NCBI GenBank assembly: GCA_013696315.1
Contig: JACCYU010000099.1
Span: 1 to 43,852 of the forward strand
Reading direction: 5' to 3'
Source: Gammaproteobacteria bacterium
Lineage (GTDB): Bacteria; Pseudomonadota; Gammaproteobacteria; JACCYU01
DNA length: 43,852 nt
A model generated the notes under the pieces. That model saw only the letters and a list, made by a program, of their open reading frames with translations. It did no database searches and was not told where the DNA came from. Made by a program: the position numbers and the translations under genes. Shown here piece by piece: positions 1 to 43,852 of this stretch (positions are counted from its first letter, which is position 1; each line of letters opens with the position of its first letter).

Positions 1-74
1 CCAACACTCCCGTCAGCGAACCGATGAACCATCAACACGACTCGAAACCTGCGCTCGCGACGCGAGCCGGCTTC

Positions 75-998
75 TCAAGTCCGACAGGCTGCTAGTCTGA
101 GAAATGCACGCAACGCCATGCCGATATGATTGCGTTGCGCTTTGGCCGCGCGCACCTGCGCACGCTCGACGCCGCAGAACTGCTTGATGCCACGATGATA
201 ATTCTCAATCGTCCATGCGAAGCCCGCAAAGCGGACGCGCGCCACCTCACTCATCTGCAAGTCATTGGTTGCCCACCACTCAAAGTCGCCGTCTGGGGCG
301 ACAAGCTTGAAGAGGCGAATCCAACCATAGCCTTTCAGATGCACGATACAGCCTCGCGCATCGGTCGCAATCAGCGAGACGGCGCGCAAGCCTGTCCGAT
401 CCGGGTTCACCAGCCGGTTCGACTTCAGCCGCGTCAGCCATATCCAGCCGAAATCTCGCATGGTTTTCAAGTTTTCGAGGCTAGAGTACCAACTATCAAA
501 GACGACGCAAGCGGGCTGAAAGCCGCGCTCACAGGCCGCCTGCAACATGGCCTGGAAGTGATCGTTCTTGGTCAACTCATCATTAGCTTTGTCATAGAGG
601 CGGTAGTCACAGGGTACGTGGCGATCGCCGTCCGTCCACAGCAAGGTGATCAGATTGATGCCTTCGACCACCGCTCGATGTTTGCCGGACCAATGGCGCC
701 GCACCAATGCTATTTTCTTGGCGTACGGCTTATCGAGCGTCGAATCATCAACGACGAGGATGCCTGTTGTGCGTTCGACCTGCGGCGCGGCTTCTTGCCA
801 GAGCGTCTCGGCGGCCGGTTCAAGGCGATGCAACAGGCGCGTAAAGGCGTCGTGTGCGGGCGGCGACTCCTCGACGGGCGTGGTGCGCGCCGCTTCAACG
901 CCGGAACAGACGCGCGGTGTGGCGATCAGGAAGTTGATGTAATCTTCGCAACTGACTTTGGCGGATTCATTTAGCTTCTTTACATTAGCGCAGTCCAA
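75..998 (-). mobile_element. IS701-like DDE transposase
   Basis: This 307-residue protein resembles transposases of the IS701/DDE_5 group, which cut and rejoin insertion-sequence ends. The DDE residues can be placed: the first Asp in VVDDSTLDKPYA, the second in VVFDSWYSSLEN, and the Glu in TIENYHRGIKQFCGVERAQ near the C terminus. The C-terminal part looks complete, ending in LRLAACRT and a TGA. The frame opens only at a TTG (998) with no clear ribosome binding site, so the start is uncertain and the N terminus may be slightly short. I could not identify terminal inverted repeats on either side. It stands alone at the left edge of the accessory block and is probably a past insertion. Confidence 0.85.
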
Positions 999-1550
999 CT
1001 GCGTAACTACTAACTTGTTTGAGGGGAGACCTCAGGGTCAGGTCTGGCCTACATGCTCGAGGTGTTCCCATCCGTCGGTTTGTGACATAGCCGTACTAGG
1101 GAGCTCAGCCTGGGCATTGATCTGGTAGTCTTCAGGCAGGCATGACTGGACAAGGGCGGCGGCGCTGAGCGCCTGAGCAAAGTGTCTGCCAACTATGGCG
1201 TGTCCCACTTGCTGAAGTGCTGCCCTCATCCGAGGCAAACAGACAGTAACGCGATGCAGAACGTGGCTGATATACTGAGACCCCGAGCGTGGGTGGACAC
1301 CCGTTTGACGTTGGGACTCGACGCTGCCCCTCAGAAGGCTCGCACACGGGGCGAGCGTCATCTGCCGGTTCATCTATGCGAACCAAATTGGCGAGGATGA
1401 TTCACCCAAACCAGGGTCTTCACCGATCAAAGGCAACAGCGCTCGGAATCGTATTTTTAACGGCCGAGCGGGTCCTTCGATGATTGCTGGCAGACGGGCG
1501 GAGATGGCCCACCACATTTCTATACGCGCCGGTAACCTCAGGAGCTCCGC
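999..1550. other. intergenic, no recognisable gene
   Basis: About 550 bp between the transposase and the GT-C-like gene. Several short frames are open on both strands, but none has a ribosome binding site, family motif or convincing composition. It may hold decayed mobile-element sequence and must contain the promoter of the downstream gene. I could not assign a specific -35/-10 pair. Confidence 0.4.
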
Positions 1551-3269
1551 ATGATGTCCGACGCAAGCCGCCAGAGAAACGCAGGCGCACGTCTAACCGA
1601 ACGTTTGGGTACCGTGCCAAGGGATACAGTCTCGTATCTCAGCAATTATGCGGCCTTTCTGCTCCTGGAATTTACTGCGCTGGTTCTGCTTCTGACGAGT
1701 ATTCTATTCTTCGCAAGAATCGAAATTACGCCCTACCACGTCGCCGCGGCATTCATTGTCACGTTCCTGACACCGTTCGTCTACCGCAGCAGGCCCGAGA
1801 TACACGGCTCCGTATCTGCAGCAGCGCTTGCATCGTCCTTTGCCCTTCTGTGCATCGCCACCGTAGTGTTCTCAGGCTGTTTCTATGACTTCTCTTTCGA
1901 TGGCCAAGGTTATCGCCAGGAGGCCATTATACAATTGGCCAACGGCTGGAATCCCGTCTACGAACGGGTGCCTGAAGACGTTCAACGCAGCATCTGGATA
2001 AACCACTACTCGAAAGGACCCTGGATAACAGCGGCCGCACTGTACAAGCTCACGGGGAACATAGAACAGGGCAAGACGTTCAACCTGCTTTTGATACTCG
2101 CATCATTCTTTCTGTGTCTATCCGTATTGTTACGTATCAAGCAGATCGACGGCCGGATAGCTTTCATCTTCAGCCTGTTGCTCGCGCTGAACCCCGTCAG
2201 CGTGTATCAAACTTTAACTTTTTACATCGATGGCCAGCTCTCGTCATTGTTGGTCTGCCTGGTGGCCAGCCTAACGGCGATACTCCTCGCAGTGGACAAG
2301 CTTACTCTTGCCTCGTTGAGCTTCGTCATCTTGATCGCGCTGAACGTTAAGTTCACGGCTGTACCCTATGTTGCTTTCATCGGTCTGGGATTTATTGTGG
2401 CCGCGGCGCTCATGGGTAAGACTCGCCCGCTTCGGCGGGCAATATGGGCGAGCATTCTATGTTTTGCAGCAGGCGTGCTTGTCGTTGGCTACAATCCCTA
2501 TGTCACAAATACGCTGTATCACGGACACCCTTTCTTTCCGCTCTTTGGCGAGGGTCATGTAGACATTATGGACGGTCCTAAATCAACGCCGGTGAGCCTC
2601 AGGGGTCTGAACAGAGTAGAAAAGCTTTATCAATCGGTGTTCGCCAAATCGCAAGCTTCCCTCACCGCAGAAACCGAGTTGAAGATTCCTTTAACGGTGA
2701 CTAGCCTAGACGAGATTCGACCCTTCGGGTCGCCTAGCACGCGAATCGGCGGTTGGGGGCCGCTGTTTAGCGGTGTGCTGGTGCTGTCGGTGATTGGACT
2801 GCTGTGGACACTTGTGCGATCGCCTGCTTTGAGGAAGATCGGGCTGATTGTAATGGGCATAAGTGCGTATCTGCTCGCTTCCGCCTTGATCCACGAGGAG
2901 GGATGGTACGCGCGTTTCGCGCCGCAGTTGTACTGTATACCGGTGATTATTACCATGTTTCTGGTGAGTGTGCATGACAGAGTGGCGAACATCGTCGGTG
3001 GCATCGTGGCGGTCGCGCTGACGCTAAACATCCTCACTATTGGCGGAGTTTACCTGTACAAGAATCTCAAATGGAACTACAAGCTGGGTAATCAAATGGC
3101 GGAGCTCGCACGCGTAGATGGAGCGGTTCAAGTATATTTTGGCGATTTCCGCTCGACGCGCGTCAGATTTGAAAAGGCGATCCCTTATAAAGAGGTTAGC
3201 ACTCAGGCGGGCCTGGCCTGTAAAACCCCAATGGAGATCATACATGCCACGGCGCTTGTATGTCCCTGA
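1551..3269 (+). CDS. GT-C-like polytopic membrane glycosyltransferase
   Basis: A 572-residue integral membrane protein with about ten hydrophobic segments (for example residues 34-54, 63-80, 90-110, 180-195, 200-215, 255-285, 297-312, 405-420, 430-445 and 480-500) and a soluble C-terminal tail. After the third segment comes an acidic loop, FSFDGQGYRQEAI around residue 117, in the place where GT-C enzymes (ArnT, PMT, Emb type) carry their catalytic Asp/Glu. GT-C enzymes transfer sugars from polyprenyl-phosphate donors on the outer face of the membrane. A GGAG sequence lies 6-7 bases before the ATG pair. The HAD-UbiA gene downstream, which would make a polyprenyl-phosphate sugar, fits a donor/transferase pair. 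The acceptor is unknown. It could also be an oligosaccharide polymerase-like protein. Confidence 0.65.
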   Translation: MMSDASRQRNAGARLTERLGTVPRDTVSYLSNYAAFLLLEFTALVLLLTSILFFARIEITPYHVAAAFIVTFLTPFVYRSRPEIHGSVSAAALASSFALLCIATVVFSGCFYDFSFDGQGYRQEAIIQLANGWNPVYERVPEDVQRSIWINHYSKGPWITAAALYKLTGNIEQGKTFNLLLILASFFLCLSVLLRIKQIDGRIAFIFSLLLALNPVSVYQTLTFYIDGQLSSLLVCLVASLTAILLAVDKLTLASLSFVILIALNVKFTAVPYVAFIGLGFIVAAALMGKTRPLRRAIWASILCFAAGVLVVGYNPYVTNTLYHGHPFFPLFGEGHVDIMDGPKSTPVSLRGLNRVEKLYQSVFAKSQASLTAETELKIPLTVTSLDEIRPFGSPSTRIGGWGPLFSGVLVLSVIGLLWTLVRSPALRKIGLIVMGISAYLLASALIHEEGWYARFAPQLYCIPVIITMFLVSVHDRVANIVGGIVAVALTLNILTIGGVYLYKNLKWNYKLGNQMAELARVDGAVQVYFGDFRSTRVRFEKAIPYKEVSTQAGLACKTPMEIIHATALVCP

Positions 3270-3648
3270 CTCCGCATGATCGGATGATCTACCTTGCTCA
3301 TGTTGCAATCTCTTCTACAGACGGGGCAGAATCCATATACACAAAGATCCGCCGATCAATTGTCGATCTTCCAGCGCTGGAACGGTTGAGAACTAGCGCT
3401 AATGAACTGGCACTCGCCTAATGTCATAAAATTGAATAAGTCGTAAGCAATTACGAGACGCAGCTCGGCGCATGAGTCTCCTATGGAAAGCGTAGAGAGC
3501 CGCATCCATGTCGTTATTCCGGTAATCGTCAAGCACAGGTGCGATCGGCGTGAGTATAAGTACGGGTGACAAGGGTGTTTCACCGGATGGTCAATGGGTT
3601 AAACGCCATTCGCAAGCATCTATCGTGTAACGGCGCAGGCGACAGTGA
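3270..3648. other. intergenic with possible short glycosyltransferase remnants
   Basis: This 379-bp gap separates the GT-C-like gene from the HAD-UbiA gene. A 45-codon frame at 3284-3421 starts MIYLAHVAISSTDG, which resembles the N terminus of a GT4-type glycosyltransferase. A second small frame from 3483 contains SRIHVVIPVIV, like the start of a GT2 enzyme. Both stop quickly. They may be the decayed ends of deleted glycosyltransferase genes or chance resemblances. Confidence 0.25.
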
Positions 3649-5124
3649 ATGGAGGCAAATGTGCTGGTAACGGCTGAGACTGATGCTGGGGAGTACGAGC
3701 CAATCTGTATCGATCTGGATGGTACTTTTGTCAAGACCGACTTGATGCTTGAGATGCTGCTAAAGGCGGCGGGGCAACACTGGGCAGTCCTGCTTACGGC
3801 GCCAGTATGGCTCACTCACGGTAAGGCGTACTTTAAACAAGAGCTTGCCAAGCGCTGCACGCTGGACATCGCGCATCTTCCCTTTGACGAAGAACTGCGC
3901 TCTTATCTGAAACGTCAACGAGAGCGCGGCCACAGGCTTGTATTGGCAACTGCAGCGGACCGGAAGATTGCCGAAGCCATCGCTGCGGAAGCCGGCATCA
4001 TCGATGAAGTGATCGCCTCGGATGGGATCACCAACCTCAAAGGCGAGACCAAAGCTCGCGTTCTCGAGGATCGCTTCGGCAATCGGGGATTTATCTATGT
4101 CGGCAATGATAGGTGCGATCTTCCGATCTGGCGCAAAGCTAAAGAGGCTGTCGTGGTGAATGCCTCATCATATGTGACCCGCGCGGCCGCCGCAGCAACA
4201 ACAGTCCGTGAGACATTCGCGGCACGGGAGTCATCTCTTGTGCAGTTGCTTAAGGCCATGCGGACCTATCAGTGGGCGAAGAACATTCTTGTTTTTATTG
4301 CGCCACTGACGGCCCTGGTGCTATGGGAGCCCGCCATCGCCCTGGCTTCTTTGGTGATCTTCTTCGCTTTTTGCGCCACCGCCTCGGGTGTTTACATCAT
4401 CAACGACTTGTTGGATTTAGATAGTGATCGCCAACACCCACGTAAGCGATACCGACCCTTCGCTAGCGGTAAGCTCCCGCTCCAATATGGATTGTATGGC
4501 CCGATATTAGTATCGATTGGAATTATTTTTGGCTCGATTGTATCTAGCGAGTGCGGCTTGGCGATCGTTACTTACGCGGTTTTGTCGATCGCCTATTCCG
4601 TTTCACTCAAAAAGAAACCGCTTATCGATGTTTTCGTCCTTGCGAGCCTCTATTCTCTACGATTATTGACCGGGGGACTTGCGACCGACGTCAGTGTATC
4701 GACATGGCTCCTGAGTTTTTCGAGCTTTCTATTTCTGGCTTTAGCGTTTTTGAAGCGAACCGCAGAATTGGCGGCTCTGCGTTCAGAGGAGAAGCGGAAG
4801 GTGTCGGGACGCGGCTATGGCGCTTCTGACCTTTCAATGCTTAAAGTCATGGGCGTGGCGTGCAGTTTTGTTTCCAGCCTTGTCCTCGCGCTTTACATAG
4901 ACAGTACTACAGCTCGGACAATATACGCCAATCCGAATGTCCTTTGGGGAATCGTGCCTCTGATCCTTTTCTGGCAATGTCGGCTATGGCTGTCTACCGC
5001 TCGCGGCCGAATGCACGACGATCCGATCGTCTATGCTGCCAAGGACCGCATATCCTGGTTGATTTTTGGCTTGATCATGGTGATTTTTGGAATCGCGAAC
5101 TTAGATGGTATACCGTGGGGGTGA
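3649..5124 (+). CDS. HAD phosphatase-UbiA prenyltransferase fusion
   Basis: A 491-residue two-domain protein. Residues 15-190 form a HAD-type hydrolase: DLDGT with the nucleophile at D22/D24, LATAADRK as motif II, and GNDRCDLPIW carrying the motif IV acid. Residues 205-491 form a UbiA-type membrane prenyltransferase: a MRTYQWAKN entry motif, the Mg-diphosphate motif NDLLDLDSD at 252-260, then KRYRPFASG and about eight membrane segments. The UbiA half resembles mycobacterial Rv3806c, which joins phosphoribosyl diphosphate to decaprenyl phosphate. The HAD half could remove the 5-phosphate to give polyprenyl-phosphoryl-ribose. The next intact gene encodes a DprE1-like oxidase, the following step of that pathway, which supports this role over quinone or heme prenylation. 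The ATG is preceded by weak GTGAATGGAGG spacing. Confidence 0.85.
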   Translation: MEANVLVTAETDAGEYEPICIDLDGTFVKTDLMLEMLLKAAGQHWAVLLTAPVWLTHGKAYFKQELAKRCTLDIAHLPFDEELRSYLKRQRERGHRLVLATAADRKIAEAIAAEAGIIDEVIASDGITNLKGETKARVLEDRFGNRGFIYVGNDRCDLPIWRKAKEAVVVNASSYVTRAAAAATTVRETFAARESSLVQLLKAMRTYQWAKNILVFIAPLTALVLWEPAIALASLVIFFAFCATASGVYIINDLLDLDSDRQHPRKRYRPFASGKLPLQYGLYGPILVSIGIIFGSIVSSECGLAIVTYAVLSIAYSVSLKKKPLIDVFVLASLYSLRLLTGGLATDVSVSTWLLSFSSFLFLALAFLKRTAELAALRSEEKRKVSGRGYGASDLSMLKVMGVACSFVSSLVLALYIDSTTARTIYANPNVLWGIVPLILFWQCRLWLSTARGRMHDDPIVYAAKDRISWLIFGLIMVIFGIANLDGIPWG

Positions 5125-5199
5125 GTGTTGTCGCCACCACAGCTATCGGAGATAGCGCAGAAACTTTTATAACGACCGCGCGTTTGTTGAGCGGCCCTA

Positions 5200-5590
5200 C
5201 GGTGAGAATTTGACTGTGCGGTGCTCACTAGAGGCAGGGGCAACCCAAACTTCTCGCAAGTCTTCTTTAGTGAGCTCAAGATTCCCGAGCCTCGCTACAG
5301 CCTCGAATTCGGTTCGCTTTGCCTCGGCGCGCAGACCGGCCGCATGCTGCATGCCGTTGAGCCTTCCCCGGTTTGCGAGAAGCCGGGTTGGGTGGTTTAC
5401 GGCGGTACCAACTCCACGCTTGCCGACAGGCGCAACCTCCGCGTCGCCCCCGTTGAAGCCGGCCTGCGCTCTTGGTCTATCCTCGATCTGGTGGTCCTCG
5501 CCGGGCTCGCGGAAGAGCTGCGGAATCGGTATCGCCGTACTGTTGATCCTGTGCTTGGCGACCTAGCCCGACCACTCAAGAGCGTACGCG
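5200..5590 (+). pseudogene. wecB: UDP-GlcNAc 2-epimerase fragment
   Basis: A remnant of the N-terminal third of a WecB-type UDP-N-acetylglucosamine 2-epimerase. The frame reads FSQVFFSELKIPEPRYSL, then GAQTGRML, VVYGGTNSTLA and VEAGLRSW, matching in order the conserved sequence of the family up to the EEINR region (here AEELRNR) and a trace of SDLL (here GDLARP). The true start (VxGARPQF region) and everything after about residue 150 are missing, and GDTNST has become GGTNST. It cannot encode an active enzyme. It lies between the UbiA gene and the oxidase-aminotransferase ORF and its end overlaps the start of that ORF, suggesting that a deletion or insertion placed these genes side by side. 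Confidence 0.85.
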
Positions 5591-5596
5591 CAAGGG

Positions 5597-8488
5597 ATGA
5601 TGCACAAGGCGGTTAAGCTGCACGGCTGGGGTCGGGTCAGTGGTGGCCTGACCTCGGTTACGTTGCCGGAGACGCGCGCCGAGGCCATCGAGGCCATGCA
5701 CTCCGCCCGAGACGGCACGGCGATCGCCTTCGGGGGCGGACGCAGCTATGGCGATATGGCCCTCAATAGCCATGGCCGGGTCATCCTCACCACACAGCTG
5801 AATCGGATCCTGTCATTTGATTCCGCCAATGGAGAGGTAGTCTGCGAACCGGGCGTCACCTTTCACGAGCTCCTGCGCGAATTCCTTCCCTTCGGTTTTG
5901 CCGCGCCGGTGAGCCCCGGCACGGGCTTCGTCACCATCGGCGGGGCAGTGGCAAATGACGTGCATGGCAAGAACCACGACGTCGCCGGGAGCTTCGGGGA
6001 CCATGTCCGCTGGATCGATCTGCTGCTGCCTTGCGGGGACACCGTGCGCCTCTCACCCAAGGATCGACCCGAGTGGTTTAACGCCACGATCGGCGGCTTG
6101 GGGCTCACCGGCATCATGCTGGCGGTCTGCTTTACACTGCGGCGTGTACCCACGAACGCCGTCCGGGTCGAAGAGCGACGGATCCCTGACCTGGAAGCCT
6201 TCTTCGCGGCCTTCGAGACGGCACGCACGCGTTGCACCTATTCGGTGGCTTGGATCGACGCATTGGCCGGGGACGCTCGCCTAGGCCGCGGTATTCTAGA
6301 GACCGCAGAGCACGCCGACGCTGCGCTATCGAGGTCACCACCGCGGCGAGTAAGAGTGCCCTTCGACTTCCCCGCCGCCGCGCTCAATCCGTGGACTGTG
6401 CGCGCCTTCAACGCCCTGTACTATCGCCGGGTGCCTCCGTCAGGCCGTCGGGTCGATCGCCTGATCGACCAATTCCTCTATCCGCTCGATGCTATCCTGG
6501 ACTGGAACCGCCTGTACGGCCGGGCCGGTTTCTACCAGTTCCAGTGCGTGGTGCCCGAGGCAGACAGCCACCGGGCCATCCGGCGCCTCTTAGGGGAGGT
6601 CGCCAGCGCCCGAGCCGCCTCGTTTCTAGCCGTGCTCAAGACCCTCGGCGGCCAGAGCCAAGGACTGCTGTCGTTCCCAATGCGCGGCTACACGCTGGCG
6701 CTGGATCTCCCCAGGCGTCCAGGGACTGAGCGGCTCATCGCCCGCCTGGGCGGAATAACACTCGATTATGGCGGGCGTGTCTACCTCGCCAAGGACGCCT
6801 GCCTGCCAGGCGAGCTGTTCCAAGCCATGTATCCCAAGCTCGATCGCTTCCGCGCGGTGCTGGACGAGTTGGACCCACACGGGCGCATGAGCTCGGACCT
6901 CTCACGCCGCCTCGGGGTCCGAGGGCAACAAACTCTGTCTCCTGTAGTACTGGACAATTCAACCTTGGGCCGTTCAAATAGAAGGTGCGGGCCAATCCTT
7001 CCCGCTAGGCAAGCTATGAGCATGACTGTAACGCGAGAAAACATTAACGATCGGCAAGCGCCAGGCGGCCGGGTGGCAATTGTCAAACCTGGGCTGTTGA
7101 CCGTGGAAGATGCCAAAAAGCTGAGTGTGGCGGAGACCACCGAACTTTTTCGCGATCATGTGAACCCCGGCCAGCTCCATTTCCTCAAACTCTTGGGATT
7201 CAATGAGGTCGTCGTCGAGAGCGCCGAAGGCATGTATTACACGGATAAGCGCGGTCGCAGGATCCTCGACTTCTTCGGGGGATTCGGCTCACTCGCGCTC
7301 GGGCACAATCACCCGCACATCCTGGCGGCGCGCAAGCGATTTCAGGATGAGAAGCGCCACGAGATCGCTATCGCCTTCATGTCTCAGTACGCCAGTGCCC
7401 TATCCAAGAACCTCGCCAGCATCGCACCGGGAGACCTGGACATGGTGTTCCTCGGCTCCGCGGGCTCAGAGGCCGTCGAGGCGGCGCTCAAACTGGCGGA
7501 GAAGGTTCAGGGACCGCGACGTTCCACGGTTGCATATGCCGAGCGTTCCTTCCATGGCAAGTCGCGCGGAGCCCTGTCGGTCACCGATTCCGACTTCTAC
7601 CAGTCGACCTTCCGGCTTTTGGATAATCGTGTCCGCATTCCCTTCGGTGACGCAGCCGCACTCGAAGCGGCGCTCCAGCGCGATCATTCGATTGGTATCC
7701 TGATTCTGGAGACGGTGCAGGGCGGCGCCGGGGTCGTCCTTGCAGCTCCCGGCTACTGGCAGGAGGTTCGCCGGCTGTGCGATCGTTACAATGTGCTTTG
7801 GATCGCCGACGAAGTGCAATGCGGGGTCGGACGCACGGGCCGCTTCTTTGCGTTCGAGCACGAAGAGGTGGTGCCGGACATCGTCACGCTGGCCAAGTCG
7901 CTCGGGGGCAGCAAGGCAGCTATCGGCGCCATTATCGCCCGGCGCCCGCTCTACATGACGGCCTACGGGACGCCCAAGACCGCCCTCATCCACGGCCCGG
8001 CCACCTTTGGAGGCATGGGGGAGACCTGTTGCACCGCGATCGAGGCCCTGAACGTCCTCTACGACGAAGGGCTCATCGACAACAGCGCAACGCAAGGCGC
8101 CTACCTCCTGGAGCGGCTGCGCAGAGTACACCGCAGTTATCCACAGATCTTAAAGGAGGTGCGTGGTCAGGGACTCATGGTAGGGGTCGAGTTCCAAGAC
8201 TTCAGCCAGACCCTGCCATTCGGCCTGCGCAGCATTGTCTCCGTTCTCGACGACAAGCTCCGCGGCAGTCTGTGCGGCTTCGTCGGCAGCCTGTTGCTGA
8301 AGGACCACAATATCCTGGTGGCCTTCACCGAGTACAACCGTAACGTCATCCGGCTCGAGCCCCCGCTCATCGTTACGCGCGAGCAGATCGAGACCTTTGT
8401 GGCGGCGCTCGATGAGGTCCTCTCCCGCGGGATCACCCGCATCATTACCGACTACGCGAAGAACTTTCTGCGCAAGAGCCCTGGATAG
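5597..8488 (+). CDS. DprE1-like FAD oxidase fused to class III aminotransferase
   Basis: A 963-residue ORF with two enzymes. Residues 1-440 align with mycobacterial DprE1, which oxidises the 2'-OH of decaprenyl-phosphoryl-ribose: FAD motif AFGGGRSYGDMAL, then GGAVANDVHGKNH, SFGDHVRWIDLL, WNRLYGRAGFYQFQ and a terminal SSDLSRRLG. The active-site lysine corresponding to Lys418 is present (YLAKDA, K399); the position of Cys387 is alanine (A368). After about 33 nondescript residues, residues 474-963 form a complete class III PLP aminotransferase: FLGSAGSEAVEAA, ADEVQCGVGRTG with D738, and the PLP lysine K767 in LAKSLGG. An internal ATG at 7016 could start the second enzyme separately, but its ribosome binding site is poor and no stop intervenes. 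An AAGGG precedes the first ATG. Together the enzymes could convert a hydroxyl on a lipid-linked sugar to an amine. Confidence 0.85.
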   Translation: MMHKAVKLHGWGRVSGGLTSVTLPETRAEAIEAMHSARDGTAIAFGGGRSYGDMALNSHGRVILTTQLNRILSFDSANGEVVCEPGVTFHELLREFLPFGFAAPVSPGTGFVTIGGAVANDVHGKNHDVAGSFGDHVRWIDLLLPCGDTVRLSPKDRPEWFNATIGGLGLTGIMLAVCFTLRRVPTNAVRVEERRIPDLEAFFAAFETARTRCTYSVAWIDALAGDARLGRGILETAEHADAALSRSPPRRVRVPFDFPAAALNPWTVRAFNALYYRRVPPSGRRVDRLIDQFLYPLDAILDWNRLYGRAGFYQFQCVVPEADSHRAIRRLLGEVASARAASFLAVLKTLGGQSQGLLSFPMRGYTLALDLPRRPGTERLIARLGGITLDYGGRVYLAKDACLPGELFQAMYPKLDRFRAVLDELDPHGRMSSDLSRRLGVRGQQTLSPVVLDNSTLGRSNRRCGPILPARQAMSMTVTRENINDRQAPGGRVAIVKPGLLTVEDAKKLSVAETTELFRDHVNPGQLHFLKLLGFNEVVVESAEGMYYTDKRGRRILDFFGGFGSLALGHNHPHILAARKRFQDEKRHEIAIAFMSQYASALSKNLASIAPGDLDMVFLGSAGSEAVEAALKLAEKVQGPRRSTVAYAERSFHGKSRGALSVTDSDFYQSTFRLLDNRVRIPFGDAAALEAALQRDHSIGILILETVQGGAGVVLAAPGYWQEVRRLCDRYNVLWIADEVQCGVGRTGRFFAFEHEEVVPDIVTLAKSLGGSKAAIGAIIARRPLYMTAYGTPKTALIHGPATFGGMGETCCTAIEALNVLYDEGLIDNSATQGAYLLERLRRVHRSYPQILKEVRGQGLMVGVEFQDFSQTLPFGLRSIVSVLDDKLRGSLCGFVGSLLLKDHNILVAFTEYNRNVIRLEPPLIVTREQIETFVAALDEVLSRGITRIITDYAKNFLRKSPG

Positions 8489-8859
8489 CTCGATGACGGG
8501 CGGGGAGGCGGGCCACTAAGCCTTCAAGGGGCCTTATTCACTCCCGGAGGCATTGTCAAGCTACATCCTAAGTCCGCCATCGGTTTGGCATCCGCGCTCT
8601 GGTTCGATAATATGTTGGCGGTGCAACGCGTCAACTCGGGAGTAATAGCGCCGTTGTTCTGCGACTCGGGGATCAGCTCGAGCTCGGCGAGCGGGCGCGT
8701 ATGGGGCCCGCAGGATCATCGCAAGGCGGTTGGTCGGCGCTACTGATAAGTCGAAGAAGCGAGTTTGTCCGCGGACGCAAGCTCGCGCGCGCTCCGCATG
8801 GAACGCGCCGATGGCGCGTGTCCGGTCAGCTCAGCCACTGGAACTAGAGGTCACCTTTC
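8489..8859. other. intergenic, probable promoter region
   Basis: About 370 bp between the oxidase-aminotransferase ORF and the next gene. No frame shows family resemblance or a ribosome binding site. The distance suggests that the following two genes have their own promoter, but I could not pick a convincing one. Confidence 0.35.
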
Positions 8860-10197
8860 ATGAAGCAGCACCCTATTGTCGTCATCGGCGGCGGTTACGC
8901 CGGTTTGCTTACCGCACGACAGCTCGCGGCAGCGCAGATCCCATTTACTTTGTACGAAGCATCGAAAAACATCGCCGGTCTCGCCTCTACGTTCAAGGAT
9001 GTCGAAGGTTACAGCTACGACTTTGGGACCCATCTCATTACCAACCGGCTGGCGCAGACGCTGGGCGTCGACGCGCGATGCCGGGATGTTGAGTATTTCG
9101 GTGAAAGCGTGGTTCTCCACGGCAAGGTCTACAGCTATCCATTCGGTCTCATTACCGTCCCGAAATTCTGCTTGAGCGCACTCAAGCAGCGCTTGAGCGG
9201 CGCACCCGATGGAGCCGCGCTGGATGCTGCGGCCTGGGCCGAAGCGGCTTTCGGTCGCGACCTCGCCCGCGAGGTCGCGATTCCGCTCATGGAGAAGCTG
9301 ACAGGCGCCTCAGCCGCGGAGCTGTCGCCGACGATCAGCAATAAGCTGCCCAATGTCCTGCGGACGGTAATGCTGCGCATTGCTGGGCGTCTCTCGCGCA
9401 AGGCGGTGGCGATCGGCTACTGCCAGGATCTGCCAGAGAAGGCGAGCGTCTGGCATGCCTACCCGACAGGTGGGATCGCGATGATTTGTGAGCACCTGCT
9501 GGAAGGCATCGATGGCAATGTCAAGCTCGAATCCCCCGTCCAGAAGATTCACGTGGAGAATGGCGCTGTCGTCGGCGTCGATGTGAATGGCCAGACCCAA
9601 CCCGCTGCCGCGGTCGTCAGTACAGCACCGGTGAACGTTCTGCCGAGACTGATTTCCGGTACGGACCGCCTCGAGTACTTGAAGGAGTTTCGCTACAGCA
9701 ACATGATTTTCGTCAATTTGTTCCTCAACGGCCGAAACCTGATGCCCAACGTGGCGGTGTGGTTCCCGGAAAAACAGTATGACTTCTTCCGCGTGCAGGA
9801 GCCGCCCATCTGTCTGCCTTGGACGGCTCCCGAGGGCCAGACCTATTTCACCGTCGATATTGGCTGTCATGTAGGGGATCAACACTGGAGTGCGGATGAC
9901 GAAGCGCTCGCCGCGACGTGTCTCGACCAGCTCCAGTCCGTCGTACCCGACATCAAGTCACGTTATAGAGGCGCGCGCGTATTGCGCACTAAGATTGCTT
10001 ATCCTGTTTACCTTCTTGCCTACGAGGAAGAACGGAAGAGTTTCTCACGCGACTCCGGTCTCAAAGGTTTGTACAGTGTCGGGCGAAATGGCGAATTCGC
10101 CCATATTCTGATGGAAGACGTCTACCTCCGGACCACCCAGCGGGTCGGCAGGATGATCGAGGATCTTAACCGCATTCCCGGCCAGCGTTTCCACTGA
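8860..10197 (+). CDS. FAD-dependent amine-oxidase/PPOX-fold oxidoreductase
   Basis: A 445-residue soluble flavoprotein. The N terminus has a Rossmann dinucleotide-binding motif, VVIGGGYAGLLTARQ, followed by the acidic end of beta-2 in LYEASKNIAGLAST. YDFGTHLIT matches the second conserved flavin contact of the amine oxidase/protoporphyrinogen oxidase/UDP-galactopyranose mutase superfamily. A C-terminal GLYSVGRNGEFAHILMEDV matches the region that closes over FAD. Start choice rests on AGAGGTC about nine bases before the ATG. Homologues often occur in cell-surface sugar clusters as well as in heme and carotenoid synthesis; the neighbours here favour a sugar or lipid-linked intermediate as substrate. 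The actual substrate cannot be read from the sequence. The methyltransferase follows after 26 bp and is probably co-transcribed. Confidence 0.8.
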   Translation: MKQHPIVVIGGGYAGLLTARQLAAAQIPFTLYEASKNIAGLASTFKDVEGYSYDFGTHLITNRLAQTLGVDARCRDVEYFGESVVLHGKVYSYPFGLITVPKFCLSALKQRLSGAPDGAALDAAAWAEAAFGRDLAREVAIPLMEKLTGASAAELSPTISNKLPNVLRTVMLRIAGRLSRKAVAIGYCQDLPEKASVWHAYPTGGIAMICEHLLEGIDGNVKLESPVQKIHVENGAVVGVDVNGQTQPAAAVVSTAPVNVLPRLISGTDRLEYLKEFRYSNMIFVNLFLNGRNLMPNVAVWFPEKQYDFFRVQEPPICLPWTAPEGQTYFTVDIGCHVGDQHWSADDEALAATCLDQLQSVVPDIKSRYRGARVLRTKIAYPVYLLAYEEERKSFSRDSGLKGLYSVGRNGEFAHILMEDVYLRTTQRVGRMIEDLNRIPGQRFH

Positions 10198-10223
10198 GCG
10201 CATTCACGAAGGAGTGTAAATCT

Positions 10224-11054
10224 ATGTCCGTTGCTCAATCACGGCCGGTCCTGCTCGGATCGCGCTACCTCCCGAGCCACCAAGAAAACCGCATGAAAAA
10301 TGAGGGCGGCGTCGAGTACGCTCGCAAGTTGTTCTACGACGGCATCAATCCGAATCTAGTGTTCTTGCTGAACAATCGCTTTCTCTGGATGCAGAAATTT
10401 ATCGATCCGCAGAAAAGCTGCGGTATCGAAGTCGGCTGTGGCCAAGGATATGGCAAGGATATATTGCAGGCTAAATCATACTTACTCACCGATTGCGCAG
10501 ATCACGAATGGCTAGACGTCAAACATGTCGATGCGCTCAGCACGCCTTTTGAGAACAATGCCTTTGATTTCGTCGTCGCGTCGAACATGATTCATCATGT
10601 ACCCTTCCCGATAGTTTTCTTTAAAGAAATGCAGCGCATCCTCAAGGTGGGCGGACGAATGCTGATCCAGGATGTGAACTGTTCGCTGTTGATGCGCGTC
10701 ATGCTCCATCTCATGCGTATCGAGGGCTATTCTTACGATGTCAATGTGTTCGACCCGAACACACCGGCCAACGACACCCAAGATCTTTGGTCCGGGAACA
10801 ATGCGGTTCCCAACATGCTATTCGACGATGAGGATCGCTTCCACCGGGAAATTCCGTTCTTCCGCATTACCGATCGAGGGTGCAGTGAGGTATTGGCGTA
10901 TCTGGTGAGTGGCGGCGTTACCGCCAAAACCTTCTTTATCCCGTTGCCACGATGGGTGCTTCAGACCTTAAAATGGATCGATGATGGGTTGACAACGCTC
11001 GCGCCGCAGATCTTCGCGCTCCAGCGCCGGATAGTACTCGAGCGTGTTGCCTAG
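10224..11054 (+). CDS. class I SAM-dependent methyltransferase
   Basis: A 276-residue protein with the Methyltransf_11 fold. Motif I is GIEVGCGQGYG, the acidic loop and motif II follow at LDVKHVDALSTPF, FDFVVASNMIHHV is the post-II region and RILKVGGRMLIQDV is the motif III region. The C-terminal half (about 130 residues) is more variable and contains hydrophobic stretches near the end, so it may associate with the membrane. GAAGGAG lies nine bases before the ATG, the best ribosome binding site of the cluster. It is 26 bp after the flavoprotein gene, so the two probably form one transcript. Likely a modifying enzyme for the sugar, lipid or glycan made by this block; the target is unknown. Confidence 0.85.
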   Translation: MSVAQSRPVLLGSRYLPSHQENRMKNEGGVEYARKLFYDGINPNLVFLLNNRFLWMQKFIDPQKSCGIEVGCGQGYGKDILQAKSYLLTDCADHEWLDVKHVDALSTPFENNAFDFVVASNMIHHVPFPIVFFKEMQRILKVGGRMLIQDVNCSLLMRVMLHLMRIEGYSYDVNVFDPNTPANDTQDLWSGNNAVPNMLFDDEDRFHREIPFFRITDRGCSEVLAYLVSGGVTAKTFFIPLPRWVLQTLKWIDDGLTTLAPQIFALQRRIVLERVA

Positions 11055-11191
11055 CAATCCCGGATCGAACACGATCGCGCGTTGACAGGAAGGCTCGTCC
11101 GAGCCCGTGAGCCGTATGAAGGACCGCCGTCCGGGCGGAGAAATGCTAATGTTGAAGTAGCGGGCGACCGGAGTCAGCCGACAAGCTGTAG

Positions 11192-11226
11192 TCCTCCCAG
11201 TCCTCCCAGTCCTCCCAGTCCTCCCA
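11192..11226. repeat. 9-bp tandem repeat (about 3.9 copies)
   Basis: The unit TCCTCCCAG is repeated at 11192, 11201 and 11210, with a fourth copy ending in CAT at 11219 and a decayed fifth (TCCTCCGAG) just after. The tract lies about 65 bp upstream of the SMR-type transporter gene, in its presumed leader or promoter region. Such short tandem repeats can change copy number by slippage. The repeat is pyrimidine-rich on the plus strand, so it is anti-Shine-Dalgarno-like rather than a ribosome binding site. Confidence 0.9.
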
Positions 11227-11291
11227 TCCTCCGAGTGGCCCGTCTTCGGCGGCCGAGGTCTCTTCTTACAACCATTGAGGTGATCTAGGCC

Positions 11292-11636
11292 ATGAATGCA
11301 TGGTTTATCCTATTCTTCGTGGCGTTCATCAACAGCATAGCCGGCCTGCTGCTTAAGCAATCGCGCGTGGTCGCAGAGGGGAGTTCATTGTTCTTGCTCG
11401 TGTACTCGCCCTGGTTTATCGCGGCATGTCTATGTTACCTGGTCAATACATTTCTGTTCGCCAAGGCCCTGGATTACCTGCCAGTCTCCTTGGTCTATCC
11501 AGCCTACGCCGGAGCCGGTTTCGCGCTTATCGCCATCGCGGGCAACTACCTTTTCGGAGAGCGTTTGGGCATGCACCAGTGGCTCGGCATCGTGCTAATC
11601 GCAGCCGGTATACTGACGGCCTCTCGAGGGCAGTGA
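11292..11636 (+). CDS. SMR/EamA-type small transporter (ArnE-like)
   Basis: A 114-residue protein with four membrane helices (about residues 3-20, 33-55, 62-85 and 93-110). It resembles half-size EamA/SMR transporters, including the ArnE/ArnF subunits that flip undecaprenyl-phosphate-aminoarabinose. YPAYAGAGFALIAIAG followed by GERLGMHQWLGIVLI is the classic pattern of helices 3 and 4. A Glu in helix 1, as in EmrE (Glu14), is absent; this favours a lipid-sugar carrier over a cation/drug antiporter. Such proteins dimerise. GAGGTGATC lies upstream of the ATG. In this cluster it is the natural candidate to move the polyprenyl-phosphate sugar across the inner membrane for the GT-C-like transferase. 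That role is inferred from context. Confidence 0.75.
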   Translation: MNAWFILFFVAFINSIAGLLLKQSRVVAEGSSLFLLVYSPWFIAACLCYLVNTFLFAKALDYLPVSLVYPAYAGAGFALIAIAGNYLFGERLGMHQWLGIVLIAAGILTASRGQ

Positions 11637-11642
11637 GACCTT

Positions 11643-11658
11643 AGTCGCACCGGCGACT
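11643..11658. terminator. small hairpin between convergent genes
   Basis: AGTCGC (11643-11648) and GCGACT (11653-11658) form a 6-bp stem with a 4-base loop. It sits in the 21-bp gap between the transporter gene and the converging flavin reductase gene, overlapping the latter's stop codon. There is only a short T run, so termination would be weak. Confidence 0.35.
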
Positions 11659-12209
11659 TACTCGGGTGATTGCAGAGCGCAGGGTTGCTGCGCACCGTCT
11701 ACATGCGTGTAGACGCCACGATAAAAAAGCAGCGGCCTACGTTCAGGCCGGTGTTCAAAACGCAACACCTCGCCCACGAAGATGACGTGGTCGCCGCCAC
11801 CGTACGTGTGATGGATGCGGCACTCGAAGCGCGCCAGCGCCCCGGCTAGGAACGGACAGCCGGTGTCGGTCAACACGTAATCGCAACCGTTCCATTTGTC
11901 GATGAGCGCCTTAGAAAATCGGTGGGCCAGTTCCTGCTGATCGGCACTCAAGATGTTGACTGCGAAGTTGTGGCTGCAGAGGAACGCCTTCAGGCTGTAA
12001 GCGCTGCGGTCCAGGCTGAACAGCACCAGCGGCGGGTCCATCGACACGGAGTTGAAGGAATTGGCGGTGATGCCAATCAGCTCATCGTGCGGACCGCGAG
12101 CGGTGATCATCGTAACACCGGTGGCGAAGCACCCGAGCGCGTCTCGAAATTCACGCGCATCCATAGTGAGCTTAAATGGAATGGCCTCATCGGGATATCG
12201 AGCGTTCAT
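11658..12209 (-). CDS. flavin reductase-like FMN-binding protein
   Basis: A 183-residue protein of the flavin reductase-like (FMN split-barrel) family. These supply reduced flavin to partner monooxygenases or act as small flavin oxidoreductases. The pattern FRDALGCFATGVTMITA, then GITANSFNSVSMDPPLVLFS and FAVNILSADQQELAHRF is characteristic, and the C-terminal THVDGAQ ends the domain. The ATG at 12209 has AAGGA at good spacing and starts just before the domain, so the longer upstream open frame is not coding. No monooxygenase partner is visible nearby. It reads against the sugar cluster and may not be related to it. Confidence 0.85.
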   Translation of the reverse strand: MNARYPDEAIPFKLTMDAREFRDALGCFATGVTMITARGPHDELIGITANSFNSVSMDPPLVLFSLDRSAYSLKAFLCSHNFAVNILSADQQELAHRFSKALIDKWNGCDYVLTDTGCPFLAGALARFECRIHHTYGGGDHVIFVGEVLRFEHRPERRPLLFYRGVYTHVDGAQQPCALQSPE

Positions 12210-13640
12210 CAGCAGTATCCTTGTTTTGCACCTGGTGGACGGCGCATCAGGCGGGTACGCGCCTCGTCTGTGGACAATAGACAAGAACTTGGCCACGGTC
12301 GCCTGAATGCGCTCTTGAAATTGTAACGCTTGATGCCGGGCCAAGCTGGCGCGGTTCGGTTCCCGCAGCCGAGGCCTCAAAGAAGCCGCAGCAGTGGTGA
12401 CCAAGCAAGCTTCGCGGCCAAAGCCGCTCTGACGGCGATATCGTCACGCGCCGCAGGAGCGACCATCTTCGACAAACCGCAATGCTCGCTGTGGAGCACA
12501 CGCTCGTTGAGCGACTGGTTCCGATAGTCGAGCGACTGCGCCCCTAGCAGCGCCATATTACCGACAAACTGGCGCAGCACCTCGTTGGTTGGTGCCATCG
12601 CGCCCACTGCGGATCGAATTTGAAGCCGAGTCCACAATGAGGTTCACTGCCCCATGTCTTGGTTTCCGTCACCGCTGCGTGCCTGTGGCCCTCAAAGCAA
12701 ATTCTCAAGAAAACAACCCTTGTTTCTATTTCGGATTCATCTCGGGTATAAGAACTTAATCGCCCCTTTTCGTCGCCTAGGAAAAGTACCGCTGGGTAAG
12801 TGAGTTGTCAAACATGCTAGTCCTCGCTATAGGATCGGGACTCTTCAGGGCGGCCCAAGGCGACAAATGTTCACACCATTTCGCGTCTCGCGCGAGTGAA
12901 GGTCAAGGGGGAGTATCGGCTCAGTGGCTGAACCGGATTTAAGCGTATCCGTTTGCTCGGAAAGGGGACCACGGTCTAGGAGACGTTTGCATCTCGCTGG
13001 CGAGATATTGTCATTAGTTGTGGCCGAGATAGACCTCGTTCATTAGACAGGCGGGCTTGGCCACCATGCTCTTATAAACGACTAGACTACCTGACTTCAC
13101 GCATTCAGCCGCTTATCGGATAACCGTTTACGCGCCTGGCGGTGGCGCAGAGGCCGCGTCGTTCGACCGCATCATTGTTCTGGTGTAGGGGCCCATCGTC
13201 GAGATGGTCATCCGTCGGAGTTGCGACTTCGGCGCGGCTATTCGACAATATGTGGCGGATGCAGGCGGAGGGTCTCAGCGGCGACGATATAGCAGCGGCT
13301 CAATTCACTAGCGACAGCAAGCTTACCGCGCAGGCATCGGGCCCGAGTGCACAGGGCCGCATCACACGGGGCAATAGTTTTTTAAGGTCTGCGATCGTTT
13401 GTAGTGTCAGTTTCGTAGGCCGGACGTGCTAGGCTTTCTGCGAGCCCGGGTTCCGCGTTATCACCAATTCACGCTCCCGATCTTTTGGCTTAACTTTCCC
13501 GTATGTTGGGGTTCGGCAGGGGTTCCAACGTATAGGGTAGTATGACGATAGCATGTGCGGGAACGTGCGGCAATAATCTCCTTTGTATGAATGGCTTAAA
13601 GCTAAATGGCTCTATTCGCGGAGGATTTAAACTCGCTTAA
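12210..13640. other. long intergenic stretch, no intact gene
   Basis: About 1.4 kb with no gene I can support. Open frames exist (for example minus strand 12377-12637 and plus strand 13142-13432), but they lack ribosome binding sites and recognisable motifs and look like chance or decayed sequence. The composition is more even and AT-richer than the genes to the right. It leads directly into the tRNA fragment, consistent with the eroded end of an integrated element. No integrase remnant was recognisable. Confidence 0.45.
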
Positions 13641-13645
13641 TTTGC

Positions 13646-13691
13646 TTTCACACGGCAGGGGTCGCTGGTTCGATCCCAGCATCGCCCACCA
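13646..13691 (+). tRNA. 3' half of tRNA-Val(CAC), likely attachment-site scar
   Basis: This is a partial tRNA. The anticodon loop TTCACAC (13647-13653, anticodon CAC), the 3' strand of the anticodon stem GGCAG, a five-base variable loop, the T arm GCTGG-TTCGATC-CCAGC (13664-13680), the acceptor 3' strand ATCGCCC, discriminator A and encoded CCA (13689-13691) are all present and correctly spaced. The 5' half is missing: upstream sequence gives no D arm or acceptor 5' strand, and the five bases that should pair with GGCAG match only partly (TTGCT instead of CTGCC). Tyrosine integrases commonly recombine in this part of a tRNA and leave such a copy at the far end of the island. It is not a functional tRNA. 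Confidence 0.85.
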
Positions 13692-14093
13692 ATTGAACTC
13701 ACCTGAATTTTCCTGCCACATCTTCTGTAGGGTGGATGAAGGCGGGGCGCACTGTGCAAAATCGTTATGAACGAACAGTGCGCGTACTCCACGGCGGCTG
13801 TCGATGGCTACACTCGCAAAGCATGCGTGTGCTTGTCGAATGGGGTGGCGGGCTCTATTCGCCCTACCGCGCTGTACGCGCCCATAAGCAATGAGCCATC
13901 GTTCGAGAAGGGCCTGTCTCGACCAATGGACGCACCTTCGCGGCCGATACGATTGCCAAACCGGCGTGCGCGCGCCATCCCCCGCTTGGAGACGTTCCAG
14001 CAAGGTAGGCACTGAGCTGAACCTTGCGACACGGACGCCGCCAAAGAGAACCCTGCCCGCGATCGCAGGCAAGGTCATCCTGGCCGATCATCG
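13692..14093. other. intergenic with palindromic repeat element
   Basis: No gene is recognised in these 400 bp. From about 13727 to 13868 lies a patchy palindromic element: it opens with GTAGGGTGGATGAAGG, holds a perfect 9-bp inverted pair GCGCACTGT (13747-13755) and ACAGTGCGC (13775-13783), and closes near GGGCTCTATTCGCCCTAC. This resembles the GTAGGGTGGAT-type intergenic repeats scattered in many proteobacterial genomes. Minus-strand frames across it and the tRNA fragment are artefacts. Confidence 0.45.
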
Positions 14094-14753
14094 CTATTGC
14101 GGCTGTTTGACCGTGCGCAAATAGGGTTTGTGCGTCTTGAAGCCTTGCGGATATTTCTTCCGGGCCTCGTCGTCCGATACCGAGGTCGGGATGATGACGT
14201 CGTCGCCATCCTGCCAGTTGACGGGTGTTGCGACCTGGTGTTTGGCGGTCAGTTGCAGGGAGTCGATCGCGCGCAGCACTTCATCGAAGTTGCGGCCCGT
14301 GGTCATTGGATAGATGAGTATAAGCTTGAGTTTTTTGTCCGGTCCGACCACGTACACGTTGCGCACGGTAGCGTTGTCCGCGGGCGTGCGACCTTTGGCG
14401 TCGCCGTAAGCTTCCGCGGGCAGCATATCGTATAGCTTGGCGATGCTTAAGTCGGGATCGCCTATCATGGGGTAATTAGGCGCGGTGCCCTGCGTTTCCT
14501 CGATGTCCTTCGCCCATTTGCTGTGATCGCCGACCGGATCCACGCTCAAGCCAATGATCTTGACATTGCGCTTGTCGAACTCGGGCTTGATGCGCGCCAT
14601 GTAGCCCAGCTCGGTGGTGCAAACGGGGGTGAAATCCTTGGGATGCGAGAACAGCACGGCCCAGCCGTCACCGATCCATTTGTGAAAGTCGATCTGGCCT
14701 TCGGTGGTTTCGGCCTTGAAATCGGGCGCGGTGTCTCCGAGTCTTAGTGACAT
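14094..14753 (-). CDS. 1-Cys peroxiredoxin (Prx6 type)
   Basis: A 219-residue peroxiredoxin of the 1-Cys Prx6/AhpC-TSA subgroup, which reduces hydrogen peroxide and organic peroxides in the cytoplasm. FSHPKDFTPVCTTELG carries the peroxidatic Cys with the preceding Thr; GLSVDPVGDHSKWAKDI and FPMIGDPD-like NYPMIGDPDLSIAKLYDML follow. The C-terminal dimerisation domain (TPVNWQDGDDVIIPTSV) is the mark of the Prx6 group. The length matches the family. The start at 14753 has GGAGGATC in front, so the longer frame upstream is not used. It is the first clear housekeeping-type gene to the right of the tRNA scar. Confidence 0.95.
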   Translation of the reverse strand: MSLRLGDTAPDFKAETTEGQIDFHKWIGDGWAVLFSHPKDFTPVCTTELGYMARIKPEFDKRNVKIIGLSVDPVGDHSKWAKDIEETQGTAPNYPMIGDPDLSIAKLYDMLPAEAYGDAKGRTPADNATVRNVYVVGPDKKLKLILIYPMTTGRNFDEVLRAIDSLQLTAKHQVATPVNWQDGDDVIIPTSVSDDEARKKYPQGFKTHKPYLRTVKQPQ

Positions 14754-14971
14754 TATGATCCTCCAGGTAGTGGCGTAAGTAAGGGGTATATAAACTTCGG
14801 GCGGTCTCATTTCAAGACCGCCGCCGTGTTCAAGACTAGATCATCCTGGGGCAATGACCCGCAAGCGGAAATTTCGACCCTGATGCGCCTCGGTACGGTG
14901 TCGTTTCGGGGGGCAAGTTAACGCTGCTATAAAAATTACAACGTGGCGTAAATATTACAATCGCCCCTAGT

Positions 14972-15215
14972 CTAATGCGCCCGGGTCAATGCGCCTGATA
15001 GCGCTTGAGCCTTGTTGTACATGGTCTTGAGGCTGATACCAAGCGCCCGTGAAACCCCCGCGCTCATGGCCAAACAATTTATTACCCTTCAGACTTGCCG
15101 GCAGCGCACCACTATTGCGCACCCACTGAGTCTGTGGGTGCAAGTTCGCCACCAGATCATTGCCCGCGCCACGTTCGCCTTCAATCGCCCCCAGGGAGAT
15201 TGCGCGCAGGGCGGA
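14972..15215 (-). pseudogene. sigma-54 activator (NtrC-type) remnant with internal deletion
   Basis: Read on the minus strand, one frame runs AIEGERGAGNDLVANLH, NSGALPASL and LFGHERGGFTGA. This matches the Walker A region (normally GETGTGKELVA, here with the lysine changed to Asn), the NCGALP strand and the GAFTGA loop of sigma-54 activators. Right after GGFTGA the homology jumps, one frame over, to SRALGISLKTMYNKAQ, the Fis-type DNA-binding helix-turn-helix at the end of these proteins, ending at a TAG (14972-14974). So roughly 200 or more residues of the AAA+ core, including Walker B, are missing, and the N-terminal receiver domain is not seen. It is a dead gene. It is not a copy of the intact regulator at 35,432, whose motifs differ. 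Confidence 0.8.
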
Positions 15216-15632
15216 AGGTAGGTTCCAGACCCTTAATCTATTCGGAAAGTACTAGTGTAAAGCTCGGATCATCATCGACAGGGACGTGACGCATAGAACT
15301 CCCCTGATGTTTTCGCGCGGCATGCTGACTATAAGTGATGCGCCCGTGAAGCGCGGTAACGCCCCCAGCGCAGTCGATATTCAGCCGATGACGATAACAG
15401 GTCCCCCTTTGAAACATAAATCTCGAGCGTTTCTCTCAAAGTCACCTCGGTGCTGGCTCGCACTGCTTCGCCAGAATGCGGATCGTCTTATGGGCAATGT
15501 CGACACCGTCCCGGCGCCGCGAGCACTCCGAAATGCCCGAATTATTCTCGCCGCTGATCCAGAACTTTGGTACACCGCTTGCTTCGCAATTCGCCAGACT
15601 CTTTGTACGGTAATCAGACACAGGAGATTGCA
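15216..15632. other. intergenic, nothing recognised
   Basis: About 415 bp between the sigma-54 activator remnant and the CsbD gene. No further parts of the remnant's regulator could be found upstream of its Walker A region. Short minus-strand frames here show no motif. The promoter of the CsbD gene should lie in the last part. Confidence 0.35.
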
Positions 15633-15887
15633 ATGTCGAGTCACCCATTGACGGGTAGCGACTGGTCCAGGCTCAAGGCATTCATCCAGCAGGATCTGGC
15701 AGGCGTTACCGAGGCTGATCTCGCCTCCTGCGAGGGCCAGCGCGAAAAGCTGGTGACGAAGCTGCAGGAGATTTACGGGATCACGGCCGATGAAGCCGAA
15801 GGCGCGGTGGCGTATTATGAACAGCGGATCGCGATGTGGTATCGCTCGCGGCTGACCGGGTCGGCGCCGCTGAAGTCACGCCACTAG
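15633..15887 (+). CDS. CsbD/YjbJ-like stress protein
   Basis: An 84-residue small protein of the CsbD family (like E. coli YjbJ). The family pattern is visible: SDWSRLKAFIQQDLAGVTEA, then DLASCEGQREKLVTKLQEIYG and DEAEGAVAYYEQ. Members are abundant, mostly helical and induced by general stress; their biochemical role is not settled. AGGAG lies seven bases before this ATG, which sets the start and excludes the longer open frame. A possible extra C-terminal tail (RSRLTGSAPLKSRH) goes past the usual end. Confidence 0.85.
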   Translation: MSSHPLTGSDWSRLKAFIQQDLAGVTEADLASCEGQREKLVTKLQEIYGITADEAEGAVAYYEQRIAMWYRSRLTGSAPLKSRH

Positions 15888-16354
15888 GCGCGACGCAGGT
15901 GATGCGCGCGGCGCCCGCGGGTCTGGGCGCGATGCCGGGCCGACGTCGCGAGTTCATCGGCAGCACGCGCAGGAATCGCGAGGAACCGTTGAGCATAACA
16001 GTGACTACATCTGACGCAGTTAACAGTTGATAAAATTATTTTTCCACCAGGCGCGTTTTAGATATATACTGCGCTCATTCCGAAACGACAGTTCATAGAG
16101 GTTTCAATTAGCGCGATGCGTTAGCGTCCATTCTCCCATTGCGGGCTCTTTTTGAGCCTAAACCGTTTGATCGCCTCCTCTTCCCCTCCCCACTTGATCG
16201 AACGGTTTTTTTTGCGCGGCTTACAGCGACCTGACTATCGTATGGAATCAATCGTACTGCTGGATCAAAATGCATTTGCGTCGATGACGACTTTGGCCGA
16301 TTGGACCGTTAACATCGAATATAATAAAAATCTCATCCAAACGGAGTAGCTCTC
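15888..16354. other. intergenic with two hairpins
   Basis: No gene is seen in these 467 bp. There is an AT-rich patch near 16030-16070 with a TATACT box (around 16065), a candidate promoter without a convincing -35. A hairpin GGCTC-TTTTT-GAGCC lies at 16144-16158, followed by the longer inverted repeat described separately. A 65-codon plus-strand frame over the hairpins (from 16152) has no support. Confidence 0.4.
16160..16213 (+). terminator. inverted repeat with T tract
   Basis: AAACCGTTTGATC (16160-16172) pairs with GATCGAACGGTTT (16196-16208) with one mismatch and is followed by a run of eight T (16206-16213). The loop is pyrimidine-rich and about 23 bases. The T run makes it look like a rho-independent terminator, perhaps for a short transcript starting near 16070, but the long loop is unusual. 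Confidence 0.5.
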
Positions 16355-16609
16355 ATGCGATATAAATCAGATCGCGCACGCGACGCGCTGGAACAGGCCG
16401 TGGAACGCGCCTCGGATGCCGGACAGCGGCTGAAAGAATTGGGTACCGCTATCGAAGAGCGCGCCTACGACACGGCGCGGAGCACCCGCCGCGCGTCCGA
16501 GGATTACGCTGGCCGCCTGCGTGACTGCGTGGTGGATTACCCGCTGGCATCGATCGGCGTCGCGGTGGCCGTGGGCGCGTTTCTCTCGGTGCTGTTCGCC
16601 CGGCGGTAG
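16355..16609 (+). CDS. DUF883/ElaB-YqjD-like membrane-anchored protein
   Basis: An 84-residue protein with a charged helical N-terminal part (Glu/Arg/Ala-rich, residues 1-60) and a C-terminal membrane anchor, YPLASIGVAVAVGAFLSVLF, followed by ARR. This layout is typical of the DUF883 family (ElaB, YqjD), inner-membrane proteins that can bind ribosomes in stationary phase. Family members usually end in GXXXG-helix-RR, as here. CGGAG is nine bases before the ATG. It lies close to the CsbD gene, another general-stress gene. Confidence 0.8.
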   Translation: MRYKSDRARDALEQAVERASDAGQRLKELGTAIEERAYDTARSTRRASEDYAGRLRDCVVDYPLASIGVAVAVGAFLSVLFARR

Positions 16610-16642
16610 GCCGGTTTTGCCAGTGTGCTGTCACGCCGCACA

Positions 16643-17344
16643 CTAGCGCGACAGCACTTCCAGCTCGTTGTGCACGGCATGCACGCCCGGGATATACCAT
16701 ACGTCCCGCGCGGCAGTTTGTTTCTGCGCCTCGCTGGTAACCGCGCCACGTAGGGTCACCTCGCGGTCGCGGGTGACCGCCGATATCTGTTCGGCGTCCA
16801 GTGTCGGTTCCTTGTCGAACACCATGCGCACCACATCCGTAATTTCCTCGTCGTGATCGGCCTGTGGCGGCCGCACGTGCAGGCGGTTGTAGATATCGCA
16901 ACTGCCGGGCAGCCACCACAGCAACACCTCCGCGAACCGGCGGTGAGACAGGCTTTTCACCTCGCCCGTAACCTTGATCGCGCAATCCACAGCCGTCACC
17001 CTTATCCAGTCCCGATCCTGACCCGACGGCGCATCCGTACCGGTATTGATATCGATTTCAGCGAGGGCGGGCTCGCGGCGCAAAGCGTCCAGCGCGGCGT
17101 CGCGCAGCTGATCGTTAGCAATGCGCTCGCCCGGCACCAGTCGCAACCGGTCCTCGATCGGCAGTCCCCCGGCATGCTGGTGGGCAATACGCAGCGCCTT
17201 GCGCTTGGCGATTATGTCCGCAACCTCCCCTTCCAGATGAATGACGTCCTCCACGTTGATGGTTATCGCGGACGCATGCATATTGATGTCTCCATCAACC
17301 TCTAGCGCCGCGCGTATCGCGCTGGCGATGGATTCTTCACTCAC
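16643..17344 (-). CDS. BON-domain protein (three BON repeats)
   Basis: A 233-residue protein made of about three BON domains: residues 1-75 (SIASAIRAALEVDGDIN to HLEGEVADIIAKRKALRIA), residues 85-155 (NDQLRDAALDALRREPALA to IKVTGEVKSLSHRRFAEVL) and residues 165-233 (DEEITDVVRMVFDKEP to VTLRGAVTSEAQKQTAARD). BON domains are thought to bind phospholipid or peptidoglycan-associated partners and occur in stress proteins such as OsmY. No signal peptide is present with this start. The GTG at 17344 has a strong AGGAGG nearby; the longer frame upstream lacks such a site. The central stretch between BON 2 and 3 (WWLPGSCDIYNRLHV) is a typical BON ending. Confidence 0.8.
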   Translation of the reverse strand: MSEESIASAIRAALEVDGDINMHASAITINVEDVIHLEGEVADIIAKRKALRIAHQHAGGLPIEDRLRLVPGERIANDQLRDAALDALRREPALAEIDINTGTDAPSGQDRDWIRVTAVDCAIKVTGEVKSLSHRRFAEVLLWWLPGSCDIYNRLHVRPPQADHDEEITDVVRMVFDKEPTLDAEQISAVTRDREVTLRGAVTSEAQKQTAARDVWYIPGVHAVHNELEVLSR

Positions 17345-17479
17345 TGTGCCTCCTGTTTTTCGGGTATGCGCAGCATGTCGCTCGCCGGTGGCGTAACTAC
17401 CTTCCAGCCTGTCCCCGGCAAATTCGTAAGCGCCAACTGGAACAGGCTTTGCAGGTCTGCCGCTTTTAGCTCGTGTAGC

Positions 17480-18288
17480 GACGACACGCAAAACGACGAC
17501 CAAGATCAATTGCCGCGCGATCCGCAACATCAATCCGTGCAGCCCGGCCGCGAGGAGCCGATGATGCCTCAGCCACTCACCATTCGCGATGATTACCGCG
17601 GCAGCGCAAAGCTCCAGGACAAGGGTGGCGCTCATCACCGGTGGCGACAGCGGCACTGGGCGCTCGGTGGCGGTGCATTATGCGCGCGAAGGCGCCGATG
17701 TTGCGATCATCTACCTGGAAGAGCACGACGACGCCCGGACCACCCGGCAGATGGTCGAGGCCGAGGGCAGTACGTGTTTCTTGCTGACGGGCGACGTCGG
17801 TGACGAGGTATTTTGCCGGAGGCCGTGGCGGCGACTGTGGATCGCTTCGACAAACTCGACATTCTTGTCAATCACGCGGGTGAGCAACACCCCACTGCCG
17901 GCATTGAGGAAATTTCGGCCACGCAGCTGGAGCGCGGGGGCGTCATCATCAACACCAGTTCGGTCACGGCGTATCGCGGCAGCACGCATTTGATCGATTA
18001 CGCCGCCAGCAATGGCGCGATTACCGCGTTCACGCGTTCACTCGCCAAAGCGCTAGTCGAACGCGGCATTCGCGTTAACAGCGTCGCGCCCGGCCCGATC
18101 TGGACACCGTTGATTCCGGCAAGTTTCGATCCTGATGAAGTGGCCGCATTCGGCACCAACACACCCATGGGGCGGGCAGGCCAACCTGCCGAGTAGGCCC
18201 ATGCTACGTCTTTCTGGCTTCCAGCGACGCGTCTTATATAACCGGCGAAACGCTGCATCCCAGCGGTGGGGATTTTGTCTCCAGCTGA
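17480..18288 (+). pseudogene. SDR oxidoreductase (YhdF/YdaD-like), frameshifted
   Basis: Pieces of one short-chain dehydrogenase occur in order but in different frames: HQSVQPGREEPMMPQPL and YRGSAKLQDKG; then VALITGGDSGTGRSVAVHYA (the glycine-rich NAD(P) motif) through GDVGDEVFC; then DKLDILVNHAGEQHPT, VIINTSSVTAYRGST and APGPIWTPLIPASF through GRAGQPAE; and finally YVFLASSDASYITGETLHPS to a TGA at 18286. At least three indels separate them. About 25 residues between ATQLERG and VIINTSS are deleted, and the catalytic YxxxK has become YAASN. Intact members of this subfamily are about 290 residues and often stress-induced. The 5' end is approximate. Confidence 0.85.
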
Positions 18289-18311
18289 GCTTTATGGATC
18301 TCCATCCGGTG

Positions 18312-19712
18312 TCAGCCCGTCTGTCCGTAACCCGCTTGTTCGTAACGTTCCCGCGCCGCGTGAAACTGCTGCGTGTGATCCATCATCGGTGACGGATAAT
18401 CGTTAAGCCCGGGCGGACGCGAATCGTGCAGTCGATGAATGGCCTCGGGTGTCAGCCCCCGCAGCGCCGGCACCCAGCGCTTCACATACTCCGCCTGGCT
18501 GTCGAATTTCTGCTGTTGCGTCCACGGGTTGAGAATGCGGATGGGACGTGTGTCCACCCCCACCGAGGCAATCCACTGCCAGTTGCCGTTATTCACGCAA
18601 GGGTCGTAATCGACCAGTCGACGCGCAAAATAGCGCTCGCCCCAGCGCCAGTCGATGAGAAGATTCTTGGTCAGGAAGGAACCGGTGACGAGCCGCGCGC
18701 GATTGTGCATCCACCCCGTCTCGTTTAGCTGGCGCATGCCTGCGTCGACCATAGGAAAACCGGTGCGCCCTTCGCACCAGGCGTTGAAGTGATTTTCATC
18801 ATTGTCCCATCGCATGTCGTCAAACCTGGTTTTCAGCGACTTGCCGAACACCCACGGATTGAAGAAAGCCAACTGGGTGAAGAAGTCCCGCCAGTAGAGT
18901 TGACGGATGATCTCCTCGCTGGCCGCCGCCAGTTCCTTCTTCAGCGCGTGATAGACCTCGCGGATCGACACCGTACCGAACTTGTGGTGCGCCGAGAGAC
19001 TGGTGGTGCCGGCTTGCGCTACCGCATCGTGCGAGTGACCGTAGTCGTTGAAATCAGCGAGCCGCCGCAAAATCGCCACACCGCTATCGCGTCCGCCGCG
19101 TACGTGCGCGCCTGCGTTGCGCTCTTTGAGCAGTTCATCGTAAAGAGTCTTGCCGCGCGCGAATTCGATGGGGCCTTTGTGGAAATCGCCGGCTTTGAGC
19201 GACTGCGGCGACGGCACGTCGAACTGGCGGGCGCGCCGATAATACGGCGTAAACACCCTGAACGGCGTGCCAGCTTCGGTCACCGTGCGGCCAGGCTCAT
19301 TCAACGACACATCGGGATACTGGCCGAAGAACACGTGTCGACGCGCACACAGCGCTTGCAGTTCGCCATCCCGCAACCGGCTGAACGGCGTGTAGTCACG
19401 GTTGACCATTACCGCCTCGGCGCCGCACTGCTCGATCAGGCGCTCAACGATCTCGTGCGGCAAGCCTGCGAACCGGTACAGCGCGCCCCCGGCCGCCTTC
19501 AGTTGCCGCTCCAGGTCTTCAAGCGACTCGAGCAGAAACTGAAATCCGTGCGCGGTGAAGTAATCGTTCTGGTCACCCTGCTGGCGTGGATCGAAGATGA
19601 AACACGGCAGCACGCGCTCGGCCAGCGCGAACGCCTTGCGCAGGCCCGTATTGTCATCCAGTCGGAGATCGCGCCGGAAGACAAAAACCGCGGTCTTGTA
19701 AGACTTGGCCAT
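18312..19712 (-). CDS. phrB: deoxyribodipyrimidine photolyase
   Basis: A 466-residue photolyase/cryptochrome of the class I type, which uses blue light and FADH- to split cyclobutane pyrimidine dimers. The N-terminal photolyase domain starts VFVFRRDLRLDDNTGL. The FAD-binding C-terminal half has LYWRDFFTQLAF, GWMHNRARLVTGSFLTKNL, DWRWGERYF, DYDPCVNNGNWQW and DTRPIRILNP, all hallmarks of DNA photolyases. Length is normal. The ATG at 19712 lacks a strong ribosome binding site. It diverges from the 150-residue unknown at 19,819; the shared 106-bp region holds a palindromic site. Confidence 0.95.
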   Translation of the reverse strand: MAKSYKTAVFVFRRDLRLDDNTGLRKAFALAERVLPCFIFDPRQQGDQNDYFTAHGFQFLLESLEDLERQLKAAGGALYRFAGLPHEIVERLIEQCGAEAVMVNRDYTPFSRLRDGELQALCARRHVFFGQYPDVSLNEPGRTVTEAGTPFRVFTPYYRRARQFDVPSPQSLKAGDFHKGPIEFARGKTLYDELLKERNAGAHVRGGRDSGVAILRRLADFNDYGHSHDAVAQAGTTSLSAHHKFGTVSIREVYHALKKELAAASEEIIRQLYWRDFFTQLAFFNPWVFGKSLKTRFDDMRWDNDENHFNAWCEGRTGFPMVDAGMRQLNETGWMHNRARLVTGSFLTKNLLIDWRWGERYFARRLVDYDPCVNNGNWQWIASVGVDTRPIRILNPWTQQQKFDSQAEYVKRWVPALRGLTPEAIHRLHDSRPPGLNDYPSPMMDHTQQFHAARERYEQAGYGQTG

Positions 19713-19760
19713 AGAAAAAACCGATTTTCGGGGGTTGATTCTTTATGGTCTAGCAGCAAC

Positions 19761-19797
19761 AATGTTGCATTGCATCAACATTATTTGCTTTTATGCT
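19761..19797 (+). promoter_or_regulatory. candidate promoter with inverted repeat
   Basis: Between the divergent photolyase gene and the 150-residue unknown, AATGTTG (19761-19767) and CAACATT (19776-19782) form a perfect 7-bp inverted repeat with an 8-base spacer. TTGCAT (19770-19775) and TATGCT (19792-19797) are spaced 16 bp and could be a -35/-10 pair for the rightward gene. The repeat overlaps that -35, so it could be an operator. The assignment is by eye only. Confidence 0.35.
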
Positions 19798-19818
19798 TCA
19801 ATCCAAGAGGTCATATCT

Positions 19819-20271
19819 ATGACACGGCGCAGACAATTGGCGGATGCACAAGGCAACCCGTTGTTAAAGGATTTCGGCGCATTTTATCCCACCGGCTACA
19901 TCGTCATCGCTTTCGAGCGTGGCGAAGACGCGCGGCAAACCTGCCACGAGTTGCGCATCGGCGGCTACCACGAGCAGGATTGCGCGGTGCATGAACCGTG
20001 GGAAATGGCCGCACGGGCGCATCGCAACATCAACACGACCGGCCTAATGGCCCGGCTGGGCAAGAGCGTCGCGGCTGTCAAGAAACATGCCCGCGCGGCC
20101 AGCAATGGCGCAACTTTCCTGACAGTTTACGCGCCAGACGAAATCGAAGTCGAACGCGTGATGAACGTCGTGCGCCGCCGGCCGCATGTCCTGGCGCACC
20201 GCTATCAACGTTTCGTCATTCAGGATCTGGCGCAGCGCGACGAGGAGCCACGCGCGACCGCCACGCGGTAA
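19819..20271 (+). CDS. hypothetical protein, 150 residues
   Basis: I do not recognise a named family with confidence. The protein is soluble, without a signal peptide or membrane segment. It begins MTRRRQLADAQGNPLLKDFG and has an alternating beta/alpha pattern: YIVIAFERGEDARQTCHELR, GGYHEQDC, then helical ARLGKSVAAVKKHARAAS and a second strand-helix unit FLTVYAPDEIEVERVMNVVR. This two-unit layout resembles the general-stress domains that sense or buffer stress (YflT-like), but that is only a structural impression. AAGAGGTC lies nine bases before the ATG; a longer frame upstream is not used. It is divergent from photolyase, hinting at a shared light or DNA-damage response. Confidence 0.75.
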   Translation: MTRRRQLADAQGNPLLKDFGAFYPTGYIVIAFERGEDARQTCHELRIGGYHEQDCAVHEPWEMAARAHRNINTTGLMARLGKSVAAVKKHARAASNGATFLTVYAPDEIEVERVMNVVRRRPHVLAHRYQRFVIQDLAQRDEEPRATATR

Positions 20272-20290
20272 ACAAACACTGTCTCATACC

Positions 20291-20318
20291 GTGCCGGGCA
20301 ATCAGCCCGGCACAATTT
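20291..20318. terminator. bidirectional terminator between convergent genes
   Basis: GTGCCGGGC (20291-20299) and GCCCGGCAC (20305-20313) make a perfect 9-bp GC-rich stem with a 5-base loop, followed by AATTTTA. It lies between the 150-residue unknown (plus) and sdhB (minus), whose stop codon begins at 20320. It is a good rho-independent terminator for the plus strand. In the other direction the T run is weaker. Confidence 0.8.
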
Positions 20319-21103
20319 TACATGTGCCGCTGGGCGATCATTTCCTTGATCTTGCCAATCGCCCTCGCCGGGTTGATGCCCTTCGGACACGTGGCGGTGC
20401 AGTTCATGATGGTATGACACCGGTACAACTTGAACGGATCTTCGAGTTCGTCGAGCCGCTCACCGGTCGCTTCGTCACGGCTGTCCGCGATAAAGCGGTG
20501 CGCCAGTAACAAAATGGCGGGACCGAGATAACGCTCCTGATTCCACCAGTAACTCGGGCAACCCGTTGAACAGCACGCGCATAGAATACAGCGCTCGTTG
20601 TCGTCGAACGCCTGGCGTTCCGCCGGCGACTGCAGGCGCTCCTTGTCTGGCGGCGCGGGTGTTTCCGTCCGCATCCAGGGTTTCACCGACGCGTATTGCG
20701 CGAAGAAGTGGGTGAAGTCAGTCACCAAGTCTTTCATGACCTGCATGTGCGGCAGCGGGTAAATCTTCACGACGTCGCTTCGGCATTCCTCGATGCGTTT
20801 TGTACACGCGAGCGTGTTACCGCCGTCGATGTTCATCGAGCACGAGCCGCAGATGGCCTCGCGGCAGGAGCGCCGGAACGCCAGGGTCGGATCGAGCTCG
20901 TTTTTAATCTTGAAAAGCGCGTCCAGTACCATCGGCCCGCATTCGTCCAGATCCAGCTCGAAGGTATCGATTCTGGGGTTGGCGCCGGCATCGGGATCGT
21001 AGCGATAGACGATAAATTTCTTGGGGCGCCGCGCACCGTTGGTCGCAGGATACGACTTGCCATCCTTGACGACCGAATTGGCCGGTAACCGGAACTGCGC
21101 CAT
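20318..21103 (-). CDS. sdhB: succinate dehydrogenase iron-sulfur subunit
   Basis: A 261-residue SdhB, the electron-transfer subunit of complex II that passes electrons from FAD to ubiquinone. All cluster ligands are visible: [15 protein letters not shown] plus a later Cys for the 2Fe-2S centre, [16 protein letters not shown] for 4Fe-4S, and [17 protein letters not shown] for 3Fe-4S and 4Fe-4S. The start at 21103 has AGGAG in front; the open frame upstream is not used. It is the last gene of the sdhCDAB operon, 52 bp after sdhA, and ends at a strong terminator. Confidence 0.97.
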
Positions 21104-21155
21104 TGCAATCTCCTGAAAATTTAAGGCCTTCCCCCAACAAGGGGGAAAGAGCACG

Positions 21156-22961
21156 TCAATACGTTCGCGCTTTCAGCGCAACGGTTTCGACTTCGTCGGT
21201 GAGCGTATTCAGATGTACCGGTCGGTATTCGAGCCGCACTTCACCGCCCTCGCCGACCCACGCCATGCTGTGCTTCAGCCAGTTCTGGTCGTCGCGATCC
21301 GGATAGTCCTCGCGCGCGTGCGCGCCGCGGCTCTCCGTGCGTTTGGCGGCGGAAGCAATTGTCACCAGCGCCTGCGCGATGAGATTCGAGAGCTCGAAAG
21401 TCTCGACCAGATCGGTGTTCCAGATCATCGAGCGGTCGGTCACGCGGATGTCGTTGTTGAACGTCTCCAAGAGCGCGCAGATCTTCTGCGTGCCCTCATC
21501 CAGGATCTCGGCGGTGCGGAATACGGCTGCGTATTCCTGTATTGTTCTCTGCATCTGCAGGCGCAGCTGGGCGGTCGGCGTGCCGCCGTTGGCGTGTCTC
21601 AGTTCATCGAAGCGCGCGATCGCCGGCTCCGACAGTCGCGCCGGCAACGGCCCTGGCGGGTTGCCGGGTTTGACCAGCTCGGCGCAGCGCTTGGCCGCCG
21701 CGCGTCCGAACACGATGATATCGAGCAAGGAATTGGAGCCCAGCCGGTTCGCGCCGTGCACCGATACGCAAGCGCCCTCGCCGATCGCCATCAAACCCGG
21801 CACCACGGTTTCCGGATTGCCGTCCTTGTAAGTCACCACTTCCGCGAAGCGGTTGGTCGGCGTGCCGCCCATGTTGTAATGCACCGTCGGGATGACCGGG
21901 ATCGGCTCTTTCGTCACATCGACGTTGGCGAAGGTTCTGGCTGTCTCGGCGATGCCCGGCAGGCGCTCGTGGATAATCTTCGGATCGAGATGCTCCAGAT
22001 GCAGGTGCATGTAGTCCTTGTCGGGACCGAAACCCCGGCCCGCACGGATTTCCATGGTAATGCTGCGCGAAACGACGTCGCGCGAGGCCAGATCCTTGGC
22101 GTTGGGCGCGTACTTCGGCATAAAGCGCTCGCCTTGCGCGTTCTTGAGATAACCGCCTTCGCCGCGCGCGCCTTCCGTAATCAGACAACCGGAACCATAG
22201 ATGCCGGTCGGGTGAAACTGCACGAACTCCATGTCCTGCAGCGGCAGGCCGGCGCGCAGCACCATGCCGTTGCCGTCGCCCGTACAGGTGTGCGCGGAGG
22301 TGCAGGAGAAATACGTGCGGCCGTAACCGCCGGTGGCGAGCAGTACCATGTGCGCGCGGAAGCGGTGCAGTTCGCCGGTGGACAAATCCCAGGCCAGCAC
22401 GCCGCGGCACCGGCCTTCGTCGTCCATGATGAGGTCAGTGGCGAAATACTCGATGTAGAACTCGGCCTGCTGCTTGAGCGACTGCTGATACAAGGTATGC
22501 AGAATCGAATGACCCGTGCGGTCGGCGGCCGCGCAGGTGCGCTGCGCCGTGCCCTGGCCGTAATGCGTGGTCATGCCGCCGAACGGACGTTGATAAATGC
22601 GGCCGTCGTCGCGACGCGAGAACGGCACGCCGTAATGCTCCATCTCGATCACGGCCTGCATGGCGTTCTTGCACATGTATTCGATGGCGTCCTGATCCCC
22701 CAGCCAGTCCGAACCCTTGACGGTGTCGTACATGTGCCAGCGCCAGTCGTCCTCGCCCATGTTACCCAGCGCGGCGCTCATGCCGCCCTGCGCCGCGACC
22801 GTGTGACTACGGGTCGGGAATACCTTGGTGATACACGCAGTGGTCAAACCTTCCGCGGCGATGCCTAAGGTCGCGCGCAGACCCGCGCCACCGGCGCCGA
22901 CGACGACGACATCGTAGGCATGATCGACGATGGTATATGCGTTGTTGTGTGCCTCACTCAT
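21156..22961 (-). CDS. sdhA: succinate dehydrogenase flavoprotein subunit
   Basis: A 601-residue SdhA, which oxidises succinate to fumarate at the cytoplasmic face of complex II. The dinucleotide motif [13 protein letters not shown] is near the N terminus, the covalent FAD histidine is H53 in [10 protein letters not shown], and the active-site region [21 protein letters not shown] and the family signature are intact. [12 protein letters not shown] and [19 protein letters not shown] are also classic. The ATG overlaps the sdhD stop by four bases (ATGA), showing translational coupling and fixing the start; the much longer open frame upstream runs antisense-like through sdhD and is not used. Confidence 0.97.
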
Positions 22962-23344
22962 ACGCCGGCACCCAGGGCAATCTTCAACACCGCCACTACA
23001 CCCAGTACCGTTAGAAAAATGCACGCGAAGTTCGTTAACAGGATGCCGGCAAGCTTCATCCATTCGACGTGCACGTAATCCTCGATGATCACGCGCAGAC
23101 CCAGTTGCAGATGATAGAAAAGCGTTGCCAGCAGCAGGATCAGCAGCACGGTCGGGATCGGTGATCCCACCCAGGCGACAAACGCCGCGTAGTGCATGTC
23201 GCCGAACGATGCGACCGAGAAAGCGAACCACAGCAGCAGCGGGACAAGCGCCACCGAGGTGACGCGCTGCAGCCACCAGTGCGAAAAACCCGCTTTGGCC
23301 GCGCCCAGGCCGCGCGCGGCGGTCACAGGTGTGCGCACCGCCAT
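22958..23344 (-). CDS. sdhD: succinate dehydrogenase membrane anchor
   Basis: A 128-residue membrane anchor of complex II with three helices. It opens [14 protein letters not shown] and continues [20 protein letters not shown], which holds the Ser/Arg residues near the quinone site. [18 protein letters not shown] carries the axial heme histidine region and is the family signature. The ATG at 23344 overlaps the sdhC stop (ATGA), and the gene's own stop overlaps the sdhA start, so all three are coupled. Confidence 0.93.
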
Positions 23345-23739
23345 CACGAACTCCAGCGCGTGGCGATCACCACGATCCACAACAACAGGGTCAGGCCGGC
23401 CGAGGCAATCAGCGCGATCACAGCCGTGTTGTGCGTGGTGGCATAGTCGAAACCGTAGCCTATATCCCAGGCCAGATGCCGGATGCCATTACAGAGGTGG
23501 AAGAACAGCGCAAAGGTGAATGCGAACGTCAACAACTGTCCGTACCACGCGGCTACATGGCTATGCACGCCAGCGTACGCATCGGGCCCCGCCGCGGCCG
23601 CGGCTACCAGCAGTACGAACACGAACGCACCGAAGCCGAGCAATGCGCCGGTAGTGCGATGCGAAATCGATAATATGACGGTCAGCGGCAGCCTGTATAT
23701 CTGCAGATGCGGTGACAGGGGGCGCGAATCAGGTGTCAT
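23344..23739 (-). CDS. sdhC: succinate dehydrogenase cytochrome b556 subunit
   Basis: A 131-residue SdhC with three membrane helices, which with SdhD binds heme b and ubiquinone. [20 protein letters not shown], then [11 protein letters not shown] (quinone-site Ser and Arg) and [17 protein letters not shown] (heme-ligand His and family signature) are all present. CGGAG lies about eight bases before the ATG. It is the first gene of the operon, so the sdh promoter should be in the gap beyond 23740. Confidence 0.95.
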
Positions 23740-24197
23740 GCAAACGGCTCCGAATTATTTACAGCTTTGTACGGCTTGATTTTTTTGACGCTTGGCTCAC
23801 GCCGTGCGCAGAGCAGTATGGCGGTGATTCGCCACAGTAAAAAATCATCGATGAATCGAATACCGACTGCCGGGCAAGATGGCGAAAGTACGTGAAAACG
23901 GCACTGGGTTCAATAGTTGGCTGCGTTCGCCGTGGCGCCGGGTTTGCGCGCGCCGGCAAGATGTAGTCCACTGATTGCAGTGTCGCCCGCCGCGGATGCG
24001 ACACTGCGATTAGCCATGATTTCCAAGAAAACTTCCACCCAGCCGCCTGCGGCATCTGGTGCTGGGCGATCAGCTCAGCCGCGGAGGCGCCGCATTTGAC
24101 GATTTCGATATCGATCGCGACGCTGTGTGGATGGCGGAGGAGAGTGACGACCACAAGCACCGTAGACTTTTTTTATACCGACAATGGGAGCCATTGC
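23740..24197. other. intergenic between divergent sdh operon and DUF378 gene
   Basis: About 458 bp carrying both promoters. Several frames run through it in both directions, but none has a family motif. The DUF378 frame stays open upstream of its TTG start as far as 24096, but that extension is poor in composition. I could not assign the sdh promoter. Confidence 0.35.
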
Positions 24198-24422
24198 TTG
24201 AAAACCGTGGACCTGATTACATTCATATTGATTATCATCGGTGCCCTTATCTGGGGCTCGGTGGGGGCGTTCGACTTCAATCCGGTGGCCATAGCGTTTG
24301 GCCCCGCGCATGCAGCAACGCGGGGGATATATATACTGGTGGGCTTGAGCGCCGTTTACCATGCGATCGCGTTCAGGGCGATTCAACAGCGCTGGCGTCC
24401 GCGGACCAGCCGCACGCTTTAG
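24198..24422 (+). CDS. DUF378-type small membrane protein
   Basis: A 74-residue protein with two membrane helices, KTVDLITFILIIIGALIWG (about 2-20) and YILVGLSAVYHAIAF (about 45-62), joined by GAFDFNPVAIAFG. This is the DUF378 pattern, in which GGLNWGLVG-like and YxLVGLAALY-like segments are conserved. Function of the family is unknown. TTG at 24198 has GGGAG eight bases upstream and begins exactly where the domain begins; the ATG at 24096 adds unlikely sequence. Its stop codon TAG (24420-24422) lies in the left inverted repeat of the foldback element that follows, so that element may have supplied the present C terminus. Confidence 0.75.
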   Translation: MKTVDLITFILIIIGALIWGSVGAFDFNPVAIAFGPAHAATRGIYILVGLSAVYHAIAFRAIQQRWRPRTSRTL

Positions 24423-24576
24423 CAGGACGTTGAAAAAGGGCCGTCCTGCCCTTTTTCAACTCGACGGGTCCGGCGCATGTCCGGACCCGTCTGCGCGAAT
24501 CAAACACTTGCGTGTTTAATTCGCGGGCAGGGCATCCATGCCCCGCATTAGCAGGCTGGTTTTCAACAGCCTGCTA
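24420..24576. mobile_element. 157-bp foldback (MITE-like) element of stacked hairpins
   Basis: The ends form an imperfect terminal inverted repeat: TAGCAGGACGTTGAAAA (24420-24436) against TTTTCAACAGCCTGCTA (24560-24576), 15 of 17 matched. Inside are a 13-bp perfect stem GTTGAAAAAGGGC/GCCCTTTTTCAAC (24429-24460), an 11-bp perfect stem GACGGGTCCGG/CCGGACCCGTC (24463-24491), a 13-bp stem with one mismatch (24495-24507 with 24512-24524), and a 10-bp perfect stem TAGCAGGCTG/CAGCCTGCTA (24549-24576). The first stem competes with a second pairing, GCAGGACG/CGTCCTGC (24422-24449). No ORF is present. It sits exactly between two convergent stop codons and may also end both transcripts. Confidence 0.7.
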
Positions 24577-24580
24577 GTTC

Positions 24581-25291
24581 TCAGCTTGCGGGCTCCATGC
24601 CCATGGCCGACAGCGCCTGCTCGGCAGCCTCGGCCCAGCCCCGGTTCGCGGCAGGGTCGGCCGGGCTCGGATGCGGTATCACGCCGACCTTGCGGTCACC
24701 CGCCACTTGCGTAGCACGTTCCGCGGCGAAGCGGCCGATCCCGATAACATACCGTGGGGACAGCCAGTCCAGCGCGCGCGCAAGCGCGGAATCGCATATC
24801 GCGAACAGCGCCTGTCTTTCCGCGCGCGAGAGTTTGTCCGGCGTGCGATTTCTGCCGCTCGCCTCAAGAAAGCCCAGCGGGCAATAGTTCAACACAAAAT
24901 AACGCGCGAAGAATGCGTGCGCCGTGCCGTACCGCTGTTGCGCCCACCCCCACAGCCGCTGACCGCTAACCTCACCGCGCGCGCAATCAAATCCCAGCAC
25001 CGGCCGCGCGGGATGCTGCGACCGTGGCTGGTCCACCGAGCCCACGATGCCGAGCCAGTCGCGCACCATGCTCGCATCACCGAACGGAACGCCGGTCTGC
25101 ATCATGCCCCAGGGCCCTGGATTCATGCCGATCAGCACGGCTTCGCGCGGGCGTGCGCCGAAGCGATCGAGATAGATCCGATGATTGTCCCAGGCGTATT
25201 CCAGCGGACTGTAAACATAGGCCACTGGTGCGGCGAAACGCAGGTCACGCAACTCAAGGCGCAACACCCGCGCGGTTTCGACAAGGTTCAT
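24581..25291 (-). CDS. SMUG1-type uracil-DNA glycosylase
   Basis: A 236-residue DNA glycosylase of UDG family 3 (SMUG1), which removes uracil and some oxidised pyrimidines from DNA. Motif A reads GMNPGPWGMMQTGVPFG, almost the same as the animal SMUG1 motif, and motif B reads HPSPADPAANRGW with the catalytic-loop His. The intervening region NYCPLGFLEASGRNRTP is also family-like. ATG 25291 is preferred over the TTG four codons upstream, but neither has a strong ribosome binding site. The stop lies five bases from the foldback element. Bacterial SMUG1 genes are sporadic, and the nearby photolyase suggests some DNA-repair emphasis but no shared operon. Confidence 0.93.
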   Translation of the reverse strand: MNLVETARVLRLELRDLRFAAPVAYVYSPLEYAWDNHRIYLDRFGARPREAVLIGMNPGPWGMMQTGVPFGDASMVRDWLGIVGSVDQPRSQHPARPVLGFDCARGEVSGQRLWGWAQQRYGTAHAFFARYFVLNYCPLGFLEASGRNRTPDKLSRAERQALFAICDSALARALDWLSPRYVIGIGRFAAERATQVAGDRKVGVIPHPSPADPAANRGWAEAAEQALSAMGMEPAS

Positions 25292-25543
25292 AACTTCAGG
25301 CAATTGGTGCGGCGCGTTTACGTTAGCGGGGAATCGTGGCGTCGAAACAGTTTATTGGCTTGATATCACTGGACACATAATATGATGTACGGCATAGTCG
25401 CGGCCACCGAAGAGCGTGGCGTCAGGCAATTGCCCGTCAGAATGTAAGAAATGACATTTGCGTTCGAAAACAGGCATGTTGCCGTTACGGTATAAAAAGA
25501 TGACTAAACCCACCGGCTCCTGGCCGCTTCCACGCAAACCGCG

Positions 25544-26875
25544 ATGCGCACGCTGGTCTTAACCTCCCAACTGGGCAATGGGCACACCCGCGCGGCCGAA
25601 GCCGTCGAGGCGGCGCTGCTGCGCAAAGACCCGCAAATGCGCATCCACAGGCTGGACCTGTGGACCTTGATGGACGCGAAGGTCGCCGCCGCTCTGAAAG
25701 ACGGTTATTTACAGATCGCCACCGAACACCCCGAGATCTACGACCAGCTTTACCACGCGCGCACTAAGCAGCAACTGCTGGGCAAGGAACCGCTGCCGCC
25801 GTCGTTCGCGGAAGTGCTGGACAAGCTGGTTATCCGCTGGTTTCCGAAACGCTGGTTCGCGCCCCGTACCCGCAACATCGACCAGGCCGTGCTGGTGACC
25901 TTGCTGGACATGCTCACGGGCCGCGTCTCGTCGGTGCCGGACACACTCATCCGCAGCGGCCTGCTGTTATGGATAAGATCGTTGTTGCTGCGCAGGCTGA
26001 AAGCCGAACTGGCCCGCTTCGCACCCGATATCGTCATCGCCACGCAGGTTTATCTGGCTGCGCTCATGATGGTGGTCAAGCGTCGCGGCGATTTTATCGG
26101 TACACCCACCCTGGGCGTGTTGACCGACTACGGTATTCATGAATTCTGGGTGCAGTTCGGCACATCCGGCGATTATTGCGTCGCGACCGATGCAATCGCG
26201 CGCCAGTTGCACGCGCGCGGGATCGCGCCGGAGCGCGTACACGCGACCGGTATTCCGTTAATGCCCGAATTCAGCCATCCGCCCTCGCAGGCGGAGGCAC
26301 GCCAGCGCCTGGGGCTGGACGCGCACGCGCGCGTGGTGCTGGTGACCGGCGGCTGGTTCGGCATCGGCGTCAGCGAGGCCGTGAAAGGTCTGATGGACTG
26401 CGCGCTGGACTCGCAGGTCATGGTCACCATCGGTCGCGCCGAGGCCGGCGACATACGCAACCTCAGGCAACTGGCGAAGCAGTATCGGGGTCGGCTGCGC
26501 CTGATCGAATGGTCAGACGAGATGCCGGTGTTGCTGCGCGCCGCCGACGTGGTAGTGGGCAAACCGGGCGGTCTGTCCGTTGCCGAGGCGCTGGCCTGCG
26601 GCCGTCCGTTTTTCGCGACCACTTCGCTGGGCGGTCAGGAAGGTTTCAATCTGCAATTCCTGGAGCAACATGGCGTCGGCCGGCAGGTTTCCTTATGCCA
26701 ACTCTTCAATGCGCTTCACGGCTTGCTAAGTTCACCGCAGAAGCTCCTCCGCGCGCAGGAACAGGCCTGGAAGCTGGGCCGGCGGGAAAGCGCGGAACAG
26801 ATTGCGGCGCTGGCCGTCACCCACGCAAAGTCCCAAGGCGGGGCCGGCACGCAGTGGGCGGCGGAAAAGTTCTAG
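25544..26875 (+). CDS. MGDG synthase-like glycosyltransferase (GT28)
   Basis: A 443-residue glycosyltransferase resembling monogalactosyldiacylglycerol synthase and processive diacylglycerol glucosyltransferases, which move a sugar from a UDP donor to a lipid at the membrane. The N-terminal LVLTSQLGNGHTRAAEAV matches the MGDG-synthase N domain (GGGHxAAA type). The C-terminal GT28 domain has VTGGWFGIGVSEAV, LIEWSDEMPVLLRAADVVVGKPGGLSVAEAL in two parts, and GQEGFNLQFLEQHGVG. The GKPGGLS loop binds the donor. No signal peptide. No strong ribosome binding site precedes the ATG. It is the first gene of a three-gene unit with the YkoP-like and deacetylase genes. Confidence 0.88.
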   Translation: MRTLVLTSQLGNGHTRAAEAVEAALLRKDPQMRIHRLDLWTLMDAKVAAALKDGYLQIATEHPEIYDQLYHARTKQQLLGKEPLPPSFAEVLDKLVIRWFPKRWFAPRTRNIDQAVLVTLLDMLTGRVSSVPDTLIRSGLLLWIRSLLLRRLKAELARFAPDIVIATQVYLAALMMVVKRRGDFIGTPTLGVLTDYGIHEFWVQFGTSGDYCVATDAIARQLHARGIAPERVHATGIPLMPEFSHPPSQAEARQRLGLDAHARVVLVTGGWFGIGVSEAVKGLMDCALDSQVMVTIGRAEAGDIRNLRQLAKQYRGRLRLIEWSDEMPVLLRAADVVVGKPGGLSVAEALACGRPFFATTSLGGQEGFNLQFLEQHGVGRQVSLCQLFNALHGLLSSPQKLLRAQEQAWKLGRRESAEQIAALAVTHAKSQGGAGTQWAAEKF

Positions 26876-26898
26876 TTACAAAGCTTCCCTGGCGCGCG

Positions 26899-27462
26899 GT
26901 GCATGGCAGTTACCTGTTGCAGGAGCGGGTTTACCGCCGGGCATTCGGGCTGCGTGCGGTAGGCGAGCTGATTTATCTTGGCCGCACCCGCTATCGCGGC
27001 GCGGTACGGGTGCTGGCGGACGGCACGCGCATAGCCCCCGGCGATCCGCTGGGCGTCATTCATTTCGACAACCTGCGGCTCGCGGCCATCGGGCGTCAGC
27101 CGGGCAACCCTAGACATCGCGAATTCGTGTTCCTGCGGCTGCTGCGCGATTCGCTGACGGCGCTGGCGCATAAGGTGCGCGCCGACTCCGAGCTTGGAGA
27201 CCTGGCGAGTTTCAGGGGCATCACCTGGATGCCGGCCCGTGGCCGCCACTTAGGATTCGAGACCGAACCGATGCCACCGGGCTTACGCGCGCACTGGCTG
27301 AAGCTGCACTTCCGCCTCATGCTATATGCGTTCTATCCCGAGACAACCGGCCCGCCGGGTAATCTCACACCCTACGTTTACTGGCTGACACGCGGACAGC
27401 TTCTGCAACATTTTGCGCCCGCGGGACCGTCGAAGAGTGATGCAGAGGCCGCCGCGCACTGA
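26899..27462 (+). CDS. YkoP-like protein
   Basis: About 188 residues, resembling the YkoP-like domain of Bacillus and many proteobacteria: an N-terminal VGELIYLGRTRYRGAVRVLADG, then the IAPGDPLGVIHFDNLRL element, a helical LRLLRDSLTALAHKVRAD, and ITWMPARGRHLGFETEPMP followed by HFRLMLYAFYP. The function of this domain is unknown; it is often next to or fused with polysaccharide deacetylases and glycosyltransferases, exactly as here. The start is uncertain. The frame stays open far upstream through the glycosyltransferase, but domain similarity begins near the GTG at 26899, which lacks a good ribosome binding site. The end overlaps the deacetylase start by 23 bp. Confidence 0.75.
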   Translation: MHGSYLLQERVYRRAFGLRAVGELIYLGRTRYRGAVRVLADGTRIAPGDPLGVIHFDNLRLAAIGRQPGNPRHREFVFLRLLRDSLTALAHKVRADSELGDLASFRGITWMPARGRHLGFETEPMPPGLRAHWLKLHFRLMLYAFYPETTGPPGNLTPYVYWLTRGQLLQHFAPAGPSKSDAEAAAH

Positions 27463-28117
27463 CATCATTCGGCGTCTGTCCGCGCACGATTCGCAGACGC
27501 ATCTTACATTCGACGACGGTCCGCACCCGGAATACACGCCGCGCGTTCTCGATCTGCTGGCCGCAGCCGGTGCGCGCGCCACCTTCTTTATGGTCGGGAC
27601 CCAGGCTGAGCGTCACGCCGGGCTGACGCGGCGCGTGCTCGCCGCTGGACACGAAGTGGGCAATCATACCTGGAGCCATGCGCATCCCGCCCTGCTGCGC
27701 GCGGTCGTCGCGCGCCACGAGGTCGCCGCCGGCAGCATCGCGCTCGCGAATGTTATCGGCGCGCGGCCGCGGTATTTCCGGCCGCCGTATGGACGCATGC
27801 GACGTTGCATGACCGAAGCCGCGGCGGACCAGGGCCAGTCCGTGGTGCTGTGGAGCCTGAGCGGCAAGGACTGGGGGCCGCTGGGCCGCGCGCGCTGGAT
27901 CGCGGAAAGACTGGCGCGCGCCCGGGCCGGCGACATCGTGCTGTTACACGACGCACCCTGGCGCTACAACCGCCCGTGGGAGATGCTCAAGGTATTGACC
28001 GCGTTTCTCTCGCGGCTGAAACGCGATGGGCTGACGTCAGAAACGCTGGAACGTGGCGTGGCCGGTGATGGTCAGGTGCACTCGGGCGCGGCGAAGGCAG
28101 ACCGGCAACCCGGGTGA
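27440..28117 (+). CDS. polysaccharide deacetylase (NodB domain)
   Basis: A 225-residue enzyme of carbohydrate esterase family 4, which removes acetyl groups from N-acetyl sugars. NodB motifs are clear: LTFDDGPHPEYTP (metal Asp and catalytic base), GNHTWSHAHP (metal His pair), RPPYGRM, WSLSGKDW and IVLLHD with the catalytic His. No signal peptide or membrane anchor is present, so it may act in the cytoplasm or at the inner face on a lipid-linked sugar, rather than on cell-wall polymer. GAAGAG lies just before this ATG; an alternative start is at 27413. It overlaps the YkoP-like gene and so is coupled to it. Confidence 0.9.
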   Translation: MQRPPRTDIIRRLSAHDSQTHLTFDDGPHPEYTPRVLDLLAAAGARATFFMVGTQAERHAGLTRRVLAAGHEVGNHTWSHAHPALLRAVVARHEVAAGSIALANVIGARPRYFRPPYGRMRRCMTEAAADQGQSVVLWSLSGKDWGPLGRARWIAERLARARAGDIVLLHDAPWRYNRPWEMLKVLTAFLSRLKRDGLTSETLERGVAGDGQVHSGAAKADRQPG

Positions 28118-28192
28118 CACGTCCGCGGCAAAGCCACCCATAGTTTCCGCGACCTACACGAGGGCCGCGACGCTGCAGACCGGTTTAAGTCG

Positions 28193-28777
28193 CTATTCAA
28201 CCGGCAACTGACGCGGTTCGGGTAGTTGCCCGCCAATAGACCGGCCTGGCTGTTCCCAATACGGCGTAAGCCCGAACTCGGCGTGCACCTTTTTGCCCCA
28301 GTTCCGGTCTGTCATTGCCGGCCACTCGTCCGGCCGAAAACCGTCCGTCGCCTGTAATTCGTCCCCTGTCATGTCGAGCACCAGCCGCTGGCCCGCCGGG
28401 TCGGACCCAAGCGCCGGCGCCGGCACCGGATAGAGACGCCTGTCGTCGGCGTCAAGAGCCGCCCGGGACAGAAGCATGTAACTAACCTGGCGACCCTGCC
28501 GATCCACGACGGTCACTGCATCGACCACCTTGCCCAGTCGTTCGCCGGCATTGTTCTCGGCCGGCAGCCCGATCAGCGCACCGGCGTTGCCCAGCCGCGG
28601 CGCCGCCGGCACTGTGCCATCGGCAGCTTGGACCAGTGGCGCGTATGCACCCCGCATTACAAGCAGCGCGCAGACCAGTGCCGACCACTTCGTCGCGGGG
28701 ATCAGCGCTTGTCGCGCCACGCCGCACAACCCCGGGCGCTTCACTGAGCCATCTGGTAAACCTGCTGTCATTTCCAT
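28193..28777 (-). CDS. secreted or anchored PRC-barrel protein
   Basis: A 194-residue protein with a signal peptide or N-terminal anchor at about residues 24-52 (KWSALVCALLVMRGAYAPLV), then a PRC-barrel domain at about 65-125: IGLPAENNAGERLGKVVDAV, VDRQGRQVSYMLLS and DDRRLYPVP. The PRC-barrel is a small beta domain found in photosystem reaction-centre H subunits and RNA-processing proteins, here most likely a periplasmic stress-type protein. The C-terminal tail has PDEWPAMTDRNWGKKVHAEF, often seen after PRC domains in proteobacterial periplasmic proteins. ATG 28777 has GAGGG upstream. Confidence 0.8.
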   Translation of the reverse strand: MEMTAGLPDGSVKRPGLCGVARQALIPATKWSALVCALLVMRGAYAPLVQAADGTVPAAPRLGNAGALIGLPAENNAGERLGKVVDAVTVVDRQGRQVSYMLLSRAALDADDRRLYPVPAPALGSDPAGQRLVLDMTGDELQATDGFRPDEWPAMTDRNWGKKVHAEFGLTPYWEQPGRSIGGQLPEPRQLPVE

Positions 28778-29293
28778 AACGCCCTCGGATCCCAATTTTT
28801 GGCATCATTGCGATTATTGTACAAGAATTTCTTTATTCGAAGTTCTACCGCGCGGCCTGGTTCGTGGGTTCCTCTTTCTTTCGGCTGCTCGCATACATCG
28901 GCAAGTTCAGCGTGGGCAGGCTGGCGCGCGCATTGCGCAGATGTCGCCGCATGGCCCGGTTGTTGACCGCGAACCAACGCCTTCACCGATGGATTGGAAC
29001 TGATACAACGACAGGTAAGCTGGGGGGTCGGGCGCCGGCCAAAACTCGCGGCGCCTCGATAATAAACAACAGACTTCACGGCGCGCATCAGCGCGAGAGG
29101 TTTCGTTTAGCTGGCGACTATACTCAGGCTCGTGGTTGAGAGTCAGACTCGGACGGCGGCGGCGGGGCTGGACGGATCCCCAACTGGCTGGTCGTTGCCG
29201 GCATCGGGCAAAGATCCAGTGTCGAAAAATGGGTCAGCACCGGGTAACGACGCGTTACCGGACGGTGGTCGATTCTCGGGTGGTAGTCCCGCA
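28778..29293. other. intergenic, nothing recognised
   Basis: About 516 bp between the minus-strand PRC-barrel gene and the end of the beta-helix protein gene. Plus-strand frames (for example from 28864) and minus-strand frames (28768-29088) have no motif, no ribosome binding site and arginine-rich, shadow-like composition. Confidence 0.35.
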
Positions 29294-31021
29294 TCAGGCG
29301 GCGGCCCCCCCATCTGGCGCAGACATGTTATCGGGCGGCGGTGCACCAGGTAACTCCGGCGCATCCGGCGGGTCGGGCGATCCGTTACCTAACGGAGGGT
29401 TATTCGAAGGCCCATCGTCATTTAGTGGAGGCTCGTTGTCCGGTGGTGGTCCGTTATCAGGTGTCCCTCCCCCGCCGCCTGACGGAGGTGCGTTATCTGA
29501 TGGCGTACCATCGCCCGGCGAGGGCCCGTTATTGGCCGGCGGCCCGTCGTTGGGTGGTGGCCCCGGGTCGGGTGGTGACGGTGGGCCGGGCGGTGACACT
29601 GGGTCGCGTGGTATCAGTGGCGCGGGCAACGGCACACTGTCCGGTGGCGGTGGCATCGGCGACGGGGCGGGCGCCACTCGGGGCGGCGGTGGCTCAGCCG
29701 GCGGTGTCGGTGGGGCTAGCGCTCCAACCGGTGGTGGAGGCGCCCCTGGGGTGGGATCCGTGGGCGGCCGAGGCGCTATGTCGTCAGTCTGGCCGGGGGC
29801 AAATCCCACCACACCCGCGCTGCCACCGAACCCGATCGTATTCGCGTTATCGACCTCGACAAATGAACCCGCTTGCGCTACAGCTTCCCGTCCCCGCGGC
29901 GCGGTATTCCCCGAGATAACCGTGTTGTTCAACGTAAGATCACTGCCGTCACCCACGACCAGACCGCCGCCACTCCTGGTGGCGACATTATCCGTCAGGG
30001 TGGTGTTAGTGATTTCAACGCTGGCCATCGGCGCGCTTGCTGCCGCTGCCCAGGTGCGTTGCACAGTTTTGGCCGCGGAGAGAGCGTCATTGATAACGTT
30101 AGCCAGCGCCGTACCGACGGCCATCGCCCCGCCCTGTTGCGCGACGTTGTCCGCGAGCGTGCTGTCGTTGACGGTGGCGGCGCCATTCACTTGCATGCCA
30201 CCGCCTTGTCCACCTGCGGCATTGGCTGTAAACGTGCTGGTATTTACCGTAAGTGCGGCAGGTGCAATCTGCCCGCCGAAAACCTGCCCGGTGCTATAGA
30301 AACCAGCACCGCCGTTGCATATGACGGGTACAAGCGTGGGTGGGCAGAACCCCCGGTTGCCAGCAAACGTGCTGTTGGTAACGGTGACGATGTTTTGAGC
30401 CCAGAAACCGCCGCCACTGCCAAGCGCGCGATTGCCGTTGAAGGCAACTTTGGTCATGGTGAGCGCGCCCAGGCTCCGAATGCCGCCACCGCCGAGCTTC
30501 GGCGCAAACCCGTTCCTGACGTTGAGCCGACCAAGCGTGAGTCTGCCAGACGCAGCCACCGCGAATATTCGAAACCCGGGCGCTCCTGGCCTTCGCATGA
30601 TCGTGCTGCCATAGCCGAAAATGGCGATCGGGCTGCGGATAACCGGCAGTCCCGTGGGGCCGAAAATCGTATTGTGGACCCTTGTCAAAATCTGCCGACT
30701 GTGCGGGCGCATCACGATCCGGTCGGCGCCACGGCCACGCTTACACACTCCGCGCGCCCTGGTGTCGGTATTGGCCGCGTTGATGGCTCGCACCAATGTG
30801 CATCGCTCGTTTACGTTGATCGTCGCGGCATACGCCGGCTGCCCCAACAGCAGCAGCAAAAGCACGACGCCTCCGAGCAAATGTCGCCAGTTATGCAGCC
30901 CTTGCACGCTTCGCAGCCGCGTTGCTGGGTTCGCGTCGCGCCGCGTGAAGCAGGCTTCAAACAGCTCGCCGTGCGCCGACAAGCGATTATGTATGGACGT
31001 TCTGCCGTGTCTCTGTTGCAT
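29294..31021 (-). CDS. secreted beta-helix protein with Pro-rich tail
   Basis: A 575-residue secreted protein. A long N terminus ends in a signal sequence LLGGVVLLLLLLGQPAYA (cleavage about residue 65). Next is a CSLREA-like start, INVNERCTLVRAINAANTD, then about 330 residues of parallel beta-helix repeats with short Asn/Thr/Gly turns (NSTFAGNR, TSTFTANAAGG, DSTLADNVA, NTTLTDNVA, NTVISGNTA). The last 160 residues (29294 to about 29790) are low-complexity Pro/Asn/Asp/Gly repeats of PPDN type, lacking an autotransporter barrel or sortase motif. AAGGAG lies seven bases before the ATG at 31021, which fixes the start 11 codons after the first ATG. Possibly surface-exposed and adhesive or enzyme-like; the function is unknown. 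Confidence 0.75.
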   Translation of the reverse strand: MQQRHGRTSIHNRLSAHGELFEACFTRRDANPATRLRSVQGLHNWRHLLGGVVLLLLLLGQPAYAATINVNERCTLVRAINAANTDTRARGVCKRGRGADRIVMRPHSRQILTRVHNTIFGPTGLPVIRSPIAIFGYGSTIMRRPGAPGFRIFAVAASGRLTLGRLNVRNGFAPKLGGGGIRSLGALTMTKVAFNGNRALGSGGGFWAQNIVTVTNSTFAGNRGFCPPTLVPVICNGGAGFYSTGQVFGGQIAPAALTVNTSTFTANAAGGQGGGMQVNGAATVNDSTLADNVAQQGGAMAVGTALANVINDALSAAKTVQRTWAAAASAPMASVEITNTTLTDNVATRSGGGLVVGDGSDLTLNNTVISGNTAPRGREAVAQAGSFVEVDNANTIGFGGSAGVVGFAPGQTDDIAPRPPTDPTPGAPPPPVGALAPPTPPAEPPPPRVAPAPSPMPPPPDSVPLPAPLIPRDPVSPPGPPSPPDPGPPPNDGPPANNGPSPGDGTPSDNAPPSGGGGGTPDNGPPPDNEPPLNDDGPSNNPPLGNGSPDPPDAPELPGAPPPDNMSAPDGGAAA

Positions 31022-31219
31022 CCAGCATCTCCTTGATTGCGATTTCCTGGTCATTAGTATCGATCAATCGACAAAATATTGCTCGTTGTGTTGCTTTCGT
31101 CCGTGCGACCACTTTGGCAATCTACCCGAGACCAGTCGCTGAGCCTGGTCTTGTGCGTACTGCCAATGTCGATCGATCATCGGCGCAAGTGGGGTCTCTG
31201 CCGATATCGACATACCGTC

Positions 31220-32233
31220 CTAGAAAGTTCCGAATACACGGGGTGCGTCACGAGACGGCGAAGTCTGTGGACTGTCACCCTGTGATGTCCTCGGCGCATG
31301 CGCGCCAGGATAAGAGGCAGCCTTGTCAGCTGCCCTGGCTGGAGGCCCTGTGCCCTGCTCTACCAGCTGCGCCAAATAGTTCACACCCGTTAACTTTAGC
31401 TGGTATCGTGCGGCGAGGTCGGCCGCCGCCTTATGCAGGTTCCTCGCCTCGGCCTGATCGCCGAGTTGCAGGGAGGCCAGGCCAAGCGACACGCGGCAGT
31501 CCTTCAATTTCTCGAATTCCTTGCGCAAATACTTTCTGACCGGTTCGCCTCGAGCCTGCGTCGGCCGATACGTCTGCTCCGCGTAACGCTTCCACTCGTA
31601 GGAGGCCCGCGAAGATTGATTCTCCGCAAGCCGCCGCGAAAGATAACTCAGACCGCCGGGTTCCATCTGGTATTTTACGACCAAGCGGGCCGCGGCCCGC
31701 TGCTGGCGGCCCGCCTCGGCATGTTCCCCGAGTTGCAGGGAGGCCAGACCGAGCGAGACGCGACAGTCCTTCAGCTCGACCAGTGCCGGACGCAGCACCC
31801 GCCTGACCAGTCGCTCATCGCGACGCGCCTTGATACCCATAGCCTTGAGATTCTTCATGCGCGCCAATTCCGGCGCATGATCAGCCGCCTCGTTGCTCGC
31901 CATAAAGCGCGCGAACAGTTGATTCAAGAGTTCAGGCGCTTGAGGGGTCGTGGGATTTTTCGTAAGTATCCGCTCCAGATACAGCAAAGCGTTATCGTTC
32001 GGTGGCGAAATGAGCTGACCGCTTGCCAAAGCCAGCTCCGCTCTCAACAGCAGGCGTTTCATCTTCGTATTGACGTAATCGCTATACCTGGGCTCGGCAT
32101 GGGGCAGGCCTTGTAGCGTGAGCAGCGAACAGATTAGAAGCATGCAAAGTATATGCCACCGCCGCGCTCCACGTCGGCGCCCGCCGAATTGCCCTTGACG
32201 CAGACGCACAAGCGTCGGCACTGAACGATTCAC
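31220..32233 (-). CDS. secreted protein with duplicated helical module
   Basis: A 337-residue protein with an N-terminal signal sequence (ILCMLLICSLLTLQGLPHA) and then helical sequence resembling TPR/Sel1-type repeats. A segment of about 75-90 residues is duplicated: residues about 150-205 and about 240-295 share KDCRVSLGLASLQLG exactly, followed by matching AEARxxxKAAAxLxxxYQ and L/YLxxxLxE helices. The last 40 residues are Ser/Pro-rich and poorly structured. GTG 32233 is the likely start, but a downstream ATG (32143) before the hydrophobic segment is possible. Function unknown; a periplasmic scaffold is plausible. It is divergent from the outer-membrane protein gene at 32,414. Confidence 0.7.
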   Translation of the reverse strand: MNRSVPTLVRLRQGQFGGRRRGARRWHILCMLLICSLLTLQGLPHAEPRYSDYVNTKMKRLLLRAELALASGQLISPPNDNALLYLERILTKNPTTPQAPELLNQLFARFMASNEAADHAPELARMKNLKAMGIKARRDERLVRRVLRPALVELKDCRVSLGLASLQLGEHAEAGRQQRAAARLVVKYQMEPGGLSYLSRRLAENQSSRASYEWKRYAEQTYRPTQARGEPVRKYLRKEFEKLKDCRVSLGLASLQLGDQAEARNLHKAAADLAARYQLKLTGVNYLAQLVEQGTGPPARAADKAASYPGAHAPRTSQGDSPQTSPSRDAPRVFGTF

Positions 32234-32413
32234 GGGAAATGGTACTCAAGCTATTGACAGGCGATGGTCGGCGTGAGCGTTGACACTTTTGATGGCGTGA
32301 ACAATACTCCGCCTCGCATCGAGCGGCAAACGTTCGTCACATAGCTGCGCCCGTGACGGCGACCCTCGAAAGTAACGGTTACCAAGCGCTTCATTAACCT
32401 AAGGAATTAAGCA

Positions 32414-33247
32414 ATGGCTCAGGCGTATCTCCGCCGTACAAATCCTCTGCTTCCTGCCGTTGCCAACGCCATGTTATTCGGTTGCGTGGTGTTTGCGCCA
32501 AGCACGGCCGCCGCACTTGACTTCACGGTGCAGCCAAGGATCAACACCGGCGCGATGTATTACGAGCTGGATGTTGAAAATTCCATCTCGGTGGATGACA
32601 CACTGCCGTTTGTCGGCGGGGGAGTCACCGCATTTGTTGACAGGTTTTATGTGGATCTTTATGCGCAGGGAGCGTTCTCGGGAGACGATGAACTGCAACA
32701 GTCACAAGGTGTGGATGACCCTTCGGGTGCGACCATAGACTGGGACCGCGCCGAGTATTCTGCCTCCGCCGGTGTCGCGGTTACGGACCGCTTCTCCGTG
32801 TTCGCAGGATATCGGCGCTCCGATATGGGGTTTAATTTGCTCAGTGGCGATTCCGATGTCGCGTTATTCGACTACCAGAACGAGGGGCCTTTTGTGGGCG
32901 CCAATTACGGCCTGCCGATCAACATAAATGAATGGCTCAAGGGCACGCTCGCGCTTAATGTCGCGGTCGCGAGATTCGATGGTGAAATCGACTTTTCAAA
33001 CGTGGAGGTACCCGACATTACAGGCGACACCGTGGGCTATACCGCGGGAGCGGCCTGGATTGGTAATCTGATAGCGCCCGCCGATAGCGGTCTCTTTGCC
33101 AACGGCCTGAATTACATCATTGGCGTCGACGGCTATTCGTACAATTTTGACCAGGATAATGTTGACCCGGCGGACCCGGGAGGCGATGAGATTTCAGAAA
33201 CCGTCATCCGAGGATCAGTGGGGCTGTCCGTGCCATTCAATCTATAA
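32414..33247 (+). CDS. outer-membrane beta-barrel protein
   Basis: A 277-residue protein with a cleavable signal peptide (MLFGCVVFAPSTAAA, about residues 20-35) followed by alternating polar/hydrophobic strands typical of a small beta-barrel: RINTGAMYYELDV, GGGVTAFVDRFYVDLYAQG, YSASAGVAVTDRFSVFAGY, FVGANYGLPININEW, LALNVAVARFDG and a final VIRGSVGLSVPFNL. An outer-membrane insertion signal ending in a hydrophobic-aromatic stretch is present (PFNL). AAGGAATT lies seven bases before the ATG. I do not recognise a named family; adhesion, transport and stability roles are all possible. Confidence 0.75.
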   Translation: MAQAYLRRTNPLLPAVANAMLFGCVVFAPSTAAALDFTVQPRINTGAMYYELDVENSISVDDTLPFVGGGVTAFVDRFYVDLYAQGAFSGDDELQQSQGVDDPSGATIDWDRAEYSASAGVAVTDRFSVFAGYRRSDMGFNLLSGDSDVALFDYQNEGPFVGANYGLPININEWLKGTLALNVAVARFDGEIDFSNVEVPDITGDTVGYTAGAAWIGNLIAPADSGLFANGLNYIIGVDGYSYNFDQDNVDPADPGGDEISETVIRGSVGLSVPFNL

Positions 33248-33554
33248 CCTGGTGCAACTGTACGAGATCAGCCTTATCTTTAAGAGATTGGCGAACTTGA
33301 ACACGGTCTATCGCGGTCGCGCATAAGCGACTTAATGCGGCGCGCCAGGTCAGCGCGCCGCCGAGCGCGGTCGCCCCATGCCGCCTGGCGACAGCCGCTG
33401 CACCCCGCCGATCATGCGCACCGTTTAGCGACGGCTGACAAATGCCCTTCGGATTTTCAAGAGTAAATCACGCTCCGGCAAATACGGTTCATGCGCGCGC
33501 CGCATCGCTGCGAGGGATACCAGTCCGTGTAACGCCGAGCCGAACTGCAATACA
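33248..33554. other. intergenic with strong hairpin
   Basis: This 307-bp gap holds a perfect 9-bp hairpin, GCGGCGCGC (33337-33345) with GCGCGCCGC (33353-33361) and a 7-base loop, downstream of the outer-membrane protein gene. It lacks a T run, so it may be a rho-dependent stop or 3'-end stabiliser. The promoter of the histidine kinase gene should lie in the second half. A minus-strand frame across 33425-33550 has no supported function. Confidence 0.45.
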
Positions 33555-35453
33555 ATGAAGCCCTTGCATTTTTCATTCACCAGCAAGGTCGCTGTCGGTC
33601 TTGGCGTCATTCTGCTGCTAGGCATGCTGTCGATGCTGTTTATCTATCGCGGCTTGAATACCGTGGACAAGACTGTGGACACACTCGCCGAGGTCGAGGA
33701 GCCGACCAGTCTCGCCGCCTACGAAATGGAGATTAATGTCAACGGCATCGGGCTGGCGGTGCTGAAATATCTGGACGACGCCGATCCTGTGTACCGCGCG
33801 TGGGCGTCGGACGACGATATGGACTTCAGACGCTTTCATAAACAATACACGCGGCTGATCAATACGCCACTGGAGCGGGCGCTGGGCGAAGAGATCAGCG
33901 TGCTGTTCGAGGAGTTCCAGCGCCTGGCCACGCGGCTGATGGAAACGAAAGACCAGCAGGCTGGCATGTTCGCGCAGGTCACCAGAAACCTGGAAAAGAT
34001 GGACCGCATAATTGACACGCGAATCCAGCCCGCCATTGACCGGCGCGGGCCAAACGCGCTCCCGAAAGTCGAGGAATCCATGAAAATGGAGGCCGCCATC
34101 GCCGAGATGGGTTTATGGACGACCGCCTATCAGGAAGAATCGACGACGAGATACCGCCGCTTGATCTTCATCAGGGAGCAGGAATTCAAGCACGCCCTCG
34201 CGCGCTTCCAACGGCTCGACCTTAATCAGGGCAACCGGAAACGAGTCGCCGTCGTGCAACAAATGTCGGATCAAACCAGCGTGCTGGTGCGCGACATCGT
34301 ACGCCTGGAAGACACCCTCGATGAAAATACCGCGCGCTTCGTCGATCTGCGCTTTGCGATGGACAACCTGCTGGACGACGAGATCCAGATCCTCGCGCTG
34401 GATGACCTGACCATTCCGAGAAGGGAGGCCGACCAGGCCGCCGACGCCGTCATACACACCACGAGCTATCTGATCCCCGCCTATATTCTTGTCACGATCG
34501 CCCTCGGGCTGCTGCTGATCCGCCTGATTAACCAGCCGCTGACGCGGCTCATGTGCGGCACCAACGCGATCGGCGGCGGCAACCTCGATTATCGCATCGA
34601 CGTGCGCGGTGGGGACGAATTCACCGATCTCGCGCGCGATTTCAACCGCATGGTCGAACAGCTGCAGGCCACTTTGGTCTCCAAACGTTTGCTGGAAACC
34701 AGCGAGGCGAACCTGCACAGCACGGTCGCCGAACTGCGCCACGAGATCGGCGAACGCGAGCGCGCCGAACAGGAACGCGCCCGGCTGCAGGCCAGGCTGC
34801 GGCGCAGCGAAACGATGTCGGCCATGGGCGCGCTGGTCGCCGGTGTGGCGCACGAGGTGCGCAATCCGCTGTTCGGCATTTCCTCGACCCTGGACGCGAT
34901 GGGCGCGCGGTTCAAGGACCGCGAGGACGTGCACCGCTACACGAGTGTGCTGCGCGAAGAGGTGGATCGACTCAGCCGGCTGATGAGCGAACTGCTCGAT
35001 TACGGCAAGCCGCTGGCGTTTCAGGCCGGCGTTGAAATCGTCAGCCGTATCGAGACCGACCTGCCGGAACTCCGCCTGGACAAGGCGCGACTTTCGCAGG
35101 TCTTTCAGAACCTGCTGCAGAACGCGGTTCAGCATTCACTGCCGGGCAGCGCGGTTTCTATAGAAGCCACGGCAGCCGCGGAAAACGAGGGCGCGTGGAT
35201 CAGCTGCGCGGTGAAGGATTCCGGCGCGGGGCTGGCGGAGGACGATATCGAGCGCCTGTTCGAACCTTTCTTTACGCGCCGCCGCGGCGGCACGGGTTTG
35301 GGACTCGCGATCGTGCGCCGCATTGTCGAAGAGCACGGCGGTGTAATCAGCGCCGCCAACCGGCCGGAGGGGGGCGCGGTCATGGCCGTGCGTCTGCCCG
35401 TGGAAGCCGATGACGTGAGCGACGGCGACTCATGGCGAAGCGCAAAATCCTGA
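33555..35453 (+). CDS. membrane sensor histidine kinase (HAMP, NtrB-like)
   Basis: A 632-residue sensor kinase. One membrane helix (about 10-30) and a second (about 297-317) enclose a 265-residue, mostly helical periplasmic sensor domain. HAMP follows (about 318-370), then a coiled-coil linker (to about 410) and a HisKA domain with H433 in GVAHEVRNPLFG. The HATPase domain has QNLLQNAVQHS (N box), KDSGAGL (G1), FEPFFTRRRGGTGLGL (F and G2 boxes). The subgroup resembles ZraS/NtrB-type kinases that signal to sigma-54 activators. Its end overlaps the regulator gene start by 22 bp, so the pair is translationally coupled. Confidence 0.93.
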   Translation: MKPLHFSFTSKVAVGLGVILLLGMLSMLFIYRGLNTVDKTVDTLAEVEEPTSLAAYEMEINVNGIGLAVLKYLDDADPVYRAWASDDDMDFRRFHKQYTRLINTPLERALGEEISVLFEEFQRLATRLMETKDQQAGMFAQVTRNLEKMDRIIDTRIQPAIDRRGPNALPKVEESMKMEAAIAEMGLWTTAYQEESTTRYRRLIFIREQEFKHALARFQRLDLNQGNRKRVAVVQQMSDQTSVLVRDIVRLEDTLDENTARFVDLRFAMDNLLDDEIQILALDDLTIPRREADQAADAVIHTTSYLIPAYILVTIALGLLLIRLINQPLTRLMCGTNAIGGGNLDYRIDVRGGDEFTDLARDFNRMVEQLQATLVSKRLLETSEANLHSTVAELRHEIGERERAEQERARLQARLRRSETMSAMGALVAGVAHEVRNPLFGISSTLDAMGARFKDREDVHRYTSVLREEVDRLSRLMSELLDYGKPLAFQAGVEIVSRIETDLPELRLDKARLSQVFQNLLQNAVQHSLPGSAVSIEATAAAENEGAWISCAVKDSGAGLAEDDIERLFEPFFTRRRGGTGLGLAIVRRIVEEHGGVISAANRPEGGAVMAVRLPVEADDVSDGDSWRSAKS

Positions 35454-36784
35454 TTGTCGACGATGAGGCGTCGATCCGTTTCGCCTTGCGCGACTTTCTG
35501 GAAGCGTATCGTTTCGAGGTCTGCGAAGCGGCGGATGGCCGTCAGGCGGAAAGCGTGTTCCGCGCGGCGCGGCCCGATGCGGTCATCGCCGATTACCGTC
35601 TGCCGGACATGAATGCGCTGGAGCTGCTGCCGCGTCTGAAAGATATCGACTCTAGCGTACCGCTGGTGGTGCTGACCGGCCACGGCTCCATCGATCTCGC
35701 CGTGCAGGCCATCAAGGAAGGCGCCGAGCAGTTCCTGACCAAGCCTATCGAAATTCCGGCACTGCGCGCCGTGCTCGAACGTCTGCTTGAAAACCGGCGC
35801 AACCACCAGAAGCAGCTCGCTGGCCAGACCCGTCAGGCGCGCGACGCGGTCGATCCGTTCATGGGCCAGAGTCCGCTGATCCGCGAACTTAAGACGCAGG
35901 CGCTTAAGATCGTAGCAGCCGAGCGACCCATACTGCTGCAGGGCGAGACCGGCACCGGTAAGGGCGTACTGGCGAAATGGCTGCACACACACGGGCCGCG
36001 CGCGGAAGAGACGTTCGTGGACCTCAATTGCGCCGGCCTCTCGCACGAGTTTCTCGAAACCGAGCTGTTCGGCCACAAGAAAGGTTCGTTTACCGGCGCC
36101 GTGGCAAACAAGATCGGCCTGTTCGAAGTCGCGCAGCGCGGCACCGTGTTTCTCGACGAGATCGGTGACATGGGCGTGCAGGTGCAGCCCAAGCTCCTGA
36201 AAGTGCTGGAGGAGAAGCGCTTCCGCCGTTTAGGGGAAGTGGAGGACCGGCATGTCGACATCTGTCTGATCGCCGCGACGCATCAGGATTTCCAGCACCT
36301 GGTGCAGGAGCAGCGATTTCGCGGCGATCTGTATTTCCGTATCAGCACCATCCCATTGACCGTACCACCGCTGCGGCAGCGTCGCGAAGACATCCCCATC
36401 ATTGCGGGCGCTCTGCTGGCGAGGCTGACGGCGGAGCTGGATCGCGATAATCTGAGGCTGGCACAAGATGCGCAGCAGGCGATGCGCGATTATCCATGGC
36501 CCGGCAACATTCGGGAGTTGCGCAATGTGCTGGAACGCGCGACATTGCTCAGCGACAGCGACACGTTGAATCGCCGCGACCTGCGTTTCGACGAGACGGC
36601 GCGGATTGACGCGACCATGCCCGACCTGGACCTGACCTTGCTGGAGGTGGAGCGGCGGCATATCGAGCGTGTGCTAGGCGCGGAACAAGGCCATGTGCAC
36701 CGCGCCGCCACGCGTCTGGGCATACCCCGAAGCTCGCTGTATCAGAAAATCAAGCGGCATGACATCAATGTGCAGAAAAATTAG
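35432..36784 (+). CDS. NtrC-family sigma-54 response regulator
   Basis: A 450-residue regulator with three domains: receiver (1-120; D54 phosphorylated, in VIADYRLPD), AAA+ sigma-54 interaction (140-370; Walker A GETGTGKG at about 171-178, ELFGHKKGSFTGAV with the sigma-54-contacting loop as GSFTGA rather than GAFTGA, Walker B FLDEIGDM, arginine finger region RRLGEVEDRH) and a C-terminal Fis-type helix-turn-helix, HRAATRLGIPRSSLYQKIKR. It would activate sigma-54 promoters after phosphorylation by the overlapping kinase. I found no confident -24/-12 site among the neighbours, so its target genes are unknown. Confidence 0.95.
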   Translation: MAKRKILIVDDEASIRFALRDFLEAYRFEVCEAADGRQAESVFRAARPDAVIADYRLPDMNALELLPRLKDIDSSVPLVVLTGHGSIDLAVQAIKEGAEQFLTKPIEIPALRAVLERLLENRRNHQKQLAGQTRQARDAVDPFMGQSPLIRELKTQALKIVAAERPILLQGETGTGKGVLAKWLHTHGPRAEETFVDLNCAGLSHEFLETELFGHKKGSFTGAVANKIGLFEVAQRGTVFLDEIGDMGVQVQPKLLKVLEEKRFRRLGEVEDRHVDICLIAATHQDFQHLVQEQRFRGDLYFRISTIPLTVPPLRQRREDIPIIAGALLARLTAELDRDNLRLAQDAQQAMRDYPWPGNIRELRNVLERATLLSDSDTLNRRDLRFDETARIDATMPDLDLTLLEVERRHIERVLGAEQGHVHRAATRLGIPRSSLYQKIKRHDINVQKN

Positions 36785-37011
36785 ACAATCCTCACCGCGC
36801 AGGCGAACAGTCAGGCTCTGATTCTAGCTGAAACCTGATACCAGGCGCGCGTGTCCTGATCGTTAGACCCTGGCGTCTGAAACGCAGGCCGTTCGCACTG
36901 CTTGTTCCTCTTCCCGGTGTTCAATGCCACCTAAAATGTTCTTTAAGTCCCAGGAGTAAACAGCTACAGTGCTTCCCCGCACTCCCCGTCCGCTGGCGTC
37001 TATTGGAAGTC

Positions 37012-37401
37012 ATGGCAACCAAGATCCTTATCGTTGACGATGAACGCGCTATCCTGTTCGCGATGCGGGAATACTTCGCTGCTTACGGCTTTGATGTCGA
37101 TTGCGCGCGTGATAGGCAAGAGGCGGAGACGCTGCTGATCGAGCAAAGCTACGCGGTACTCATCACCGATCTGCGCCTGACCGGCAGCGAGGATACGGAC
37201 GGTCTCGACATCGTGCGGTTCGCGCTGGAGCGCCATACCTCAACGCGCAGCATTCTGCTGACCGCCTATGGTACCCCTGAGATCGAACGAATGGCTTCCG
37301 CGCTGGGCGTCAGCGTCTGCCTGTCCAAACCACGGCCGCTGGACGAAATCCTCGAGACTGTAGTCGAGCTGCTTGAAGAGACGGCAGCCTGTACCTCATA
37401 A
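37012..37401 (+). CDS. single-domain response regulator (copy 1)
   Basis: A 129-residue receiver domain only, with no output domain. KILIVDDERAILFAM gives the acidic pocket, D53 in ITDLRLTG is the phosphorylation site, LTAYG the switch Thr region and LSKPRP the conserved Lys. The ATG at 37012 starts the domain; a TTG at 37003 is possible, since the GGAAG nearby is too close to the ATG to be a good ribosome binding site. It is very like the next gene. Such stand-alone receivers act as phosphate sinks or relays, or bind targets directly. It follows the kinase/regulator pair and may share its kinase. Confidence 0.88.
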   Translation: MATKILIVDDERAILFAMREYFAAYGFDVDCARDRQEAETLLIEQSYAVLITDLRLTGSEDTDGLDIVRFALERHTSTRSILLTAYGTPEIERMASALGVSVCLSKPRPLDEILETVVELLEETAACTS

Positions 37402-37795
37402 ACGGCACACGCTTCTGTTCGCGCCCACTCCTTTATTTTCCCCGATTTTCGCCACCCGGTCCCACCTTAGCATGTAGCATGGTGCGCGCTTTTTCCTCTC
37501 GCCATATAGCGGCGCGGGCTGACCGCGCTCGCAGCATCAAAATCGTATCGTTCCAAGTTAAGTAATTACAGGGGTTTGCTTGCGCGGCGGCTGGGCGCCA
37601 AGACTGCCGTGCAAGCATCTATAGCATCCTGATTCCGGACTTTTTTTCTGAGACTCAGACTTCCCTGCTCCCGCCATATCTTTCGCCGCTGGAACTGTCT
37701 TGAGCAATGTTAAAATTTATAATAAAATCATAAATCTATGTAGTTTTAATGAAAATGTAACACAATCTGGCGCGCACCTTGTAACAGCTGTGGCC
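37402..37795. other. intergenic between paralogous response regulators
   Basis: About 394 bp, with an AT-rich stretch at 37707-37770 (including long A and T runs) directly upstream of the second receiver gene, unlike its surroundings. The frame of the next gene stays open from 37700, but the added sequence looks non-coding. A sigma-54 promoter was looked for; TGGAACTGTCTTGAG near 37692 is only a weak match. Confidence 0.35.
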
Positions 37796-38227
37796 ATGAA
37801 CTTCAGAATACTCCTGGTTGACGACAATCGAGCGATCCTGTTCGCAATGCAGGACTATCTCGCCGCCGCCGGTTATCAGGTCGACTGCGCATGCGACCAG
37901 AAGGAAGCGGAATCACTTTTGAACCGGTACGCTTATGCGGCGCTCATCACCGACCTGCGCCTGACTGGCAGCGGCAGTACCGAAGGGTTCGATATCGCCA
38001 GATACGCGCTGGAAAGGCATCCGTCCATATGCACGATTTTGCTGACCGCTCACGACTCGCTGGAGATCAGGAAGGCGGCCTACGAGCACGGTATCGACCT
38101 CTGCTTAGGCAAGCCAACACCTCTGCATGAAATTGGTGAGCGCGTGTGGGACTTGCTCAGGGTAAGCGGCGCGGATGCACCCGACCCTAATCATGTCGAT
38201 GCGACGCTGGTCGGCGCGAACGCATGA
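37796..38227 (+). CDS. single-domain response regulator (copy 2)
   Basis: A 143-residue receiver, paralogous to the preceding gene: FRILLVDDNRAILFAMQDY against KILIVDDERAILFAMREY, then ALITDLRLTGS with D53, LLTAHD and LGKPTPLHE. The first receiver has a conserved Glu after the two pocket Asp residues (DDE); here it is Asn (DDN), which in other receivers can change phosphorylation lifetime. The C-terminal extension of about 15 residues is not conserved. The start follows an AT-rich promoter-like region; no strong ribosome binding site is seen. Confidence 0.85.
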   Translation: MNFRILLVDDNRAILFAMQDYLAAAGYQVDCACDQKEAESLLNRYAYAALITDLRLTGSGSTEGFDIARYALERHPSICTILLTAHDSLEIRKAAYEHGIDLCLGKPTPLHEIGERVWDLLRVSGADAPDPNHVDATLVGANA

Positions 38228-38362
38228 CCAAATCGATCGCGTGCGCGCCAGGGAATGTATGTCCGGAATACGCTGGGTGACCGGCCGTGGAACAGTCTGT
38301 TGTCACGCCTGGGTCATCACGAGCAATCACAATTTTGTGAACATCTAACTTGCGAGGCACTT

Positions 38363-39463
38363 ATGGACATCACGATTGACACCAATACCGATGGCGACTG
38401 CACTTCACCAAGGCAGCGGTTGCTGGCCGCCAAGACGGCTTTTACCACCCGGCGGGTTGCTCCGGACGCCATGGCTGGCTTGATCACCGACCTCGGTACG
38501 CAGCCGCAATCCGGCGATCTGGTGCTCGCCCGGGTCACGCATTTGGGCAAGCATCAGAGCCTTCAGCTGGTTGGCGGGCGGCGATCGCAGATGTTCATCG
38601 GCGATGAGGTGATCGTCTGCTACGGCGACCGCTATGCCCCCGATCAGTTCGAGGCGGTGGTACCGAAAAACCTGGCTCCATGTCACCTGGTGGCGGGCGG
38701 CGGCGTCGCCGCGCAGGCCTTGTGCTGGCACGACAGCATCAGCGGCGCGACGCGGATCACCCCCATCGGCCTGGTCGCGGACAAGGACGGCAAGCGGCTT
38801 AATCTTCGCGACTGGACGCTGGAAACCGCGGCTGTGTCTGCCGCTCGCCCGTTTACCGTGGCCGTCGCGGGAACCGCCATGAACGCGGGCAAAACCGCGA
38901 CCGCCGCCTATTTGATCAAGGGTGGAATCAAAGCCGGACTCAAGGTGGCGGCCGCCAAGCTCACCGGCACCGGCGCCGGCGGAGACTACTGGCTGATGAT
39001 CGACGCCGGCGCGCATCCTGTGCTGGATTTCACGGACGCCGGCTTTTCTTCCACTTCCCTGATTTCGGGTGAACAGATCATTACCATCATGGAGACCCTA
39101 ATGGGACATCTGCGCGCGGCGGCGGTGGATGTCGTCGTGCTGGAGATCGCTGATGGCCTGATTCAGCCCGAGACCGCGGCGCTCCTGGCGTCGCCGCAGT
39201 TCGCGGCTAACGTCGACGGCATGATCTTCGCCGCCGGCGATGCGCTGGGCGCGATGGCGGGCGTTGACTGGCTACGCGCCCGGAATCTGCCGGTATTGGG
39301 TGTTAGCGGAACCATCAGCCGTTCACCGCTGGCCGCGCGCGAAACACAGCATGCCACGTCGCTGCCGGTCATGGGGCTCCCCCAGCTGCAAGATCCCGCA
39401 TTTATAAGCGAGCTTGCGCGGCAGCCTGCGCTCGCCGGCGCCAGGGAACCAGCCGCGGCGTGA
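38363..39463 (+). CDS. P-loop protein, DUF1611/BioD-like, unknown function
   Basis: A 366-residue protein. Residues about 30-165 look like a beta-rich N-terminal domain (SGDLVLARVTHLGKH, GDEVIVCYGDRYAPDQFE). Residues 170-350 form a P-loop domain starting TVAVAGTAMNAGKTATAAYL, with Walker A GTAMNAGKT like the GT-x-GKT form of dethiobiotin synthetase and DUF1611/MobB-type proteins; VVVLEIADGL is the Walker B-like strand. No known active site is complete, so no reaction can be named. GAGG lies six bases before ATG 38363; the frame stays open upstream to 38255. Its stop overlaps the ABC gene start (TGATG), so they are coupled. Confidence 0.7.
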   Translation: MDITIDTNTDGDCTSPRQRLLAAKTAFTTRRVAPDAMAGLITDLGTQPQSGDLVLARVTHLGKHQSLQLVGGRRSQMFIGDEVIVCYGDRYAPDQFEAVVPKNLAPCHLVAGGGVAAQALCWHDSISGATRITPIGLVADKDGKRLNLRDWTLETAAVSAARPFTVAVAGTAMNAGKTATAAYLIKGGIKAGLKVAAAKLTGTGAGGDYWLMIDAGAHPVLDFTDAGFSSTSLISGEQIITIMETLMGHLRAAAVDVVVLEIADGLIQPETAALLASPQFAANVDGMIFAAGDALGAMAGVDWLRARNLPVLGVSGTISRSPLAARETQHATSLPVMGLPQLQDPAFISELARQPALAGAREPAAA

Positions 39464-41196
39464 TGAACATTCCTCCCATTGTCTCGGGCCGACGCAAGAG
39501 GCTGCTCGGTCGCCTGGTCGTCAACGGCCTGGCGCAGGCCGCCGCCGCAATCGGCACTGCCATGCTGATCAAGCTTGCCTTCGATCGGTTGATCAGCACC
39601 GGCGAGCCCGTGCCGCAGCCGCTGATCCTGATGGCATGGATTGCCCTGGGGCTTGTGTTGGCCGCAGCCTGTATAGGGTGGTTGCGCATGCGCGAACTAA
39701 CCGATGCCGAGCGGATGGCGCAGGACTACATTTTTGAAGTCCGCATGATGCTGTTCGAGCGGCTGAGCTCGCTTTCCCCCCGCACAATGCAGCGGCGTAG
39801 CCGTGGCGGCGTGATGTTGCGCTTCGTCGGTGATCTCAACGCGCTGCGCCAATGGGCGGCATTGGGGCTGGGACGCCTCATCGTGGCCGGGGTGGCCGGT
39901 GTAGCCGCCTTGTCCGCACTGGCGGTGGTGAACTGGGTATTGGCGCTGGCGGCCGGCGTGGTCCTGATCTCGAGTGCGTTGATCGCGTTCGCGCTGGGTA
40001 AACGCCTGCACAAGGCGGTGAAGGAATCCCGCCGCCGCACCGTGCGCATCGCGGCCAACGTCAACGAACAAATCGCCTCCATGCAGGTGGTGCAGCTATT
40101 CAATCGCTCCGATCGCGAGCACTCGCGCATCGAGCGTCAGAATTTGCAGCTCAAGGACGCCATGGTGAACCGTGCGCGCATCAGGGGCCTGTTGCGCGCG
40201 CTGACCGAGGGCGCGACTGCGCTGGCCACCGGCAGCGTGCTGCTGCTCGGCATCGCCGAGGTGCTGTTCGGCAATGCCTCGCCCGGCACGGTGGTCGCGG
40301 CGATGATCATCGTGGGTCTGCTGGCGTCGCCCATGCGCGATCTGGGCCGGGTATATGAGTACTGGCACGGGGCACGAGTCTCGCAACTAAAGATATCGAC
40401 TTTCCTCGCGTTACCGCCGCTGGGCGCGGGCGCCGAGGACGCGCCCAACCTGCAATCCGGCCCCAGCCAGGTGGAGTTCGACGGTGTATCCCTCGCAGGC
40501 GCCCTGAATGACTTCACCGCGACCGTGCCGGCTGGAAGCGTGGTGGCGCTGGTTGGACCCAACGGCGCTGGCAAGACGACGCTGTTGTCCTTGCTGGCAC
40601 GGCTCATCGATCCTGACCAGGGAAGTATCCTGCTGGACGGTCAAGACATCGCCGCGCATAGTCTCAAGTCTCTGCGCCGCAGGGTTAGCATGGTCAGCCC
40701 CGACCTGAATCTGATGCGCGGGAGCATCTCCAAGAACATTCGCTACCGCTGGCATAACGCGCCGGATGACGAACTGACCCGCGTGTGCGCGCTCTGCGGC
40801 ATCGACGAGATGGTCAGCAGACTGCCCGAAGGGCTCGCCACGCGCGTGACCGAGGGCGGCGGTAATCTGTCGCCCGGCCAGCGTAGCCGCATCGCTTTGG
40901 CGCGGGCACTGTTGGGCCAACCGTCCGTGCTGCTGCTGGACGAGGCGGAATCCAATCTGGACCCCATAGCCTATGCGGCCTTCGACCGGGTGCTCGCTCA
41001 GTATGAAGGCACGGTGATCCTGGTGACACACCGGCCCGAGCGGCTGGCCAACGTAGACCTGATCTGGCATTTGCAGGCGGGAGAGCTGATTGAAGCCGGT
41101 CCGCCCGCGCAGGTACTGATAGCCAACGGCCCTACGGCGAAGCTGTTTGGCAGCGGCGGCTCAAACGATGTTCCGCTGTCCGAGGCGACGTCCTAA
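39463..41196 (+). CDS. ABC transporter, fused membrane and ATPase domains
   Basis: A 577-residue ABC exporter half-transporter. Residues 1-315 have six membrane helices (ABC type 1 fold, with a short loop EVRMMLFERLSSLSP contacting the ATPase). The ATPase domain has Walker A VGPNGAGKTTLLSLL, the signature NLSPGQRSRIALARAL, Walker B VLLLDEAESNLDP and the H-loop VTHRPERL. The signature LSPGQ replaces the usual LSGGQ. It likely works as a homodimer. The gene is coupled to the P-loop gene before it and ends three bases before the hydrolase pseudogene, so all three once formed one unit. Substrate unknown. Confidence 0.92.
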   Translation: MNIPPIVSGRRKRLLGRLVVNGLAQAAAAIGTAMLIKLAFDRLISTGEPVPQPLILMAWIALGLVLAAACIGWLRMRELTDAERMAQDYIFEVRMMLFERLSSLSPRTMQRRSRGGVMLRFVGDLNALRQWAALGLGRLIVAGVAGVAALSALAVVNWVLALAAGVVLISSALIAFALGKRLHKAVKESRRRTVRIAANVNEQIASMQVVQLFNRSDREHSRIERQNLQLKDAMVNRARIRGLLRALTEGATALATGSVLLLGIAEVLFGNASPGTVVAAMIIVGLLASPMRDLGRVYEYWHGARVSQLKISTFLALPPLGAGAEDAPNLQSGPSQVEFDGVSLAGALNDFTATVPAGSVVALVGPNGAGKTTLLSLLARLIDPDQGSILLDGQDIAAHSLKSLRRRVSMVSPDLNLMRGSISKNIRYRWHNAPDDELTRVCALCGIDEMVSRLPEGLATRVTEGGGNLSPGQRSRIALARALLGQPSVLLLDEAESNLDPIAYAAFDRVLAQYEGTVILVTHRPERLANVDLIWHLQAGELIEAGPPAQVLIANGPTAKLFGSGGSNDVPLSEATS

Positions 41197-41198
41197 AG

Positions 41199-42169
41199 AT
41201 GACCATCGACGATGCAGACGAGGTGTCCTTGAACGCTGCCTCCATCGCGCCCGCCCCGGTATCCATCGCGCGTCGGCAATCGATGAAAGAGGCGCCTGCG
41301 GGGCACGTGCTGGTGCGCGCACTGCCGGACGATCCCGATCAGGTGTATTTCCTGTATGTGCCACGCCGGTGTCCGGCGGATGCGCCTATCGTAGTCAGCG
41401 TGCACGGTATCACGCGCAACGCCTGCGAGCATGCGATGTTGCTGGCGCCGTTCGCCGAGCGCTATGGCGCTGTGCTGGTAGCGCCGATGTTCTCGAACGA
41501 CCGTTTTCGTCGCTATCAGCGCCTGCGCAACGAGCGACAGTACGGCAGGCCGGATCGTGTGCTGGAGAAGATTATCGCCGACGCGCGGCACCTGACCGAC
41601 GTGGCTACCGAGAAAATTCATCTGTACGGTTATTCGGGCGGCGGGCAATTCGCGCACCGCTATACCATGGCCCACCCGGAAAAGGTAGCGGCGGTCGTCG
41701 TCGGCGCGGCGGGATGGTACACGTTCCCGGACCCCCCGGCTTAAGTATCCTTACGGCATCGCCGAGCCTTGGAGCGGCTGGAAACCTGCCTCGATCCGGC
41801 GCGATTCCTGAAGGTGCCGGCCTGCGTACTGGTCGGCGAAAAAGACATTGAGCGCGACGCCAAGCTGAATCAGTCATCGCGCATCGATCGGCAGCAGGGG
41901 CGTACCCGCATGAGCGAGGCAAGCGCTGGATCGCGGCGATGTCGGCCGCGGCGCGCGTCCATGACTGTAACACCATCTACCGATTTTACGCGTTGCCCAA
42001 CGCCGATCACTCCTTTTCGCGCAGCGTCAAGCGAAGCTGGATGGCGACTCACCTGTTTGAGTTTCTGTTCACCACCAGCAATGGGCACAGGAGCGACAAA
42101 CTAAACGGGCTGGCAGCAGAGATTCCGCGGCACACGGAAGTGCCGCACGCGAATCAGTCAGGCGGTTGA
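41199..42169 (+). pseudogene. alpha/beta hydrolase, frameshifted
   Basis: The first 181 codons read as a normal alpha/beta hydrolase of the polyhydroxybutyrate depolymerase/esterase-like type: VYFLYVPRRC, PIVVSVHGITRNACEHA (oxyanion-hole HG) and the nucleophile elbow LYGYSGGGQFAH. A run of C residues near 41732-41738 then precedes a stop (41742). Homology resumes in other frames as KYPYGIAEPWSG, LETCLDPARFLKVPACVLVGEKD and, later, WIAAMSAAARVHDCNTIYRF and LPNADHSFSRS with the catalytic His. At least three indels separate nucleophile and His, so no active product is expected. If some are sequencing errors, the gene could be intact. Confidence 0.8.
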
Positions 42170-42322
42170 TCGATTCGGCAAACGCGATTACGGGTACATA
42201 CAGAACCCGTTTTATCTGAATCGTTCCTGGTGGAAAGATTCAAACCTAACACACTAGCTCCAATATCGCGGCCGCATGCGGGGCGCCAGGATAAAGCGCG
42301 GGTGCGCAACGGAATTAAAGGA

Positions 42323-43516
42323 ATGTCAGAACAACAGACGGCAATGCGTGCGCTGACTCTAACCGCGCTGATCGTTACCACGCCTGGCGCGCCCGCCGTT
42401 TCCTTCGACGTCGGCGAGGATGTGGAGTTGAAGTTTTCCGGGCGTCTGATGCTCGACTCCAAAATCGCCACGACCGACCCTGCGGACACGCGCGACTTCG
42501 ATGTACGCCGAGCGCGTCTAGGCTTCGGCGTTGAGTGGGATGACTGGGAATTTCGCGTGCGCGCCAACTTTCCCGACGGCGAGCTGGGCCTTAATGATCT
42601 GCGGCTGGATTACGAAGGTTTCGATGACGTAGGGTTGCGCCTCGGCCTGATGCAGGAGCCGTTCAGCATGGTCGTGCTGGAAAGCTCCAACGATCTCACA
42701 TTGATGGAGCGGCCGCTGCCAGCCGCCTTCGCACCCAGCTATAACTTCGGGGCCGACATGGGCACGCGCGGCGAGTACTGGGGCGCGCGGATAGGCGCGT
42801 ACGGCCCCTTCATCGACTCGCCCGCGATCGCCGATCCCGACGATGATTACGCCCTGACCGGCAGGATCACTGGCACACCCTGGCGCCGCGACAATCTGCT
42901 GGTACATGTGGGTGGAGCCCTGAGCTTCCGCAGGCCGCCCGATGACGATGAGGTGGACTTCAGCTCGGATCCGGAATCGTTTCTGCTCGAGGACCTGATT
43001 ATATCGAGCCGGGATGCCGAAGAAACGGATGATTATGTTTTGACCGGTCTGGAGTTCGCTCTGCGCGCGAATTCGCGTTTGTTACGGACCGAATACATAC
43101 GCGCCGACATCGATCAGGAGGACGACGAGGAAGACGATCCGGACGCGGGCTATTGGGGCTATTACGTCGAAGGGAACTGGATCCTCACCGGCGAACGGCG
43201 CGACTACAGCACGAGCAACGGAATCTTTTATGGCGTTGAGCCGGAGCGCCCTGTACGTCTACGATCGCTAAGCAGCCCTCTGGAGCTTTTCACGCGCGGC
43301 GCCTGGGAGCTGGCCGCCCGCTACAGCTACGTGGATTTCGAGGATGGCGAGGAGCTCGATGGCGATCGTGGCGAGGCCTTCGCCTTAGGGCTCAACTGGT
43401 ATCCCATGGAGCACGTCAAGCTGATGCTGAACGGCGTACATGTGCAACGGGAAGAAAGCGACGGCGACAAGACCGACGAGAGCCTCGTCCAAACTCGCCT
43501 CCAATACTTTTTCTGA
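42323..43516 (+). CDS. phosphate-selective-type (OprO/OprP) porin
   Basis: A 397-residue outer-membrane porin of the OprO/OprP family (16-strand barrel). A signal sequence (ALTLTALIVTTPGAPAVS, residues 8-25) precedes VELKFSGRLMLDSKI, DFDVRRARLGFGVEW and the long acidic, turn-rich loops typical of the family; LGLMQEPFSMVVLESS carries the conserved Met/Glu/Pro segment. The C terminus ends in QTRLQYFF, the aromatic end that signals outer-membrane assembly. Residues 225-235 and 278-286 are very acidic (EDDEEDDPD), unusual for a phosphate-selective pore, whose channel is basic. The start at 42323 precedes the signal peptide; a longer frame begins at 42230. Confidence 0.85.
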   Translation: MSEQQTAMRALTLTALIVTTPGAPAVSFDVGEDVELKFSGRLMLDSKIATTDPADTRDFDVRRARLGFGVEWDDWEFRVRANFPDGELGLNDLRLDYEGFDDVGLRLGLMQEPFSMVVLESSNDLTLMERPLPAAFAPSYNFGADMGTRGEYWGARIGAYGPFIDSPAIADPDDDYALTGRITGTPWRRDNLLVHVGGALSFRRPPDDDEVDFSSDPESFLLEDLIISSRDAEETDDYVLTGLEFALRANSRLLRTEYIRADIDQEDDEEDDPDAGYWGYYVEGNWILTGERRDYSTSNGIFYGVEPERPVRLRSLSSPLELFTRGAWELAARYSYVDFEDGEELDGDRGEAFALGLNWYPMEHVKLMLNGVHVQREESDGDKTDESLVQTRLQYFF

Positions 43517-43685
43517 ATATCGGTTCCTCGTTGTAATCGCTGGACATCGGCAATTTTCACACTGTTCGCCGGCCGCCGCGCATAGACGGGGCACGGCATA
43601 CGGCGCGATGGATTTCATGGTGTCGAATCGTTACGCACAATCGAGCTTTCGGCACACGCCGCCAGGATTAACAAGGCGAGACGGG

Positions 43686-43852
43686 ATGGAAACAGAATAT
43701 CGCTATATCGGCGTCGGGCGGCACTACTTTTGCGTAGACCAGAGCCTGATTTTGCTGGCCTGGACGCTGCTCGTTAACCATCGTCGATTACAGCTCGCCG
43801 CAATGGATCTCCGCGCGTCCGAGGTGATCGCGGCGATCATCAAGATAAGCCG
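43686..43852 (+). CDS. unknown protein, cut by window end
   Basis: An open frame begins at ATG 43686 and runs without a stop to the last base: METEYRYIGVGRHYFCVDQS, then LILLAWTLLVNHR and a helical stretch. I do not recognise a family. It appears to be the N-terminal 55 residues of a gene whose remainder lies outside the window. The ribosome binding site is only moderate (AAGG 12 bases away). Confidence 0.5.
   Translation, partial: METEYRYIGVGRHYFCVDQSLILLAWTLLVNHRRLQLAAMDLRASEVIAAIIKIS

Follow-up and report, generated by a model that had tools for sequence, protein, structure and literature searches.

Gene content of the cluster

The DNA analyzed here, referred to as the window, is a whole stretch of 43,852 nt (contig C99) from a gammaproteobacterial genome of 3.05 Mb in 280 contigs. 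It harbors the following features:

75-998, minus strand: DDE transposase, left edge of the cluster
1551-3269, plus strand: putative GT-C glycosyltransferase, 572 aa, with 10 hydrophobic segments and without a Pfam or NCBIfam match
3649-5124, plus strand: HAD phosphatase-UbiA fusion (PF12710 and PF01040; NF006088, 573 bits)
5125-5596, plus strand: intergenic; contains a degenerate fragment of WecB (UDP-GlcNAc 2-epimerase), about 80 residues long (PF02350, E 2e-9)
5597-6931, plus strand: DprE1-like FAD oxidase domain, residues 1-445 of a fusion protein (NF053785, 405 bits)
6932-7084, plus strand: disordered linker, about residues 446-496 (pLDDT below 50 at 446-496)
7085-8488, plus strand: class III PLP aminotransferase domain, residues 497-963 of the fusion approximately (PF00202, E 5e-81)
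8860-10197, plus strand: amine-oxidase-like flavoprotein, PRK07208-like (PF01593)
10224-11054, plus strand: SAM-dependent methyltransferase (PF08241/PF13489)
11292-11636, plus strand: SMR-family membrane protein, candidate flippase (PF00893, E 1.3e-9)

The genes named in an earlier, sequence-only reading of this DNA (HAD-UbiA, the DprE1-like/aminotransferase ORF, the SMR gene and the ORF at 1551-3269) all lie where that reading had placed them. With gaps of 237-472 nt between most of its genes, the arrangement is better called a cluster than a tight operon. The WecB remnant (5221-5470), in which reading frames are broken or shifted, lies outside the pathway; together with the transposase at 75-998 it is a sign of an earlier rearrangement. 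Homologues of the amine-oxidase-like flavoprotein and of the methyltransferase were found in none of the fetched aminotransferase loci (see below), and on this ground both were rejected as core parts. In the host organism, these two proteins (8860-11054) may further modify the sugar.

A DprE1-like oxidase fused to a class III aminotransferase

Positions 5597-8488 form a single open frame of 963 aa in which a DprE1-like oxidase is joined to a class III aminotransferase. The DprE1 model NF053785 matches residues 6-440 with 405 bits, below its cut-off of 500; for comparison, the DprE1 that adjoins DprE2 in Rhizobium leguminosarum (L034) scores 411 bits on the same model. Against DprE1 of M. tuberculosis the domain scores 280 bits, and the motifs GRSYGD, VHGKNH, W, QxQ, VLK and AKD are retained. 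By family score and active-site motifs it is a DprE1-type FAD oxidase. AlphaFold predicts two well-folded domains (mean pLDDT 82) separated by the disordered residues 446-496, and the oxidase domain of the AF2 model reaches a TM-score of up to 0.90 by target length against M. tuberculosis DprE1 (Foldseek). The structure alignment of relatives was built without two plasmid rows.

That an aminotransferase shares this ORF with the DprE1-like domain, as the sequence-only reading had claimed, was confirmed by an Aminotran_3 (PF00202) match of 273 bits at approximately residues 506-945. The fold, the PLP lysine and a C-terminal-side arginine identify a class III PLP aminotransferase; the PLP lysine K767 as well as D738 and R919 are invariant in 84 sequences. 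The nearest solved structures are PigE (4PPM), which the AF2 domain matches, and the putrescine aminotransferase YgjG (4UOX). Open-chain aldehydes or ketones are the substrates of the best-known class III aminotransferases, and sugars are not used by the nearest characterized relatives, PigE and putrescine aminotransferase. In NCBIfam, the subfamily is without a specific name.

A second ORF of the same kind (956 aa, 71% identity overall to the window fusion) occurs in another gammaproteobacterial MAG (L035), and the linkers of the two fusions align poorly and show little conservation. This second fusion with a different linker ruled out an assembly artefact.

HAD-UbiA and the candidate membrane partners

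The product of 3649-5124 scores 573 bits against NF006088 (cut-off 351) and consists of an N-terminal HAD phosphatase fused to UbiA, an architecture shared with ORF15 of Citrobacter. The “ArnE-like SMR” of the sequence-only reading was upheld as a member of the SMR family (PF00893), with the ArnE likeness only loosely supported: its scores for ArnE (32 bits, cut-off 92) and EmrE (39 bits) are similar and both far below the cut-offs, so that it does not classify as an ArnE/ArnF flippase. The SMR protein of Neorhizobium reaches 57.5 bits to ArnF (cut-off 99). The window SMR resembles those of Rhizobiales operons weakly but significantly, with 28% identity to the one from Neorhizobium. In three loci, a UPF0104/flippase-like multi-pass membrane protein is encoded directly 5′ of DprE1 (L036, 7564-8604; L037, 7618-8628; L032, 6943-7980) and perhaps serves as flippase in place of SMR.

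The ORF at 1551-3269 yielded no match in Pfam, NCBIfam or a PDB profile search. Its 10 predicted hydrophobic segments and a conserved FYDxSxDGQGYxQ loop are compatible with a GT-C enzyme; an AlphaFold model from a 3-sequence alignment was unusable (pLDDT 40). Judged by topology and context, it is a probable GT-C glycosyltransferase, an assignment that we hold weakly. A homologue (29% identity) directly adjoins DprE2-DprE1 in another genome (G178), with UbiA nearby, which ties the family of the window candidate to pentofuranose donors. A paralogue with 59% identity lies on a short contig of the window genome itself (G000:C35:6779-8416; L126), which also encodes proteins that resemble one another in their N-terminal parts; this may hint at the acceptor. 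In Rhizobiales, two membrane protein families without a Pfam match adjoin the aminotransferase (represented by L104, 11420-12649, and L050, 7537-9294); they are present in 22 and 18 loci, respectively, and are candidate GT-C partners.

Related loci and gene order

Genome contigs scanned with the aminotransferase yielded 379 related stretches, and 80 loci were fetched. Counts out of 81 include these and the Neorhizobium plasmid locus (L031). The hosts are mostly Rhizobiales, including Mesorhizobium and Rhizobium, besides Gammaproteobacteria and a few Actinomycetota. HAD-UbiA, DprE1, SMR, an extended SDR of the epimerase family and the aminotransferase are all found in 72/81 loci, and where all five lie on the same strand they follow this order in 68 of 69 cases. 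The gene set proposed in the sequence-only reading was incomplete: HAD-UbiA, DprE1, SMR and aminotransferase do recur together, and the extended SDR of most relatives (75/81 loci) was missing from it. No close homologue of the extended SDR was detected in the window genome or in five others (G095, G096, G098, G099, G102), which all contain DprE1 as well as the aminotransferase; the extended SDR is an accessory component.

Of 49 aminotransferase genomes, all possess exactly one DprE1. In two Rhizobiales genomes (L056, L065), DprE1 and the aminotransferase reside on separate contigs. In Actinomycetota (L131, L132, L114), the aminotransferase is located away from DprE1, and succinate-dehydrogenase-like genes are found nearby in L114 and L132.

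Mutual exclusion of DprE2 and the aminotransferase

In mycobacteria, DprE1 oxidizes C2′ and DprE2 reduces the resulting C2′ ketone. DprE2 is absent from the block and from its surroundings in the window, and the best matches to the DprE2 family in the whole window genome score 91-95 bits; in the Rhizobiales sample, DprE2 genes reach 247-355 bits. The statement that the block lacks a DprE2-like SDR was borne out, and the genome contains no strong match either.

An even sample of 121 Rhizobiales genomes comprised 20 with DprE1 and 101 without. Among the former, 14 carry DprE2 without the aminotransferase, six carry the aminotransferase without DprE2, and none carries both; the exact probability of such a split is 2.6e-5 if kinship is ignored. 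All 101 genomes without DprE1 lack DprE2 and aminotransferase alike. A first look for DprE2 was confined to the 20 or 44 best SDR candidates of each genome, and it recovered DprE2 in 14/14 DprE1 genomes without the aminotransferase. The same sample of 121 genomes ruled out a chance neighbourhood.

Co-occurrence with DprE2 in homologous clusters, which the sequence-only reading had put forward as the finding that would speak against it, was seen in none of the 80 fetched aminotransferase loci. One of them (L083) contains a weak SDR match (28% identity, 56 bits) at a distance of about 9 kb; this gene is no DprE2. In DprE1 loci without the aminotransferase, DprE2 directly adjoins DprE1 in 20 of 21 cases. 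At the level of whole genomes, no DprE2-family match above 120 bits was detected in 48 of 49 aminotransferase genomes, the exception being an actinobacterial MAG (G106) in which DprE1, DprE2 and the aminotransferase are all present. As judged from gene content, comparative genomics shows a replacement of DprE2 by the aminotransferase.

Several genomes illustrate this exchange. A gammaproteobacterial locus (L119) contains HAD-UbiA, DprE1, DprE2, SMR and the extended SDR, with DprE2 instead of the aminotransferase. In one Rhizobiales genome, the operon is without the aminotransferase (L136) and a lone DprE2 is found amid housekeeping genes on another contig (L137). Two Actinomycetota genomes (G380, G396) combine a canonical DprE1 with the aminotransferase and have no detectable DprE2; in G396, DprE1 lies mid-contig and is followed by another gene, and in G380 it is near the contig end, which makes the absence of DprE2 less sure.

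In the DprE1 tree, the aminotransferase-linked proteins fall into two groups apart from each other, and the closest neighbours of either group are DprE2-linked proteins. A single clade of aminotransferase-linked DprE1, a grouping fixed from gene linkage ahead of any look at the tree, was rejected when enforced (AU p 1.9e-39). Tree topology indicates that two or more distinct lineages of DprE1 have become associated with the aminotransferase. When the window is compared with Neorhizobium, identity is 64% for the aminotransferases and 41% each for DprE1 and HAD-UbiA. The two DprE1 groups and these identities are compatible with the idea that DprE1 pathways already in place received the aminotransferase as a transferred module.

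Proposed pathway and alternative explanations

In the reading that we consider likely, the block encodes the DprE-type pathway for lipid-linked pentofuranose in a variant form: a class III aminotransferase has taken the place of DprE2, and the product is an aminated lipid-linked pentofuranose. ORF15 of Citrobacter youngae, a HAD-UbiA protein, was shown biochemically to make polyprenyl-phosphoryl-ribofuranose with removal of the 5′-phosphate (PMC11127046), and the HAD-UbiA of the window would likewise convert PRPP into this dephosphorylated lipid. Judged by its family, the DprE1-like domain would then oxidize C2′ of polyprenyl-phosphoryl-ribose to a ketone. The fused aminotransferase, standing where DprE2 would be, would transfer an amino group, probably from glutamate, onto this ketone and yield polyprenyl-phosphoryl 2-amino-2-deoxy-pentofuranose. 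Both the amination at C2′ and the amino-pentose product are what we infer from sequence comparison. The SMR protein may flip the amino-pentose lipid, and a GT-C enzyme on the outer side of the membrane may move the amino-pentose to an envelope glycan; these steps, the weakest of the scheme, are plausible only. In most relatives the extended SDR, absent from the window genome, probably also epimerizes another carbon.

A different role of the aminotransferase has to be weighed, in which another reductase still leads to lipid-linked arabinose or ribose and the aminotransferase works at a different point, such as on the sugar once the extended SDR has carried out a second oxidation at another carbon. 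The C2′ chemistry of the block is, after all, inferred, and an extended SDR of the epimerase family accompanies the aminotransferase in the great majority of loci. In Citrobacter, an SDR gene decides between attachment of ribose and xylose (PMC11127046), the O2 SDR epimerase turning lipid-linked ribose into xylose. Yet the extended SDR is absent from at least six genomes having DprE1 and the aminotransferase, that of the window included, and is found beside DprE2 in L119, so that it was rejected as the general supplier of the ketone. The aminotransferase tracks the absence of DprE2 and not the presence of the extended SDR, and we regard this explanation as unlikely. Very improbable, in our view, is a chance neighbourhood of DprE1 and an ordinary enzyme of the polyamine or acetylornithine type, with the fusion as an accident of a lost stop codon. 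PigE and putrescine aminotransferase are indeed the closest solved relatives, and the linker holds a plausible internal start (ATGAGCATGACT); against this stand the linkage conserved across Rhizobiales and Gammaproteobacteria, the association that arose separately with each of two DprE1 lineages, the occurrence of another fusion in L035 and the strict exclusion of DprE2 in the Rhizobiales sample.

We give still less credence to an HpnO-type enzyme converting ribosylhopane into aminobacteriohopanetriol. HpnO also belongs to the aminotransferases and acts on a ribose-derived group, it occurs outside the hpn cluster in Hyphomicrobiales (PMC12583986), and squalene-hopene cyclase is present in the window genome. 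This cyclase is, however, absent from 46/51 aminotransferase genomes, which rules out hopanoid synthesis as the general role; furthermore, the aminotransferase occurs only with DprE1 in the 121 Rhizobiales genomes and is fused to it in the window and in L035.

Returning to the aminated pentofuranose, we also lean towards the broader view that a polyprenyl-phosphate 2-amino-2-deoxy-pentofuranose pathway is widespread, that the aminotransferase module has taken over from DprE2 in two or more DprE1 lineages of Pseudomonadota and possibly in a third in Actinomycetota, and that the routes to neutral and to cationic surface pentoses part at the C2′ ketone. Judging from their gene sets, many soil- and plant-associated bacteria appear to make an amino-pentose on a membrane lipid.

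Significance and comparison with known systems

Ribose, arabinose and xylose are the end points of the lipid-linked pentofuranose pathways known so far (PMC11127046). The enzyme families described here are known; their combination is new, and so, probably, is the product. If the scheme is true, the 2-keto lipid is turned into an amino sugar instead, a cationic pentose donor arises by a route that differs from Ara4N synthesis, and a charged sugar is placed on the cell surface in a new way. The gene set is common in Rhizobiales such as Mesorhizobium and Rhizobium; in these bacteria, the charge of the envelope could influence survival and contact with plants. From the scheme follows a prediction that can be tested for hundreds of genomes, and the aminotransferase subfamily without a specific NCBIfam name would gain a function. 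In the open-access literature, we found no published account of an aminotransferase within DprE1 or three-component pentofuranose pathways.

The mycobacterial DPA pathway (UbiA Rv3806c, phosphatase Rv3807c, DprE1, DprE2, Rv3789 and the Emb GT-C enzymes) has in common with the window a UbiA phosphoribosyltransferase, DprE1, an SMR-family candidate flippase and a GT-C enzyme, putative in the window. In contrast, the window has a class III aminotransferase for DprE2, its 5′-phosphatase is a HAD domain fused to UbiA, and its DprE1 domain scores below the NCBIfam cut-off. The three-component systems of C. youngae O1/O2 (ORF12-15; PMC11127046) share the HAD-UbiA synthase, and their GT-C transfer is periplasmic. 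They have neither DprE1 nor an aminotransferase and use a MATE flippase; aminotransferases are unmentioned in that study. In O2 the SDR epimerase sets the identity of the sugar, and the extended SDR of the window relatives may do likewise. HpnO resembles the window enzyme as a member of the aminotransferases that acts on a ribose-derived group of a lipid, but is unlinked to DprE1 and needs hopanoids.

The sequence of reactions has a parallel in neomycin-type biosynthesis (NeoQ/NeoB), where an FAD dehydrogenase oxidizes a sugar hydroxyl and a class III aminotransferase then aminates. In contrast to the window, this pair works on a soluble aminoglycoside, at its C6′ (an aldehyde), and its flavoprotein belongs to another family than DprE1. 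In the Arn pathway, the amino sugar is made on UDP by ArnA and by ArnB, an aminotransferase of the DegT/DnrJ type. Like the product proposed for the window, Ara4N is a polyprenyl-phosphate-linked amino-pentose, with an SMR-family flippase and a GT-C transferase in its pathway. The window aminotransferase, in contrast, belongs to class III and not to DegT, and the proposed amination would take place on the lipid and at C2′.

Follow-up and report, generated by a model that had tools for sequence, protein, structure and literature searches.

DprE1 and DprE2, which form the mycobacterial decaprenyl-phosphoryl ribose 2-epimerase, are among the closest described counterparts of the locus analyzed here. 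Another is the Arn pathway to undecaprenyl-phosphate 4-amino-4-deoxy-L-arabinose, in which amination takes place on the nucleotide sugar and is carried out by another aminotransferase family. Kelly et al. (2024, PMC11127046) describe three-component systems as well: undecaprenyl-phosphate ribofuranose is the product of a HAD-UbiA protein, an ArnE-like transporter is the proposed flippase and a GT-C enzyme uses the donor. Which pentose results in these systems depends on tailoring enzymes that are expected to work on the sugar while it is bound to the lipid: an SDR (ORF13) leads to xylofuranose and DprE1/DprE2 to arabinofuranose (PMC11127046). The text of this paper mentions ArnE and has zero occurrences each of "aminotransferase" and "transaminase". 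A literature search whose range left most subscription journals outside brought up no paper that visibly places an aminotransferase in one pathway with DprE1 or with polyprenyl-phosphoribose synthesis.

In the window (the whole 43,852-nucleotide stretch of DNA that was analyzed), a DprE1-like oxidase and a class III aminotransferase are encoded by one ORF (Table 1). The locus resembles the DprE1/DprE2 system in the DprE1 fold, in the residues checked and in a UbiA-type synthase nearby, but the window lacks DprE2 and has the fused aminotransferase instead. With the three-component pentofuranose systems it shares the HAD-UbiA synthase and the predicted tailoring of a lipid-linked pentose, and it has candidates for the ArnE-like transporter and the GT-C enzyme, whereas the tailoring reported there is by the SDR (ORF13) and DprE1/E2 (PMC11127046). 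The features in common with the Arn pathway would be a predicted lipid-phosphate aminopentose, a candidate ArnE-like flippase and a candidate GT-C enzyme, but amination here would be on the lipid-linked furanose. Our proposal, which we hold with about even confidence, is that polyprenyl-phosphoribose metabolism has a so far undescribed branch, where a class III aminotransferase takes over the position of DprE2 as partner of DprE1; the outcome would be a lipid-linked 2-amino-2-deoxy-pentofuranose, which would provide surface glycans with a positively charged furanose. This pairing would have arisen with two DprE1 clades and would in one of them have become a single tethered enzyme.

Table 1. 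Features of the fused gene and its surroundings, in positions of the window.
Feature	Position	Strand	Evidence or remark
Transposase (DDE_5, DDE_Tnp_1)	75-998	-	Window edge, adjoins sugar cluster
572-aa protein, polytopic by eye, candidate GT-C transferase	1551-3269	+	Place and length only
HAD phosphatase-UbiA fusion, candidate polyprenyl-phosphoribose synthase	3649-5124	+	PRK08238, 573 bits vs cutoff 351; HAD and UbiA Pfam
UDP-GlcNAc 2-epimerase (WecB) fragment	5221-5616	+	Epimerase_2, 37.2 bits, ~85 of 347 model positions
CDS of fused protein	5597-8488	+	ATG start, 963 aa; fused homologues L005, L006
DprE1-like FAD oxidase domain, residues 1-443	5597-6925	+	Pfam, alignment, residue check, PDB 4p8m match
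Linker, residues 444-494 (predicted unstructured 445-493)	6926-7078	+	Linker analysis, structure model
Internal ATG, residue 474, possible secondary start	7016-7018	+	No good Shine-Dalgarno-like motif before
Class III aminotransferase domain, residues ~495-963 (~469 aa), PLP lysine K767	7079-8485	+	Pfam, residues, PigE/YgjG structure matches
Flavin amine oxidase-like protein	8860-10197	+	Between fusion and small transporter
Methyltransferase	10224-11054	+	Between fusion and small transporter
Small EmrE/ArnE-like transporter, candidate flippase of lipid donor	11292-11636	+	Multi_Drug_Res, 38.9 bits vs 23.7

The fused frame runs through 963 codons with zero internal stops. Pfam places FAD_binding_4 at residues 21-153 (E 2.7e-22) and ALO at residues 383-438 of the protein, and Aminotran_3 (PF00202) at residues 538-942 (E 5.2e-81, 272.8 bits versus a cutoff of 30.5). 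When the predicted structure was compared with solved ones, the oxidase half matched M. tuberculosis DprE1 4p8m (Z 49.8, rmsd 1.8, 406 aligned), and the aminotransferase half, which is of the PigE/YgjG type, found its closest solved structures in PigE 4ppm (Z 51.2, rmsd 3.1, 439 aligned) and YgjG 5h7d (Z 51.1, rmsd 1.6, 420 aligned). ORF, Pfam and structure matches agree with the earlier note that a DprE1-like oxidase and a class III aminotransferase occupy one 963-codon frame. The oxidase scored 405.5 bits against the NCBIfam DprE1 equivalog NF053785, below its cutoff of 500, and we therefore call it DprE1-like; DprE2-linked proteobacterial oxidases (L010, L012, L081 and L082) likewise fell below this cutoff, at 371-415 bits. 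PigE, of the prodigiosin pathway, resembles the fused protein in being long (861 aa) and was matched in its C-terminal half, the partner domain being unmatched. The window protein differs from both PigE and the putrescine aminotransferase YgjG in scoring far below the two NCBIfam equivalog cutoffs (374.4 bits against 850 and 320.9 bits against 612, respectively).

M. tuberculosis DprE1 positions were placed on the window protein by reading an alignment. Y60, H132, K134, Q334, Q336, K367 and K418 (M. tuberculosis numbering), which we take to be FAD or substrate contacts of DprE1, are unchanged in the window protein and throughout the 25 DprE1 rows of multiple alignment A2. These seven positions are the same in DprE2-linked and aminotransferase-linked oxidases. 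In the aminotransferase half, the PLP lysine K767 together with D738 and E705 was invariant in all 17 rows, so that the checked catalytic residues are retained in both domains and the active sites appear intact, as had been claimed. Position 387 of M. tuberculosis DprE1, the benzothiazinone cysteine (C387), corresponds to window residue 368 and differs there, being alanine in the window and altogether in 18 of the 25 DprE1 rows. Threonine was found at this position in the other seven, which belong to the alphaproteobacterial aminotransferase-linked clade (L008, L009, L067, L068, L070, L071 and L074). The predicted structure of the whole protein (39-row alignment, mean pLDDT 85) consists of two well-folded domains, and its low pTM (0.53) means that the relative placement of the two is not fixed by the model. 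We think it rather likely that this is a genuine bifunctional enzyme.

The HAD-UbiA gene precedes the fused ORF at a distance of less than 0.5 kb, and the small transporter lies 2.8 kb from this ORF. A flippase role is tentatively assigned to the small transporter, whose match to the ArnE model has an E-value of 9.5e-8 but only 32 bits, below the cutoff of 92. The candidate GT-C protein had no Pfam or NCBIfam match, and this assignment, made from its place and length, is likewise tentative. A WecB fragment, which looks like a gene remnant, follows the HAD-UbiA gene and overlaps the start of the fused ORF. The amine oxidase-like gene and the methyltransferase gene were considered as pathway members and rejected, having no homologues at the other loci compared.

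We further checked the occurrence of DprE2 and of the aminotransferase (scored as orthologous at 400 bits or more) across 48 DprE1 loci, several from the same genus, that were left after removal of 34 locus ids repeating other loci. A DprE2-type short-chain reductase was present in none of the 16 loci with the aminotransferase and in 29 of the 32 without it, aminotransferase loci being over-represented in these counts because the fusion served as the query in finding the loci. Of the three exceptions, L063 does have the aminotransferase, truncated at the end of the contig; the genome of L074 has its aminotransferase in L007; and the contig of L022 ends beside DprE1. Fisher's test gave p 4e-10 on the raw table, without correction for phylogeny, a value that is only a guide because the rows share ancestry and the search was aimed at aminotransferase loci. 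Genome-wide, no DprE2 was found at E<=1e-15 in any of 12 genomes with the aminotransferase, including the window genome, and all three DprE2-locus controls were positive. Judged from these gene distributions, the aminotransferase appears to replace DprE2, which is also missing from the window locus. Phylogenetic analyses placed the DprE1s of alphaproteobacterial aminotransferase loci in another clade than that of the window, and the nearest outside relatives of the window DprE1 are DprE2-linked, for example L010 and L011. Since two DprE1 clades are associated with the aminotransferase, the exchange of DprE2 for it may have happened twice.

The usual order in Alphaproteobacteria is HAD-UbiA, DprE1, an EamA-type small transporter, an extended SDR and the aminotransferase, often with a further large ORF; the SDR and the transporter were confirmed by Pfam in the examples tested. 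UbiA genes are near DprE1 in most other loci too, and no UbiA match was detected within the 21 kb of L006. The extended SDR (GGDGFVG, Epimerase Pfam) was seen, for example, at 10751-11770 of L065, at 1707-2738 of L005 (minus strand), and in L008, L009 and L014, the last of which has it beside DprE1 and DprE2 without the aminotransferase. It may be a further epimerase of the lipid-linked pentose. As a general pathway member it was rejected: it occurs in only 10 of the 16 loci with both aminotransferase and DprE1 (L005 and nine alphaproteobacterial or same-phylum loci), and is absent from the window, from L006 and, within the window's class, from the four separate gene pairs in this count. The best match in the window genome has 25% identity, and a close extended SDR is lacking there.

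Besides the window, the same fusion was found in L005, from a gammaproteobacterial MAG (956 aa, 72% identical to the window; the same match as G175 and counted once), and in L006 (957 aa, 63% identical), whose MAG was assigned to Thermodesulfobacteriota by binning. The junction that the earlier note had asked to compare among homologues is thus fused at three distinct loci. Of 395 genomes surveyed in the phylum of L006, that of L006 alone was a carrier at the cutoff applied, which makes transfer or misbinning likely. In the survey of the window's class (369 genomes), the aminotransferase was detected at E<=1e-100 in at least four (the window genome, G175, G206 and G212), a lower bound because two candidates were scored per genome; the family- and order-level surveys comprised three genomes each for the window and two for G175. 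Searches of viral contigs gave no match, and none of 64 phage records covered 80% of the query, the best one being annotated as putrescine aminotransferase. Separate adjacent genes for the two proteins were found in five genomes from two families of the window's class (G206 and G379; G212, G394 and G397), with intergenic gaps of 28, 31, 20, 20 and 47 nt, and in every one of these genomes the reading frames of DprE1 and the aminotransferase differ. The window and L005 were sisters in the aminotransferase (88/95), DprE1 (94/93) and concatenated (94/99) trees. When the far outgroup was left out of the aminotransferase tree, all three fused forms grouped together (81/77); L006 was unplaced in the DprE1 and concatenated trees, where a single fused clade was not rejected (AU p 0.448 and 0.147). 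The fusion probably arose by in-frame joining of an adjacent gene pair in one ancestor of the three forms.

The earlier note gave the linker about 33 residues, a count that reaches only to the internal ATG it had correctly pointed out (residue 474). The full span between the DprE1 end motif and the conserved VEDAK of the aminotransferase is 63 residues, and residues 445-493 have pLDDT under 50. These ~49 unstructured residues suggest, on the structure model, co-localisation of the two domains rather than a tunnel. Between the same motifs the linkers of L005 and L006 have 56 and 59 codons, and the three sequences are unalike. GC3 drops from 0.78 to 0.51 in the window linker and its codon log-odds lie under every flanking stretch of the gene; in the fused genes in general, GC3 is lower in the linker, and linker codon usage is not coding-like and differs from that of the flanking domains. 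The linkers therefore look like former intergenic DNA kept open, in line with the resemblance to translated intergenic sequence noted before. At their own base composition, the probabilities of an open frame are 0.068 for the window, 0.244 for L005 and 0.031 for L006, with a product of 5e-4 if independent, which related genes are not fully.

Two other readings concern the joining and its product. Recent loss of a stop codon, as the earlier note had suggested, or an assembly error could have joined two genes, and both the existence of separate relatives and the intergenic look of the linker fit this. The same fusion is, however, present in three separate assemblies, and its frames are still open at 63-72% identity; moreover, since the two genes are in different frames in all five separate pairs, stop loss alone could not have fused them. 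Frame offsets and fused homologues argue against recent stop loss, and joining by either route is highly improbable. The other reading holds that the DNA is fused but that two proteins are made, or the fusion plus a free aminotransferase from an internal start, in which case coupling would be by the operon and not by a tether. Every linker contains Met (474 and 476 in the window, 469 in L005, and 446, 480 and 497 in L006), and linker codon usage is unlike coding sequence. A perfect AAGGAGG lies ten bases ahead of a TTG in the L005 linker (7828-7930), and GAGGAG occurs just ahead of ATG 446 in that of L006 (9630-9750). Against this, no comparable Shine-Dalgarno-like site precedes the window ATGs at 7016 or 7022, and each of the three diverged linkers is open in one forward frame only, with stops in both others. 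We regard production of a free aminotransferase as unlikely.

If a single bifunctional chain is made, a pathway can be proposed. The HAD-UbiA protein would, by its family, make polyprenyl-phosphate ribofuranose from PRPP. Conserved residues and fold suggest that the DprE1 domain would then oxidize the 2-hydroxyl to a 2-keto sugar, as mycobacterial DprE1 does. The tethered PLP aminotransferase would turn this ketone into an amine, in place of the reduction to arabinose by DprE2; when DprE2 is missing, the aminotransferase half is the only evident enzyme to use the ketone that the DprE1 half makes. The product would be polyprenyl-phosphate 2-amino-2-deoxy-pentofuranose in the ribo or arabino configuration and would serve as donor for surface glycans. 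As the neighboring genes suggest, the small ArnE-like transporter would flip this lipid donor and the GT-C enzyme would transfer the amino sugar to a periplasmic glycan. The ~49-residue disordered tether may keep the reactive 2-keto lipid near the next enzyme. Class III aminotransferases are generally dimers, and the fused enzyme would thus carry two oxidases on one aminotransferase dimer. The functional coupling via a keto intermediate anticipated in the earlier note is well supported, less by the fusion than by the aminotransferase in DprE2's place. A lipid-carried amino-pentofuranose pathway with a bifunctional enzyme, its chemistry read from sequence, is in our judgment fairly probable.

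The chemistry could also be different. YgjG and PigE, the nearest class III aminotransferases, act on terminal aldehydes or amines and are not known to act on ring ketones, so a 5-amino product has to be considered: the oxidase could turn the lipid-linked pentose into a 5-aldehyde or a 3-ketone, from which the aminotransferase would form the 5-amino or the 3-amino sugar. However, the seven checked DprE1 positions are unchanged between aminotransferase-linked and DprE2-linked oxidases and the window oxidase groups with the DprE2-linked L010 and L011, both of which argue for the same C2 chemistry and make another regiochemistry unlikely. We consider it quite unlikely that the aminotransferase acts on another sugar or lipid of the cluster, with the fusion only fixing expression or place. 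The extended SDR, another enzyme of the sugar type, is indeed present in most other aminotransferase loci, but the window genome is without a close one, and the mutual exclusion with DprE2, both locally and genome-wide, also speaks against a separate substrate.

If the 2-amino pathway is true, amination joins the arabino and xylo epimerisations as a tailoring of lipid-linked pentofuranoses. DprE1 without DprE2 but with this aminotransferase would serve as a genomic marker, and the farnesyl-phosphate substrates of the known systems would be usable for assaying the pieces. The single-chain enzyme is suited to asking whether a reactive 2-keto lipid is handed over. For the organisms concerned, a cationic furanose would be predicted on the surface glycans of some proteobacteria.
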